A stretch of 64,000 nt of DNA. Origin: Mytilus galloprovincialis. Taxonomy: Eukaryota; Mollusca; Bivalvia; Mytilida; Mytilidae. Under the pieces are notes generated by a model. The model had not been told where the DNA came from and made no database searches. It saw only the letters and a list, made by a program, of their open reading frames with translations. The position numbers and the translations under genes were made by a program. The DNA is taken from NCBI RefSeq assembly GCF_965363235.1, contig NC_134849.1:20300863-20364862 (forward strand). Reading direction: 5' to 3'. Positions 1 to 64,000 of the stretch are shown piece by piece (the stretch's first letter is position 1; each line of letters opens with the position of its first letter).

Positions 1-1682
1 AAAAAACGTGACAATTGAGTTTCAATTCTTGTAGCATTTTTATTGGAAACACAGACAAACACGAAAATTTAAACACTCTAGGGACTTTTTCTACTAGTAA
101 TGTACAAAGTATGCATGGTATGTCTACCGGGACATATTTTACCAGGACAAAGTTATCTCTTACAGAAAAACTTTAGGTCTAGGTAAGCGTACAAGTTACA
201 TGTACGTAGTACAGAATATTAGTAAGTTAAAATTCTTAAAAATTCTAGGTGTGTAAACGTTTCAATATGCCGCACCGCCCTATATTTTGATATTTGAAAA
301 AAATTGTTTTGCATATGAAATAACTTCACATTATATATGATATTTTTTTTTCAAAAGTGAAAACTTGGGACTATTATACTAAAACTTATTAGCAAAAGCA
401 TACTTAAACAAAAGCAATACAGACAAAAATGATATCATGCAGATTTTGTATCTATAAAATAAAATATTATACCTACCTGCCTACCCATGACAAAAAATGT
501 ACCGAGCTAAGTTATTTTTTGGGAAAGAAAAATATAATATTTTACCTACCTACCTACCCTGTTTTAAGACATAGGGTCGGAAAAGGGCAAACAAACAATA
601 TTTTAATTTAGGCCTCATATTATTTTTTTAATTTCATAGTCATTATTTGTATGCTGAGCATTTCCTGAAATTGTAATAATTCATCTTTCATTTGTTGTTG
701 AGCAATCGCAATAATAAATACATTAAAAAAAATTTTAAATTCTGTAAAATAGACAATGCAATTTCCCATAGGAACTCCCTTTGCGACCAAAACTGTGACA
801 CTTTTACTGTTAAGTTTCGTGAAAAATGATATCCCAAAACAGAAAGTTAACATGGTTTATATGCACTACATGTACTATTTTATTCAAAGGTCAAAATATA
901 GGGCTGTTAGTCATTTTTTCAACATTAGATTATGCCCTGAACTTCTCAGTTTAAACTGTTACAAAAATTCTATACTACCCTTTGGCCATACCTCCATTTT
1001 TGGCCTTCTCAAAATTAAAATTTTGGCGTTACCATGTTTTTCTATACTGGTTACATCACCAAGTGATGTCTCTATGAGGTGAAACAAAGAGATCATATAT
1101 GGGAACCAGTATGTTAACAAATTAACATATCTATGAATATAATAAATCTCCCCAAAGGAGGCCTGGTTTCAGAAACAGCTGTATTTACAAAGTGAAACCT
1201 ATAAGAAGAGAATGAACGTTATATAGTCAAATATACAACAATGTAACTTGAAAGGATTTTTTATCACAAAGTTGTCTTTTTAGAATCTAAAGGACTTATA
1301 AAAATAAGGATATATGTGATATGGTTTCCAATGAGACAACTATCCATATAAGTTCAAAGATGAAACCAATTGTATGAACTTCAACACTGAGAAAAACCCA
1401 TACAGTTTATTGTATGATTTTGAAATTATTACCCAGAAAAGAGTATTTTCCTGATTTATGCCGCCAATATGAGAATCAATTTCAAATGTCCCACAGTATA
1501 TTTTATAATGCTGATGTGAATGGAGACAATATGTGTTCTAGTAGTACATGTAGTAAACTAAGTTACAGGTTCTGTGTCAACGCTTTGCTTACAAGGATCT
1601 AACAACACATCATACTACCTTCTCTTCGGAAAAATTATAACATCAACCAAAGTAATTTGTGTGTGTTTTACAATGACAAAGC
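1..1682. other. Non-coding AT-rich stretch 5' of the visible transporter exons
   Basis: No exon could be recognised on either strand. The first visible exon of the transporter downstream opens in the middle of a codon, so this stretch is probably intron, but the exon before it is not seen here. A block near 890-1110 reads like an interspersed repeat. Bases 1316-1400 contain a 'caatgagacaactatcca' motif that recurs in the repeats near 26.2, 37.0, 45.8, 55.7 and 61.0 kb. Confidence 0.5.
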
Positions 1683-1841
1683 GGGTTAAGTCTAACAGAG
1701 AGTTGACACATTCCTTTACACGTATTTCTAGTTAAGGGTTAAGTCTAACAGGGAGTTGACACTTTCCTTTACACATATTTCTAGTTAAGGGTTAAGTCTA
1801 ACAGAGAGTTGACACATTCCTTTACACGTATTTCTAGTTAA
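1683..1841. repeat. Three tandem copies of a 53-bp unit
   Basis: Three adjacent units (1683-1735, 1736-1788, 1789-1841) begin GGGTTAAGTCTAACAG and end CTAGTTAA. They differ at only a few bases, so the array is young. It lies in non-coding DNA, probably an intron. Confidence 0.9.
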
Positions 1842-2268
1842 TCCTGCATAATCATGACCTCCAAGACACTTGATTAACTTAAATAGTCCAGGGATGCAGG
1901 AGATCCCCTCTATCTGGTAAATGACTTTACCATGGCGCCCATAATTTAGGAACTTTGAGGGGGGGGGGGGGGGTAGGACCTTTATCAGGACTACAGGATT
2001 GAGTGTTTGTAAGCTCAGGATTTCAGGATTGATCCTTTCGGGATCTGGGAATTCTTTTTTTGAATTTGGGGATGTCAGGATTTAAATTTTATTTAAAATC
2101 AGGACCTCAGGATTTCATGTTTTTAAGCCCAGGATTTTGGGATCAGGACCCCCTCCTAACCCCTCCCCTTGGGTGAATGACATAACTTGAAAGTGGTCTA
2201 TTTCTTAGTGATTTGGGAGATGAAAGAAAATGACAAAAAATGAGAAGTTATTTCTTTATTTTAAAAAG
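1842..2268. other. Intron-like stretch with a 15-base G run
   Basis: It holds a run of 15 G at 1959-1973, then a degenerate stretch (about 1990-2160) in which the words 'caggatt' and 'aggacc' recur. A related 'aaatcagga' stretch lies near 5030-5160. It ends in the splice acceptor TTTAAAAAG of the first visible transporter exon. Confidence 0.5.
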
Positions 2269-5200
2269 GTTACTTAGCAAATCGTATTGGTGGAAAATAC
2301 TTATTTGGCGGTGGAATCTTTATGTCAGCACTTTTAACTGTTTTGACACCATTGTTTGCTAAAGGAGGAGTAGGTCTTATTGTTGCCATTCGAGTATTAG
2401 CAGGTTTATGTGAGGTAAGTAGTTCATGATTGGATTGTTATCTTACATGAGGGTAGGAATGCCCTTTACTGACAGGTGTCAAACGGTAATTTTTGGCTTC
2501 TGTTAGCCTCAAATTGGTTAAAATTTTATATCGATTTGTCAAAATATCCTTACTTTATTTGTCAAAGGTCGCTAAAAATTATCGTTACTTTTTTTGGAAA
2601 AAAATTAACATGAATCATAATAAACAGTCCATTTTTTTATCGTTTAAAAGAAAGTGTACCTTTAATCGTCTTGCACCAAAAATTAACAATAAAGTCATTT
2701 GGCAAGAAATTTTACTGTTATTCATCATGAAAGTACCTCCATTATGACCCTCTCACATGGCTCAAATATGTAAATGAAATTGTATATGTATTTATACATT
2801 ATAAAAATTTGAACCATTACAATCTCAGATTCCAAAACCCCTACAAATTTCCTTTATTATTTTAAATATATAAAATGAATAAGATATGGATTATTTTCAT
2901 AGAATTACAACAAAAATGTCTTTGCAGGGCGTTACATATCCATCTATCCTTGCTGTTTGGGCCAAATGGGCTCCACCATTAGAAAGAACAAAGCTTGCAA
3001 CTATAGCTTTTTCTGGTAAGATCCTTTAATGTCAATTAACAATGATTCTTCATTTGTAGAATGGTGTAATGTTTGTCAAATATTTTAATAGTTAGGTCTG
3101 CATTAACTTACAGCCTTTTCAACTTTGTGGCGTTCTATTATCATGATTATAGCAATAGACGTTTTAATTATAGTGCCTTACTAGATTTTGTGAGGTAGAC
3201 AAAATTGAATTGAATTTTTAATTTCCAAAAATATGCAGATCTGACATATTTTGACTTTATTGACTTACATCTTTTGTTAAGGAGTAATTGTAATCATAGC
3301 ATTTGAGATTGATTTTTTTTGTGTATTTTTTTCGTTATGATAAACCATAAGTTTACCTAGGGTAGCCGTGCAAAAAAAGTGAATTAACAAAAATACTAAA
3401 CCCTAAGAAAATGGCAAAATCAAAAACTCAAATTAATGGATTACAGCTGTCATATTCCTGACTTGGTACAGGCATTTTCTTATGCAAAAACTGGTGGAGT
3501 AAACCTGGTTTTAAAGCTAGCTAAACCTCTCATTTGTATGACAGTCACTTGAAATTCCATTAGATTGACAATGATGTGTGAACAAAACAAACAGGCATGT
3601 TCTGTTTTAATCGATATATGTGGGTGAAAAAAAATAACAAAATCCTGGATCCACATCTGATTCTTGTAGATTGTTCCTGTCTCTTTTAACTTTAAATTGC
3701 ATGGAAGGCCAATACAATCCTACCTCACAGCCTACCTGTTTCATAAAAATGTTATTACTGGTTATTCAAGATACATCTCCTTGTACAAATTATTTTTCTT
3801 TTTTTCCAGGTTCATACATAGGTACAGTGATCTCCATGTTATTATCTGGATATATGCTGGAGTCAGGTCTTGGATGGCCGTCAATATTTTATCTGTTTGG
3901 TAAGTATTATATTATTGGCAAAGCTGGAGTCTTGGATGGCCGTCAATATTTTATCTGTTTGGTAAGTATTATATTATTGGCAAAGCTGAAGTCTTGGATG
4001 GCCGTCAATATTTTATCTGTTTGGTAAGTATTATATTATTGGCAAAGCTGGAGTCTTGGATGGCCGTCAATATTTTATCTGTTTGGTAAGTATTATATTA
4101 TTGGCAAAGCTGGAGTCTTGGATGGCCGTCAATATTTTATCTGTTTGGTAAGTATTACATTATTGGCAAAGCTGGAGTCTTGGATGGCTGACAATATTTT
4201 ATCTGTTTGGTAACTATTACATGTATATTATTGGCAAAGCTGGAGTCTTGGATGGCCGTCAATATTTTTTTTTGTTTGGTAAGTATTACATGTATATTAT
4301 TGGCAAAGCTGGGGTCTTGGATGGCCGTCAATATTTTTTTGTTTGGTAAGTATTACATGTATATTATTGGCAAAGCTGGAGTCTTTGATGGCCGTCAATA
4401 TTTTTTTTGTTTGGTAAGTATTACATGTATATTATTGGCAAAGTATTACATGTATATTATTGGCAAAGCTGGGGTCTTGGATGGCCGTCAATATTTTTTT
4501 GTTTGGTAAGTATTACATGTATATTATTGGCAAAGCTGGAGTCTTTGATGGCCGTCAATATTTTTTTTGTTTGGTAAGTATTACATGTATATTATTGGCA
4601 AAGCTGGGGTCTTGGATGGCCGTCAATATTTTTTTGTTTGGTAAGTATTACATGTATATTATTGGCAAAGCTGGAGTCTTTGATGGCCATCAATATTTTA
4701 TTTGTTAGGTAAGTATTATATTACATGTATTACAGGTTTATGCTACACTATGGATGTTTCTTGTGTTCAAATTAGAAGGAATAGGATGATATTTGTAGTT
4801 CTAATATGAAGTTCTTCTTTCGCTTTGGAAACAAAGTTAACTTTTTATTAGAATAATAAAGCATGGATTTGTATTCCAGTATTATGTATATTGAGCTAAT
4901 GTTTCCTTTTCCTTATTATAGAGGTTGAATTTGCTGAGATTAGGCAAAATTAAAATAACCAGATCTGCTAACTTCTGAAAATCTCAATGGGGGATTTAGT
5001 GCGCGACCAGATTTTCAAGGGTTTGTTTACTAAGGACACATTCTTGTTCAGGGATATTTTGTGAAAATCAGGATTATGGCATGTTTTGCGATCAATATAT
5101 CGGGATTCAGGTTTAGGCATGAAAATCAGGACGATACCCACAAATTCAGGATAGTTGATAGGTCTGAGGTGACACAAAGCTCATTGAAAATATTTGATGT

Positions 5201-5844
5201 TTAGAAAATTAATTGTTTTAAATGTTTGTTGCAGGTGGTATTGCATTGTTGTGGTGTGTCTGTTGGGGATATTTTATAGCCGAGTCTCCGTCCAGTCATC
5301 CCACTATCACCTCTGTAGAAGTGGAGTATATACAGGCTAACATCGGTTACACAGAGGAACAAACCAAGAATATCCTGCCACCATGGACAGATATATTTAA
5401 ATCTCCTGCTGTTTGGGCTATTGTAGCAGCACATTTTGCAGAAAACTGGGGCTTCTACACTTGGTTGAGAGAACTTCCATCAATTATGAGGCATGATTTG
5501 AACTTCAGAATAGATAAGGTAATGAAATAGAGAATCTATCATGGTGACTATGTACTGACCAATTTATATCTGGTTGGTTACAATTTATATGTTTTGGTTG
5601 AGTGGCTTGAGCCAGTTGTAATTTAAAAAAATGTCACTCTTTTAATTTCTAAGCTTTATTAAGATAATGAATGTCCACCAAAAAACAAAAACATATACAA
5701 AATCCCAAAAAATCGATCAAAGTTATTTATATAATAGAATTAATTATGCTAGTAAAAGGTATAAATGGAAATGACCAGAATGTTTATTGGTTTTGTATTA
5801 TCATGTTTGAGTTAGTTCTCAATTAATTATACCCCACGCAACAA

Positions 5845-5880
<36 letters not shown>

Positions 5881-8800
5881 CATCCGTCAGTCCGTCCGTC
5901 CGTCCGTCCGTCAGTCCTGTTTCTTGTCATCGCAACTCCTCTCAAACCACACAACAGAATTTCACGAAACCTTTTCAGATAATAAGGACATACTATGTAG
6001 TTATGCATATTGATGGGAAATTGCGATTCAATTTTTTTTCTAGGAGTTTACGCCCCTTTGAACTTATTTACTTTAATGTACTACTGCAACAGTTTGTCAT
6101 CGCAACTCCTCTCAAACCACACAACAGAATTTCACGAAACCTTTTCAGACAATAAGGACATACTATGTAGTTGTTCATATGGACGGGAAATTGAGATTCA
6201 ATTTTTTTTCTAGGAGTTATGCCCCTTTGAACTTATTTGCTTCAATGTACTTCTGCAACAGTTTGTCATCTCAACTCCTCTGAAAACACACAACAGAATT
6301 TCATGAAATTTTGTGATAATAAGGACATACTATGTAGATGTGTATATTGACAGGAATTTATTATTCAGTATTTTTTCTTATACAATTTTTTTTTCTTATA
6401 CTTATTTAATTTCTCCAATGACAATGTGGGGATTTAATTTCTCCAATGACAATGTGGGGACGTGGGGTATGTGAGCGTGCTCACTAAGGTTCTTTAATTT
6501 GATTTTAGCCGTGTCCCCTCTAAAACAACTTCTGATGCCTTAGAGATAATTCCTTTTTCATGCAGAATTTTCAGGGTTCTCAATATTGTGTATGCTCTAG
6601 CTAATATTTGTGTTGTTTCCCAGTGAAATCAGGTCGCAGCTACCTACTTTATAATTTATGTTTTAGGCAGGATTTGTGGCAGCATTTCCATACCTAGTGA
6701 TGGGATCAGTTGTGATGTCATCTGGTTTCTTTGCCGACTATATATATATATATCTGAGAGGAAGAGCAGTGGTGTCTACAACAGCTATCCGTAAACTATT
6801 TACTTGTGGGGGTAAGAGAAGTTCTCTTTTCAGCTTTCCGTTGAAATTAACCAACTGTATTGATAAGTGTTTGTTTCTATGTTAAAAACTTTGATTACCA
6901 GAATAATGAGATTAATGAATACAATCTACATATATTTCTGAATTGATAGTATAAGAAATTACAATTGTTTCTCAATTCATGGAAAGTGGTACTCACAAAA
7001 ATGGAGAAAAAAACACAGGATTTGTTTTCGCCAATTCATAATATAAAATGAATATTCCAATTCCAATGAGAATAGATGGGTCATTATTTATACAAGGTTC
7101 AGATTTAACAGTTTTATCTATTCATTATTTTTCAGCCTTTTTTTTTCGGTTGATATTCATGGTAGCAGCTGGATACAGTATGACTCCAGTTGTTGTCTAT
7201 GTTTGCCTGGCATTATCAGTAGGATTAGGTGGGTTTGCCTGGGCCGGATTCAGTGTAAATCACCTGGATATAGCACCACAGGTATATATTAAAAGGTTTA
7301 TAAATAGATTTAAGCCAAACTTGTCATATATGTTCTTTGAAAGTCCCAACACAACTGTTGTTACTTTCATACTGATTGAAAATTCAAAATGGCCGTCTGA
7401 TGTCACCATACCTGTCAACTGACCCGTATTCTGCGGGTGTGACCCGAGATTTTCACAATTCTGAGGGATCACCCGGAACACCCGCCGGGTCATTGAAATA
7501 ACCCGGGAATTCCGAATATGACCCGATTTCACCCGTATTTCTTAGCCTTGAGATTGATTTCATAAGTAATATTCCTTTGAAATACCGGGAAATTCGTAAT
7601 TCTTCCATGAACAGGAAGTTCATCTAGCTATGTAAACTGTCAAATTAAGTGACCCATTAAGTGCATGGCTTCTCTTGACAGCTTTGGTGTCAAACACACT
7701 GTTAATTAACACCAATTACCTTAGCTTTAGGTCGTAAATAAATTGGACCATAATTTGGTTTACAAACTGAACTAGAGTTACTTCCCCTTATTTGTCACCA
7801 TTCAAAATGGTTCCTTATATTTACGTTTTATGGGTGAAAAAGATTAAATCATATAAATATAAAATTCAAATACATATTGAAAAATAACTTTTCATTATTT
7901 TTATACCTTTACACAATTTTTTAAAAAAAGTTGAAAATTATTTTTTACATTTATACTTCCTTTAACTGTATTACTATATTTTATCATAGTCTAATTTCCT
8001 TATAAATAAAAAATATAGTGGTTAAAGGCTACATAGTAAATAGTCTCAAACATTATTGATTTACATTAAATTCTAGTGTTTGATGATTTTAGTATTTTTT
8101 CTCAAAAGTGAAACACATAAGACAGAGATACACAATTTATAAAAATCATTAAAAGTTAATGAAATAATATTTTATTAGATTTAAAATGACTTAACAAAGT
8201 TAACATGCATTGATGTTTTGGTATCTTTGATATACATTATAAGACAATGTACCATAAATACTGAAATTCAGCTCGAAAAAGTTCGTACGCGTTATGACCT
8301 GAGATTTGATACTTCAATGCAGGTCATGACCTGCATTTTCATCGTCACAGGTTGACAGGTATGTGTCACAAATGAAAATTCAAAATTGGCGACCACCTAA
8401 GCTCAAAGTTATCTTGTAACTCTACAGGAAATTACTTTTGATTTTTAATTATAAACAGACGACCTTAAATGAAAATATTTGTTTTTAAATGTTCATTAGA
8501 AGGTTTTTACCAAGTGCATAACTTTGATCCTCATAAAAGGACCATAATGATTCACAGGGGGCTAAATTAGAGTCAGTTGATCAAAGAACTATTTGAAACA
8601 AAACTTTAAATGTTTCTGTGGAGGTCTCAAATAAAAGATTACTTCTTTAAAAGTTATAAAGACTGGGAGAGCAAAGGCCAAAGTTTACATCAAATAGCTA
8701 TTGAAAACAAAATTTGATTTTATATTTTAAGAAACATCTGACAGAACTTTTCAGTCTCCTAGGAATCTTTCGTTTTCATATGTTGCATGAATAGAACTGA

Positions 8801-11107
8801 CATGAGAGCAAAATGTAAGGACAAGTGTGAATAACTGTTTTGGAATATTTTTATGATCGCTTTGGAGACAGGGTACCTAAAACCTACACAATAATAAAAG
8901 TGAATTAGAACCTGCAAACATTTGTTTCATAGACTTTGCCAAAGAAATATGCCAGGGTTAAGTTTTAATGAGAATGAAAAAATATATTGTATTAACACTT
9001 CTGCATTTATTTCAGTATGCAAGTGTCACCATGGGAATATCTAATACATTTGCAACAATTCCAGGGATAATAAGTCCTTTACTAACTGGTGCTATAATAC
9101 AAAATGTAAGTACATTGTATAGGATTTGGGAGATTTTGTGTTACATGGAGATTGTAAAAGTTGAGAATAGAAATGGGGAATATGTCAAAGAGAAAACAAC
9201 CTGACCCCAGAGCAGATAAATGCCGCTGGCCACCAAAGGGTATTAACACAGCGTGAAAATCCACACATCTGGAGCTGGTCCTCAGCTGACCCCTAAATAA
9301 AATGTGTACTTGATCAGTGAAAATGGACATCACATGGTAAACTCCAAAACATATAAATTAACTTGCTTCTGTTTTGTTATAGGCAAATTACAGCTAAAGA
9401 CTGGTATATTTCAGTTATAATACAAATTTTATGTGCATCGCTTTTAATAAGTAGCTTGGAAATATAGAGATAATATAGGGTTATTGCATGAATATTGGGG
9501 AATATTGTCCCAAGTAGAATTTTATATTGTACGAGCTTGCGAGTGCAATATATGTTCTACGAGGGACAATATTCTGCAGTAACCCTTTTATTGTATAGCA
9601 ATATAATATTTGAAAGTACAAATTGGTTTAAACTAAGATTTTGTTGTTGATGTCATGAATTTTGAAGATTTTGCACTAGTGCAATATTGGAATTTATTGC
9701 ACGCTAACTTTTGGTTACTTTCTGTTGGAAATATTATATTGCTATGCAATAATATTAGTTACATAGAGTGCTAGTGACCTAATACAGTATATATGGGGTC
9801 AGTAAATTCCATATGGGGTGAGAGCGAAGCTCAAATCCCAATATGGAATTTACTGACCCCATATTTACCGTATTACATCACTAGCACACTATGTAACGAA
9901 TTTATCTTACCGACTACGTGTAAAATTTAGACTAGTGACCTATCAAAATGAGCAAGTCTTCAATAAAGTTAGCATTAACATGATTAAGAAACTACTTCCT
10001 TTGATTCTACAAAAACAGATGCCAACAATGACAACTTGTTAGATTTAAATGTGTTTTATGAATTTATTTCACTTTATCATCACTTTCTTCGTCTGTTGAA
10101 ACCTTTAAGATTTTTTCTCAGTACTGTTTTGTTTTTCTAAAGGGACGTAACACCACTACTAACCGTGTATGAAATAAGCCCCGCCTCCTTATTACCTTAT
10201 ATGGAATATAAAGGGACGTAACTCCACTACTAACCGTGTATTGAATGAGCCCCGCCTCCCAACTAACCTAATATTAAATATACACGGTTTCCACAAGGAC
10301 GCTTTTAAGCAATCATATTCCTAGAAATGTATAGGAGCTAAGATAATATTGTATACATGTATGACCAATGTTATGGTCAGATGTTATGTTTTCATACATC
10401 ATATGAATTTCGTTCTACGCATGCTATCTCAAAGGAAATTGTGACGGCTTAATGCAATCCAAATATAACGAAAAAAACCATGAGTCAAGGATATATTGTG
10501 TGTATTCAAAAATATACTGGACCACAAAAATTTGCACTTGTGTGTGTATTGAAGAACATGAATATGATTGTGAAATGAAAAAAAAAATCTGGTATGAAAT
10601 GTCTACCAATTTTAACATGCTGCTGCAAATAAAGTGTTTTTTTTAGCACATAACACATTTTCAATACAATATGCACAAATGTATCTTTGCCACCCTCTTT
10701 TTTGGACCCCTAAAAAATTTGATTGACTTTCAGGACATACACAAATTTTGAACAGGATATGCAAGAATGTATCTTTGCCACCCTCTTTTTTGGACCCCTA
10801 AAAAATTTGATTGTTGTTCAGCACATAAAACATTTTGAAGAAAAATTTGCAACACATTGTACAATGATGCACCATTGCCAACCTAATTTTTGAACCCTTG
10901 TAAAGTGTAAATATTTGATGATAATGTTTATCTTTTTTACAGACAGATGTTGGACTATGGCAGATACTTTTTTACATTGATGCTGCAATATATTTACTTG
11001 GTGCTGTATTTTATGGAATATTTGCCACAGGAAATAGACAAAAATGGGCAGAGGTTCCTACAGGCTTCCTGTCTCAAATTGATGTTGATATTGATAAAGA
11101 TCTGTGA
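2269..11107 (+). CDS. SLC17 family (sialin-like) anion transporter, 5'-partial, eight exons
   Basis: Exons are 2269-2414, 2928-3015, 3810-3899, 5235-5518, 6667-6811, 7136-7281, 9016-9105 and 10943-11107. All joins are AG/GT and stay in phase, giving 383 residues plus a TGA stop; the N-terminal part lies upstream. What is seen: a first segment with [10 protein letters not shown], then [30 protein letters not shown], and the family hallmark [13 protein letters not shown] followed by [11 protein letters not shown], with several hydrophobic membrane spans. These match SLC17 major-facilitator proteins (sialin, vesicular glutamate and phosphate carriers), which move organic anions with H+ or Na+ across lysosomal, vesicle or plasma membranes. 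The substrate cannot be read from the sequence. Oddities: the donor of the third visible exon sits in a tandem array, and the fifth visible exon carries a TA microsatellite coding YIYIY. Polyadenylation is probably at the AATAAA near 11511. Certain as a family member, uncertain as to subtype. Confidence 0.92.
3410..3605. repeat. Interspersed bivalve-type repeat in an intron
   Basis: This segment, with 'cctgacttggtacaggc' and 'agctagctaaacctctca', belongs to a dispersed family. Related sequence is seen at 27.5-27.85 kb, and in the opposite orientation at 44.58-44.83 and 54.43-54.70 kb. No coding function is visible. Confidence 0.6.
3857..4735 (+). repeat. Tandem array (62-68 bp unit) that duplicates an exon end and its splice donor
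   Basis: The last about 40 bp of the exon ending at 3899, plus the first about 22 bp of the following intron, are repeated twelve more times. Each unit carries 'tggatggccgtcaatattt', then TTTG and a donor. I count thirteen donors, twelve GTAAGT and one GTAACT. The first donor is at 3900, then 3962, 4024, 4086, 4148, 4210, 4279, 4346, 4414, 4506, 4574, 4641 and 4709. Early units are 62 bp; later ones gain a 'catgta' insertion. No acceptor is copied. Confidence 0.93.
5831..6480. repeat. Dispersed repeat with a CCGT microsatellite and three 170-bp units
   Basis: It begins 'taccccacgcaacaaagttg', has a (CCGT)n tract at about 5873-5915, then three copies of a unit starting 'tcatcgcaactcctct' at 5927, 6097 and 6266. 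The third copy is more degenerate. It ends near 'gtggggtatgtgagcgtgct'. It lies in a transporter intron. Short reading frames through it are not genes. Confidence 0.8.
7401..8370. mobile_element. Non-coding element of about 970 bp with terminal inverted repeats
   Basis: The left end TGTCACCATACCTGTCAAC (7401-7419) is the inverse, with small differences, of the right end at 8351-8370; twelve bases (ATACCTGTCAAC) match perfectly. A direct repeat 'gaaaattcaaaat' flanks it at 7378-7391 and 8374-8387. No transposase is visible, so it is probably a non-autonomous DNA transposon in the intron between the sixth and seventh visible transporter exons. Confidence 0.6.
9165..9345 (+). repeat. Interspersed repeat, bivalve family
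   Basis: The stretch with 'ggggaatatgtcaaagag', 'ggccaccaaagggtatt' and 'tcagctgacccctaaata' reads like a very common dispersed bivalve repeat. I recognise it from memory of such genomes; there is no second full copy here to confirm it. Confidence 0.5.
9477..9755. mobile_element. Two neighbouring inverted repeats (foldback elements)
   Basis: The first pair is about 9477-9512 against 9563-9588 (arms 'gggttattgca' and 'aatattgtccc'), with a centre that reads TACGAGCTTGCGAGTGC. The second pair is about 9588-9615 against 9727-9752 ('tagcaatataatattt' and its inverse). No coding content. They resemble foldback MITEs. Confidence 0.65.
9758..9896. mobile_element. Hairpin element, about 139 bp
   Basis: Arms of about 60 bp are almost perfect inverse copies. 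The left arm starts GTTACATAG and runs through TGCTAGTGA and GGGGTCAGTAAATTCCATAT; the right arm ends CTATGTAAC. The loop holds GAGCGAAGCTC. It is a foldback MITE by shape and lies in the last transporter intron. Confidence 0.8.
10138..10265. repeat. Tandem duplication, about 71-bp period
   Basis: 'aaagggacgtaac' followed by 'ccactactaaccgtgtat' and 'agccccgcctcc' occurs twice, starting at 10139 and 10210. Both copies lie in the last intron of the transporter. Confidence 0.8.
10670..10835. repeat. Tandem duplication, 88-bp period
   Basis: 'gtatctttgccaccctctt' followed by 'ttggacccctaaaaaattt' occurs at 10681 and again 88 bp later. A third, weaker echo ('accattgccaacctaa') follows near 10870. 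Confidence 0.75.
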
Positions 11108-11510
11108 TATCTCATAAAGGAACCAGGAGTATGTAGATATAGATATGGATCTTGGAAATCCCAACAGGGAACTAGTAGTAGTAGGATGTTTTAGAAGTAT
11201 CAAAGATATCTGACAACAGCCAGATTAGTTCCATATTGACATTTTTGTTTGATGTTGTGGGTCAGTTGTATTTGTGTTCAAAAGGTGGCATTAGATCTTA
11301 TGATAACTGAAAAAAATATAATATAACATTGTAATGGTAGAGTTATCATGGTTAACTGGCATATTAATCTTTCAGTATCAAATCCCCTATTATCTAAATA
11401 ATACTATGGATAAGTGGCATTCTAGCATTAGATTTTTAACAACTGAAAAAAGATAATCTAAAATTTTAAGAGAGGCATAAAGGGGAGCTCTCTGCAGGGA
11501 AGAACTCAAA

Positions 11511-11516
11511 AATAAA
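11511..11516 (+). terminator. Candidate polyadenylation signal of the transporter
   Basis: First AATAAA downstream of the stop at 11107, which would give a 3' untranslated region of about 420 bases. Another AATAAA lies near 11830, so the choice is not certain. Confidence 0.4.
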
Positions 11517-11519
11517 ACT

Positions 11520-13394
11520 GGCATTTCATGATGAACGAACAATTAAAAATTTCTTGCACATTGATCTCTTTACTGATGTCACGAAACACGATGAATAATG
11601 AACCTATTTCACGGCTGCACGTGAAATATAAATGGCAAAACTTGTTGCAAGAAAATAACCATTTACCACCCTCTTTTAATGGAAAGTGTTATCTTGCATA
11701 ATAATTCATCAGTATGAAATGACTCATTATTCAAATGATGCAATGGATAAGGGGCATCTAGAGGAAAGCCAAAAGGTTTCGAGGGTTGAAAATTAATATT
11801 TGGGCTGTAGACAACATTGTTTATAGGTTAAATAAAGGTAAAAATATATCAAATATAAATGGATTCTTCCTGTGCTCAGTGAGCCATAATCTACAAAGGA
11901 GCCATAAGAACTGGGTTAGATGCCGATGCATACAATCTAACCTGTGTTAATAACTCTCTTCCTGCATGAAGCGTTTTACTTAAAATCTTCTTTGAAAAAT
12001 TCAATATTTTTTGTATCTTCATCTGGTAAGAAAATATTGAACTCAACAAAGTCAATATTGAAACAGAAAAAGGTTTCTTTGTGTAGTGTAGCAACCAGAA
12101 CAGATTTTCTTTTATATAAGTCATATGAAACTTCAAAGGAATAAGTTCGGTAAGGGCCATATTTGGCCCCAATTATAAAGTTCATAGTAACAAGCCAATA
12201 AAGGTTTTAAGTTGCATTAAATACATGTGAGAAAGTCAAACAGAACTGTTTTTGTCAAAGGTCAAGATAAGGGATTTTAGTGAAATTTGACAAAATGAGC
12301 TGGATTTCAACCAAATTAAGGACCAGGAAACATAGAGCGCAGGCGTCGACAAACTTAATATTCAAATAAGGCATGTGAAATGTCTTCACAAACATTATTT
12401 TAAAAGATCTTTGTTGTCGACGTATGCGCTCTATGTTTCCTGTCCAATAATCTATTGAAATTTACCTTTTTTCATTGATTTTTTCGTGAAAAATCAATAT
12501 GAGTGCAACTTGTGACGTCATAATGTAACGTAGAAACGTAAAGTTTTCAACAAAATAGCTTATTTCCTATCTAGTCACTATAATATATTAGCTTTAATTT
12601 ATTGTGATATTGGTCAATAAATCCGAATTTGAAATTTACGCTAAAAAAGGGGGCCATTTTAGGACCTTACTGAACATACTCCTTTTAAAAAATAGAAATT
12701 AAACATGTCTTACATACTTGAAGGGCTAAGTTTTTTCTCTTTAGAGCAGTGAATGTAAAAACTTTTTTTTTAAAGAAAATCCTTTTTAATTTCTTACATG
12801 TACCAATATTGAACTATTGACTTCCCAGACACTAATTTGCTGATATTTTCCCGCATGCAGTGACCTCATGGTAGAACTTTAGCCACCACACAGCGCAAGT
12901 TCGAGGGGAAAACGGTTATGAGGTACTGTTAACACATGTGCCCTTGCACAAAGTTTTCAACTTTAATTGAAAAATATGAATCAAGCAAATCAATGAAAGT
13001 ATGAAATTCACCTCTAGAGAGCCCACATAGAACTGTTTGAAAACGTTCTTGTTTAAAATGAAAATTTACATAAAATTGTTCAGTCTCACCCAATTTAAAA
13101 CAGGTCTAAATTTACCATTTTATTTAAATTTATGTGAAAAAAAAACTGATTTTCCTAACGAAAAGATTTGGTTTTTGTAATGGCCCCTTTTACCAATAAT
13201 TCTTAAACTTCAATGTCAATAAGATGGGCTTCTTCTTTTGAAACATTTCTTGGCTTAGGCAAACCTCTCTGGATAGGTGTACCCTAATTAAACTGAATTA
13301 AGGACCCAATTGTCAGAAATATTTTGTTTCCTTTCAGAAGCATAAAGTTGTAAAGAACAAGCCTATGGTTTAACATTTATCTTGATTATCTTCT
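11520..13394. other. Intergenic stretch with one inverted repeat, no gene seen
   Basis: No exon or long frame is supported. The stretch near 11900-12185 and the words 'gggccatatttggcccc' and 'gggggccattttagg' look repeat-derived. A hairpin at 12320-12445 is listed separately. Confidence 0.5.
12320..12445. mobile_element. Hairpin element, 126 bp
   Basis: The left arm (12320-12354) contains AGGAAACATAGAGCGCA and GTCGACAA; the right arm (12411-12445) is its inverse with few mismatches. The loop is AT-rich, about 55 bp. It is CpG-richer than its surroundings. Confidence 0.7.
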
Positions 13395-13820
13395 TTACTT
13401 GCCAGACATTCTCACTCTGTTCAAAGGCTTGACCTTGGCCTCTTCCTCTCAACTGGCTTTGACCTCTAAAAGGGCTTATCGGATAATACGACCCTGGTCC
13501 CTGGCCTCTGATTTTTTTTGGGGGTTTTATTCATTAAACCTTGAATCTTCTGAGTGTTGTTTATATCTTTTTAAAGACTCTCAGAGAAATCATCACCAAA
13601 CAGAAAATTTCCCATTCCCTCAGATCTTGTGCATAGTCCTAGGTGAAATTTATAACCAATATGTGGATTAAACAAATTTACATTTAGTATCTTCTCTGCT
13701 TGCGGGACATCTTCCATCTGAAACCTTGACCTTGGTCTCTTTCTCTGCCTTTCAACTGGCTTTGACCTATGTAAGGATTGTTGATAATATGACCCCTCTG
13801 AAGTTGTTTTTATGCAGTTA
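13395..13820 (-). other. Duplicated exon-like segment coding a Gly/Arg/Gln-rich stretch
   Basis: On the minus strand, a segment after an acceptor-like AAATCAG (about 13520 down to 13400) reads GSYYPISPFRGQSQLRGRGQ and ends at a GTAAAG donor-like site. A related but shifted copy lies at about 13810-13690, after ACTTCAG. The low-complexity content, splice-like edges and duplication suggest exons of a minus-strand gene, perhaps the one whose first exon may lie at 14438-14521; the phases do not join directly. It could also be chance or a decayed copy. Product not recognised. Confidence 0.25.
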
Positions 13821-14437
13821 AGCTGCATTATGCGAGCACCCTAGATTTGTGTTCTACCCAATAAATGCTGAAATACTTGCCATTGTTATTATCTAGCTGC
13901 TACTATGTTATATATAACTAATTGAACACTTTTTTAATACTTTTTATTCTGGATTACAAAAAATATGACCAGAAAAACCTTAAACGATCGGCGATTTATC
14001 CAAAAGTTTTGAAGTTACACATAGGAAGTAGTGCTTAATAAGAATCCTTGTGTAGTTCATTATGACTTGTGCTTTTGGCCAAGATGTCAAAGAACAATTG
14101 TATGAAATATTTAATCGCCGAAAATCTCTTAAGACAAGTAGTTTCCCAAATGGCAAAAGTCGTAGGAATATTGTTTGTCATCAATACGTAGTACAACTAC
14201 GTCAGTAGTCTATTATATAATAAGTTCGACTGTTCATACTGTTGGCGGCAATTTCAAATTAGAAAAAGAAATTTTCGTATCTTTTCAATTTGGAGGCAGG
14301 TGTGCAAATTAGCGTTGGTCCGAGGTCCGCGACATTCCACTTTTGCAAGCGGAATTTCGACTAGGATAGATGGTTTCTAGCTACGCCCGACGTTGTCACT
14401 TTCCACTTGAAAGAAAATAAGAATTAACTTTGCAAAC

Positions 14438-14521
14438 CTTTTCACCATGTTCACCAAAGTCTCCAATTAAACGAGCTAAAAACTTATTTTTATCATTATT
14501 ATTCATGACAGCGATGTTCAT
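14438..14521 (-). CDS. Candidate first coding exon of an unrecognised minus-strand gene
   Basis: Reading down from 14521, an ATG in an AAAATG context opens a 28-codon frame, MNIAVMNNNDKNKFLARLIG followed by DFGEHGEK, which ends exactly at AAG|GTTTGC, a possible splice donor. The surrounding 14.28-14.70 kb is richer in CpG than its neighbours, as expected near a promoter. Facing it on the plus strand, ATGGCGGCCGTAAAG at about 14626 opens an 18-codon frame. I do not recognise the protein, and no confirmed second exon is seen, although Gly/Arg-rich exon-like segments lie about 1 kb downstream on the same strand. Confidence 0.3.
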
Positions 14522-15034
14522 TTTGTTCAACCGCTAGCTTTATACAGAAAATCGCCGATAAATATTGTATAAATTCGAGTAAAATCGTATCTGATTGACA
14601 AAAACAACATTGTAAACACATAACAATGGCGGCCGTAAAGACACAAATTTACAATATCGGATCCGATTCCGGAAGCGAATAAGGGTAATTCCGGGTTTGG
14701 CGGTCAATTACAAAATAAATCCAAGCAGGTGAAAAAATACATCTATGCATGGTAAATGAATATAAACACTAGAATTGTAAACCAAAAGATATATGTAAAA
14801 GAAAGAAAAAGCAGAAAAAATATTCAATACAGAAACTCAAAATTCTTTTTGACAAATTTCAATTTAAAAATCTAATACAATGTGACAGCTGGGAACAGTA
14901 TATCTAACAATATACATGTTCATGGTCACAGTCTAAATTTTCTTTATCAGTGATAAATGATGATAATGCATGTGAGATGCTTTTTAAGTGTAAACATATT
15001 ACTGCAATTTCGAAGGGTTATTTTTATGCCCCAT

Positions 15035-15885
15035 TTATTATGCCCCATTTATGGGCATTATGTTTTCTGGTCTGTGCGTCCGTTCGTCCGTCTGTTCGTT
15101 CGTCCGTTCGTTCGTCCGTTCGTCCGTCTGTCCCGCTTCAGGTTAAAGTTTTTGGTCGAGGTAGTTTTTGATGAAGTTGGAGTCTAATCAACTTGAAACT
15201 TAGTATATATGTTCTGTATGATATGATCTTTCTAATTTTAATTCCAAATTAGAGATTTAACCCCATTTTCACGGTCCACTGAACATAGAAAATGATAGTG
15301 CAAATTTCAGGTTAAAGTTTTTGGCTTCAGGTTAAAGTTTTTGGTCAAGGTAGTTTTTGATGAAGTTGAAGTCCAATCAACTTGAAACTTAGTATACATG
15401 TGCCCTATGATATGATCTTTCTAATTTAAATGCCAAATTAGAGTTTTGACCTTAATTTTACGGTTCACTGAACATAGAAAATGATAGTGCAAATTTCAGG
15501 TTAAAGTTTTTGGCTTCAGGTTAAAGTTTTTGGTCAAGGTAGTTTTTGATGAAGTTGAAGTCCAATCAACTTGAAACTTAGTATACATGTGCCCTATGAT
15601 ATGATCTTTCTAATTTAAATGCCAAATTAGAGTTTTGACCCCAATTTTACGGTTCACTGAACATAGAAAATGATAGTGCAAATTTCAGGTTAAAGTTTTT
15701 GGTCAAGGTAGTTTTTGATAAAGTAGAAGTCCAATCAACTTGAAACTTAGTATACATGTTCCCTTTGATAAGATCATTCTAATTTTAATGCCAAATTAGA
15801 GAATTTATTCCAATTTCACAGTCCTTTAAACATAGAAAATGATAGTGTGAGTGGGGCATCCGTGTACTGTGGACACATTCTTGTT
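15035..15885 (+). repeat. Dispersed repeat with a CGTC/CGTT microsatellite and four about 180-bp units
   Basis: It begins 'tgccccatttatgggcatt', has a (CGTCCGTT)n tract at about 15078-15130, then four units with 'caggttaaagtttttggt' and 'ccaatcaacttgaaactta', and ends near 'gtggggcatccgtg'. A single-unit copy of the same family lies inverted at about 35885-36155, just downstream of the first receptor gene. Confidence 0.88.
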
Positions 15886-15979
15886 TTAACTCAATTTTGA
15901 AGGGTCAATTAAAGTAGCTGAAAGTTTCTTTCTTTATTTTCACAAATAATGCAACTATATTATATATACCTGAATGTAA

Positions 15980-16985
15980 GTAAATCATATGATATATAGT
16001 TAGCATCCTTTGGGCCACTCTACCCCCTCCTGTTTAATAACTTGGAAACGGTTGAGCTCCCCACCCCTAAACCATATGAGGGGCAGATCCAGGATTTTAG
16101 TTTAGGAGGGGTGCAAACTTAAATTTTCTCCGAGCCGAGCGAGGCTAAAAAACTTTGAGGTAAAATTATCGGAATATTCTTTATTAAGCTGAGAACAACC
16201 CATGCTTTGCATATATATTCATGTTTGTGACAATATAACAAATCAGATGAAATATAGGGGGAGTCCCTTGGGTCACCCCACCCCTCCTGTTTTATAATTT
16301 AAAAATGGTCGAGATCCCCACCCCTAAACCATATATATTCATGTATGGGACAATATAACAAATCAGATGAAATATAGGGGGAGTACCTTGGGTCACCCCA
16401 CTCCTCCTGTTTGAGAATTTGAAACCCGTTGAGATCCCCACCTCTTAACCATGTATATTCATGTACGGGAAAATATAACAATTCAAATGAAAGATAGGGG
16501 AGTCACTGGGGTCACTGTACACCCTCCTGTTTGAGAACTTGGAAATGGTCAAGATCCTCACCCTAAACCATATATACTCATGTATGGGACAATATAACAA
16601 ATCACATGAAATAGGGGAAGTCCCTGTGGTCACCCTAACCCTCCTATTTGAGAACTTGGAAACGGTTGAGATCCCCACACCAAAACAATATATATTCATA
16701 TATGGGCCAATATAACTAATTAAATGAAATATAGGGGAATCCCTAGGGTCACCCTAACCCCAGTGGCGGATCCAGAAATTTTCATAAGTGGGGCCCACTG
16801 ACTGACCTAAGAGGGGGCTTGCTCCCAGTCACGCTTCAGTGATTCCCTATATAAGCAACCATTTTTTTCCCAAAAAAATCCTCTCCCCTCCTACCTGTTT
16901 GAGAACTTGAAAACCGTTGAGATCCCCACCCCTAAATTATATATATATTCATATGTATGGGACAAAATAAAAAATCATTTACATT
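15980..16985. repeat. Tandem satellite, unit about 119 bp, interrupted by two insertions
   Basis: Units carry 'ccatatatattcatgta', 'gggacaatataacaaatca' and 'ctcctgtttgagaactt'. About seven units are seen. The first is separated from the rest by an insertion at about 16080-16200, and another insertion lies at about 16762-16895. Minus-strand frames across it (up to 84 codons) are repeat read-through, not genes. Confidence 0.88.
16762..16895. mobile_element. GTGGCGGATCCAG-type element nested in the satellite
   Basis: Begins 'agtggcggatccagaa', then 'gtggggcccactgactgac'. It has the same start motif as the element at 26825-27008 but lacks a clear matching right end. It interrupts the satellite, so it is younger than that part of the array. 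Confidence 0.6.
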
Positions 16986-16999
16986 TACTATGGGTAAGT

Positions 17000-19900
17000 C
17001 GGTCCGATCTCACCTTTGATTCCTGTTGTAGTGAACATTTGTCTGATTCGTGTCTCATAACTTTTGTACTATAGAACACAAATTCAGTTTTTTTTTCAGG
17101 GAAACCAGTCCATTCATACTATTACATGTTCATACTAAGTCAACTTGAACTTCTAGCAGTCAAATAAAACCAAGGTTAACTACCAAGTAGAACAACTGCA
17201 ATCATTGGGAACTTGTACCACTGCAGACTCACCATAAAAAATATACATTGCTATATGCATTGCTTTTGAAACCTTGATAACATATAAATTATTTGCCTTA
17301 ATAAATAAATCATTAGATAAACATAAATGTACTATATATGAATGTTTAATGTTGAGGCAACTTTGCCACAGTTTTCATAATTACGGTTGCCTTGGTTTTT
17401 GGTTAACTGCCTTCAGCGCTTACAGCGCTTTGATTTAAGTTCTATTCTTAAAATCCTGAATATTCTGATCTTCATTTGTATCTTTTTTTCCAATTAAGGA
17501 CCCCTGACGGGACATACTGATAACAATACACAATACATTCTCATTCATAACACCATAACACATATCACTATTTCATTAGATTTTATAGTAAATGGCTCAA
17601 TAACCACAGGAGAAAATCATTTCTGATTAGTAATTCATACCTGTGGAAAGTTGATCTACAGCCAGTATATACTGAGTAGGATAAATATTAATTCTGAGAA
17701 ACTCGGTGGCTTCTGTAATTATAATGCAGCATAAAAAAATCAGCATTTATTTTTCTTTGGGTTTTTTTTATTTTTATTTTTTCCCAATAAGTAAAGGAAG
17801 GAATAAAACAAATGTGTTGGAGGGAAAAGATTAAAAATGATGTCACAGTATTATTATTTCTTGGGAACCAGATTATGAAGATTTCATGGTTCCTCACAAA
17901 AATGAACTTTTGTTTATGTATAAAAAAAAATACATGTATATATTTTCTGTTGAAGAAAAATATTTGTAAACCACAAACTAAAACCTTATAGAACCACAAT
18001 ATTATATGCCAACAAGGTCAAATCTGTTTAGAAGTAATAATCCAAATAGTGACAGCTTTATTATTTTTTCTCTTGTTCTTTTTTGATAATTCTCAACAGT
18101 GAACTTGAACTTAAATATCAGACTGTTATACGGGAAATAAATTCTGGTCTAAATATACAAAATAAATATCAAATATTTAAAGGTTAAAATTATCTTTCTA
18201 TTTTGATAAAAGTTTCAATTAATAAAAACACTAAGTTTTCTCTAAATTCAAGAGTGAATGTTAACTATAATTAAAGAATATGAATTTCTTGTTTAATCCC
18301 ACATTTATGGAAAGCTTTGGAATTTATTGTACACAATTTGGGTGACCATATTTCTAACCAACATTTTACATTCCTGTTTTCTTGATTTAGACCAGTGCTT
18401 CCCTCTTCATTTTTCATTTTTTGTATGAGTTCAGTATTAAACATAGATGTATAATGTTGTGATAGATTTATTTTGTAATTGATTAGAATATTTATTTCTA
18501 ATTCATGTATTATTACTTTTTTTTTATTTATTATAATTTTGTTTCTATTTCATTGATTATAAAAAAAAAACATTGATTACATTCAATTTTTTTTCTCATT
18601 TTTCATAATATGTATTTTGTATCTCATTAGCTGGAATATTAATTATTTATTTCATCGATAAGACTATACTCCATTACTATCATCAAACTTACCACAAAAT
18701 TTCACAATCAAATAAGTTGATTTTATTATTTACCCATGTCAGCTGCCCTAGACTGCTTAAGGTTGAAATAGTCAAAGTGTTTTAAAATATAAAATGGTGT
18801 TTTTGGTAAAAAAAGGTTTAACACATTTATTTACAAAATATGTTAACTGTTGATATTTTATAGGGAGAAATTTTTGAATGTGATTAAGTTACAATGATTT
18901 GCAATGAAGATAAAGTTGCAATAGAAAAATTTGATCTGATAGATAGACCAAAATCAGCAAAATATTATTAAAATATTAGAATTAGGTTTTTCAAAATTCT
19001 ATCTCTGCAAAAAATAAACCTCTTCCAATATACATATATAGAGTTGAAAATACAGAATAGATTTTTAACAGAATCAGAATAATGTATTATAGTGTCACAT
19101 ACCAATATAAACACAATGAGTACATAATTACATAATATGCCATTAAAAATTAAATATTACAATTAAAATATTGGTACCCAGCCAAATTACTGACTTATGA
19201 GACACTTTAAAAATATAACACATATTATAAAACAATTAAAACTAATGTACTATAATATTACTGTACACAATAACTTCTTCGATAAAACATTTGATACAAA
19301 GTTTTAGCTAAAAATGGTTGAATAGCATCATTTGACATTAAAAAAATTAAATTTGTCCTGTAAATCAAGATCGTTAAAAGAATCACAAATATCACCAGAT
19401 TTTTTCATTAAATCATATCTTAAATCTGCATTTAACAGTAAATGCCATACATGTTGTTGTTTTTTGCATTGTAAATTTATATTGTAACAGTTCTGTAGTC
19501 ACAAGCTGACAATGTTGATAATCTATTCAGCTTTATGAAAATTACATGTACTTACTTGTGAATTATAAGATATTGAAATATATCCACATTGATGCATAAT
19601 AACTAGTCAGTAGGTTATAGACAGGGGAAATAAAGTTTAAAACAATTTTCAGTTACAGTAGGTTAATGTTTCTAGAAATGTCAGTAGCAAGTTTACGTCT
19701 ATTATTTTTCCCCTTCCCCCCCCCTGGATTTCAAATGTGTAGAAAGTAAAGTAACATCCCTGATGAATGTATTAATGTACATAAATAGGACATAGTACGC
19801 ATATATAAATTATAAAGTGCCGTAGCAAGAAAGATTTACAATATGTTTTAGTCTGTAAGCAGTTTCAATAGAACTAAGTGATAGCAACCCAATACCACAT

Positions 19901-20650
19901 ATAATCAAAAAGCATCTAATTTTTGTAACATTTTTATTAATCAAATAGCTAACAACAAATTTATCATTTTAATTTTCCAGTAAATGAAAGATCAGTTTGA
20001 GAGTATTTCAGCTTTCAACAACAGATAAAAAGAATAGTATAAATTCAGATATTATTTCATTGTTTTTATTATTGCGAAAAATGCGACTGGGTTGTAATAG
20101 CAATAGTTTAAACTCAGTTTGACTTTTTTTTATAAGAATAAAACTGAATTTGTTTCACTATCGCAAAAATTAAAATAGCATTTTAGTTTAAAATGAAAAA
20201 ATTGCAATAATAAATGCACGCAATAATTTCGGAATTATAATTTTGTAATAGCTATTTTACGAAAATTTCCTATGATTTTGCTGACAGATAATTTCCTTTC
20301 ACAGCACAGTCTAGTGATATGAAAAATTATTGCTAGAACTAAGGGCCCACATGTCATAGGTAAAATAGCGATAAACAGATTATCATTGGTCATCTCAACA
20401 TGATTGCTTTTCTCACTTTTGCTGTAGCAGCTCAAGCGAGAAAAACAATGACTAACGATAATCTATAATTACATGTTTATCATTTCAGTCCCATCTTGCC
20501 AACAAAGTCTTTTTTAAGAAAACAAATTGTACCTCTTGCTTCTCCTGCATATCTTATAGAAAGAAGATTTAGCTTTCATTTTTAGGACCATTCTACTTGA
20601 TTGTCACATTTATAGTTGTAGCTTACTTGGACAACTACATACCTAGTAGG
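17000..20650. other. AT-rich intergenic stretch, nothing recognised
   Basis: No gene, RNA gene or repeat structure could be supported on either strand. Short homopolymer runs occur, for example a C run near 19716. Confidence 0.5.
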
Positions 20651-21640
20651 TGATTGACACATTTAAGTTTTTGGATATTTTGTTTTATATAACATTTAGA
20701 TCTTATTAACTTCAAGAATTATACATAGCTAAGTTCAAGTCAAATTTTAGAGCATTTTATTTAATATTACTTATAGATCTGATTAACTTCAAGAATAAGA
20801 CATAGCTAACTTCTAGTCAAGTTTGAGAGCATTTTGTTTAATATTACTTATAGATCTGATTAACTTTAAGAATAAGACATAGCTAACTGCTAGTCAAGTT
20901 GAGAGCATTTTGTTTTATAATACATTTAGATCTTATTAACTTCAAGAATTATACTTAGCTAAGTTCTAGTCAAATTTTAGAGCATTTTGTTTAATATTAC
21001 TTATAGATCTGATTAACTTCAAGAATAAGACATAGCTAACTTCTAGTCAAGTTTGAGAGCATTTTGTTTAATATTACTTTTAGATCTGATTAACTTTAAG
21101 AATAAGACATAGCTAACTGCTAGTCAAGTTGAGAGCATTTTGTTTTATAATACATTTAGATCTTATTAACTTCAAGAATTATACTTAGCTAAGTTCTAGT
21201 CAAATTTTAGAGCATTTTGTTTAATATTACTAATAGATCTGATTAACTTCAAGAATAAGACATAGCTAACTTCTAGTCAAGTTTTAGAGCATTTTGTTTT
21301 ATAATAAATTTAGATCTTATTAACTTTAAGCATTATAGATATATAACTAATTTTGTAGTCTAGTTTATAGCATTTTTTTTCTATTATTCATATAGATTTG
21401 ATTACTAGGTAACTTCCAGCATTACACATAGCTAACGCTAGTCCAGTTTTAGGATGTTCTGTTCTGCAATACATTAGGATGTGATAAACTTCAAACATTA
21501 CACAAACATATGAGAAGCTATATGTTTAGCCACATGTTAGAATTCTTTGTTCTCTGATGATAGATCAAGATTTTATTTAATTTCAAGCATTATACATAGC
21601 TGACTTTTAGCCCAGATAAAATAAATCTTTCCATGGTCAC
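20650..21640. repeat. Satellite with higher-order structure, about 77-bp monomers in a 230-bp trimer
   Basis: Monomers contain 'tagatctgattaacttcaag', 'acatagctaact' and 'agagcattttgttta'. Three monomer types alternate, so the variant 'tacatttagatcttattaac' recurs at exactly 230-bp steps (about 20697, 20927, 21157). After about 21310 single, decayed monomers fade out. Confidence 0.9.
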
Positions 21641-22239
21641 TATAGAGAATGATGGATTCTATGTTATTTATGCAAATATTAAATAAATTACTAGCTGATC
21701 ATAGTTATATCATATGCAAGTTTTTACAAACTTGTAAGGTCCACATTATTTTTTTGTTGCATGTTATAAATGATAATTATAAATTCACACTATTTTGCAA
21801 TCAACAATGTTCTATATAATCTATTTTGTTATAACTTATTGTTGTGATATGTTAAATATATATTATAAGTATTGTGTATTTTAATTTATTAAATGTTATA
21901 TTTGTTTTTGTTGACATTTATGATTACAAATTGATAAAACTGTACAGCCCAAACTGTCTGGATCGGATTTCAGAATACAGAATGTTCAATTAAATGTGCA
22001 GATTAAAGAGTAAACCGTTTAAAGAATATAGAAAAAAAATGCCATAAAGAAAGAATAAAGGATGCTAAAAGAATAGAGAATAAAAAGCAAAATTTACACA
22101 GCATAGAATACAATTACTTGTTAAATTCAAGTATACAGATTTGAAGGACCAACCCCCTGACATTCAGACCCTCATAGTAGTGAAAAGCTAGAAATACCCA
22201 CATGATCTCAAAATACTAGGTACAAATATGTACTAATCT
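21640..22239. other. AT-rich spacer, nothing recognised
   Basis: Lies between the satellite and the repeat cluster. No gene or repeat structure was supported. Confidence 0.45.
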
Positions 22240-25200
22240 TTTTATACAACTGCAAAAATTGAAAATATTTTTGGTCGTATATTGGTATCATATTGGCATT
22301 GTCCGTAGTCAGCGGCGGCGGCCGAAGACTTTTGGTTTTCGCACTATAACTTTAGTATATATAACTTATGACCATAAAAGGAAGGTTGGGATTGATTTTG
22401 GGAGTTGAGGTCCCAACAGATTAGGAATTAGGGGCAAAAAAGGGACCCAAATAAGCATTGTTTTTGGTTTTCGCACCATAAATTAAGTGTAAGTAAATAG
22501 AAATCTATGAAATTTAAACACAAGGTTTATGACCTTAAAAGGAAGGTTGGGATTGATTTTGGGAGTTGTGGTCACAACAGTTTAGGAATAAGAGGCCCAA
22601 AGGGTCCAAAATTAGACTTTGTTTGAATTCATCAAAAATTGAATAATTAAGGTTCTTTGCTATGCCGAATCTAACTGTGTATGTAGATTCTTAATTTTTG
22701 GTCCCATTTTCAAATTGGTCTACATTAAGGTCCAAAGGGTCCAAAATTAAACTAAGTTTGATTTTAACAAAAATTGAATTCTTGGGGTTCTTTGATATGC
22801 TGAATCTAAACATGTACTTTAATAGATTTTTATTATGGGCCCAGTTTTCAAGTTGGTCCAAATCGTGGTCTAAAATTAAACTTTGTTTGATATTAACAAA
22901 AATTGAATTCTTGGGGTTCTTTGATATGCTGAATCTAAACATGTACTTTAATAGATTTTTGATTATTGGCCTAGTTTTCAAGTTGGTCCAAATCGTGGTC
23001 CAAAATTAAACTTTGTTTGATTTCAACTAAAATTGAATCCTTGGGGTTCTTTGATATGCTGAATCTAAACATGTACTTATAATTTTTATTATGGGCCCAG
23101 TTTTCAAGTTGGTCCAAATCTTGGTCCAAAAATAAACTTTGTTTGATATCAACAAAAATTTAATCCTTGTGGTTCTTTGATATGCTGAATCTAAACCTGT
23201 ATTTAGATTTTTGATTATAGGCCCAGTTTTCAAGTTGGTCCAAATTGCGTTCCAAATTAAACTTTGTTTGATTTCAACAAAAATTGTATATAGGGGGTTC
23301 TTTGATGCTTAATCTAACAATGTATTTAGATTTTTATACGACCGCAAATTTTGAAAAAATTTTCGTTGTATATTGCTATCACGTTGGCGTCGTCGGCGTC
23401 GTCGTCGTCGTCGTCCGAATACTTTTAGTTTTCGCACTCTAACTTTAGTAAAAGTGAATAGAAATCTATGAAATTTTAACACAAGGTTTATGACCATAAA
23501 AGGAAGGTTGGGATTGATTTTGGGAGTTTTGGTCCCAACATTTTAGGAATTAGGGGCCAAAAAGGGCCCAAATAAGCATTTTCTTGGTTTTCGCACCATA
23601 ACTTTAGTTTAAGTTAATAGAAATCTATGAAATTTTGACACAAGGTTTATGACCACAAAAGAAAGATTGGGATTGATTTTGGGAGTTTTGGTTTTAATAG
23701 TTTAGGAATAAGGGGCCAATAAAGGGCCCAAATAAGCATTTTTCTTGGTTTTTGCACAATAACTTTAGTTTAAGTAAATAGAAATCTATGAAATTTAAAC
23801 ACAATGTTTATGACCACAAAAGGAAGGTTGGTATTGATTTTGGGAGTTTAGGACCCAACAGTTTAGGAATTAGGGGCCAAAAAGGGACCCAAATAAGCAT
23901 TTTTCTTGGTTTTCGCACCATAACGTTAGTATAAGTAAATACAAATCTATGAAATTTAAACACAAGGCTTATGACCATAAAAGGAAGGTTGGTATTGATT
24001 TTGGGAGTTTTGGTCCCAACAGTTTAGGAAAAAGGGGCCCAAAGGGTCCAAAATTAAACTTTGTTTGATTTCATCAAAATTGAATAATTGGGGTTCTTTG
24101 ATATGCCGAATCTAACTGTATATGTAGATTCTCAACTTTTGGTCCCGTTTTCAAATTGGTCTACATTAAGGTCCAAAGGGTCCAAAATTAAACTTAGTTT
24201 GATTTTGACAAAAAATGAATCGGTTGGGTTCTTTGATATGTTGAATCTAAAAATGTACTTAGATTCTTGATTATTGAAGTTTTTTGGTCCAGTTTTCAAA
24301 TTGGTCTACATTAAGGTCCAAAGGGTCTAAAATTAAACTTTGTTTGATTTCATCAAAAATTGAATCCTAGGGGTTCTTTGATATGCCAAATCTAACTGTG
24401 TATGTAGATTCTTCATTTTTGGTCCTGTTTTCAAATTTCAAATTCTACATTAAAGTCCAAAGGGTCCAAAATTAAACTAAGTTTGATTTTAACAAAAATT
24501 GAATTCTTGGGCCTCTTTGATATGCTGAATCTAAACATGTACTTAGATTTTTGATTATGGGCCCAGTTTTCAAGTTGGTCCAAATCAGGATCTAAAATTA
24601 TTATATTAAGTATTGTGCAATAGCAAGTCTTTTCAATTGTACAGTATTGTGCAATGGCAAGAAATATCTAATTGCACAATATTGTGAAATAGCAAATTTG
24701 TTTTTGATTAGAGTTATCTTTCTTTGTCCAGAATAGTAAGCAAGAAATATCCTATAGCAAGAATTTTTTTTAATTGGAGTTATCTTTCTTTGTCCAGAAT
24801 CAACTTAAATCTTTGTTATATACAATATACAATGTATATACACTTTTTACTACCAACTGATAAATTTAAATAATCTTTACCATTCAGTGATAACAAGCAG
24901 TTTTTTTACATCTTAATATTTTATGATGTATTTAAATGAGTAGTTATTGTTGCAAACTCCATTAGAAATTTGAATTGATATCAGTTTTGAAAAAGGGAAA
25001 CGGGGATGTGAAAAAAAGGGGGGGGGGGTTAAATTTTTCTCATTTCAGATTTCATAAATAAAAAGAAAATTTCTTCAAACATTTTTTTGAGAGGATTAAT
25101 ATTCAACAGCATAGTGAATTGCTCAAAGGCAAAAAAAACCTTTTAAGTTCATTAGACCACATTCATTCTGTGTCAGAAACCTATGCTGTGTCAACTATTT

Positions 25201-25760
25201 AATTTTAGATTTAAAAAGTTTGAAGAAGAAATCTTTAATTGATTTGTAAAATCTTGGCATTTGTTTTGTGTAAAAAAAAAACATGTAATGTCAAAAATTT
25301 GATCACAATCCAGATTCAGAGCTGTATCATGCTTGGATGTTTTGTCCATACTTGCCCCAACTGTTCAGGGTTCGACCTCTGCGGTCGTATAAAGCTGCGC
25401 CCTGCGGAGCACCTGGTTGATGTTTGGGCCCGGTTATCAGATTGGTCCACATTGAAGTCTTAAGGGTTCAAAATTGAACTTTATTTGATTTCATCAAAAA
25501 TTGAATCTAACCATGATTTTAGATTTTGGATATTGGACCGTAAAAGGTAATGTCCAATTTAAAATTTAAAGAAAAATTAAGTTTAAGTTCTTAGACCACA
25601 TTCATTATGTGTCAGAAACCTGTGTTGTGTCAACTATTTAATCGCAATCCAAATTCAGAACCCTATCAAGCTTGAATGTTGTGTCCATACTTGCACTAAC
25701 GTTCAGGGTTCCAACTCTGCGGTCGTACAAAGCTGCGCCCTGCAGAGCATCTGGTTATGT
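22240..25760 (+). mobile_element. Composite cluster of the TACGACCGCA repeat family
   Basis: Two left ends of the family ('ttttatac' plus 'aactgcaaaaatt' at 22240, and 'acgaccgcaaattttg' near 23336) and two right ends ('tgcggtcgtataaagctgcg' near 25380, 'tgcggtcgtacaaagctg' near 25720) are stacked. Between them are many tandem modules: 'aaggttgggattgattttgg', 'agtttaggaat', and a second type 'ggttctttgatatgc' with 'caagttggtccaaat'. A CGTCGT microsatellite follows each left end. The ends TACGACCGCA and TGCGGTCGTA are inverse. No protein is coded; frames of up to 103 codons here are repeat translations. Confidence 0.85.
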
Positions 25761-25924
25761 CATGAAATGAATGATCTCATTTGATTAACACCTAAATAAA
25801 ATTCAGATTTGTTTAAAGTCGATATTCAATAAACAACATAATCTCAAAATATATACATCCATTACAAAAGTCATAAAACAACATACACATACAGTGCATG
25901 GTAAGATAATAAATATATATATAT

Positions 25925-26080
25925 GCGGGACGGCTGCAGTGCAGGCGATTTGGTGTCACGATATCACAGTAGCATGAGTTCGAATCCCGGCGAGGGAAAA
26001 ACCAAAAATTTGCGAAAGCAAATTTACAGATCTAACATTGTTGGGTTGATGTTTAGACGAGTTGTATATATATAAAGGAA
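25925..26080 (+). mobile_element. tRNA-derived SINE
   Basis: The head has RNA polymerase III internal promoter boxes: an A-box-like GGCTGCAGTGCAGG at about 25932 and a strong B box GAGTTCGAATCCCGG at about 25976. A conserved tail with 'tctaacattgttgggttga' follows, then a TA-rich end. The spacing of about 45 bases between boxes suits a tRNA head. It is flanked by TATATA runs, which hide any target duplication. Confidence 0.75.
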
Positions 26081-26084
26081 ATAT

Positions 26085-26420
26085 AAAAAAGAAAATGTAT
26101 GAATGCCAAGGAGACACCTCTTCACGAGACCAAAATGACACCGAAATTTACAACTATAGGTCACAGTACGGCCTTCAACAATGAGCAAAGCCAATCCCTT
26201 ACAGTCAGCTATAAAAGGCCCCGAAATGAGAAGGTGCTGTATGAGTGCTAATGAGACAACTCACCATCCAAGTAACAATATGTAAATAGTTCAAACAATT
26301 CATCCCAGACATAGATCCTTGGCTCATACCGAACAGCAAGTTATAAAAGACCCCACAATAAATTGTGTTATACAATTCATATAGGGAAACTAATGGTCCA
26401 GTCTATATATAAATTTTTCC
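26085..26420 (+). repeat. Interspersed repeats of the 'aatgagacaactc' family
   Basis: It starts 'ataaaaaagaaaatgtatg' and runs through 'ctataggtcacagtacgg', then a second segment 'gagtgctaatgagacaactc' with 'cataccgaacagcaagtt'. Related copies are at 37030-37220, 45836-46060, 55703-55920 and 60985-61080. Confidence 0.7.
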
Positions 26421-26424
26421 ATAG

Positions 26425-26735
26425 GACAAATATAGTTGACCTATTGCTTACAGTTTAAGAAAAACAGACCAAAACACAAAAACTTAACACTGAGCAATAA
26501 ACCGTGATACTGAGGTCAAGGTCAAATAACACCTGCATGACTGACATATAGATCATAGAAATATTCCAATACACCGAATTAAGTTGACCTATTGCATATA
26601 GTATTAGAAAAAAGATCTAAACTAAAAAAACTTAACTTTGACCACTGAACCATGAAAACGAGGTCAAGGTCAGATGACACCTGCCAGCAAGACATGTACA
26701 CCTTACAATCATTCCATACACATATATTATTCATA
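26425..26735 (+). repeat. Tandem pair, 155-bp unit
   Basis: 'agttgacctattgc' and 'gaggtcaaggtcaaat' / 'gaggtcaaggtcagat' mark two units about 155 bp apart. Non-coding. Confidence 0.7.
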
Positions 26736-26824
26736 TGGTTAAATGTCATGATTAAAGATACTTATGTTGATATTGATAAGAAGAAACATTGTATGTTACA
26801 GTTACATTGTAATATGTTTACCAT

Positions 26825-27008
26825 AGGCGGATCCAGGGGGGGGGGGGGGGGCTGGAGGGCCCGGGCCCCTCCTTTCGTGTGAAAAATTTGGTTGATTTTA
26901 TAGGGAATCATTGAAGCATGACTGGAGCAGGCCCGCCCTAAGGTCAGCCAGCTGCCCCCCCCCCCCCCCCCCCCCCCCCTTTAGGAAAAGTTCTGGATCC
27001 GCCACTGT
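26825..27008. mobile_element. Short inverted-repeat element, GGCGGATCCAG ends, long G and C runs
   Basis: The left end is 'ggcggatccag' and the right end 'ctggatccgcc'. A run of about 17 G follows the left end and a run of about 25 C precedes the right end. Related to the insertion in the satellite at 16762. Non-autonomous. Confidence 0.7.
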
Positions 27009-27519
27009 TTACAAGGGTTATTACGACTCATTAAGGTCACCAGAGATAGAAATATTTTCAGGCTCTCGTTGATTTTAATCACTTGTTCACTTAAGACTTC
27101 TATATTCAAAAGTTCAAATCATTTGATAATTAGTTTTTATTCTGAAATATTTTTTTGAAACAGCCACACTCATTTTAAAGCAGTGCTATAAAAAATATTG
27201 GCTTGCTTAATTTTTTTGTCAAACAGGTGGAAAGAAAATGTGAGAAATTTGAAATGATGAGAAAAGCATAACATGATCTCAACCACCTTGCACATATATT
27301 TCTGTCATACAAAGATGTTATTTTCATATGATGAAGATAAAATCTGTTGAACAGTTTATTTGTATTTTACTGGACGTACTGATGTGTGATAGGTTGAGAT
27401 CTTACATAACCTATTTAACCCCGCCGTATCTTTTGATATGTTCTATAAATAAAAAAAGGATTAACTTATTTAATAATATGAAAAAGCAGCAAAAATATCA
27501 AACTCATGGGTAAATTTAA

Positions 27520-27850
27520 AAAAAGGAATTCCAATAAAAACACACAAATTCTAAGAGGGACGAAAGATACCAAAGGGACAGTCAAACTCATAGATAAATG
27601 AACTGACAACGCCATGGTTAAAAAATAAAAAAGACAAACAGACAAATAATTGTACACAAGACAAAACATAGAAAACTCGTCAACAACCAACGGAACGAGT
27701 GAATACACAACTTAGATTGGTTCTCTGTCCTTTTTGTTCGGCTCTGACAAATACCCACATGTTTCAAGGGAGAGGACCAGCCTAATACACAACTGTCATA
27801 GTCCTGACTTGGCCGTAAAATCATTTTCCTGTTAAAACAGGGATTAAAAC
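27520..27850 (+). repeat. Interspersed repeat, 'gggacgaaagataccaaag' family
   Basis: Contains 'gggacgaaagataccaaagg', 'aactgacaacgccatgg' and, later, 'catagtcctgacttgg'. It is a common bivalve dispersed repeat by recognition. Minus-strand frames of 68-80 codons here are repeat translations. Confidence 0.6.
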
Positions 27851-28063
27851 TTATGTCATTGTTTATAATTTTGTTTTATTGACAAAATTTCGATGAGTAA
27901 CTCAAACTGACAATATAAAAAAATGACAATAGTTAAAATTCAGCAGCCAACAACCTGTGCAACCATGCTTCAAAACATAACTATTCAAAGAAACACTTAC
28001 AAACAAAAGAGGTGATTTTGAATTAGTTGACAATAAATTTGACAAAGACGCCTACAAAAACGT

Positions 28064-29282
28064 TTTTATACGACCGCAAAAATTGAAAATTGTTTGGTCG
28101 TATCTTGGTATCACGTTGGCGTCATTGTCGTCGTCGTCGTCCGAAGACATTTGGTTTTCGCACTCTAACTTTAGTAAAAGTAAATAGAAATCTATGAAAT
28201 TTAAACACAAGGTTTATGACGACAATAGGAAGGTTGGGATTGAATTTGGGAGTTTAGTCCCAACAGTTTAGGAATGAGGGGCCAAAAAGGGCCCAAATAA
28301 GCATTTTTCTTGGTTTTCGCACAATAACCTTAGTATAAGTAAATAGAAATCTATGAAATTTTAACATAACGTCTATGACGACAATAGGAAGGTTGGGATT
28401 GAATTTGGGAGTTTAGTCCCAACAGTTTAGGAATAAGGAGCCAAAAACAGGTCCCTAATAAGCATTTTTCTTGGTTTTTGCACAATAACTTTAGTATAAG
28501 TTAATAGAAATCTATGAAATTTGAACACAAGGTTTATGACCACAAAAGAAAGGTTTCGATTGATTTTGGGAGTTTCGGTCCCAACGAATTAGGGACCAAA
28601 AGGGTCAAAATTAAACTTTGTTTGATTTCATCAAAAAATGAATTATTGGGGTTTTTTGATATGCCAAATTTAACAGAGTATTCAGATTCTCAATTTTTAG
28701 TCCTGTTTTCAAATTTCAAATGAAATATTCTTTGAAAATTGGAGTTATCTTTCTTTGTCCAGCATAGTAGTTGAATCAACTTAAATCATTGTTTTATACA
28801 ATATACAATGTATATTCACTTTTACTACCAATTAATAAATTAAAACAATCTTTACCATTCAGTGATTACAAGCACTTTTTTACATTTTTAATATTTCATG
28901 ATGTATTTAAATGAGTAGTTATTGTTGCAAACTCCATTAGAAATTTGAATTGAGATCAGTTTTGGAAAAAGGGAAATGGGGATGTAAAAAAAAATTTGGG
29001 GTGGGGGGGGGTCAATTTTTCTCATTTCAGATTTCATAAATAAACAAACATTTTTTGAGAGGATTAATATTCAACAGCATAGTGAATTGCTCAAAAACAT
29101 TTTTTTTAAGTTCATTAGACCACATTCATTCTGTGTCAGAAACCTATGCTGTGTCAGCTATTTAATCACAATCCAAATTTAGAGCTGAATCCAGCTTGAA
29201 TGTTGTGTCTATACTTGCCCCAACCGTTCAGGGTTCAACCTCTGTGGTCGTATAAAGCTGCGCACTGCGGATCATCTGGTGG
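28064..29282 (+). mobile_element. Full-length member of the TACGACCGCA family, about 1.2 kb
   Basis: Starts 'tatacgaccgcaaaaattga' with a CGTCGT tract and ends 'gtggtcgtataaagctgcgc' plus 'atcatctggt'. Inside are three 'ggaaggttgggattgaa' modules and a tail shared with the 24.7-25.2 kb region ('ggagttatctttctttgtcc', a G run, 'acagcatagtgaattgctc'). This copy shows the family's full order: left end, modules, unique middle, right end. Confidence 0.8.
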
Positions 29283-30846
29283 TTGTTGATATTATATTGA
29301 CAATGACGTAGTTAAAAGGCAGTGGCTATTTGACCGGCACTGAATAAAACTTCTAATTGATGTGATTAGTAGAGAATAAAAAAAAGCTTTATTATATTAA
29401 AAATTGAACGATGGATAGTCAGTGCGTGAATTTTTCTTGCTACCTGATTGGAAGATATTACGAGACGTGAATAATCAAAGTTTATTGATTGGTTAGGACA
29501 ATCCAAACCTAGTAAATGTCCTTCAATCCCGTAGAGTATCTGCTTTGTCCTCTCTATTTTAGCAATTAGATTTTGCCTGGTCATTAATCATGCATATTCA
29601 TGATATTGGTACACAGGTAACTTTTATCTATAAATAGTTTTCTGGAGTTTCGTAAACAACAACGTTTAACGATATATACTACTTCATAACGTGTTACCTC
29701 ACGTGTGAGGTAAAATTTGTTGATTGATGCACGTGGCTATTCTAATAAATGAATTATTCTACAAAGCGAGAGCACTTTCCATTTTCCTCAGCTAAGAGTC
29801 GACTAGCCCTTTTTGAAAGGCTAATGCTTGTAATAATTTAAAATCATTTTATCACAATATCAAGCATTAATAAAAATACAGTACAATCAAAAATAAAAGA
29901 TTTAAGATTTTCATAAATAAATAATTTATCACTTTATAATATTAATTCAAGGCATGAAATTAAATTTGTAAACATTATTAAATATATTTTTTTCTAAAAT
30001 ATTTATAAAAAAGTTGATTTTCAAATCTATGTAAAATCTATGGTTTAAATATCCTGCCAGTGATAAAAATGGTGTCATCATTAAACAGACATTACAGACT
30101 AAATTAATAGTTGTTTGCTATGAATTTCAAATGGACACATGATTTAACATTTGTAATTGTTACAAAACCAACTATTTGCTCTTGGAAGTTGTTTTAGTCT
30201 AGGACAAGAAAAATGTTGCCACTCCAAACATAAACTACACGTTACCCTGGCTTCCTTTGAATCTACATCATGTGTGCATATGTTCCATATGTAGATAGGG
30301 TTCTTTTTTCTTCTCTTCATATACGCTCTAAATAGCCAGGGGTGTAGCTAGGCCAAAATGGTGTGTACTCAATGTCGGGGGTAAGTCATACGACGAGGGG
30401 TCTTGGGCCGCCTAATTTATCAATAGATAAATTATTTTATATCTAATAAATTATTATTAAGCTCTGGTGTTTATAGTGAAAAATCCTGCATTCTCGCAAT
30501 TTCATGGGACTTAGCATGACCTCACAAAAATGATATTTTCAGTATCTAAAAATCAACTTTTGAAACTAAATTTATGATAAATAAATTTGAAGAAAACATA
30601 ATCATTATTATTTAGAGAAACATAAACTTCTAATGTGTATTGGGTTGAACTAGATTGGATAATAATGAACAGCGTCTGTGCAACTTACTTGATATTTTTG
30701 AAATGAGAAAATACATAAATAAATACAATTACATTTCTCTATGTTTTAGTCTTTTTTTCAACTTTTAGTTCTCAAATATAATTCTAAAAATCAAGGACCA
30801 TTTCGATCCGTACTTTATTTGGCCTTTTTAACTTTTTGGGATTCGA

Positions 30847-30890
30847 GCGTCACTGATGAGTCTTTTGTTGACGAAACGCGCGTCTGGCGT
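30847..30890 (+). ncRNA. Type I hammerhead ribozyme motif (intact core)
   Basis: Segments in order: stem I 5' strand GCGTCA (30847-30852), core CTGATGA (30853-30859), stem II GTC/GAC with loop TTTTGTT (30860-30872), core GAAA (30873-30876), a minimal stem III within ACGCGCGT, cleavage site C (30884), stem I 3' strand TGGCGT (30885-30890). Stem I pairs over six bases with two G-U pairs. All conserved core bases are present. Very short stem III is known in metazoan type I hammerheads of non-autonomous retroelements (retrozymes), which often act as dimers. Cleavage here is inference. Confidence 0.85.
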
Positions 30891-31204
30891 ATATACAAAA
30901 TTTAGTCCTGGTATCTATGATGAGTTTATTTCCCTTCTTATACTGAAAAAAATTGCGTCTAATGAGATTTCTTTTTTTTCACTGTTCATGTCCATAAGAT
31001 CAAACCAGATAATCGCTTGACTATAATTGTATATCTCAAGTCTTTTCATGGTACTGAAAGACCATTCTGTCATTGCATCGGCAATTGTTTTAGATAAGAA
31101 GTTTAAGTGTTTATATGAGCAACAGTAATACAAGTGTTTAAATAGAAAATTTTGATATTTGATTATTATTCTTTATATTTAATTCCAGTGAGATATGATT
31201 TAAT

Positions 31205-31298
31205 CAGAGCCGGCTAAATAGCAAATTTGCTATTTTGCCGGTGCCGGTCAAATAGCAAATTTGCTATTTTTGCCGGTGCCGGTCAAATAGCCACTGCC
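31205..31298. repeat. Repeated palindromes at the right end of the 2-kb element
   Basis: AAATAGCAAATTTGCTATTT is a perfect 20-base palindrome and occurs twice, each time followed by TTGCCGGTGCCGG or similar. The last unit runs into the terminal repeat. Confidence 0.85.
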
Positions 31299-31535
31299 TA
31301 GATAAAAACGGAGTATTTGCAGTACATGACGTATACAAAGCACACACTTTCTCAGTGAAGTTAAAAATAAGTAGAAATGATAACAAAATGGAAATAAACG
31401 TACTGTAAAACAAATCTCATCTCGTCAAAATTGATGACGAAAGACACACGATAGCACGAAGGGAAACTAAGCAAAACTGCAACGCTTACAAAAAGGTACA
31501 CAAATCCATATTTGTTTGTCTTTATAGTGATTGGG

Positions 31536-31844
31536 ATTATAGAGGGGGAGGACAGGGGGTACCCTTCTCCCTTCTCTCATCCCTCTTCTCCTTTCTCCTA
31601 CCCCCGTTCTCCTTTCTCCCATTAGAATAAAACATCTCCTTTTGAGATATTTTTTCTTAAAATATTAGAAAATTTTTTAAAAGGAGAGATATTTTATTTT
31701 TTCTCCTTTCTCCAACTTTTTCTCCTTTCTCCCAGCCTTCCTCTCCTTTCTCTTACCCCTTTCTCCTTTCTCCCACCCCTTTCTCCTTTCTCCTACCCTC
31801 TTTCTCCCTGTCTCCCTTACCCCTGTCCTCCCCCTCATTATAAT
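31536..31844. mobile_element. Polypyrimidine block bounded by inverted repeats
   Basis: The left arm 31536-31561 (ATTATAGAGGGGGAGGACAG plus GGGGTA) is the inverse of the right arm 31818-31844 with two differences. Between them is a CTCCTTTCTCC-rich tract. It lies in the 5' flank of the first receptor gene and is absent from the matching flanks of the other two. Confidence 0.7.
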
Positions 31845-32219
31845 ACAATGTTGACTGCTGTACTCCTATTTTTGACATTTGTACTTATTATGTCTGTTTG
31901 TCCTGTTCACACATCGTTGAATTGAATGATACACTATGCGCGAATGAAGTTGGTATATTGGTGCATAGGTCAGAAATATCTATTATTCCAAAGTTAAATA
32001 GTCTCGTTTTTCATTGATTGTAGAACAATACTAAGGTGACCACTTTTGTCAAACTATACGTTGTAATTATCTAGAAATGCGACAGAGAAAGCTATATCAG
32101 TCTGTGGCTTCTTAATCTCTAGTTCAGGTGGATATTAATAGGTTCCTATCAGAAAAGTTTGGATTGTTAATAGAAAGAACAATATACTAGTACCAGAATG
32201 TACAATTGAATGATCAAGC

Positions 32220-32271
32220 GAAACGCGCGTCTGGCGGACTAAATTATAATCCTGGTACCTTTGATAACTAG
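32220..32271 (+). mobile_element. 5'-truncated hammerhead element insertion
   Basis: The insertion starts at GAAACGCGCGTCTGGCG, so only the 3' half of the ribozyme core is present, then runs through 'taatcctggtacctttgata'. It is flanked by CAAGC on both sides (32215-32219 and 32272-32276). The paralogous sites in units 2 and 3 ('tgatcaagcttcgtgaag') lack it. The tail differs from that of the other three copies and marks a second subfamily. Confidence 0.75.
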
Positions 32272-33336
32272 CAAGCTCCTCGAAGGAACTTCTATGCAGA
32301 AGAAAGTGAGAAGCGAGTAAACAAATGTCAAACATACCTATCCCCTTTCGTCCAAAAGTCGGTTTTTTCACTTCTAATTTTCGTAGAACATGTCTTTCCA
32401 TTCACTATAAAATGCTTTACATGCATTACTTTTCATTGTAGATAAATTATGAAATGGAACTCTTAACAACAACAATAACGAAGAGTACAATCCCCTAAGG
32501 CATTTTCCATGGGCTTTAAATCTTCATAAAACGGGACCAAGTATTGTCTAACTTTTACAAACTTAAATTTGAACTTGTTCTGCATGTTTAGACAGTACAG
32601 TATTACAATAAACAACTCGAAAATTTCAATACCTGAATTGCAAAATATTTTCTGTTATTTTTGTTTTTTTAATTATGTAACAAAAGTTCTATTTTCTTCT
32701 AAAGATGTCTATATTTCTAACTGTTATGTGGAAACATAACTCAAAATAGCAAATGCACATAGTAACCATGTCAATTACTTCTTTTCAAGTTTTTATTCAC
32801 GTAAATTACAATTATAACGTATATCCTACTTTCAGAAAATGCATCATTTATTGTTTTTTAAGTAGGTTTAAGAACACACTGAATCAGACAAAGTACGTCT
32901 GTATCTAAAATTAACAAAACTTTTTCTTTGTCTGTAAAAGCGGAAATAATTAAAATGTCCTGTTAGATGTTTGAATTTCAGTGTACAATTTATCAGCTTT
33001 ACAGGGCAAACTTTTAGAATCCTGTAAAAAAAAAATGAAACTTTAAAGCCGTCAACATTCACAGGAAAATATTACTCTGTTACCGAATGTATAGTTTATT
33101 ATTTTACTCAAATAATTCAGCGCCCTCTTATGGTCAGTGTCATCCAGAGTTAATGTAGTGATGTCAGTGAGTTGAGTATAACGACTGGATTATTCGGGTT
33201 ATATATAAGTGAAAGGTTTACTAACGCAGGATATTAAATTAGTTTAACTGTATTAACTGACTACTTGTGGTAACATAGATGGTGAGAACTAGAGGCTACA
33301 AAATAATTTCAATTTCTCTGCGTTATTACAGCTGCA

Positions 33337-35832
33337 ATGAACGTTCTAAGGATATTCTACTTAGTGTTGTTTTTCCTCATAAATAAAAGTCTATCTTCAA
33401 AGTGTAGAACAACTAGAACCGGAAATGATGTTTTTACTGATTGTCATGGAAGGGGTTTCCGGTATGTGCCTAGAAATGTTCCTAACGATACGACATGTTT
33501 AGACTTGTCTGACAATGAGTTGTCCGTTATATCTAACTTTGCGTTTTTCAGACTTAAATATGTTTCTAGTTTGAAGTTATCATCGGCTCAGATATCAGTT
33601 ATCGAGTCAAAAGCGTTTTCTGGATTAGTTAAACTGACTTCTTTGGACCTGCGCAATAACACTCTTGATATCCATTCTTTACTGGAAAATGTTTTTAATT
33701 CATTACCTTTTTTAAAAATTTTAGATTTATCACAGAATAACTTCCACCAATACCCTGAGAAAGTTTTAGAAAACTTATCAGACTTAGAGAGATTATCAAT
33801 CAATGGTATAAACGAACAAACTTTTGGAAACGGATTTCGTTCTCTAAGTAAATTAACATATCTGAATTTTCATCCTTGTTCGATAACTCGAATAGACAAT
33901 ACAACATTTGATGTTTTTAAGAAAATACAATTGACGGAACTGATTTTGAATTGTAAGATAAGGTACGTGGAACCAGGCGCTCTCAATTCATTTCAGTCAA
34001 TAGAAAGACTCGATATTTCAAGGAACTTTAATAATGTGCGGATATCGTACCTGCTGCAAATACTTAACGGTCTTATGGACAGGAATGTAACATCAATAGA
34101 CTTTAGCAACAATTTCAGAACTATCCCAGCAGCTGACGTACTATTGGCGTCACAGTTTGCAATGATTGGTGCAGTCTGTGTGAAAGAAGTCGATTTGAGT
34201 CATAACCGTATTATATCGATACAGTCAGGCGGAATAAATCTAATGAAACATAAAAATTGCTTAGAAAAACTTATTCTCAAAGAGAATAGTATATGGGGTG
34301 ACCGTAGCCTTGCCATAGAAATGGTTAAACTGGTTAACCTTCGTTGGTTAGATATATCAAATCAGGCAACGTTACACGTCAAAAACAAAACTAACAAAAA
34401 CAAAACCGATGTGCGTCGTCTAGATAAGACAGATACAAACTATTTCTCTGACAGATTAACGTTTGTATTCCAACTCCCACATAATCTGCAATATATCGAC
34501 GCATCATATTTTGGCGAAAGAAATACTCGTCTAAATAATATAAATTTCACAAATGCTGGTAAATTAGATTTCTTAAATCTAGCTGGTAATAAATTCAAAG
34601 ATTGTCTTGGACATTTCCATGGACTGTCACATTTACAAACACTGGACATATCGGATTTTAATTGTAGTGATCTTGATCTAAAGATGATCAGTTTTATGCC
34701 ATACCTCAAAACACTAATTAGCAGAAGAACACATTTAAATGTAGGATTACAAAATGATGTAAATGGTGATTTTTTAAAACAGTTATTTGGGCTAAAACAG
34801 ATTGATTTCTCAGAAAATGAGTTTGTTACGTTTAATAAACACATGTTTGTATCGCAATACCGTTCCCTCATTTCACTGGATTTGTCAAAAAACAAATTTT
34901 CAAAATTTCCAATTCAAATCAGCAAATTTTCAACTTTAAAGAAATTAAGTCTCGTTCAAAATCGAATTGTTTTTCTGCTGAAATCTGATATGAATCAACT
35001 GGAGAACTACCAACGTGATAAACATATCAACTTTGAGCTCCTTTTGAATGACAATAGTTTCGTTTGCAATTGTGATTCGATCGATTTTGTGAAATGGCTC
35101 CAGGAAACAAAAGTGACACTAGATAACAACCGGAATTACTCGTGTATGTATATTGATAACAGCAAGAAAACAACAGTTTATGCATACACGCATCTTGACT
35201 TCATTGAGAGTAAATGCCTCAGTAAGATATGGCTTATTATTACAATAATTCTTGTGGTGGTTTTTCTTCTACTTTTCACAGCAAGTTCCTTAGTCTACAA
35301 ATATAGAATAACTGTACATTTTTGGTACCTACATATCCGCCGGAAGTATCGCCATTACACAGCACTGGAAGGAGATTCTAAAGAGTACAAGTATAATGCA
35401 TTCGTTGCTTATTGTAATGAAGATGAAGAATGGGTTTGTGGGTCTCTCGTTAATTATTTGGAAAAGACAAATGGTTTGGCATTATGTTTACACGATAGAG
35501 ATTTTGCAGCTGGGAAGCTCATTATGGATAATATCATAGACGCCATTTTCGAAAGCAAAAAAGTTGTCCTTGTTATCAGTGAAGAATTTCTAAAAAGTTC
35601 ATGGTGCGAGTTCGAACTTGATATGGCGAGAATGAAAATGTTTCAAGACAACAGAGATATGTTGGTCGTTGTCTTGTTGAACAAACTTTCTCCTTCACAA
35701 ATGCCAATTTCCTTACAGAGAATTTGGAACAAAGTGACATGCCTAGAATTTGATGAAATAATCTGTACAAATCAAAATGGCAATTTTGAACATTTATTCT
35801 GGAAAAGATTATATGAGGCAGTCGTGATGTAA
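33337..35832 (+). CDS. Toll-like receptor, copy 1 (831 aa)
   Basis: Single-exon membrane receptor of innate immunity. Residues 1 to about 22 are a signal peptide, followed by a cysteine cap (C23, C36). Leucine-rich repeats run from about 55 to 565, then one C-terminal cap with CNC at 577-579 ending at C627. Membrane segment about 631-654, TIR domain about 684-830. TIR box 1 is YNAFVAYC, box 2 HDRDFAAG (719-726), then SSWCEFELD, and box 3 FW at 821-822. One cysteine cluster next to the membrane marks a single-cluster (vertebrate-like) TLR. Known role of the family: ligand binding outside, then TIR-adaptor (MyD88-type) signalling to NF-kB; ligand not predictable. Ala replaces the usual BB-loop Pro at 725. 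The first Met, which starts the signal peptide, is chosen as start. It is the most divergent of the three copies and has one more residue than the other two. Confidence 0.96.
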   Translation: MNVLRIFYLVLFFLINKSLSSKCRTTRTGNDVFTDCHGRGFRYVPRNVPNDTTCLDLSDNELSVISNFAFFRLKYVSSLKLSSAQISVIESKAFSGLVKLTSLDLRNNTLDIHSLLENVFNSLPFLKILDLSQNNFHQYPEKVLENLSDLERLSINGINEQTFGNGFRSLSKLTYLNFHPCSITRIDNTTFDVFKKIQLTELILNCKIRYVEPGALNSFQSIERLDISRNFNNVRISYLLQILNGLMDRNVTSIDFSNNFRTIPAADVLLASQFAMIGAVCVKEVDLSHNRIISIQSGGINLMKHKNCLEKLILKENSIWGDRSLAIEMVKLVNLRWLDISNQATLHVKNKTNKNKTDVRRLDKTDTNYFSDRLTFVFQLPHNLQYIDASYFGERNTRLNNINFTNAGKLDFLNLAGNKFKDCLGHFHGLSHLQTLDISDFNCSDLDLKMISFMPYLKTLISRRTHLNVGLQNDVNGDFLKQLFGLKQIDFSENEFVTFNKHMFVSQYRSLISLDLSKNKFSKFPIQISKFSTLKKLSLVQNRIVFLLKSDMNQLENYQRDKHINFELLLNDNSFVCNCDSIDFVKWLQETKVTLDNNRNYSCMYIDNSKKTTVYAYTHLDFIESKCLSKIWLIITIILVVVFLLLFTASSLVYKYRITVHFWYLHIRRKYRHYTALEGDSKEYKYNAFVAYCNEDEEWVCGSLVNYLEKTNGLALCLHDRDFAAGKLIMDNIIDAIFESKKVVLVISEEFLKSSWCEFELDMARMKMFQDNRDMLVVVLLNKLSPSQMPISLQRIWNKVTCLEFDEIICTNQNGNFEHLFWKRLYEAVVM

Positions 35833-35884
35833 ATTGAAATTTAGAAGTTGATCAATAATGCTTATCACACACAAAAACAAAAAT

Positions 35885-36155
35885 AGTACAAGGGTGCCCT
35901 TCTCGCACTATTATTTTCTTTTTTCAGTGGACCTTGAAATTGGGGTCAAATTTCTTATTTTGGTATTAAAATCTTATCATGGGGATCATACGTACTAAGT
36001 TTCAAGTTGATTGGAGTTCAACTACATCAAACAATACCTTGACCAAAATCTTTAACCTGAAGCGGGACAGACAGATGACGGATGAACGGACTAACGGACG
36101 AACGGACCAGAAAACAGAATGACCTTCTACTATCGTAGGTGGGGCATAAAAAACA
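35885..36155 (-). repeat. Inverted single-unit copy of the 15.0-kb repeat family, 3' of receptor 1
   Basis: On the minus strand it reads 'ggtggggcat'-type end, a CGTCCGTT-like tract, 'caggttaaagattttggt' and 'ccaatcaacttgaaactta'. It starts about 50 bases after the stop of receptor 1 and replaces the 3' sequence that receptors 2 and 3 share. The nearest AATAAA for receptor 1 is therefore beyond it, at about 36203. Confidence 0.85.
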
Positions 36156-36159
36156 ACAC

Positions 36160-37029
36160 TTGAGATGTATTGCATTCCAAAAGCAATCAATAGAAAATTA
36201 TCAATAAAGCATATAAAGTTATAAATCACACTGAAAAATGTCGATATTAATGTATCGTGATCTCGATGTAATTTATTCTTTGTTAAATTTATTTGTAAAT
36301 ATATATACAATATATAATATGCTTTATTTGAAAACACTGCGTCACACTCCAATCTGAAACAAGAGGTGAATGCCTACAAAAACAATCACATTCAACTATA
36401 TAAAGAAATAAAACAATGGAATATTCTATCAATTATAAATTAAACAGTTTCGTAGAGAAAATGTAGGAGTGACACACGGCGTTCCGATCCTTAACATCAT
36501 GTGAACGTTTCATTTCCGGAATAAACTTAAAATAGCAATCGGCAATCCTCGGATGACTCCGTTGAGGTACGGAATCGGCCGAGTTGTGACGAATTCTTTA
36601 AACAACTTTATAAAACAAGTGAGGACACAGATACATAACTTGATACAACATAAGAAATAAAAAGTAAATTTCATTTGTTTTCAAGAATATGGTGCATTTT
36701 GTTTATAAAATCAATGACATATATGTTGAAGTATATCCAGGAACATATATTGTGACGTAATATATAATGTTCCCATGTATAACTAACCAAAATGTTCAGC
36801 CATATTACCTTAATGTGTATCATTATGGAGATATGTGTTGTCTGTTTTAAATAGGTCGATTCAGAATCAAAAGGACTATGGGTAATTCAATTATTATCAT
36901 CCCAAAATGAAAATAACATCACGTTATTGGTTGTGTTTCAATTGTTAAGGACGTTTATAACAAAAAGTGACGCTTTGAAAATATTCAGCAAAAAGCTATT
37001 AAAAGAAGTCAGTAGAAATAAGTAGATAT
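36160..37029. other. Intergenic stretch with a CpG-rich block shared in inverse with units 2 and 3
   Basis: At 36538-36592 the words 'cggaatcggccgagttgtga' and 'tcggatgactccg' are the inverse of sequence at about 41690-41752 and 51672-51735. No gene seen. Confidence 0.5.
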
Positions 37030-37220
37030 TGTATGTGTTCCAATGTGACAACTCTCCATCCAATTCGAGATGTGTAAAAAGTAAACAATTCGTTATCAGC
37101 CGTAGTACGGTCTTCAACACGGAGCCTTGGTTTACCTCAAACAGCAAGCTTTAAGGGCCCCCAAAATGACAGGTCTAAAACAATTCAAACAGAAAAATCA
37201 ATGTTCTAATTTATATATAG
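37030..37220 (+). repeat. Interspersed repeat, 'caatgtgacaactctcc' member
   Basis: Contains 'gacaactctccatccaa', 'tacggtcttcaacacgg' and 'aaacagcaagcttta', as in the 26.2, 45.8 and 55.7 kb copies. Confidence 0.75.
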
Positions 37221-37915
37221 ATAACCAGTGCGTGAACCGGTGACAAAATATTATCGCCCCTGTAAACAGTGGGCTCTTCTGACTAGAGGTAATCGGTAAA
37301 GAACAGCGGAAAATGGTGTACATTGTTTACGAGCTTGAAATGAGCTAACACAGACGAACTGAGACGTGTCAACGTAATGTGAATATGATAATGCACCAGG
37401 TAAATTATTAATTGTTAAGTTTATCACATCATCGTATCTTCATATGATAGGTAAATAAGTGAATTTTCGATTTTAAGTGTCGTCAGGGTTCAAACCTGGA
37501 ATCATGCCAACCTTTCATTATTTTTTTTTAATACTAACCTATAGTCGGAACATCTTGATTTTCTCCCAATTTGTAAAGTTAATTATGCTGCTTGACATAT
37601 ATTTTTTTTGGGAAAAAAAATTGATATGCAGTCAAATGTGGCAGTTTTTAATATTTGTTGCTATGTGAAATAAAGGGAAGTAAATTAAAGTAAAAGAAGG
37701 CGCGCTTTTTCAAATAGTAAACAATTTAATTCAGATGCATAGTATTTTGTCAAATGATAAAGAATATCGTAGAAACTTGCTAGAAATTCATCTAATTTAT
37801 AAAAGATGTACAACATGACATACTGAAATCTGAAAAGGGGTAAAACCACCATACCTTGAACAAATTCAGTTAAAAAAAGGGGGGGGGGTAAAATGCTACG
37901 AAATTTAGATTTTAT

Positions 37916-38245
37916 TTATTTTTTGTCGACAGCCAAAAGATGATTTGACATGTAACTAACTACTTTTTCAATTTCATTGTAAAGTAAAATTGGCTTTTTT
38001 TTGGGTCTTTGTTTATTGTGGTCTGATGTTTTCAGGTTCTCTTTGGATTGCCAAATAATATTATAATCATCTAATTGAATGTTCAAATTATTTTGCAGCG
38101 ATGGTGTGTATGGAAGGAAGACTGTTATAAAACCCAACAGTTCCGGATGGCCCTTTAAATAATTGCTTAACATCAATAGCGATGTAAGATTCAAGTGTTT
38201 GATATAGCACAAGTTTAGCCAGGTTTTCCTTGTAATTGTGGCAGA
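37916..38245 (-). CDS. Candidate terminal exon of an unrecognised minus-strand gene
   Basis: A minus-strand frame is open from about 38265 to a TAA at 37916-37918, about 110 codons, long for this AT content. It reads, in part, NYLKGHPELLGFITVFLPYT, then a Lys-rich segment RPKKKP and a C-terminus ending LLAVDKK. An AATAAA overlaps the stop region. An acceptor-like site (pyrimidines then ACAAG near 38230) could open it as an exon; the first in-frame ATG lies well inside. I do not recognise the protein. It may be a real last exon or a decayed fragment of a repeat. Confidence 0.28.
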   Translation of the reverse strand, partial: SATITRKTWLNLCYIKHLNLTSLLMLSNYLKGHPELLGFITVFLPYTPSLQNNLNIQLDDYNIIWQSKENLKTSDHNKQRPKKKPILLYNEIEKVVSYMSNHLLAVDKK

Positions 38246-39719
38246 AAAACCACTAGACTAGTGTCATGCATTGAAAGGATATCAAACTGATATTTTATGG
38301 AATGATTCTCGTACATATAAAATCATATGCATAGGAATGTGGAGCTAGTGTCTTTCATGCAGCAATTTTTAATTTCCAATATAAACTCTGAAAAGACAAT
38401 AGAAATGTGTACCAATGAGAAACATTCTTTGTGAATAAAATCATTCCAAAACTTAAATGTGTCATTAGTGTTGCATTATTTATCAGTAGAGAGAATCAGA
38501 TTCAAGTAAGATTGTCCAACTGATGGTTTTTGTTTGTAATCGTTTTTGTAAATCTTAGTTGTTTTGACAATCCGGGATGTGCATGTTGCCCGGCTGACCC
38601 TTTCAGTGTGAGACAATATTTTGTTTATGATAAACAAAATCACTGATTCAAGACTGGAGCGGACCCCTTTTAGGCAGTTAGTGCGAATCCTTTAGGTTTA
38701 AACCATTACATGCAATACGGGGGGAGGGGGAAGATTTTTTTTACCGCGTCAAACATTTTTCCTAATTATAATACATTGAGATCTAATATATACTTTGCTA
38801 TATGTTGTGTGTATATTAAAGTATTGCCAACAAAATTCATCAAATTTGGGATCATAATATTGTTTAAGAAAACCCTTACCCCCTGTACATCATAAAAGTT
38901 CATAATCTTCTGTAGCACACGTGCATGGTTAATTCGGATCACATATTTTCTATTCCGATGTTATAAGAATTCGAAGGTTCATATCATTTACAATATCATT
39001 CAAAAAATTTCTGTGATTTTTTTTTACTATCAACGTTGAACCTCGAGGTTACATTGTAGTAAAAAAAAAATCCAATAAAAACGTTGAATGTAAATGATAT
39101 GCACCTTTAAATCTTATATTGTAGGACTCATGTTGTTCAAACATAATGTGTTGATCAATTATGTTATGATGATTTTGATAAACTTCACATTAGGTAATCT
39201 TTCACGTATATTGATTACATTATATCGAGTTGTCCCAACGATATACTTGTCGGTGTGCTCGATCATACATCATTCATATAGACAAAATGACACAACTTTG
39301 AAAAATTCTTGTGACGAAACTACATTTCGGAACACGTTAAAAATTGGATACCCAGAAAGCTACATTATTAAGGTTTGATATATATTTTTTTCAAAAAAAA
39401 AACAAAAATATGCAGTCAAATCTGGCAGTTTTTTACACACCCCTATGTTGAACAATAGGTTGTTCAATTAACAGCATGTTTGGCAATTAAAAAATCATAT
39501 ATTAACACATTCAGCTTTAACATATACTTTATTTATAGTGGTTGTATAAAAGTTATATAATGGTTTTGTGTTTTAAGAGATATTCATCCCTATGCATATC
39601 GGGTTTTATGCGTAAATTGTCTCTCCTGTTCTTAGACCTTTTCTATCTCTTTCATAAGAAGAGTGACTTTTCTATTGTTCTAGTGTCACTGGAAATCCCA
39701 CTGTAACAACGAGAAACAC
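38246..39719. other. Intergenic stretch with one inverted repeat
   Basis: No gene supported. An inverted repeat lies at about 38955-39125: 'ttcatatcatttaca' on the left against 'tgtaaatgatatgcacc' on the right, with 'cgttgaacctcgagg' near the centre. Confidence 0.5.
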
Positions 39720-39965
39720 ATATTAACCACATCAACAAACTACAGGTTTCTGACTGAAAACAGGTGCAAACAAATGCAGCAGGTTTAAACATTTTAATAG
39801 GCTCATACCTTCACTCTAACCTAAAGTAGTAGTGTATCATTACAACATAGAAAGACAAACTTTAAAATATCAATTAAAATGCATATCAACTCAATCAAAT
39901 GAACATTAACAAAAAAAGAAAGCATTGACGGAACGAATAAATTGGACATATGACACAATATACAT
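39720..39965 (+). repeat. Interspersed repeat, 'caggtgcaaacaaatgc' segment
   Basis: 'acaggtgcaaacaaatgcag' also occurs at about 46110 and 55975 next to other parts of the same family. Non-coding. Confidence 0.6.
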
Positions 39966-40316
39966 ACAATATTATTATGACAAAGGCATACATAACTACT
40001 TGAAATAAGTTTATATATATTTAGAACTCTGATTCGTGAAGGTCACGCTGAAGCCATTTTTTTACGCTAAAGAGTGTTGGTTAACACGATGAAGGGTGAA
40101 TATATGACGCTTTCTTGTTAATAACTACGCTGAAGTGCGTTGGTATTTACACTGTAGAGTGGTATTGACCTTGATTGTTATGGGTCCAATTAATGATTTT
40201 TAAATAGTTTACAATTTCGATAGTTTGGTGAGTGCAGAAGTACTGTGTCTCTAATCTGAAATGTTGATAATGCCGTCTTCTTGTCATAATATTGCTGCTG
40301 ACTTTGTGCTTTCTTG
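39966..40316. other. Spacer before the tandem units, nothing recognised
   Basis: No gene or repeat structure supported. The boundary of unit 2 follows at about 40317. Confidence 0.4.
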
Positions 40317-40324
40317 TTGTTTTC

Positions 40325-41150
40325 TGTAGCTATTTCCTTTGCAATTTTCAAATTGTCAAGGTTCCCTTGAACGTGACTTGATTAGTCCTTGTTTGAATTT
40401 TCGGCTGGAATTAAGCTTACATTTATTGATATGTCCATCTCTTTTCCAAATAGCAAGTAGAAGGGAGAAAAATGTGATGTTGCTGACAGACTCTTTTGGA
40501 ATGCCATTAGACTCCTGACAATAGCTGTGAAATAATACTTATGTTGCATGGCAAGTAAGTTTTATCATCGACCAAGTGTCATATTTCATGGTATGCTGTC
40601 ATTAGATAAGATAACAGACTACGAGGTAGGCGAGTTATGTATTAAAACGATCTTTTTTTTGTTTAACTTTTTTTGTTTTGTAAATGTTCTTCAAAGTTTT
40701 AACTGAATACTATAATATCATCAACATACACTAATACAATTTGATAATTTAACCCGTTAAGTACTTGTGGAAGAAGGTGTTGGAAACTTGCTGGTGCTGA
40801 AGCTATTCCGAATGTCATTCTTGTCCACTGGTTGACTCCTTCTGGTTTTTACAAATACGCTTTATGAGCTGTATCGGGAACCATGCCAATACCCATTCAT
40901 TCTATCGAAAGTACTTTAGATACCTAATGAGTCGACGTCCTAGAGGCGTGGTACATGCGGTAAAAGAAAAAAACTATGGTGAAGATACATTATCTGGCAG
41001 GCGATAATAACAACAAAAGCATTAATGTCCTCCTTTCTTCTTGCAAATTATCACTGGTGATGCACAATCTCTGTTAGATTCTTTGATGATACCATGATGT
41101 AGCATCTCATCTATCTGTTTGTTCATGTCTTCTTATTAGAGTGTTGATAA
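40325..41150 (-). mobile_element. Fossil Ty3/gypsy-type LTR retroelement pieces (unit 2)
   Basis: Minus-strand sequence resembles the C-terminal integrase region (about 40380-40600) and part of reverse transcriptase (about 40780-41130), in the order expected for the family, with the part between them missing. Neither LTR is recognised. It is broken in several places and long dead. The same piece lies in unit 3, so it predates the duplication. Confidence 0.7.
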
Positions 41151-42349
41151 ATAAACAGGGATTTTGAATGGTTACGTCATGGACAGATAAAGAAGACATG
41201 ACTTGTGCAATGCCAAAAATAAATGTATCGACAGGGAGTAGGACAGTTAGGAGTTTACTTCTTTAAAGATAAAAATGAACGTTTGTGTGTCTCGATACAT
41301 CCCATTTGAAAAGAATACAAATCTAAATGTTACGTAGACCAACCGTTTGACGTTCTATCTAGTATACTGTATTTTCAGGTAAAAATATTTAAAAAAAAAT
41401 CATTAAAGGGTAAAAACTATTAAAAAAAAATGACTGAAGATTTCGGCCATTTTGCCTTTTTTGTAGAATTGGTCTTGCTGCTCATTTGTACTGTTTAAAG
41501 TTTCTCAACCTTTAAATTTTCAGGATAAAAGCCAAACATAACCTATAAACTTTTATTTTATCTCGTCTGCTTTCCTTTATTTTCTGCTCCATAATTCTAT
41601 ATTCTAAAGATCCAACAAACTAGAGACTGAAATAGAACCTGTGTCAAAACCTGTATCTTCATCATCATTACAGAGGTTTAACTCACATTCGTCATAACTC
41701 GGCCGATTCCGTAAGGAGAGTAGCGGAGTCACCCGAGAATTGCCGATTGGGTGTACTCTATTTTTGAGTTAACTAACACTTTCAGTTTCAGTCATTTGAA
41801 ATATTTTTAGATTTTATCCTGCTGATATTATTCCCATTTTTACAGTCTCTTTAAAAGGTTTCAGGACATTATCCAAAAAATCCATAAGCATGTCATTAAA
41901 ATGCAAACACACTAATCGACTGAAGGTTTTGGTCATTTGACTGATTTGTAGATCTTGTTTTGCTTATTTGTGCTATTTATAGTTTTTATTTATCTCTTAC
42001 ATTTTCTAAGATAATACTAGTAACCAAATATATGGGGTAGGAAAATCGTCATCAAGGGGCAATAAATCAATTAACAAATCGACTAAAGATTTCGGCCATT
42101 TGGATTCTTTTAGAACATGTCTTGCTAATCGTTTGTGCTATTTCAAAAAGTTTCTATTAGTCATTTTCAGGTTTTTCAAGATAACAGGCAAATCTAGGGG
42201 GAATAGGAAAATAATAATTAAAGGGCAAATACCTCAATAAGGAGTTGAATAACATTTAGAATACTGATTCATTTGTAAACATTTTCATGCGGATCTTTTT
42301 AATTTAAAAGTTTAGATCTATCTTTTATAGATGTTATGATATAAAGTAA
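41150..42349. other. Non-coding part of unit 2, includes a CpG-rich block
   Basis: No gene supported. At about 41690-41752, 'cataactcggccgattccgt' and 'cggagtcacccgagaattgc' form a GC-rich island in AT-rich DNA, matched in unit 3 and, inverted, near 36.54 kb. The stretch from about 41380 has 'gatttcggccattt' twice. Confidence 0.5.
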
Positions 42350-43540
42350 CTAGACGCTCACTTCGGTTCATGTGCATATTTAAAAAGGGAACACATTATA
42401 GACAAAAAAGAAATTCATGACAAAATTCTCTGTTTTATGGGGATGATGACATTTTTGTAAATCTGAACATTATTGCTATTTACAATCATTTCTATGTATA
42501 ATGTCTTTAGCCCAGTAGTTTTGGAGAAAAAGGTTTGATGAGAAATTGTGAAAAATTGACTTTAAAGGGCAGTAACATTTTAAGGGGTCAATTGAAAGTT
42601 TTGATCATGTAGATTTATTTGTAGATCTTACTTTGCTTAATAATTTTGCTCATTAGAGTATATCTCTACCTATTATAATATTCAAGATAATAACGAAAAA
42701 CTTCAAAATGTCCCTAAACTTACAAATATTCATGAGCAGCAACCCAACAAGCGGTTTTCTGAAAATGTAAATTCATATAGATCTTCATCAAATAAACGTT
42801 TGACACCATGCCAGATTTGCGCTAAATGCTTTTGTTTCAGAGATATAATCCAAAAACTGCATTTTATCCCATGTTCTATTGTTAGCCATGTTGGCCATCT
42901 TGGTTAATGACCGGTTCGTTGGATACGTTTTTACGCAAGATATCATAAGGATGATTCAGGCCATTTTGGTTTTATTTGGCCCAGTAGTTTCAGAGGTGAA
43001 GACTTTTATAAAGATTAAGAAAATTTAAGAAAAATTGTGAAAAATGTACATTAAAGAGCAATAACTCTTTATGAGGTCAATACACAATTTTGGTTATGTT
43101 GATTTATTTGTAGATCTCACTGTGCTACCAATTCAGCTGTTTACAGTTTATCTCTATCTATTGTAATATTTAAGATAATAACCAAAAACTTCAAAATTTC
43201 GTTAAAATTACAAAGTCATGGGCAGCAACCCAACAAAGGGTTGTCTGATGCGTCTGAAAATTTCAGGGCAACTATAGATGTTGACCTAATGAACAAATTC
43301 ACTCCATGTCAGATTTGCTCTAAATGCTTTAGTTTCGGAGATATAGGTCAAAAACTGCAAGTTATTTTTCCGCCATGACGGCCATCTTAGTGGATGAGCG
43401 GGGTCATCGGATACATTTTTCAAACTAGATACCAGAAGCATGATTTAAGCTTAGTTTTATTTGGCCCAGTAGTTTCAGATAAGTGTTAAAGTTAATGGAC
43501 GAAATTCTCACTTGGCGCTTTATACCAGGTGACTTAAAAC
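42350..43540 (+). repeat. Dispersed repeat (GCTCACTT...CCAGGTGA type), unit 2 copy
   Basis: Starts 'ctagacgctcacttcggt', carries repeated modules with 'atttgtagatcttac', 'cagcaacccaacaa', 'ggccatcttggtt' and 'ggcccagtagttt', and ends 'cacttggcgctt' with 'ccaggtgactt'. Copies are at 52328-53406 and 61328-63316. Non-coding. Confidence 0.82.
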
Positions 43541-43702
43541 GGAAAATTAGGTAAAAATCGTCATTAATTGCAATAGTTAAAATAAGGAACTAACAGAACT
43601 GAAATAAGATATATTCGTAAGAAATGTCATTATTTGGCGGCAAGGACTTATTCCGTACAATAATTTAAGAAAATCAAAAATAGAAGAAGAACTTCATTTA
43701 CA

Positions 43703-43955
43703 GCCGATTGCATTGAGCGTGTAAGTAACGGTAATATATTTGGTTAGCTTTGATTGCTAGCTGAACCGCAAAGTTATTGTAAGGTAAACTTTCCTTCTTT
43801 AAGAGTAGACTAATCTATCTGTCTGTAGGACTCAGCTACTTCGAAAGGAGGGTAGCATTATAGTATACTTTACCTAGTAATGACTTCACCGTTCAGCTAG
43901 CAATCAAGCTAACCAAAGATATTACCTTTACTTACACATCCAATGCATCCGATGA
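43703..43955. mobile_element. Hairpin element, about 253 bp (unit 2)
   Basis: The left arm 'ccgattgcattgagcgtgta' through 'ggttagctttgattgctagc' is the inverse of the right arm ending 'atccaatgcatccgatg'. Arms are about 68 bp with a few mismatches; the centre is about 115 bp. Copies in units 3 and 4 at 53571-53821 and 63575-63835. Confidence 0.8.
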
Positions 43956-44219
43956 TACCATATTTCTGCGAAAAACGCGTGTTATATTTCAATTTATCAG
44001 GTTAAATAATAACGTGATCTTGCATTGAGGTACTTGTTGATACCCAAGATTTATGTGATCTCAACTCGTTAGTTAAAGCAACATTCAACTACAATTGCAG
44101 TCTTTATAAAGGTATATTTTTTTTAATTCACTTTAGAATTGTAAGAAAAATATGTTTAACGATAAGTAAATGTTATTTTGAAAATGCATTCAATGCGATC
44201 CGAAAAGAAAATATTTAAG

Positions 44220-44378
44220 AAATAATTCATGGCAGCCGTAGATTTGTTTTCATTTAACCATTGGTTGGGCATTTATATTCGATTATTTCACCCTGAGTGT
44301 TAGCGAGGGGTAAAATACAAATATAAATGCCCAACCCATGGTTAAATGAAAACATATCTTCGGCTGCCATGAACTATT
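44220..44378. mobile_element. Hairpin element, 159 bp (unit 2)
   Basis: Arms run from 'aaataattcatggcagccg' and 'tttcatttaaccattggttg' inwards; the right arm ends 'ggctgccatgaactattt'. The loop holds CTGAGTGTTAGCGAGGGG. A near-identical copy is at 54087-54245. Confidence 0.85.
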
Positions 44379-44579
44379 TCGATTCTAATAGGACAAATTC
44401 GGTAATTTTGTTAACCGTGAAAGCCCTATACATACTATACTGTTTTGGTTGTTCCGTTTTACCCAATTTTTATAATATTAGTAGAGATTTTACCATGAAA
44501 AATAAATTAAAATGGACTGATTTTGTTATGTGAACTGGGGGTTTTGATGTAAAAAATTGAAATATCTGGTAGCATAAAT

Positions 44580-44830
44580 AAGTTGGTCAGAACCTTGCCA
44601 CTAATGGCATGCCACAAAACCAGGTTCAACCCACCATTTTTTTCTTAAAATGCCCATAGCCAAGTCAGGAAAATGGCCATTGTTATATTATAGTTACTTT
44701 CTGTGTGTGTTACATTTTAATGTTGTGTTTCTGTTCGTAGTTCTCTTATATTTGACACGTTTCTTTCAGTTTTAGTTTGTAACCAGGATTTGTTTTTTCT
44801 CTATCGATTTATGAATTTCGAAGTGAGGTT
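44580..44830 (-). repeat. Interspersed repeat, inverse of the 3.4 / 27.6 kb family (unit 2)
   Basis: Contains 'aaaccaggttcaacccacca' (inverse of the 'ctggtggagtaaacctggtt' words at 3490) and 'gtttgtaaccaggatttgtt'. The copy in unit 3 is at 54430-54700. Confidence 0.65.
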
Positions 44831-45835
44831 TAGTAATGTTGCCATTATTTTTACAAAGCACACACTTTCTCAGTAAAGTAAAACATAAGTAGAATATAAT
44901 TACAAGGGTATATAAAAATAGTATCAACACTGTAAAATACCCTCGTCACGTCGAAATAAACTATCAAAAGAAACACAATTGCACGAAGCGAAACAAGGGA
45001 AAAAACTGTAATACAAACAAAAGGACACACAAAACCTCAGTACGCATTATCTATAAGTAATCTTCATTTTTTTCTAGTAGAACCTGAACGTTGAATTCTT
45101 TGATACAAGTCTCTGACTAAACCCTGCCTCATTAGTTTTGTTTTACCTTAACCATGTTAACAATCTTGAAGTTATCTAAATTTTGCGTGGCAGCTGCAAG
45201 CTCTCGAATTTCGTATGAGTAAATAAAATGTACTTCATGCGCAGATGAAGTTGGTTAATTAGTGCATAGGTCAGGAAATGTATTTTTCAAAAGTAAAATC
45301 GTCTCGTTTTTCATAGATTCAAGGTGACTAATGTTTTTAAATTCGTGGTGAATATATAAAAATGCGAATAAGTATGTCTATGGGTATATTAATAAGTTCC
45401 TGTCAGAAAGTTTGGATTGTTAACATGATTATTGGAAAGAAGAATTTTAGGTAAACATTATGTTCGCTCCGCTTGTTTTTGAATTTTTGTCAGATATTCA
45501 GAATCCTCTGGTTTTGTCCATCGAGTTCCCAATAAAACAAAAACTTTTCTTTCCATAATTTTATTACATGTAGTTTTAAAAGCCATATTTGAAATGATTA
45601 TAAAATCCTTGATATTTTTCCATTATTTTGCAAGAAAAAAGGTGCCAATGTTAAATGAAAGAAAAATCTAGAGAGAAATAGTTCCCGCCAAATTTCAATG
45701 ATTAATATCTCGAAAACAAGCACTCTGACCCTCAATTTTTTTCTGCTTTTTAGTTCCTTTTTTTGACATACTATCAATATATATACATATAGTTTTTTAA
45801 AAAGTTTGTTATTTTAAAACAGAGTAACGAACATC

Positions 45836-46150
45836 CTTATGAAGATGTGGTATGAGTGCCAATGAGAGAACTCTCAATCCAAGTCACAAGCTGTAAACGT
45901 AAACCATTATCACTCAAAGTACAGTCTTCAACATTGAGTGTTTACTCCAACCGAACAGCAAACTATTAAAAGAGCCCAAACATTGCAAGCGTAAATCCTT
46001 TCAAACGGGAAATCCAACAGTCTAATCTGTATAAAAAACGATCAACGGGAAACACTTATAAACTGTATCAACAAACGACAATTACTGAAAATCAAATTCC
46101 TGTTTTAGAACAGGTGCAAACAAATGCCGCGGATATACCTGTATGTAAAA
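45836..46150 (+). repeat. Interspersed repeat, 'gtgccaatgagagaactctc' member (unit 2)
   Basis: Contains 'gatgtggtatgagtgccaat', 'gtcttcaacattgagt' and 'caggtgcaaacaaatgccgc'. The matching unit 3 copy is 55703-56010 and is clearly more diverged than the DNA just upstream. Confidence 0.75.
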
Positions 46151-46322
46151 TTAACTGATCAAGCTTCGTGAAGGAACTTCCACTTAGACGAAAGCAAGGA
46201 GAGGATGAAGAAAAGAGAATTTACGTTGTTTAATTTTTCATCTTTTTATTTATCAGAAGAGGGTTAACAAATGAAATTGTAATTTTAGATTTTCTGCATG
46301 TTTGCACATACATTATTACAGA

Positions 46323-46616
46323 TAAACTCATCATAGATACCAGGACTAAATTTTGTATATACGCCAGACGCGCGTTTCGTCTACAAAAGACTCATCAGTG
46401 ACGCTCGAATCCAAAAAAGTTAAAAAGGTCAAATAAAATACGAAGTTTAAGAGCATTGAGTACCAAAATTCCTAAAAGTTTTGCCAAATCCAGCTTAGGT
46501 AATCTATGCTTGAGGTAGAAAAGCCTTAGTATAATGTTTTTCAAAAATTCAAAATTTTGTAAAAAATTAATTTATAATTATAACCATATCAATGATAATT
46601 CATGTCAGCACAAAAA
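46323..46616 (-). mobile_element. 294-bp hammerhead-bearing insertion, empty in unit 3
   Basis: Unit 3 at about 56180 reads 'cattattacagagatatcta' without a break; unit 2 has 294 bp more between ATTAC-AGA and AGA-GATATC. This gives a 3-bp target duplication AGA, short enough to be chance. The insert carries a complete hammerhead core on the minus strand and no coding frame. It resembles a monomeric retrozyme-like element. Confidence 0.8.
46361..46404 (-). ncRNA. Type I hammerhead ribozyme motif (intact core), minus strand
   Basis: Reading down from 46404: stem I GCGTCA, core CTGATGA, stem II GTC/GAC with loop TTTTGTA, core GAAA, minimal stem III, cleavage C (46367), stem I 3' strand TGGCGT. 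It differs from the 30.8-kb copy only in one stem II loop base. Confidence 0.86.
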
Positions 46617-46979
46617 AGAGATATCTATACTTTTAGCTGTCACAGGAAAGAATATTTAAAAAAGCAATATTTAACTAAAGTAATCATGTCAATTACTTCT
46701 TTTCAACTTTTGATTCTCGTTAACTATATTTAATATGTATATCATACTTTCAGAAAATGCATAATATATTTGCATTCAAGTAGATTTAAGAGCATACTTG
46801 ACCAGCTAATGACATATTTAACAAACTCATATTTTTATCTGTAAATGAGGAAGTTTTCTAAAATGTTCTGCCTCAAAATTTCAGAATCAGTATACAATAC
46901 ACCATCTTTTCAGTGCAGACATATTTCAAAATTATTATAAAATGGAACTTAAAAACCGTAAACATTATAGGAAAATATT

Positions 46980-47237
46980 ACCCTGATCACTGAAGTAAAA
47001 GAAAAGTTGTTAACTTTGATAGTTCCGCGCTCTCTTACAGTCGGTGTCCTCCTGACGTAAAAGGATGATTTGAGTGTGCGGAATATAAACACTGCATTAT
47101 TCGGGTTAGACATTTCGAGGATTATTGACTCAGCATATGTTCTTAAATATAACTGTATTACATGATTAGTTCCGTAAAAAGTGCGAACAAGGTGCTTAAA
47201 ATTAAAATTTCCTTTTCTCTGCGTTATTACAGCTACA
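46980..47237 (+). promoter_or_regulatory. Proximal 5' flank of receptor 2
   Basis: Shares TTCCGCGCTCTCTTACAGTC, CTGACGTAAAAGG, AATATAA (47082-47088) and ATTATTCGGGTTA with receptor 3; receptor 1 has a TATATAAG instead. It ends in TTCTCTGCGTTATTACAG, acceptor-like, five bases before the start codon. A core promoter near 47.08 kb is inference. Confidence 0.4.
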
Positions 47238-49730
47238 ATGAATATTTTAAGGATAGGTTACTTAGCGTCGTTATTCCTCATAAATAAAAGTCTGTCTGCA
47301 AAGTGTACAACAACCAGAACCGGAAATGACGTGAGTACAGATTGCCATGGAAAAGGTTTCCGGTATGTGCCTAGAAATATTCCTAACGATACTACATATT
47401 TGGACCTGTCTGCCAATGAGTTGTCCGTTATATCTAACTTCGCGTTTTCAAGACTAAAACATGTTTCTAGTTTGAAGTTATCATCGGCTCAGATATCAGC
47501 TATCGAGTCAAACGCGTTTTCTGGATTAGTTAAACTGACTTCTTTGGACCTGCGCAATAACACTCTTGATATCCATTCTTTACCGGAGACTGTTTTTGAT
47601 TCATTATCTTTTTTGAGGATTTTAGATTTATCACAGAATAACTTCCGGTATTATCCTGAGAAAGTTTTAGAAAAATTATCTAACTTAGAGAGATTATCAA
47701 TCAATGGTTTAAACGACCAAACTTTTGGAAACGGTTTTCGTTCTCTACGTAAATTAACATATCTGAATTTTGAACCTTGTACGATTACCAGAATGGACAA
47801 CAACACATTTGATGTTTTTGAGAACATACAATTGAAGGAATTGATTTTTCAATGTAAGATAAGGTACGTGGAACCAGGCGCTCTCAACCCATTTCAGTCA
47901 ATAGAAAGACTCGATATTTCAAAGAACTTTAATGTGCGGATATCGTACCTGCTGCAATTACTTAACGGTCTTATGGACAGAAATGTAACATCAATAGACT
48001 TTAGCTACAATTTCAGAACTATCCCAGCCTCTGACGTATTATTGGCGTCACAGTTTGCAATGATTGGTGCAGTCTGCGTAAAAGAAGTCGATTTGACTCG
48101 TAACCAAATAATATCGATACAGTCAGGAGGAATAAATCTAATGAAACATAAAAATTGCTTAGAAAAACTTATTCTCAAAGAGAATAGTATATGGGGTGAC
48201 AGGAGTATTGCCATAGAAATGGTTAAACTGGTTAACCTTCGTTGGTTAGATATTTCGAATCAGGCAACGATACACGTCAAAACGAATGCTTACAAAAACA
48301 AAACTTGTTTACGTCGTTTAGATATGACAGATACAAACTATTCCTCTGACAGATTAACGTTTGTATTCCAACTACCACGTAATCTGCAATATATCGACGC
48401 ATCATATTTGGGCGTAAAAGGTACTGGTCTAAATAATATAAATTTCACAAATGCTGGTAAATTAGATTTCTTAAATCTAGCTGGTAATAAATTCAAAGAT
48501 TGTCTTGGACATTTCCATGGACTGTCACATTTACAAACACTGGACATATCGGATTTTAATTGTAGTGAGCTTGATCTAAAGATGATCAGTTTTATGCCTT
48601 ACCTCAAAACACTAATTAGCAGAAGAACACATTTAAATGTCGGATTACAAAACGATGTTAATGGTGAATTTCTAAAACAATTATTTGGGCTAAAACTGAT
48701 TGATTTCTCAGAAAATGACTTTGTTACGTTTAATAAACACATGTTTGTATCGCAATATCGTTCCCTCATTTCATTGGATTTATCAAAAAACAAATTTTCA
48801 AAATTTCCAATTCAAATCAGCAAATTTTCAACTTTAAAGAAATTAAGTCTCGTTCAAAATCGAATTGCTTTTCTGCAGAAATCTGATATGAATCAATTGG
48901 AGAACTACCAACGTGATAAACATATCAACTTTGAGCTTCTTTTGAATGACAATAATTTCGTTTGCAATTGTGATTCGATCGATTTTGTGAGATGGCTCCA
49001 GGAAACAAAAGTTACACTAGATAAAAACCGCAATTACTCGTGTGTGTATATTGATAACAGCAAGAAAACAACAGTTTATGCATACACGCATCTTGAATTC
49101 ATTGAGAGTAAATGCCTCAGTAAGATATGGCTTACCATTACAATAATTCTTGTGGTGGTTTTTCTTCTACTTTTCACAGCTAGTTCCTTAGCCTACAAAT
49201 ATAGAATAACTCTACATTTTTGGTACCTTCATATCCGCCGAAAGTACCGCCATTACACAGCACTGGAAGGAGATTCTAATGAGTACAAGTATAATGCATT
49301 CGTTGCTTATTGTACTGCAGATGGAGAATGGGTTTGTGGGTCTCTCGTTAATTATTTGGAAAAGATAAATGGTTTGTCATTATGTTTACACGACAGAGAT
49401 TTTGCAGCTGGCAGGCTCATAATGGATAATATCATAGACGCCATTTTTGAAAGCAAAAAAGTGGTCCTTGTTATCAGTGAAGAATTCCTAAAAAGTTCAT
49501 GGTGTGAATTCGAACTTGATATGGCGAGAATGAAAATGTTTCAAGACAACAGAGATATGTTGGTCGTTGTTCTGTTGGACAAACTTTCTCCTTCACAAAT
49601 GCCAATTTCCTTACAGAGAATCTGGAACAAAGTGACATGCCTAGAAGTTGATGAAATATTCTATACAAATCAAAATGGCAATTTTGAACATTTATTCTGG
49701 AAAAGATTATATGAAGCAGTCGTGATGTGA
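47238..49730 (+). CDS. Toll-like receptor, copy 2 (830 aa)
   Basis: Same layout as the 33.3-kb receptor: signal peptide 1 to about 22, leucine-rich repeats, single C-terminal cysteine cap, membrane segment about 630-653, TIR about 683-829 with box 2 HDRDFAAG. The frame stays open 57 bases further up, but that part has no ATG start and would place 19 polar and basic residues before the signal peptide, so ATG 47238 is chosen. By eye about 41 of 830 residues differ from copy 3, most of them in the ectodomain. Two AATAAA signals follow at 49786 and 49808, shared with copy 3. Distinct features: N not K before EYKYNAF, G in TADGEW. Ligand unknown; it probably acts beside its neighbours as one of a set of diversified receptors. 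Confidence 0.96.
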   Translation: MNILRIGYLASLFLINKSLSAKCTTTRTGNDVSTDCHGKGFRYVPRNIPNDTTYLDLSANELSVISNFAFSRLKHVSSLKLSSAQISAIESNAFSGLVKLTSLDLRNNTLDIHSLPETVFDSLSFLRILDLSQNNFRYYPEKVLEKLSNLERLSINGLNDQTFGNGFRSLRKLTYLNFEPCTITRMDNNTFDVFENIQLKELIFQCKIRYVEPGALNPFQSIERLDISKNFNVRISYLLQLLNGLMDRNVTSIDFSYNFRTIPASDVLLASQFAMIGAVCVKEVDLTRNQIISIQSGGINLMKHKNCLEKLILKENSIWGDRSIAIEMVKLVNLRWLDISNQATIHVKTNAYKNKTCLRRLDMTDTNYSSDRLTFVFQLPRNLQYIDASYLGVKGTGLNNINFTNAGKLDFLNLAGNKFKDCLGHFHGLSHLQTLDISDFNCSELDLKMISFMPYLKTLISRRTHLNVGLQNDVNGEFLKQLFGLKLIDFSENDFVTFNKHMFVSQYRSLISLDLSKNKFSKFPIQISKFSTLKKLSLVQNRIAFLQKSDMNQLENYQRDKHINFELLLNDNNFVCNCDSIDFVRWLQETKVTLDKNRNYSCVYIDNSKKTTVYAYTHLEFIESKCLSKIWLTITIILVVVFLLLFTASSLAYKYRITLHFWYLHIRRKYRHYTALEGDSNEYKYNAFVAYCTADGEWVCGSLVNYLEKINGLSLCLHDRDFAAGRLIMDNIIDAIFESKKVVLVISEEFLKSSWCEFELDMARMKMFQDNRDMLVVVLLDKLSPSQMPISLQRIWNKVTCLEVDEIFYTNQNGNFEHLFWKRLYEAVVM

Positions 49731-49785
49731 TGTAAATGGAAATTTAAATGTTGATTTTAATATGACGTGCTTCTTTCGCTTTGTG

Positions 49786-49813
49786 AATAAACCCATTCTC
49801 TAAATCCAATAAA
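49786..49813 (+). terminator. Polyadenylation signals of receptor 2
   Basis: AATAAA at 49786-49791 and 49808-49813, within 85 bases of the stop. Confidence 0.55.
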
Positions 49814-50168
49814 ATTTGTTTGCACATGCGTATATTGACTACAGCAGAATAATGAATTTTATCAAATTGGCATGCATTTAATATATTTCATTAACTTAAA
49901 ACATTTCCAAACTCTTAAAGGATGCACATGTTGTTCTTATTCATTTATTATGACTGTAATGTGTTGCAAATGAAAATTGACATATTTGACCTAAATACGA
50001 CAGCCGTTCATGCTGGCTGTTCAAACTCCTCCCTCTGAAAAATCACATTGTCAGTCGTTTGTTTTTTACAATAAAAAAGTAGGTTCATGGAAGAGCTTAC
50101 ATAAACACTGTATATTTATATGTATTCATCGGAAATAGATATTACCTTAATTGTGCTATTCAGAATCG

Positions 50169-50328
50169 AAATAATTGATGCAAGCAATACGTTATTGTTG
50201 TTTTAACATGGTTAGGCATTATATTCGTGTTATTTTGGTCCTCACTATCGCTCGGGCAAAAATAATCACAATTATAATGCCTACCCATGTTAAAACTACA
50301 ATAAAGTATAGCTTGCATCCATTATTTC
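50169..50328. mobile_element. Hairpin element, 160 bp (3' of receptor 2)
   Basis: Arms contain 'gatgcaagcaatac', 'gttttaacatggttaggcat' on the left and their inverse on the right. The loop is CCTCACTATCGCTCGGGC. A copy at 59741-59904 follows receptor 3. Confidence 0.85.
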
Positions 50329-50349
50329 TTAATCAATAATAATGTTTTC

Positions 50350-51130
50350 GGTAGCTATTTCCTTTGCAATTTTCAAATTGTCAAGGTTCCCTTGAACGTG
50401 ACTTGATTAGTCCTTATTTAAATTTTCGGCTGGAATTAAGCTTACATTTATTGATCTGTCCATCTCTTTTCCAAATAGCAAGTAGAAGGGAGAAAATTGT
50501 GATGTTGCTGACAGACTCATTTAGAATGCCATTAGACTCCTGACAATAGCTGTAAAATAATACTTATGTTGCATGGCAAGTAAGTTTTATCATCGACCAA
50601 GTGTCCTATTTCATGGTATGCTGTCATTAGATAAGATAACATACTACAAGGATAGGCGAGTTGTTTATTAAAACGATCATATTTCTGTTTAACTCTGTGT
50701 TGTAAATGTTCTTCAAAGTTTTAACTGAATACTATAATATCGTCAACATACACTATTAAATACAATTTGATAATTTAACCCGTTAAGTACTTGTGGAAGA
50801 AGGTGTTGGAAACTTGCTGGTGCTGAAGCTTTTCCGAATGTCATTCTTGTCCACTGGTTTACTCCTTCTGGTGTTACAAATGCGCTTTATGAGCTGTTTC
50901 GGGAACCATGCCAATACCCATTCATTATATCGAAAGTACTTAAGATACCTAATGAGTCGTGGTAAAGATACATTGTTTGGCAGGCGATAATCACAACAAA
51001 AGCATAGCTGTCCTCCTTTCTTCTTGCACATTATCACTGGTGATGCACAATCTCTGTTAGATTCTTTGATGATACCATGATGTAGCATCTCATCTATCTG
51101 TTTGTTCATGTCTCCTTATTAGAGTGTTGA
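50350..51130 (-). mobile_element. Fossil Ty3/gypsy-type LTR retroelement pieces (unit 3)
   Basis: Paralogous to the 40325-41150 piece. The reverse transcriptase fragment (about 50783-51109) has a family-typical stretch resembling a hinge 'GIIKES...ASP' and a DYR motif; an integrase tail lies at about 50400-50580. Broken in several places. Confidence 0.72.
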
Positions 51131-52327
51131 TAAATAAATAGGGATTTTGAATATTTACGTCATAGACAGATAAAGAAGACATGATTTGTGCAATGCCAAA
51201 AATAAATGTATCGACAGGGAGTAGGACAGTTAGGAGTTTACTTCTTTATAGATGAAAATGAACATTTGTGTGTCTCTATACATCCCATTTGAAAAGAATA
51301 CAAATTTAAATGTTACATAGGCCAACCGTTTGACGTTCTATCTAGTATACTTTATTTTCAGGTAAAAATATTTTTAAAAAAATCATTAAAGGGTAAAAAC
51401 TATTAAAAAAAATGACTGAAGATTTCGGCCATTTTGCCTTTTTTGTAGAATTTGTCTTGCTGCTCATATGTATTGTTTAAAGTTTCTCAACCTTTAAATT
51501 TTCAGGATAAAAGGCAAACATAACCTATAAACTTCTATTTTATCTCGTCTGCTTTCCTTTATTTTCTGCTCCATAATTCTATATTCTAAAGATCCAACAA
51601 ACTAGAGACTGAAATAGAACCTGTGTCAAAACCTGTATCTTCATCATCATTACAGAGGTTTAACTCTCATTCGTCATAACTCGGCCGATTCCGTAAGGAG
51701 AGTAGCGGAGTCATCCGAGAATTGCCGATTGGGTGTACTCTATTTTTGAGTTAACTAACACTTTCAGTTTCAGTCATTTGAAATATTTTTAGATTTTATC
51801 CTGCTGATATTATTCCCATTTTTACAGTCTCTTTAAAAGGTTTCAGGACATTATCCAAAAAATCCATAAGCATGTCATTAAAATGCAAACACACTAATCG
51901 ACTGAAGGTTTTGGTCATTTGACTGATTTGTAGATCTTGTTTTGCTCATTTGTGCTATTTATAGTTTTTATTTATCTCTTACATTTTCTAAGATAATACT
52001 AGTAACCAAATATATGGGGTAGGAAAATCGTCAAGGGGCAATAAATCAATTAACAAATCGACTAAAGATTTCGGCCATTTGGATTCTTTTAGAACATGTC
52101 TTGCTAATCGTTTGTGCTATTTTAAAAAGTTTCTATTAGTCATTTTCAGATTTTCAAGATAACAGGCAAATCTAGGGGGAATAGGAAAATAATAATTAAA
52201 GAGCAAAAACCTCAATAAGGAGTTGAATAACATTTAGAATACTGATTCATTTGTAAACATTTTCATGCTGATCTTTTTGATTTAAAAGTTTAGATCTATC
52301 TTTTATAGATGTTATGATATAAAGTAA
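51131..52327. other. Non-coding part of unit 3, mirrors 41.15-42.35 kb
   Basis: Holds the CpG-rich block at about 51672-51735. No gene seen. Confidence 0.5.
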
Positions 52328-53406
52328 CTAGACGCTCACTTCGGTTCATGTGCATATTTAAAAAGGGAACACATTATAGACAAAAAAGAAATTCATGACA
52401 AAATTCTCTGTTTTATGGGGATGATGACATTTTTGTAAATCTGAACATTATTGCTATTTACAATCATTTCTATGTATAATGTCTTTAGCCCAGTAGTTTT
52501 ACAGAAAAAGATTTGATGAGAAATTGTGAAAAATTGACTTTAAAGGGCAGTAACATTTTAAGGGGTCAATTGAAAGTTTTGATCATGTAGATTTATATGT
52601 AGATCTTACTTTGCTTAATAATTTTGCTCATTACAGTATATCTCTACCTATTATAATAAGATAATAACGAAAAACTTCAAAATGTCCCTAAACTTACAAA
52701 TATTCATGAGCAGCAACCCAACAAGCGGTTTTCTGAAAATGTAAATTCATATAGATCTTCATCAAATAAACGTTTGACACCATGCCAGTTTTGCGCTAAA
52801 TGCTTTTGTTTCAGAGATATAATCCAAAAACTGCATTTTATCCCATGTTCTATTGTTAGCCATGTTGGCCATCTTGGTTAATGACCGGTTCGTTGGATAC
52901 GTTTTAAGCAAGATATCATAAGGATGATTCAGGCCATTTTGGTTTTATTTGGCCCAGTAGTTTCAGAGGTGAAGACTTTTATAAAGATTAAGAAAATTTA
53001 AGAAAAATTGTGAAAAATGTACATTAAAGAGCAATAACTCTTTATGAGGTCAATACACAATTTTGGTTATGTTGATTTATTTGTAGATCTCACTGTGCTA
53101 CCAATTCAGCTGTTTACAGTTTATCTCTATCTATTGTAATATTTAAGATAATAACCAAAAACTTCAAAATTTCGTTAAAATTACAAAGTCATGGGCAGCA
53201 ACCCAACAAAGGGTTGTCTGATGCGTCTGAAAATTTCAGGGCAACTATAAATGTTGACCTAATGAACAAATTCACTCCATGTCAGATTTGCTCTAAATGC
53301 TTTAGTTTCGGAGATATAGGTCAAAAACTGCAAGTTATTTTTCAGATAAGTGTTAAAGTTAATGGACGAAATTCTCACTTGGCGCTTTATACCAGGTGAC
53401 TTAAAA
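52328..53406 (+). repeat. Dispersed repeat, unit 3 copy with an internal deletion
   Basis: Matches 42350-43540 but lacks about 126 bp after 'aactgcaagttattttt'. A 61-codon frame across the junction is a by-product, not a gene. Confidence 0.8.
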
Positions 53407-53570
53407 CAAAAAATTAGGTAAAAATCGTCATTAATTGCAATAGTTAAAATAAGGAACTAACAGAACTGAAATAAGATATATTCGTAAGAAATGTCATTAT
53501 TTGGCGGCAAGGACTTATTCCGTACAATAATTTAAGAAAATCAAAAATAGAAGAAGAACTTCATTTACAG

Positions 53571-53821
53571 CCGATTGCATTGAGCGTGTAAGTAACGGTA
53601 ATATATTTGGTTAGCTTTGATTGCTAGCTGAACCGCAAAGTTATTGTAAGGTAAACTTTCCTTCTTTAAGAGTAGACTAATCTATCTGTCTGTAGGACTC
53701 AGCTACTTCGAAAGGAGGGTAGCATTATAGTATACTTTACCTAGTAATGACTTCACCGTTCAGCTAGCAATCAAGCTAACCAAAGATATTACCTTTACTT
53801 ACACATCCAATGCATCCGATG
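53571..53821. mobile_element. Hairpin element (unit 3)
   Basis: Copy of the 43703-43955 element, near-identical. Confidence 0.8.
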
Positions 53822-54086
53822 ATACCATATTTCTGCGAAAAACGCGTGTTATATTTCAATTTATCAGGTTAAATAATAACGTGATCTTGCATTGAGGTAC
53901 TTGTTGATACCCAAGATTTATGTGATCTCAACTCGTTAGTTAAAGCAACATTCAACTACAATTGCAGTCTTTATAAAGGTATATTTTTTTTAATTCACTT
54001 TAGAATTGTAAGAAAAATATGTTTAACGATAAGTAAATGTTATTTTGAAAATGCATTCAATGCGATCCGAAAAGAAAATATTTAAG

Positions 54087-54245
54087 AAATAATTCATGGC
54101 AGCCGTAGATTTGTTTTCATTTAACCATTGGTTGGGCATTTATATTCGATTATTTCACCCTGAGTGTTAGCGAGGGGTAAAATACAAATATAAATGCCCA
54201 ACCCATGGTTAAATGAAAACATATCTTCGGCTGCCATGAACTATT
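54087..54245. mobile_element. Hairpin element (unit 3)
   Basis: Copy of the 44220-44378 element, near-identical, with the same GAGTGTTAGCGAG loop. Confidence 0.85.
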
Positions 54246-54429
54246 TCGATTCTAATAGGACAAATTCGGTAATTTTGTTAACCGTGAAAGCCCTATACAT
54301 ACTATACTGTTTTGGCTGTTCCGTTTTACCCAATTTTCATAATATTAGTAGAGATTTTACCATGAAAAATAAATTAAAATGGACAGATTTTGTTATGTGA
54401 ACTGGGGGTTTTGATGTAAAAAATTGAAA

Positions 54430-54700
54430 TATCTGGTAGCATAAATAAGTTGGTCAGAACCTTGCCACTAATGGCATGCCACAAAACCAGGTTCAACCCA
54501 CCATTTTTTTCTTAAAATGCCCTGTACCAGGTCAGGAAAATGGCCATTGTTATATTATAGTTACTTTCTGTGTGTGTTACATTTTAATGTTGTGTTTCTG
54601 TTCGTAGTTCTCTTATATTTGACACGTTTCTTTCAGTTTTAGTTTGTAACCAGGATTTGTTTTTTCTCTATCGATTTATGAATTTCGAAGTGCGGTTTAG
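54430..54700 (-). repeat. Interspersed repeat (unit 3)
   Basis: Paralogous to 44580-44830. One short segment differs ('ccctgtaccaggtcagg' here, 'cccatagccaagtcagg' in unit 2), a cluster of changes in otherwise almost identical DNA. Confidence 0.65.
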
Positions 54701-55702
54701 TTATGTTGCCTTTATTTTTACAAAGCACACACTTTCTCAGTAAAGTAAAACATAAGTAGAATATAATTACAAGGGTATATAAAAATAGTACCAACACTGT
54801 AAAATACCCTCGTCACGTCGAAATAAACTATCAAAAGAAACACAATTGCACGAAGCGAAACAAGGGAAAAAACTGTAATACAAACAAAAGGACACACAAA
54901 ACCTCATTACGCATTATCTATAAGTAATCTTCATTTTTTTCTAGTAGAACCTGAACGTTGAATTCTTTTATACAAGTCTCTGACTAAACCCTGCCTCATT
55001 AGTTTTGTTTTACCTTAACCATGTTAACAATCTTGAAGTTATCTAAATTTTGCGTGGCAGCTGCAAGCTCTCGAATTTCGTATGAGTAAATAAAATGTAC
55101 TTCATGCGCAGATGAAGATGGTTAATTAGTGCATAGGTCAGGAAATGTATTTTTCAAAAGTAAAATCGTCTCGTTTTTCATAGATTCAAGGTGACTAATG
55201 TTTTTAAATTCGTGGTGAATATATAAAAATGCGAATAAGTATGTCTATGGGTATATTAATAAGTTCCTGTCAGAAAGTTTGGATTGTTAACATGATTAAT
55301 GGAAAGAAGAATTTTAGGTAAACATTATGTTCGCTCCGCTTGTTTTTGAATTTTTGTCAGATATTCAGAATCCTCTGGTTTTGTCCATCGAGTTCCCAAT
55401 AAAACAAAAACTTTTCTTTCCATAATTTTATTACATGTAGTTTTAAAAGCCATATTTGAAATGATTATAAAATCCTTGATATTTTTCCATTATTTTGCAA
55501 GAAAAAAGGTGCCAATGTTAAATGAAAGAAAAATCTAGAGAGAAATAGTTCCCGCCAAATTTCAATGATTAATATCTCGAAAACAAGCACTCTGACCCTC
55601 AATTTTTTTCTGCTTTTTAGTTCCTTTTTTTGACATACTATCAATATATATACATATAGTTTTTGAAAATTTGTTATTTTGAAACAGAGTAACGAACATC
55701 CT

Positions 55703-56010
55703 TAAGAAGATGTGGTATGAGTGCCAATGAGTAACTCTCAATCCAAGTCACAAGCTGTAAACGTCAACCATTATATAAGTCAAAGTACGGTCTTCAACAT
55801 TGAGTCTTCGCTCATACAGAACAGCAAGCTATTAAAAGAGCCCCAAAATTACAACCGTAAATCCTTTCAAACGGGAAAACCAACAGTCTAATCTGTATAA
55901 AAAACATCAACGGGAAACACTTATAAACTGCATCAACAAACGACAATTACTGAAAATCAAATTCCTGTTTAGAACAGGTGCAAACAAATGCCGCAGATAT
56001 ACCTGTATGT
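55703..56010 (+). repeat. Interspersed repeat, 'gtgccaatgagtaactctc' member (unit 3)
   Basis: Paralogous to 45836-46150, with many small differences from it. Confidence 0.75.
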
Positions 56011-56559
56011 AAAATTAACTGATCAAGCTTCGTGAAGGAACTTCGACTTAGACGAAAGCAAGGAGAGGGAGAAGAAAATAGGGTTTTTGTTGTTTATTTT
56101 TTCTTTCACAGAAAAGGGTTAACAAATAAAATTTTAATTTTAGATTTTGCTGAATGTTTGTGCACATACATTATTACAGAGATATCTATACTTTTAGCTG
56201 TCACAGGAAAGAAAATCTCAAAAAAGCAATATTTAACTAAAGTAATTATGTCAATTAATTCTTTTCAACTTTTGATTCTCGTTAACTATATTTAATATTT
56301 ATATCATACTTTCAGAAAATGTATAATATATTTGCATTCAAGTAGATTTAAGAGCATACTTGACCAGCTAATGACATCTGTATCTATATTTAACAAACTA
56401 ATATTTTTATCTGTAAATGAGGAAGTTTTCTAAAATGTTCTATCTCAAAATTTCAGAATCAGTATACAATAAACCTTCTTTTCAGTGCAGACATATTTCA
56501 AAATTATTATAAAATGGAACTTAAAAACCGTAAACATTATAGGAAAATATTACCCTGAT

Positions 56560-56809
56560 CACTGAAGTAAAAGGAAAGTTGTAAACTTGGATAGTTCCGC
56601 GCTCTCTTACAGTCGGTGTCCTCCTGACGTAAAAGGGTGATTTGAGTGAGCGGAATATAAGGACTGGATTATTCGGGTTAGAAATTCCGAGGATTATTGA
56701 CTCAGCATATGTACGTAAATATCACTGTATTGAATGATAAGTTCCGTAAATAGTGAGAACAAGGTGCTCAAAAATTAAATTTCCATTTCTCTGTGTTACT
56801 ACAGCTACA
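56560..56809 (+). promoter_or_regulatory. Proximal 5' flank of receptor 3
   Basis: Same blocks as for receptor 2: CTGACGTAAAAGG, AATATAAG (56654-56661), ATTATTCGGGTTA, and an acceptor-like TTCTCTGTGTTACTACAG right before the start codon. Confidence 0.4.
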
Positions 56810-59302
56810 ATGAATATTCTAAGGATAGTTTACTTAGCGTCGTTATTCCTCATAGATAAAAGTCTTTCTGCAAAGTGTACAACAACTAGAACCGGAAATG
56901 ACGTGAGTACAGATTGCCATGGAAAAGGTTTCCGGTATGTGCCTAAAAATATTCCTAACGATACTACATATTTGGACCTGTCTGCCAATGAGTTGTTCGT
57001 TATATTTAACTTCGCGTTTTCAAGACTAAAACATGTTTCTAGTTTGAAGTTATCATCGGCACAAATATCAGTTATCGAGTCAAACGCGTTTTCTGGATTA
57101 GTTAAACTGACTTCTTTGGACCTGTGCAATAACACACTAGATATCCATTCTTTACCGGAGACTGTTTTTGATTCATTATCTTTTTTGAGGATTTTAGATT
57201 TATCACAGAATAACTTCCGTTATTATCCTGAGAAAATTTTAGTAAAATTATCAGAGTTAGAGAGATTATCAATCAATGGTATAAACGACCAAACTTTTGG
57301 AAACGGTTTTCGTTCTTTACGTAAATTAACATATCTGAAGTTTGAACCTTGTACGATAACCAGAATGGACAACAACACATTTGATGTTTTCAAGAACATA
57401 CAATTAAAGGAACTGATTTTTCAATGTAAGATAAGGTACGTGGAACCAGGCGCTCTCAACCCATTTAAGTTAATAGAAAGACTCGATATTTCAAAGAACT
57501 TTAATGTCCGGATATCGTATCTGCTGCAATTACTTAACGGTCTTATGGACAGAATTGTGACATCAATAGACTTTAGCCACAATTTCAGAACTATCCCAGC
57601 CGCTGACGTATTATTGGCGTCACAGTTTGCAATGATTGGTGCAGTCTGCGTAAAAGAAGTCGATTTGACTCGTAACCAAATAATATCGATACAGTCAGGA
57701 GGAATAAATCTAATGAAACATAAAAATTGCTTAGAAAAACTTATTCTCAAAGAAAATAGTATATGGGGTGACAGGAGTATTGCCATAGAAATTGTTAAAC
57801 TGGTTAACCTTCGTTGGTTAGATATTTCGAATCAGGCAACGATACACGTCAAAACGAATGCTTACAAAAACAAAACTTGTTTACGTCGCCTAGATATGAC
57901 AGATACAAACTATTCCTCTGACAGATTAACGTTTGCATTCCAACTACCACGTAATCTGCAATATATCGACGCATCATATTTGGGCGCAAGAGATAGTGGT
58001 TTAGTTAATCTTAATTTCACAAATGCTGGTAAATTAGATTTCTTAAATCTAGCTGGTAATAAATTCGTAAATTGTCTTGGACATTTCCATGGACTGTCAC
58101 ATTTACAAACACTGGACATATCGGATTTTAATTGTAGTGAGCTTGATCTAAAGATGATTAGTTTTATGCCATACCTCAAAACACTAATTAGCAGAAGAAC
58201 ACATTTAAATGTCGGATTACAAAATGATGTAAATGGTGAATTTTTAAAACAGTTATTTGGGCTGAAACAGATTGACTTCTCAGAAAATGACTTTGTTACG
58301 TTTAATAAACACATGTTTGTATCACAATATCGTTCCCTCATTTCACTGGATTTATCAAATAACAAATTTTCAAAATTTCCAATTCCAATTAACAAATTTT
58401 CAACTTTAAAGAAATTAAGTCTCGTTCAAAATCGAATTGCTTTTCTGCAGAAATCTGATATGAATCAATTGGAGAACTACCAACGTGATAAACAAATCAA
58501 CTTTGAGCTTCTTTTGAATGACAATAATTTCGTTTGCAATTGTGATTCGATCGATTTTGTGAGATGGCTCCAGGAAACAAAAGTTACACTAGATAAAAAC
58601 CGCAATTACTCGTGTGTGTATATTGATAACAGCAAGAAAACAACAGTTTATGCATACACGCATCTTGAATTCATTGAGAGTAAATGCCTCAGTAAGGTAT
58701 GGCTTACCATTACAATAATTCTTGTGGTGGTTTTTCTTCTACTTTTCACAGCAAGTTCCTTAGCCTACAAATATAGAATAACTCTACATTTTTGGTACCT
58801 TCATATCCGCCGAAAGTACCGCCATTACACAGCACTGGAAGGAGATTCTAAAGAGTACAAGTATAATGCATTCGTTGCTTATTGTACTGCAGATGAAGAA
58901 TGGGTTTGTGTGTCTCTCGTTAATTATTTGGAAAAGACAAATGGTTTGTCATTATGTTTACACGATAGAGATTTTGCAGCTGGGAGGCTCATTATGGATA
59001 ATATCATAGACGCCATTTTTGAAAGCAAAAAAGTGGTCCTTGTTATCAGTAAAGAATTCCTAAAAAGTTCATGGTGTGAGTTCGAACTTGATATGGCGAG
59101 AATGAAAATGTTTCAAGACAACAGAGATATGTTGGTCGTTGTCCTGTTGGACAAACTTTCTCCTTCACAAATGCCAATTTCCTTACAGAGAATCTGGAAC
59201 AAAGTGACATGCCTAGAAGTTGATGAAATAATCTATACAAATCAAAATTGCAATTTTGAACATTTATTCTGGAAAAGATTATATGAAGCAGTCGTGATGT
59301 GA
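56810..59302 (+). CDS. Toll-like receptor, copy 3 (830 aa)
   Basis: Same architecture as the other two: signal peptide, cysteine cap, leucine-rich repeats to about 564, cap CNC, membrane segment about 630-653, TIR about 683-829 with HDRDFAAG in box 2 and FW in box 3. ATG 56810 begins the signal peptide; the upstream open frame (57 bases) has no ATG. Differences from copy 2 concentrate in the ectodomain, for example LDLCNN (Arg to Cys in a repeat), GARDSGLVNLNF and KFVNCL. In the TIR, K replaces E in VISKEFL, and NQNCNF gains a Cys. Two AATAAA signals follow at 59357 and 59379. Intact frame, likely functional; ligand unknown. Confidence 0.96.
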   Translation: MNILRIVYLASLFLIDKSLSAKCTTTRTGNDVSTDCHGKGFRYVPKNIPNDTTYLDLSANELFVIFNFAFSRLKHVSSLKLSSAQISVIESNAFSGLVKLTSLDLCNNTLDIHSLPETVFDSLSFLRILDLSQNNFRYYPEKILVKLSELERLSINGINDQTFGNGFRSLRKLTYLKFEPCTITRMDNNTFDVFKNIQLKELIFQCKIRYVEPGALNPFKLIERLDISKNFNVRISYLLQLLNGLMDRIVTSIDFSHNFRTIPAADVLLASQFAMIGAVCVKEVDLTRNQIISIQSGGINLMKHKNCLEKLILKENSIWGDRSIAIEIVKLVNLRWLDISNQATIHVKTNAYKNKTCLRRLDMTDTNYSSDRLTFAFQLPRNLQYIDASYLGARDSGLVNLNFTNAGKLDFLNLAGNKFVNCLGHFHGLSHLQTLDISDFNCSELDLKMISFMPYLKTLISRRTHLNVGLQNDVNGEFLKQLFGLKQIDFSENDFVTFNKHMFVSQYRSLISLDLSNNKFSKFPIPINKFSTLKKLSLVQNRIAFLQKSDMNQLENYQRDKQINFELLLNDNNFVCNCDSIDFVRWLQETKVTLDKNRNYSCVYIDNSKKTTVYAYTHLEFIESKCLSKVWLTITIILVVVFLLLFTASSLAYKYRITLHFWYLHIRRKYRHYTALEGDSKEYKYNAFVAYCTADEEWVCVSLVNYLEKTNGLSLCLHDRDFAAGRLIMDNIIDAIFESKKVVLVISKEFLKSSWCEFELDMARMKMFQDNRDMLVVVLLDKLSPSQMPISLQRIWNKVTCLEVDEIIYTNQNCNFEHLFWKRLYEAVVM

Positions 59303-59356
59303 TGTAAATGGAAATTTAAATGTTGATTTTAATATGACTGCTTCTTTCGCTTTGTG

Positions 59357-59384
59357 AATAAACCCATTCTCTAAATCTAATAAA
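59357..59384 (+). terminator. Polyadenylation signals of receptor 3
   Basis: AATAAA at 59357-59362 and 59379-59384, matching receptor 2. Confidence 0.55.
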
Positions 59385-59740
59385 ATTTGTTTGCACATGC
59401 GTATATTGACTACAGCAGAATAATGAATTTTATCAAATTGGCATGCATTTAATATATTTCATTAACTTAACACATTTCCAAACTCTTAAAGGATGCACAT
59501 GTTGTTACTAATTCATTTATTATGACTGTAATGTGTTGCAAATGAAAATTGACATATTTGACCTAAATACGACAGCCGTTCATGCTGGCTGTTCAAACTC
59601 CTCCCTCTGAAAAATCACATTGTCAGTCGTTTGTTTTTTACAATAAAAAAGTAGGTTCATGGAAGAACTTACATAAACGCTGTACACTTATATGTATTCA
59701 TCGGAAATAGATATTACCTTAATTGTGCTATTCAGAATCG

Positions 59741-59904
59741 AAATAATTGATGCAAGCAATGCAATACGTTTTTGTTGTTTTAACATTGGTAGGCATTATA
59801 TTCGTGTTATTTTAGCCCTCACTATCGCTCGGGCAAAAATAATCAAAATTATAATGCCTTCCCATGTTAAAACTACAATAAAGAATAGCTTGCATCCATT
59901 ATTT
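59741..59904. mobile_element. Hairpin element (3' of receptor 3)
   Basis: Copy of 50169-50328 with small differences; loop CTCACTATCGCTCGGGC. Confidence 0.85.
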
Positions 59905-59928
59905 CTCAATCAATAATAATGTTTTCTG

Positions 59929-60870
59929 TAGCTATTTCCTTTGCAATTTTCAAATTGTCAAGGTTCCCTTGAACGTGACTTGATTAGTCCTTGTTTAAAT
60001 TTTCGGCTGGAATTAAGCTTACATTTATCGATATGTCCATCTCTTTTCCAAATAGCAAGTAGAAGGGTGAAAGTTCTGATGATGGTGACAGACTCTTTCG
60101 GAATGCCAATAGACAATAGCATGTAAAATAATACTTCTGTTGCATGGCCCAGTAAGTTTGATCAACTCCAAGTTTCATATGTCATGGTATGCTGTCATTA
60201 GATTAGATTACAGACTACGAGGACAGACGAGTTGTTTAATAAAACAACCATCTTTTTGTTTATCTCTTGATCATGGTTGATATAAGTGATACAGTACCCC
60301 ATCTCGTAGACCATATTGATTGGATTCAGCTAGTGTCTTCTGTTGATATAAGTGATACAGTACCCCATCCCGTAGACCATATTGATTGGATTCAGCTAGT
60401 GTCTTCTGATTTTTGTCTTTGTTGTTTGGAATTTTTCAACTATGCAGTTTAGCATAAATGTCTTTAATGTCTGGACAGTCTTTTTGTAATCAACCAATGT
60501 CTCTTGGATCTGTTGTTTTTACATCAACTGATTGTTTTGGCTTTCATGGATTTCCATTGTACATCAATGATGTTTCTAGAGGCTCATGTCTGTCTTGTAA
60601 TGCATTGAGTTGGACATGTGGTTTGACATCTTCAGGTTCCTCTGCAGTGACATCAGATGTTTTGTTGTTTTCTCCTTATCGATGACTTATGTCGAAGGTA
60701 AATACCTGATGAAGAACTGCCCATCTCGCTAACCGACCTGTTGATGGCTTAATACTTGTTAAATATGTCAATGTATTGTGGTCTGTATAAATTTTGAACT
60801 TGTCGTTAGCAAGGTATACATGATATCTTTTAATACCGCTTTCTACTGCAAGACATTCTTATGCTCTTCA
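59929..60870 (-). mobile_element. Fossil Ty3/gypsy-type LTR retroelement pieces (unit 4)
   Basis: Minus strand: an integrase C-terminal region (about 59984-60178, with a family-typical 'SPFYLLFG' stretch) and an RNase H-like region (about 60690-60870, with 'TDHNTLTYL'). This copy keeps the RNase H part that units 2 and 3 lack. Broken in several places, no LTR recognised. Confidence 0.7.
60276..60407. repeat. Tandem pair, 66-bp unit
   Basis: 'gttgatataagtgatacagt' starts two adjacent units at 60276 and 60342 that differ at two bases. It lies within the fossil element and is a recent local duplication. Confidence 0.9.
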
Positions 60871-60990
60871 ACTTCGTAATTTATTTGGCCTTTTAAATAA
60901 TTTTTGATTCGAGCGTCACTGATGAGTCTTTTGTAGACGAACGCGCGTCTGGCGTAAGTGCAAAATTTTAGTACTAGTATATATGATGAT
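60866..60990 (+). mobile_element. Partial hammerhead-bearing element
   Basis: Shares 'ttatttggccttttaa', the ribozyme region and 'gtatatatgatgat' with the 46.3-kb element, but lacks its 5' half. It lies at the edge of the RNase H fossil. Confidence 0.7.
60913..60955 (+). ncRNA. Hammerhead ribozyme motif with a core defect
   Basis: Stem I GCGTCA/TGGCGT, core CTGATGA, and stem II GTC/GAC with loop TTTTGTA are intact, but the core GAAA is shortened by one A (GACGAACGCG instead of GACGAAACGCG). By what is known of hammerheads this copy should not cleave. Confidence 0.8.
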
Positions 60991-61080
60991 ATAAAAAAGA
61001 AGATGTGGTATGATTGCCAATGAGACAACTATCCACAAAAGACCAAAATAACACAGACATTAACAACTATAGGTCACCGA
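60985..61080 (+). repeat. Interspersed repeat, 'aagaagatgtggtatgattg' member
   Basis: Starts 'ataaaaaagaagatgtggta' and includes 'caatgagacaactatccaca' and 'acaactataggtcaccg', like the 26.1-kb copy. Confidence 0.75.
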
Positions 61081-61327
61081 GTTTATTTTCCCTGATATTT
61101 CATTTTTGTTCTGCATTTGATTAAGTTCTACCATTACCTTTTACTTACCTATTAGTCTTTAAGATAACAGGCAAATTTAGGGGGAATAGGAAAATAATTA
61201 TTAGAGGGCAAAAAAAAACAATAAGGAGTTGAATAACATTTCGATTCATTTGTAAACATTCTCATGCTGATCATTTGTGCTTTAAAAGTTTAGATCTATC
61301 TATCATTGATTTTATGACATAAGGCAA

Positions 61328-63316
61328 CTAGAGGCTCTGAAGAGCCTGTGTCGCTCACTTTGGTCTATGTGCATATTAAAAAAAAGGACACACATTATAG
61401 ACAAGAATGGAATTGATGACAAAATTCTATGTTTTATGGTGATGATGACTTGTTTGTAAATCTTACTTTACTGAACATTATTGCTATTTACAATCATTTC
61501 TATCTATAATGACTTTAGCCCAGTAGTTTCAGAGAAACAGATTTTTGTAAAAGTAAACAAAAGTTGATGAAAAATTGTGAAAAATTGACTTTAGAGGGCA
61601 ATAACATTTTAAGGGGTCAATTGATAGATTGATCATGTTGGGTTATTTGTAGACATTACTTTGCTAAATAATTTTGCTCTTTACAGTTTATATCTACCTA
61701 ATATAATATTTAAGATAATAACCAAAAACTTTAAAATTTCCTTAAAATTACCAATATTCATGGGCAGAAACTCAACAGGGGGTTGAGAAATGCGTCTGAA
61801 AATGTAAAGACAGATGGATCCTCATCAATTAAACATTTTACCCCATGTCAGATTTGCTCTCAATGCTTTAGTTTCAGAGATATAAGTCAAAAACTGCATT
61901 TTACCCCCATGTTCTGTTGTTAGCCATGGTGGCCATCTTGGTTAATGGCAGGGTCAGTGGATACATTTTTAAACAAGATATCGTAAGGATGATTCAGGCT
62001 AATTTGATTTTATTTTGCCAAGTAGTTTCAGAGGAGAAGACTTTTATAAAGATTAAGAACATTTAAGAAAAATTGTGAAAAATGTACATTAAAGAGCAAT
62101 AATTCTTTATGGTGTCAATTGACAATTTTGGTCATGTTGATTTATTTGTAGATCTTACTGTGCTAACAATTCAGCTGTTCACAGTTTATCTCTATTATAT
62201 TATAATATTCAAGATAGTAACCAAAAACTTCAAAATTTCAGTAAAATTGCCAATTCATGGGCAGCAACCCAACAAGGGATTGTTTGATGCGTCTGAAAAT
62301 TTCAGGGCAGATATAGATCTTGACCTAATGAACAAATTCAATCCATGTCAGATTTGCTTTAAATGCTTTAGTTTCAGAGAAATAAGTCAAAAACTGCATT
62401 TACCCCCCCCCCCGGTCTATTTCAGCCAATGCGGCCATCTTGGTTGATGAGCGGGGTCATCGGATACAATTTTCAAACTAGATACTAGAAGGGTGATTTA
62501 GGCTAAGCTTAGTTTTACATGGCCCAGTAGTTTCAGAGGAGACGATTTGTGTAAAGTTAACGGACGAAATGCTCACTTGATGCTTTGTGCCAGGTGGCTA
62601 AAAACGGGAAAATAGGTGAAAATCTTCATTAATTGCAATAGCTAAAATAAGGAACCGACTGAAAAATGTGTTCATGTAAACTTATTTGTAGATTGTATCT
62701 TGCTGATAATTTTTGCTTTTAAAGATTCTACGGGTCTATCATAGTTTTTTAAAAAATATTAGGCAAATAATGCTAAAAAATTGTTAAAAACCTTTAAAGG
62801 GATATAACTCGTATAAGGAGTCATCTGATGATTTTGCCATTTGACTTATATATAGACTTTGCCTTCAAAAGTTTGTTTCTGTCTATAATGATTTCCAAGA
62901 TCAAAGGCAATATTATTTATTTTAAAAGGGGAAAATTCGACATGTAACAGAAATAACTCCTGTAAAAAGTCGTTCGATAGTTTTGACGTTAAAAAAATAA
63001 CAAGTAAAGCGTAGCATTCTGAACATGTTTGCCTTGTCTAATCCTATCTATTATTATAATAGCGCTTTTCAAAATAATAATAAAAAAAAAGCATTTTACC
63101 CCTTTATTCAATTTTGAGCCATGTAGGCCATCTTGGTTGGCAGGTTGGGTCATCAGACATATTTTGTAAACTAGATACCCAAACAATTGTTGTGGCCAAG
63201 TTTTGTTATATTTTACCAAGTCGTTGCAGTTGATAAAGTTAACAAACAACGACAAACGAAGGACGTCCAGTGATGAGACAAACTCAATTGGGCCTTTGGG
63301 CCAGGTAAGCTCAAAA
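61328..63316 (+). repeat. Dispersed repeat, longest copy (unit 4, about 2.0 kb)
   Basis: Starts 'ctagaggctctgaagagcct' with 'gtgtcgctcactttggt' and ends 'gggcctttgggccaggtaag'. It has several internal modules ('ggccatcttggttaatg', 'ggcccagtagtttcagagg') and an inner end-like sequence near 62570-62606. Frames of 88-112 codons here are repeat translations. Confidence 0.82.
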
Positions 63317-63574
63317 GGAGAAAACGTTATTTCCTCATTTAAGCATTATCAAGATGGACTGCACATGATTCAAAATAACAGTAATACTTTTTGAGGAATG
63401 TCAAAACGGAACCGAAATAAAACTGATTATTAGATAATACTTACTGTAAGAACTAAAATAATATATATTCGCGAGAAATGTCAAAATGATAACCATCGTC
63501 ATTATTTGGCGGGAAGGACTTACTGCGTACAATAGCTTAAGAAAACCAAAAATGAAAAAGGAACTTCATTTACA

Positions 63575-63835
63575 GCCGATTGCATTAAGCGTGTAAGTAA
63601 CGGTAATATCTTTGGTTAGCTTGATTGCTAGCTGAACCACAAAGTCATTGGCAGGTACACTACCCTTCTTTAAGAGTAGACTAGTCCGCCGACAGATAAC
63701 CAATCTATATGTCTGTAGGACTCAGATACTTCGAAAGGAGGGTAGTATACCTTAACTAATAATGACTTCACCGTTCAGCTAGAAAGCAAGCTAACTAAAG
63801 ATATTACCTTTCCCTACACACTCAATTTCATCGGA
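63575..63835. mobile_element. Hairpin element (unit 4)
   Basis: More diverged copy of the 43703-43955 element; both arms are still clear. Confidence 0.75.
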
Positions 63836-64000
63836 TGAAACCATATTTCAGCGAAAAGCATGTTACATTTCAATTTATCATATTACATAATAACGTGAAA
63901 TTGCAAGGGGGCACTTGTTGATACCAAAGATTTCTGTGATATCAACTCGTTTTCTCAAGCCACATGAATTACATTTGCAGTCTTTATAAAGGTATATTTT

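Follow-up and report, generated by a model that had tools for sequence, protein, structure and literature searches.

Introduction

The retrozyme of Mytilus galloprovincialis has been described as a family of repeats of about 350-390 bp, which carry two similar ribozyme families and reach about 5,000 copies in an older draft genome (PMC7229834). The mussel repeat cleaves itself with a kobs of about 0.1 per min and gives rise to abundant circular RNA by RtcB ligation, and the target site duplications (TSDs) of retrozymes, when present, exceed 4 bp (PMC7229834). According to the published model, retrozyme circles could be reverse-transcribed into multimers, the candidate enzymes for the return of animal retrozymes to the genome being Penelope-like elements or LINEs (PMC7229834, PMC7761336). 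The palindromic helix III described for amphibian retrozymes suits dimeric hammerheads (PMC7229834).

A second system similar to the element studied here is the Penelope-like element of Anolis. Its protein starts reverse transcription in vitro inside the RNA, at an AC-rich stem-loop 3' of the hammerhead; it cuts AT-rich sites and needs the RNA 3' of the start, while hammerhead cleavage is dispensable (PMC11167929).

In this paper, we analyse a 64,000-nt stretch of the mussel genome (C12:20300863-20364862, “the window”) together with related repeats elsewhere. The kind of element present in the window and its ribozyme are already known, and the ribozyme finding is ordinary in kind; what is new is the insertion anatomy, i.e., a fixed internal 3' end. 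Our literature search, with subscription journals and supplements outside its scope, found no paper linking retrozymes to internal initiation.

Results

A type I hammerhead core is located at positions 30847..30890 of the plus strand, where an earlier note on this DNA had placed it, and is recovered both by a sequence pattern and by a pairing-based descriptor. The second core proposed there, with the same core letters, is found by both approaches at 46361..46404 on the minus strand. The first core reads GCGTCA CTGATGA GTC TTTTGTT GAC GAAA CGCGCG TC TGGCGT and contains all the parts previously claimed for it: CTGATGA, stem II GTC/GAC, GAAA, and the six pairs of stem I GCGTCA/TGGCGT, two of which are G-U. 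Stem III is formed by the palindromic ACGCGCGT, and the usual fourth pair of stem II is lost (GTCTTTTGTTGAC versus GTCTTTTGTAGAC), leaving this stem with 3 bp instead of 4. Cleavage is predicted after C30884, between 30884 and 30885, and in the minus-strand copy between 46367 and 46366. With its CUGANGA...GAAA core, three helices, NUH cleavage site and ends in helix I, the 30847-30890 motif is a genuine type I hammerhead, predicted from its letters to be self-cleaving.

The Rfam model RF00163 (Hammerhead_1, type I) aligns to this motif end to end with 32.1 bits (E 3.6e-6, 501 bases searched), just under the gathering score of 34 bits, and an Rfam scan of the whole 64-kb window at the gathering level gave no matches. 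Ten copies from elsewhere in the genome, which were picked as high scorers from a genome-wide RF00163 search, reach 34.2-42.4 bits, all over the gathering score; nine of them align to family A and one to family B of the window's repeat. The absence of any hit to hammerhead models, named in the earlier note as refuting, is thus avoided narrowly by the window copy, which scores below the gathering level, and clearly by its relatives.

A look-alike without ribozyme function, arisen by chance or by decay, could explain the low Rfam score of the window copy as well as an A-A mismatch at the helix II base of a related family (family C, see below). This reading is made highly improbable by two lines of evidence. 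The core pattern with up to three mismatches occurs twice in the window and never in 100 shuffles, which bears out the claim that the motif is not due to chance, and the pairing-based descriptor detects 81 motifs in 341 kb, two of them within the window, and none in 20 Markov-resampled sets. Moreover, the families differ by compensatory changes in each of the three stems, while the catalytic letters are retained.

Covariation was analysed in 69 distinct sequences from families A, B, D, E and F, with family C left out; since this set was found by pattern (up to four substitutions), the letters fixed by the pattern are biased towards conservation. Two-sided changes are present in 7 of 13 pairs (shuffled mean 3.6, reached by 6 of 500 shuffles) and in 32 cells (shuffled mean 5.9, reached by 0 of 500). 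Among the slid controls, the -2 slide comes nearest, with 6 pairs and 20 cells. Stem I, singled out in the earlier note as the helix in which to look for covariation, has two-sided changes in three of its six pairs.

To see how large the family is, we searched the whole genome (1,384,861,812 bases, 331 contigs). Allowing up to two mismatches, the core pattern matches 39,017 times (19,385 forward and 19,632 reverse), and the reversed-pattern control has no match. The search with RF00163, in which 74 of 224,653 first-look candidates were scored, gave at least 37 matches, at least 29 of them over the cut-off. In the first 10.16 Mb of contig C1, perfect cores form 79 clusters: 64 single, 11 double, 3 triple and 1 of five. 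Spacing in the multiple-core clusters is unit-like (336-368 or 716-725 bp) in 12 of 15 and 145-225 bp in the other three. The unit is about 355 bp long, with a core spacing of 353-368 bp, and no ORF was seen in it. It contains no reverse transcriptase (RT) or GIY-YIG frame, so that it lacks the two enzymes, RT and GIY-YIG endonuclease, encoded by a Penelope-like element. The some 39,000 cores, the unit-spaced clusters and the covariation of the stems support the proposal that the hammerhead lies in a retrozyme-like repeat, and it is nearly certain that it sits within a retrozyme family.

Related hammerheads form several further families. Family D (GCATCA CTGAAGA GAC..GTC GAAA TGCGCA TC TGGTGC) has 7,949 pattern matches and family C (CCTGATGAAGGTAAATCCAGAAAAGCGCTTC) has 2,547, both with 0 matches in the control. 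The base of helix II is intact in families A, B and D; the activity of the family C ribozyme is doubtful because of the A-A mismatch at this position. Helix III is an eight-letter palindrome in every family (ACGCGCGT, ATGCGCAT, ATCCGGAT, ATCTAGAT, AAGCGCTT). The lesser families E and F are represented in locus L046, at 6554-7005 (-) and 7540-7583 (+), by unrelated repeats about 407-408 bp apart with the palindromes ATCCGGAT and ATCTAGAT. Loci L021, L022 and L023 represent a tandem segmental duplication, in which one set of retrozyme and family D copies is present in triplicate at steps of about 6.2 kb. A tRNA-derived SINE (Nin type) was also considered; in a search of two loci with ARAGORN, no tRNA was predicted. 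Viral contigs contain no exact core matches; a looser core pattern has one match in a Streptosporangium contig.

Inside the window, the 30847-30890 core belongs to a single, 5'-truncated family B copy of 122 bp (30809..30930, +), which in the circular alignment extends from unit position 246 to the junction with 94% identity and terminates at the 3' end common to the family (see below). The minus-strand core lies in another single, 5'-truncated family B copy of 295 bp (46322..46616, -), with the common 3' end and a 2-bp target duplication. Two window copies are added here to those listed before. One is a 52-bp family A copy (32219..32270, +), which has the common 3' end and is truncated inside the ribozyme, without CTGATGA and stem II. 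The other is a family B copy at 60856..~60987 (+), in which one A is missing from the GAAA core; its 3' end is at about 60987, and the circular alignment continues as far as 61022 with 79% identity. The 122- and 295-bp copies have one ribozyme each. Judging from their sequence, they could cut a read-through transcript; being 5'-truncated and having a single ribozyme, they could not release a unit circle by themselves. The window copies are dead, 5'-truncated fragments of a metazoan non-LTR retrozyme. Positions 31205-31300 of the window, a few hundred bases 3' of the first copy, contain a short direct repeat around GCCGGTGCCGGTCAAATAGCAAATTTGCTATTT.

The window also contains three long LRR + TIR frames of the Toll-like receptor type (Pfam LRR_8, TIR) on the plus strand, at 33307-35829, 47178-49727 and 56750-59299. 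The last two share their upstream DNA, and a retrozyme insertion is present in only one of the two upstream regions: the 46322-46616 copy lies 562 bp upstream of frame 47178-49727, and the duplicate frame 56750-59299 has the same upstream sequence without the insertion. The empty counterpart of the site is at 56160..56200 (-), with the junction near 56179, in the duplicated upstream region of this next LRR-TIR gene; the flanks are 94.1% identical over 1,069 aligned positions.

The anatomy of insertion was studied by aligning copies to circular references, one genomic unit each of family A and family B. The sample, which comprised contig C1 up to 5.95 Mb and the window, contained 93 non-redundant copies. 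We scored 67 of them, leaving out 4 cut by the locus end, 20 with a score below 60 and 2 segmental duplicates (L022, L023); the shortest copies are under-represented, because a ribozyme core was the basis on which most loci were selected. The 3' end falls within 12 nt of one internal unit position in 61 of 67 copies (within 5 nt in 55) and elsewhere in the remaining six, while 5' ends come within 12 nt of this point in 4 of 67 copies and within 5 nt in none. The common 3' end is about 43-44 nt 3' of the cleavage site; it was found in 45 of 46 anchor copies and in 16 of 21 “bystanders”, which were not chosen by a perfect core. Family A copies end in ...GATAACTA(TTTA) and family B copies in ...GATGAGTTTA(TT).

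The 5' ends are scattered, and copy lengths vary from 0.2 to more than 4 units; 22 of the 61 common-end copies are longer than one unit, the longest being 1,501 bp. All 61 extend past the cleavage site. A cut linear monomer is therefore not the template for these copies, because only about 43-44 nt of it would lie upstream of the start; templates that do fit are a circle and an uncut multimer, if copying begins internally. The claim is that long copies exist, and the absence of short ones is not implied. Of the 61, only the copy at locus L028 (C1:2815990-2816379, -) has its 5' end exactly on the cleavage site, as if copying ran to the end of a cut RNA, although this single case may be due to chance.

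An empty counterpart site is available for 8 of the 61 common-end copies, including the one inside the window; 11 had given a candidate, and L005, L047 and L048 were dropped as self-matches. The eight copies sit in repeated or duplicated DNA with an empty version at hand. Their target duplications, with lengths read by eye, are 0-6 bp, some with filler bases, and one nested insertion is accompanied by a deletion of about 8 bp. At locus L001, the target is TCATTTTTTA/GTAGC inside an RT-like frame. The right flank begins with T in six of the eight copies and in 50 of 58 in a wider set, where this base may belong to the element. Judged by flank matching, target duplications of at least 6 nt are not in excess overall (8/58, permuted mean 4.3, maximum 10). 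The common 3' end, the 5' truncation and the eight empty sites indicate that the element is mobile by reverse transcription, and insertion by reverse transcription from a fixed internal start is very probable.

These data also bear on the idea that the arrays are satellite DNA growing by exchange at the DNA level, with retroposition rare and the ribozyme a passenger. In favour of it, 44 family D cores follow each other at exact 350-bp steps in C1:433306-448387 (edge in locus L004), with the printed 32 letters identical, and some retrozyme arrays are internally very alike (L014, L042, L044). However, 64 of the 79 clusters are single cores scattered over 10 Mb, and the common 3' end with random 5' truncation, like the empty sites with 0-6 bp duplications, is at variance with such an origin, which is weakened by the empty sites and appears improbable. 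Exchange may nevertheless contribute to array growth after insertion. In family A, the mean distance between units is 0.053 within arrays (31 pairs) versus 0.096 between them (742 pairs); in family B, it is 0.103 (3 pairs) versus 0.110 (78 pairs). In L037 and L039, for example, the distance from a unit to units outside its array is equal to or smaller than that to units within it. Because array units are not always closest to each other, these distances do not separate a circle, a multimer and later DNA exchange.

The retrozyme has the following layout: the hammerhead, a fixed step, the start in TTTACACCAC or TTTACAACCAC, and then a conserved folded domain of about 83 nt. The analysis of this domain, which used 12 of 41 distinct domain sequences, gives modest support for the fold: 31 pairs, five with two-sided change, and a covariation term of -1.04.

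Candidate helpers were sought among putative Penelope-like frames, recognised here by their GIY-YIG domain (PF01541; E 2.3e-7 in a candidate frame). The genome search gave at least 150 GIY-YIG matches (150 of 2,581 candidates scored), with stop-free frames up to 795 aa. GIY-YIG copies are often paired in opposite orientation at a distance of no more than a few kb, the minus-strand copy coming first, as in C2:56110245-56112145, C3:40200954-40202371 and C8:85318436-85320489. A minimal hammerhead-like motif of the candidate Penelope-like elements has 157 copies (control 0). In 39 of the 44 copies that were checked, the motif begins downstream of the endonuclease match, at an interval of exactly 93 nt. 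The 44 endonuclease matches, out of the 150 listed, have an identity of at least 89%, reach residue 180 and are located on contigs C1-C10; the motif positions set against them were 40 of the 100 listed among the 157, all perfect matches on contigs up to C11. No hammerhead is near the endonuclease match at C6:8269907 among the matches listed, and a motif missing from the 39/44 count may be a copy with one mismatch.

The pairing descriptor found the hammerhead-like motif in L046, L062 and L063 and not in L064. L063 represents another lineage with a comparable motif, and L064 has only a decayed motif, recognised by eye. Rfam lists no hammerhead in the Penelope-like regions even at E 10, so that these motifs are defined by the descriptor and by their fixed position. 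Compared by eye, the L046 and L062 copies of the Penelope-like sequence both end about 55-61 nt beyond the cleavage site. No sequence likeness was found between the retrozyme unit and the three Penelope-like 3' regions examined. We lean slightly towards the view that the enzyme behind the insertions belongs to a Penelope-like element.

RT-like fragments of the L037 and L048 types found near retrozymes were also considered as helpers and dropped: Pfam gives no hit at E 0.01 for three of the pieces (one L037, two L048) and, for a fourth (L048), one weak DUF match below the cut-off. The L037-type element lies next to the L008 retrozyme but is separate from it, and the L001 retrozyme array is inserted within an L048-type frame. 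A 738-aa frame at L050:661-2874 (+) matches DUF1759, DUF1758 and an aspartyl protease, domains known from retroelement polyproteins.

Discussion

The observed motif and family, the stem covariation, the common 3' end with scattered 5' ends, and the empty sites are best explained as a whole by a hammerhead residing in dead retrozyme copies that were made by internal-start copying by a reverse transcriptase; we give this reading a probability of about 0.7. One can suggest that transcripts from arrays of the ~355-bp unit would be cut by neighbouring hammerheads and that the monomers would be closed into circles by a host ligase, as published for a mussel. At an AT-rich nick in the genome, a reverse transcriptase would then copy the circle, or an uncut multimer, starting from one fixed point about 43-44 nt 3' of the cleavage site, just 5' of the ~83-nt folded domain. 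The enzyme would run until it stops, leaving a fixed 3' end, scattered 5' ends, variable lengths and 0-6 bp duplications. Of the two templates, we tentatively favour the circular over the multimeric one.

The same copies could have been produced from an uncut multimeric array transcript by an ordinary LINE-type enzyme recognising the 3' region of the repeat, the circles being a by-product. The long copies fit uncut multimers as well as circles, and a fixed 3' end with 5' truncation is a textbook trait of LINEs and SINEs too. However, a tail shared with another element was not noticed in the loci examined, and a start about 43-44 nt past the hammerhead and before a folded domain seems more Penelope-like than a LINE terminus would be. 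We therefore regard the LINE-type route as rather unlikely.

Within the reading of internal-start copying, we tentatively propose, at slightly less than even odds, that retrozymes “ride” on the reverse transcriptase of Penelope-like elements and that the circle carries a portable internal start module composed of the AC-rich start and the ~83-nt domain. If so, a circle having no 3' end could be copied directly into a nicked chromosome, one round following another, with the hammerhead making the circle and the start module loading the enzyme. This would explain the arrays with one broken unit at the 5' end, and such genomes would document the reverse transcription of circular or multimeric RNA. 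The common internal 3' end (61/67) and the empty sites make it possible to ask directly whether a Penelope-like protein initiates at that base on a retrozyme circle.

Among the known systems, the satellite-type retrozymes of axolotl and newt (PMC7229834) resemble the mussel families in the palindromic helix III and in the helix II base mismatch of one family, which is U-U in axolotl HHR_Amex2 and A-A in family C. They differ in the host and in the unit, which is apparently unrelated, and the helix II base of families A, B and D is intact.

The described mussel retrozyme (PMC7229834) is much closer. In common with it, the element studied here has a type I hammerhead with weak loop contacts, a unit in the ~350-390 bp range, tandem arrays, no ORF seen, an AT-rich sequence, thousands of copies and two similar main families (A and B here); the match is based on the described size, arrays and families and not on a letter comparison with the published sequences. 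In contrast to that report, about 39,000 A/B cores instead of about 5,000 copies are present, together with families D and C, and the target duplications are 0-6 bp versus more than 4 bp in print (PMC7229834). The common internal 3' end, the 5' truncation and the empty sites are not described for the mussel retrozyme in the text of PMC7229834 and PMC7761336 considered here, and the words “truncated” and “tail” are absent from the main text of the former.

Unlike Penelope-like elements, the retrozyme is non-coding. It has no sequence in common with their three 3' regions examined here, and its step from hammerhead to start is about 43-44 nt versus 85-92 nt (by subtraction, PMC11167929). The overall plan is nevertheless the same in both: a hammerhead, a fixed step, an AC-rich internal start, and a 3' sequence that is needed or conserved, combined with AT-rich targets and with tandem and partial-tandem copies (PMC11167929).
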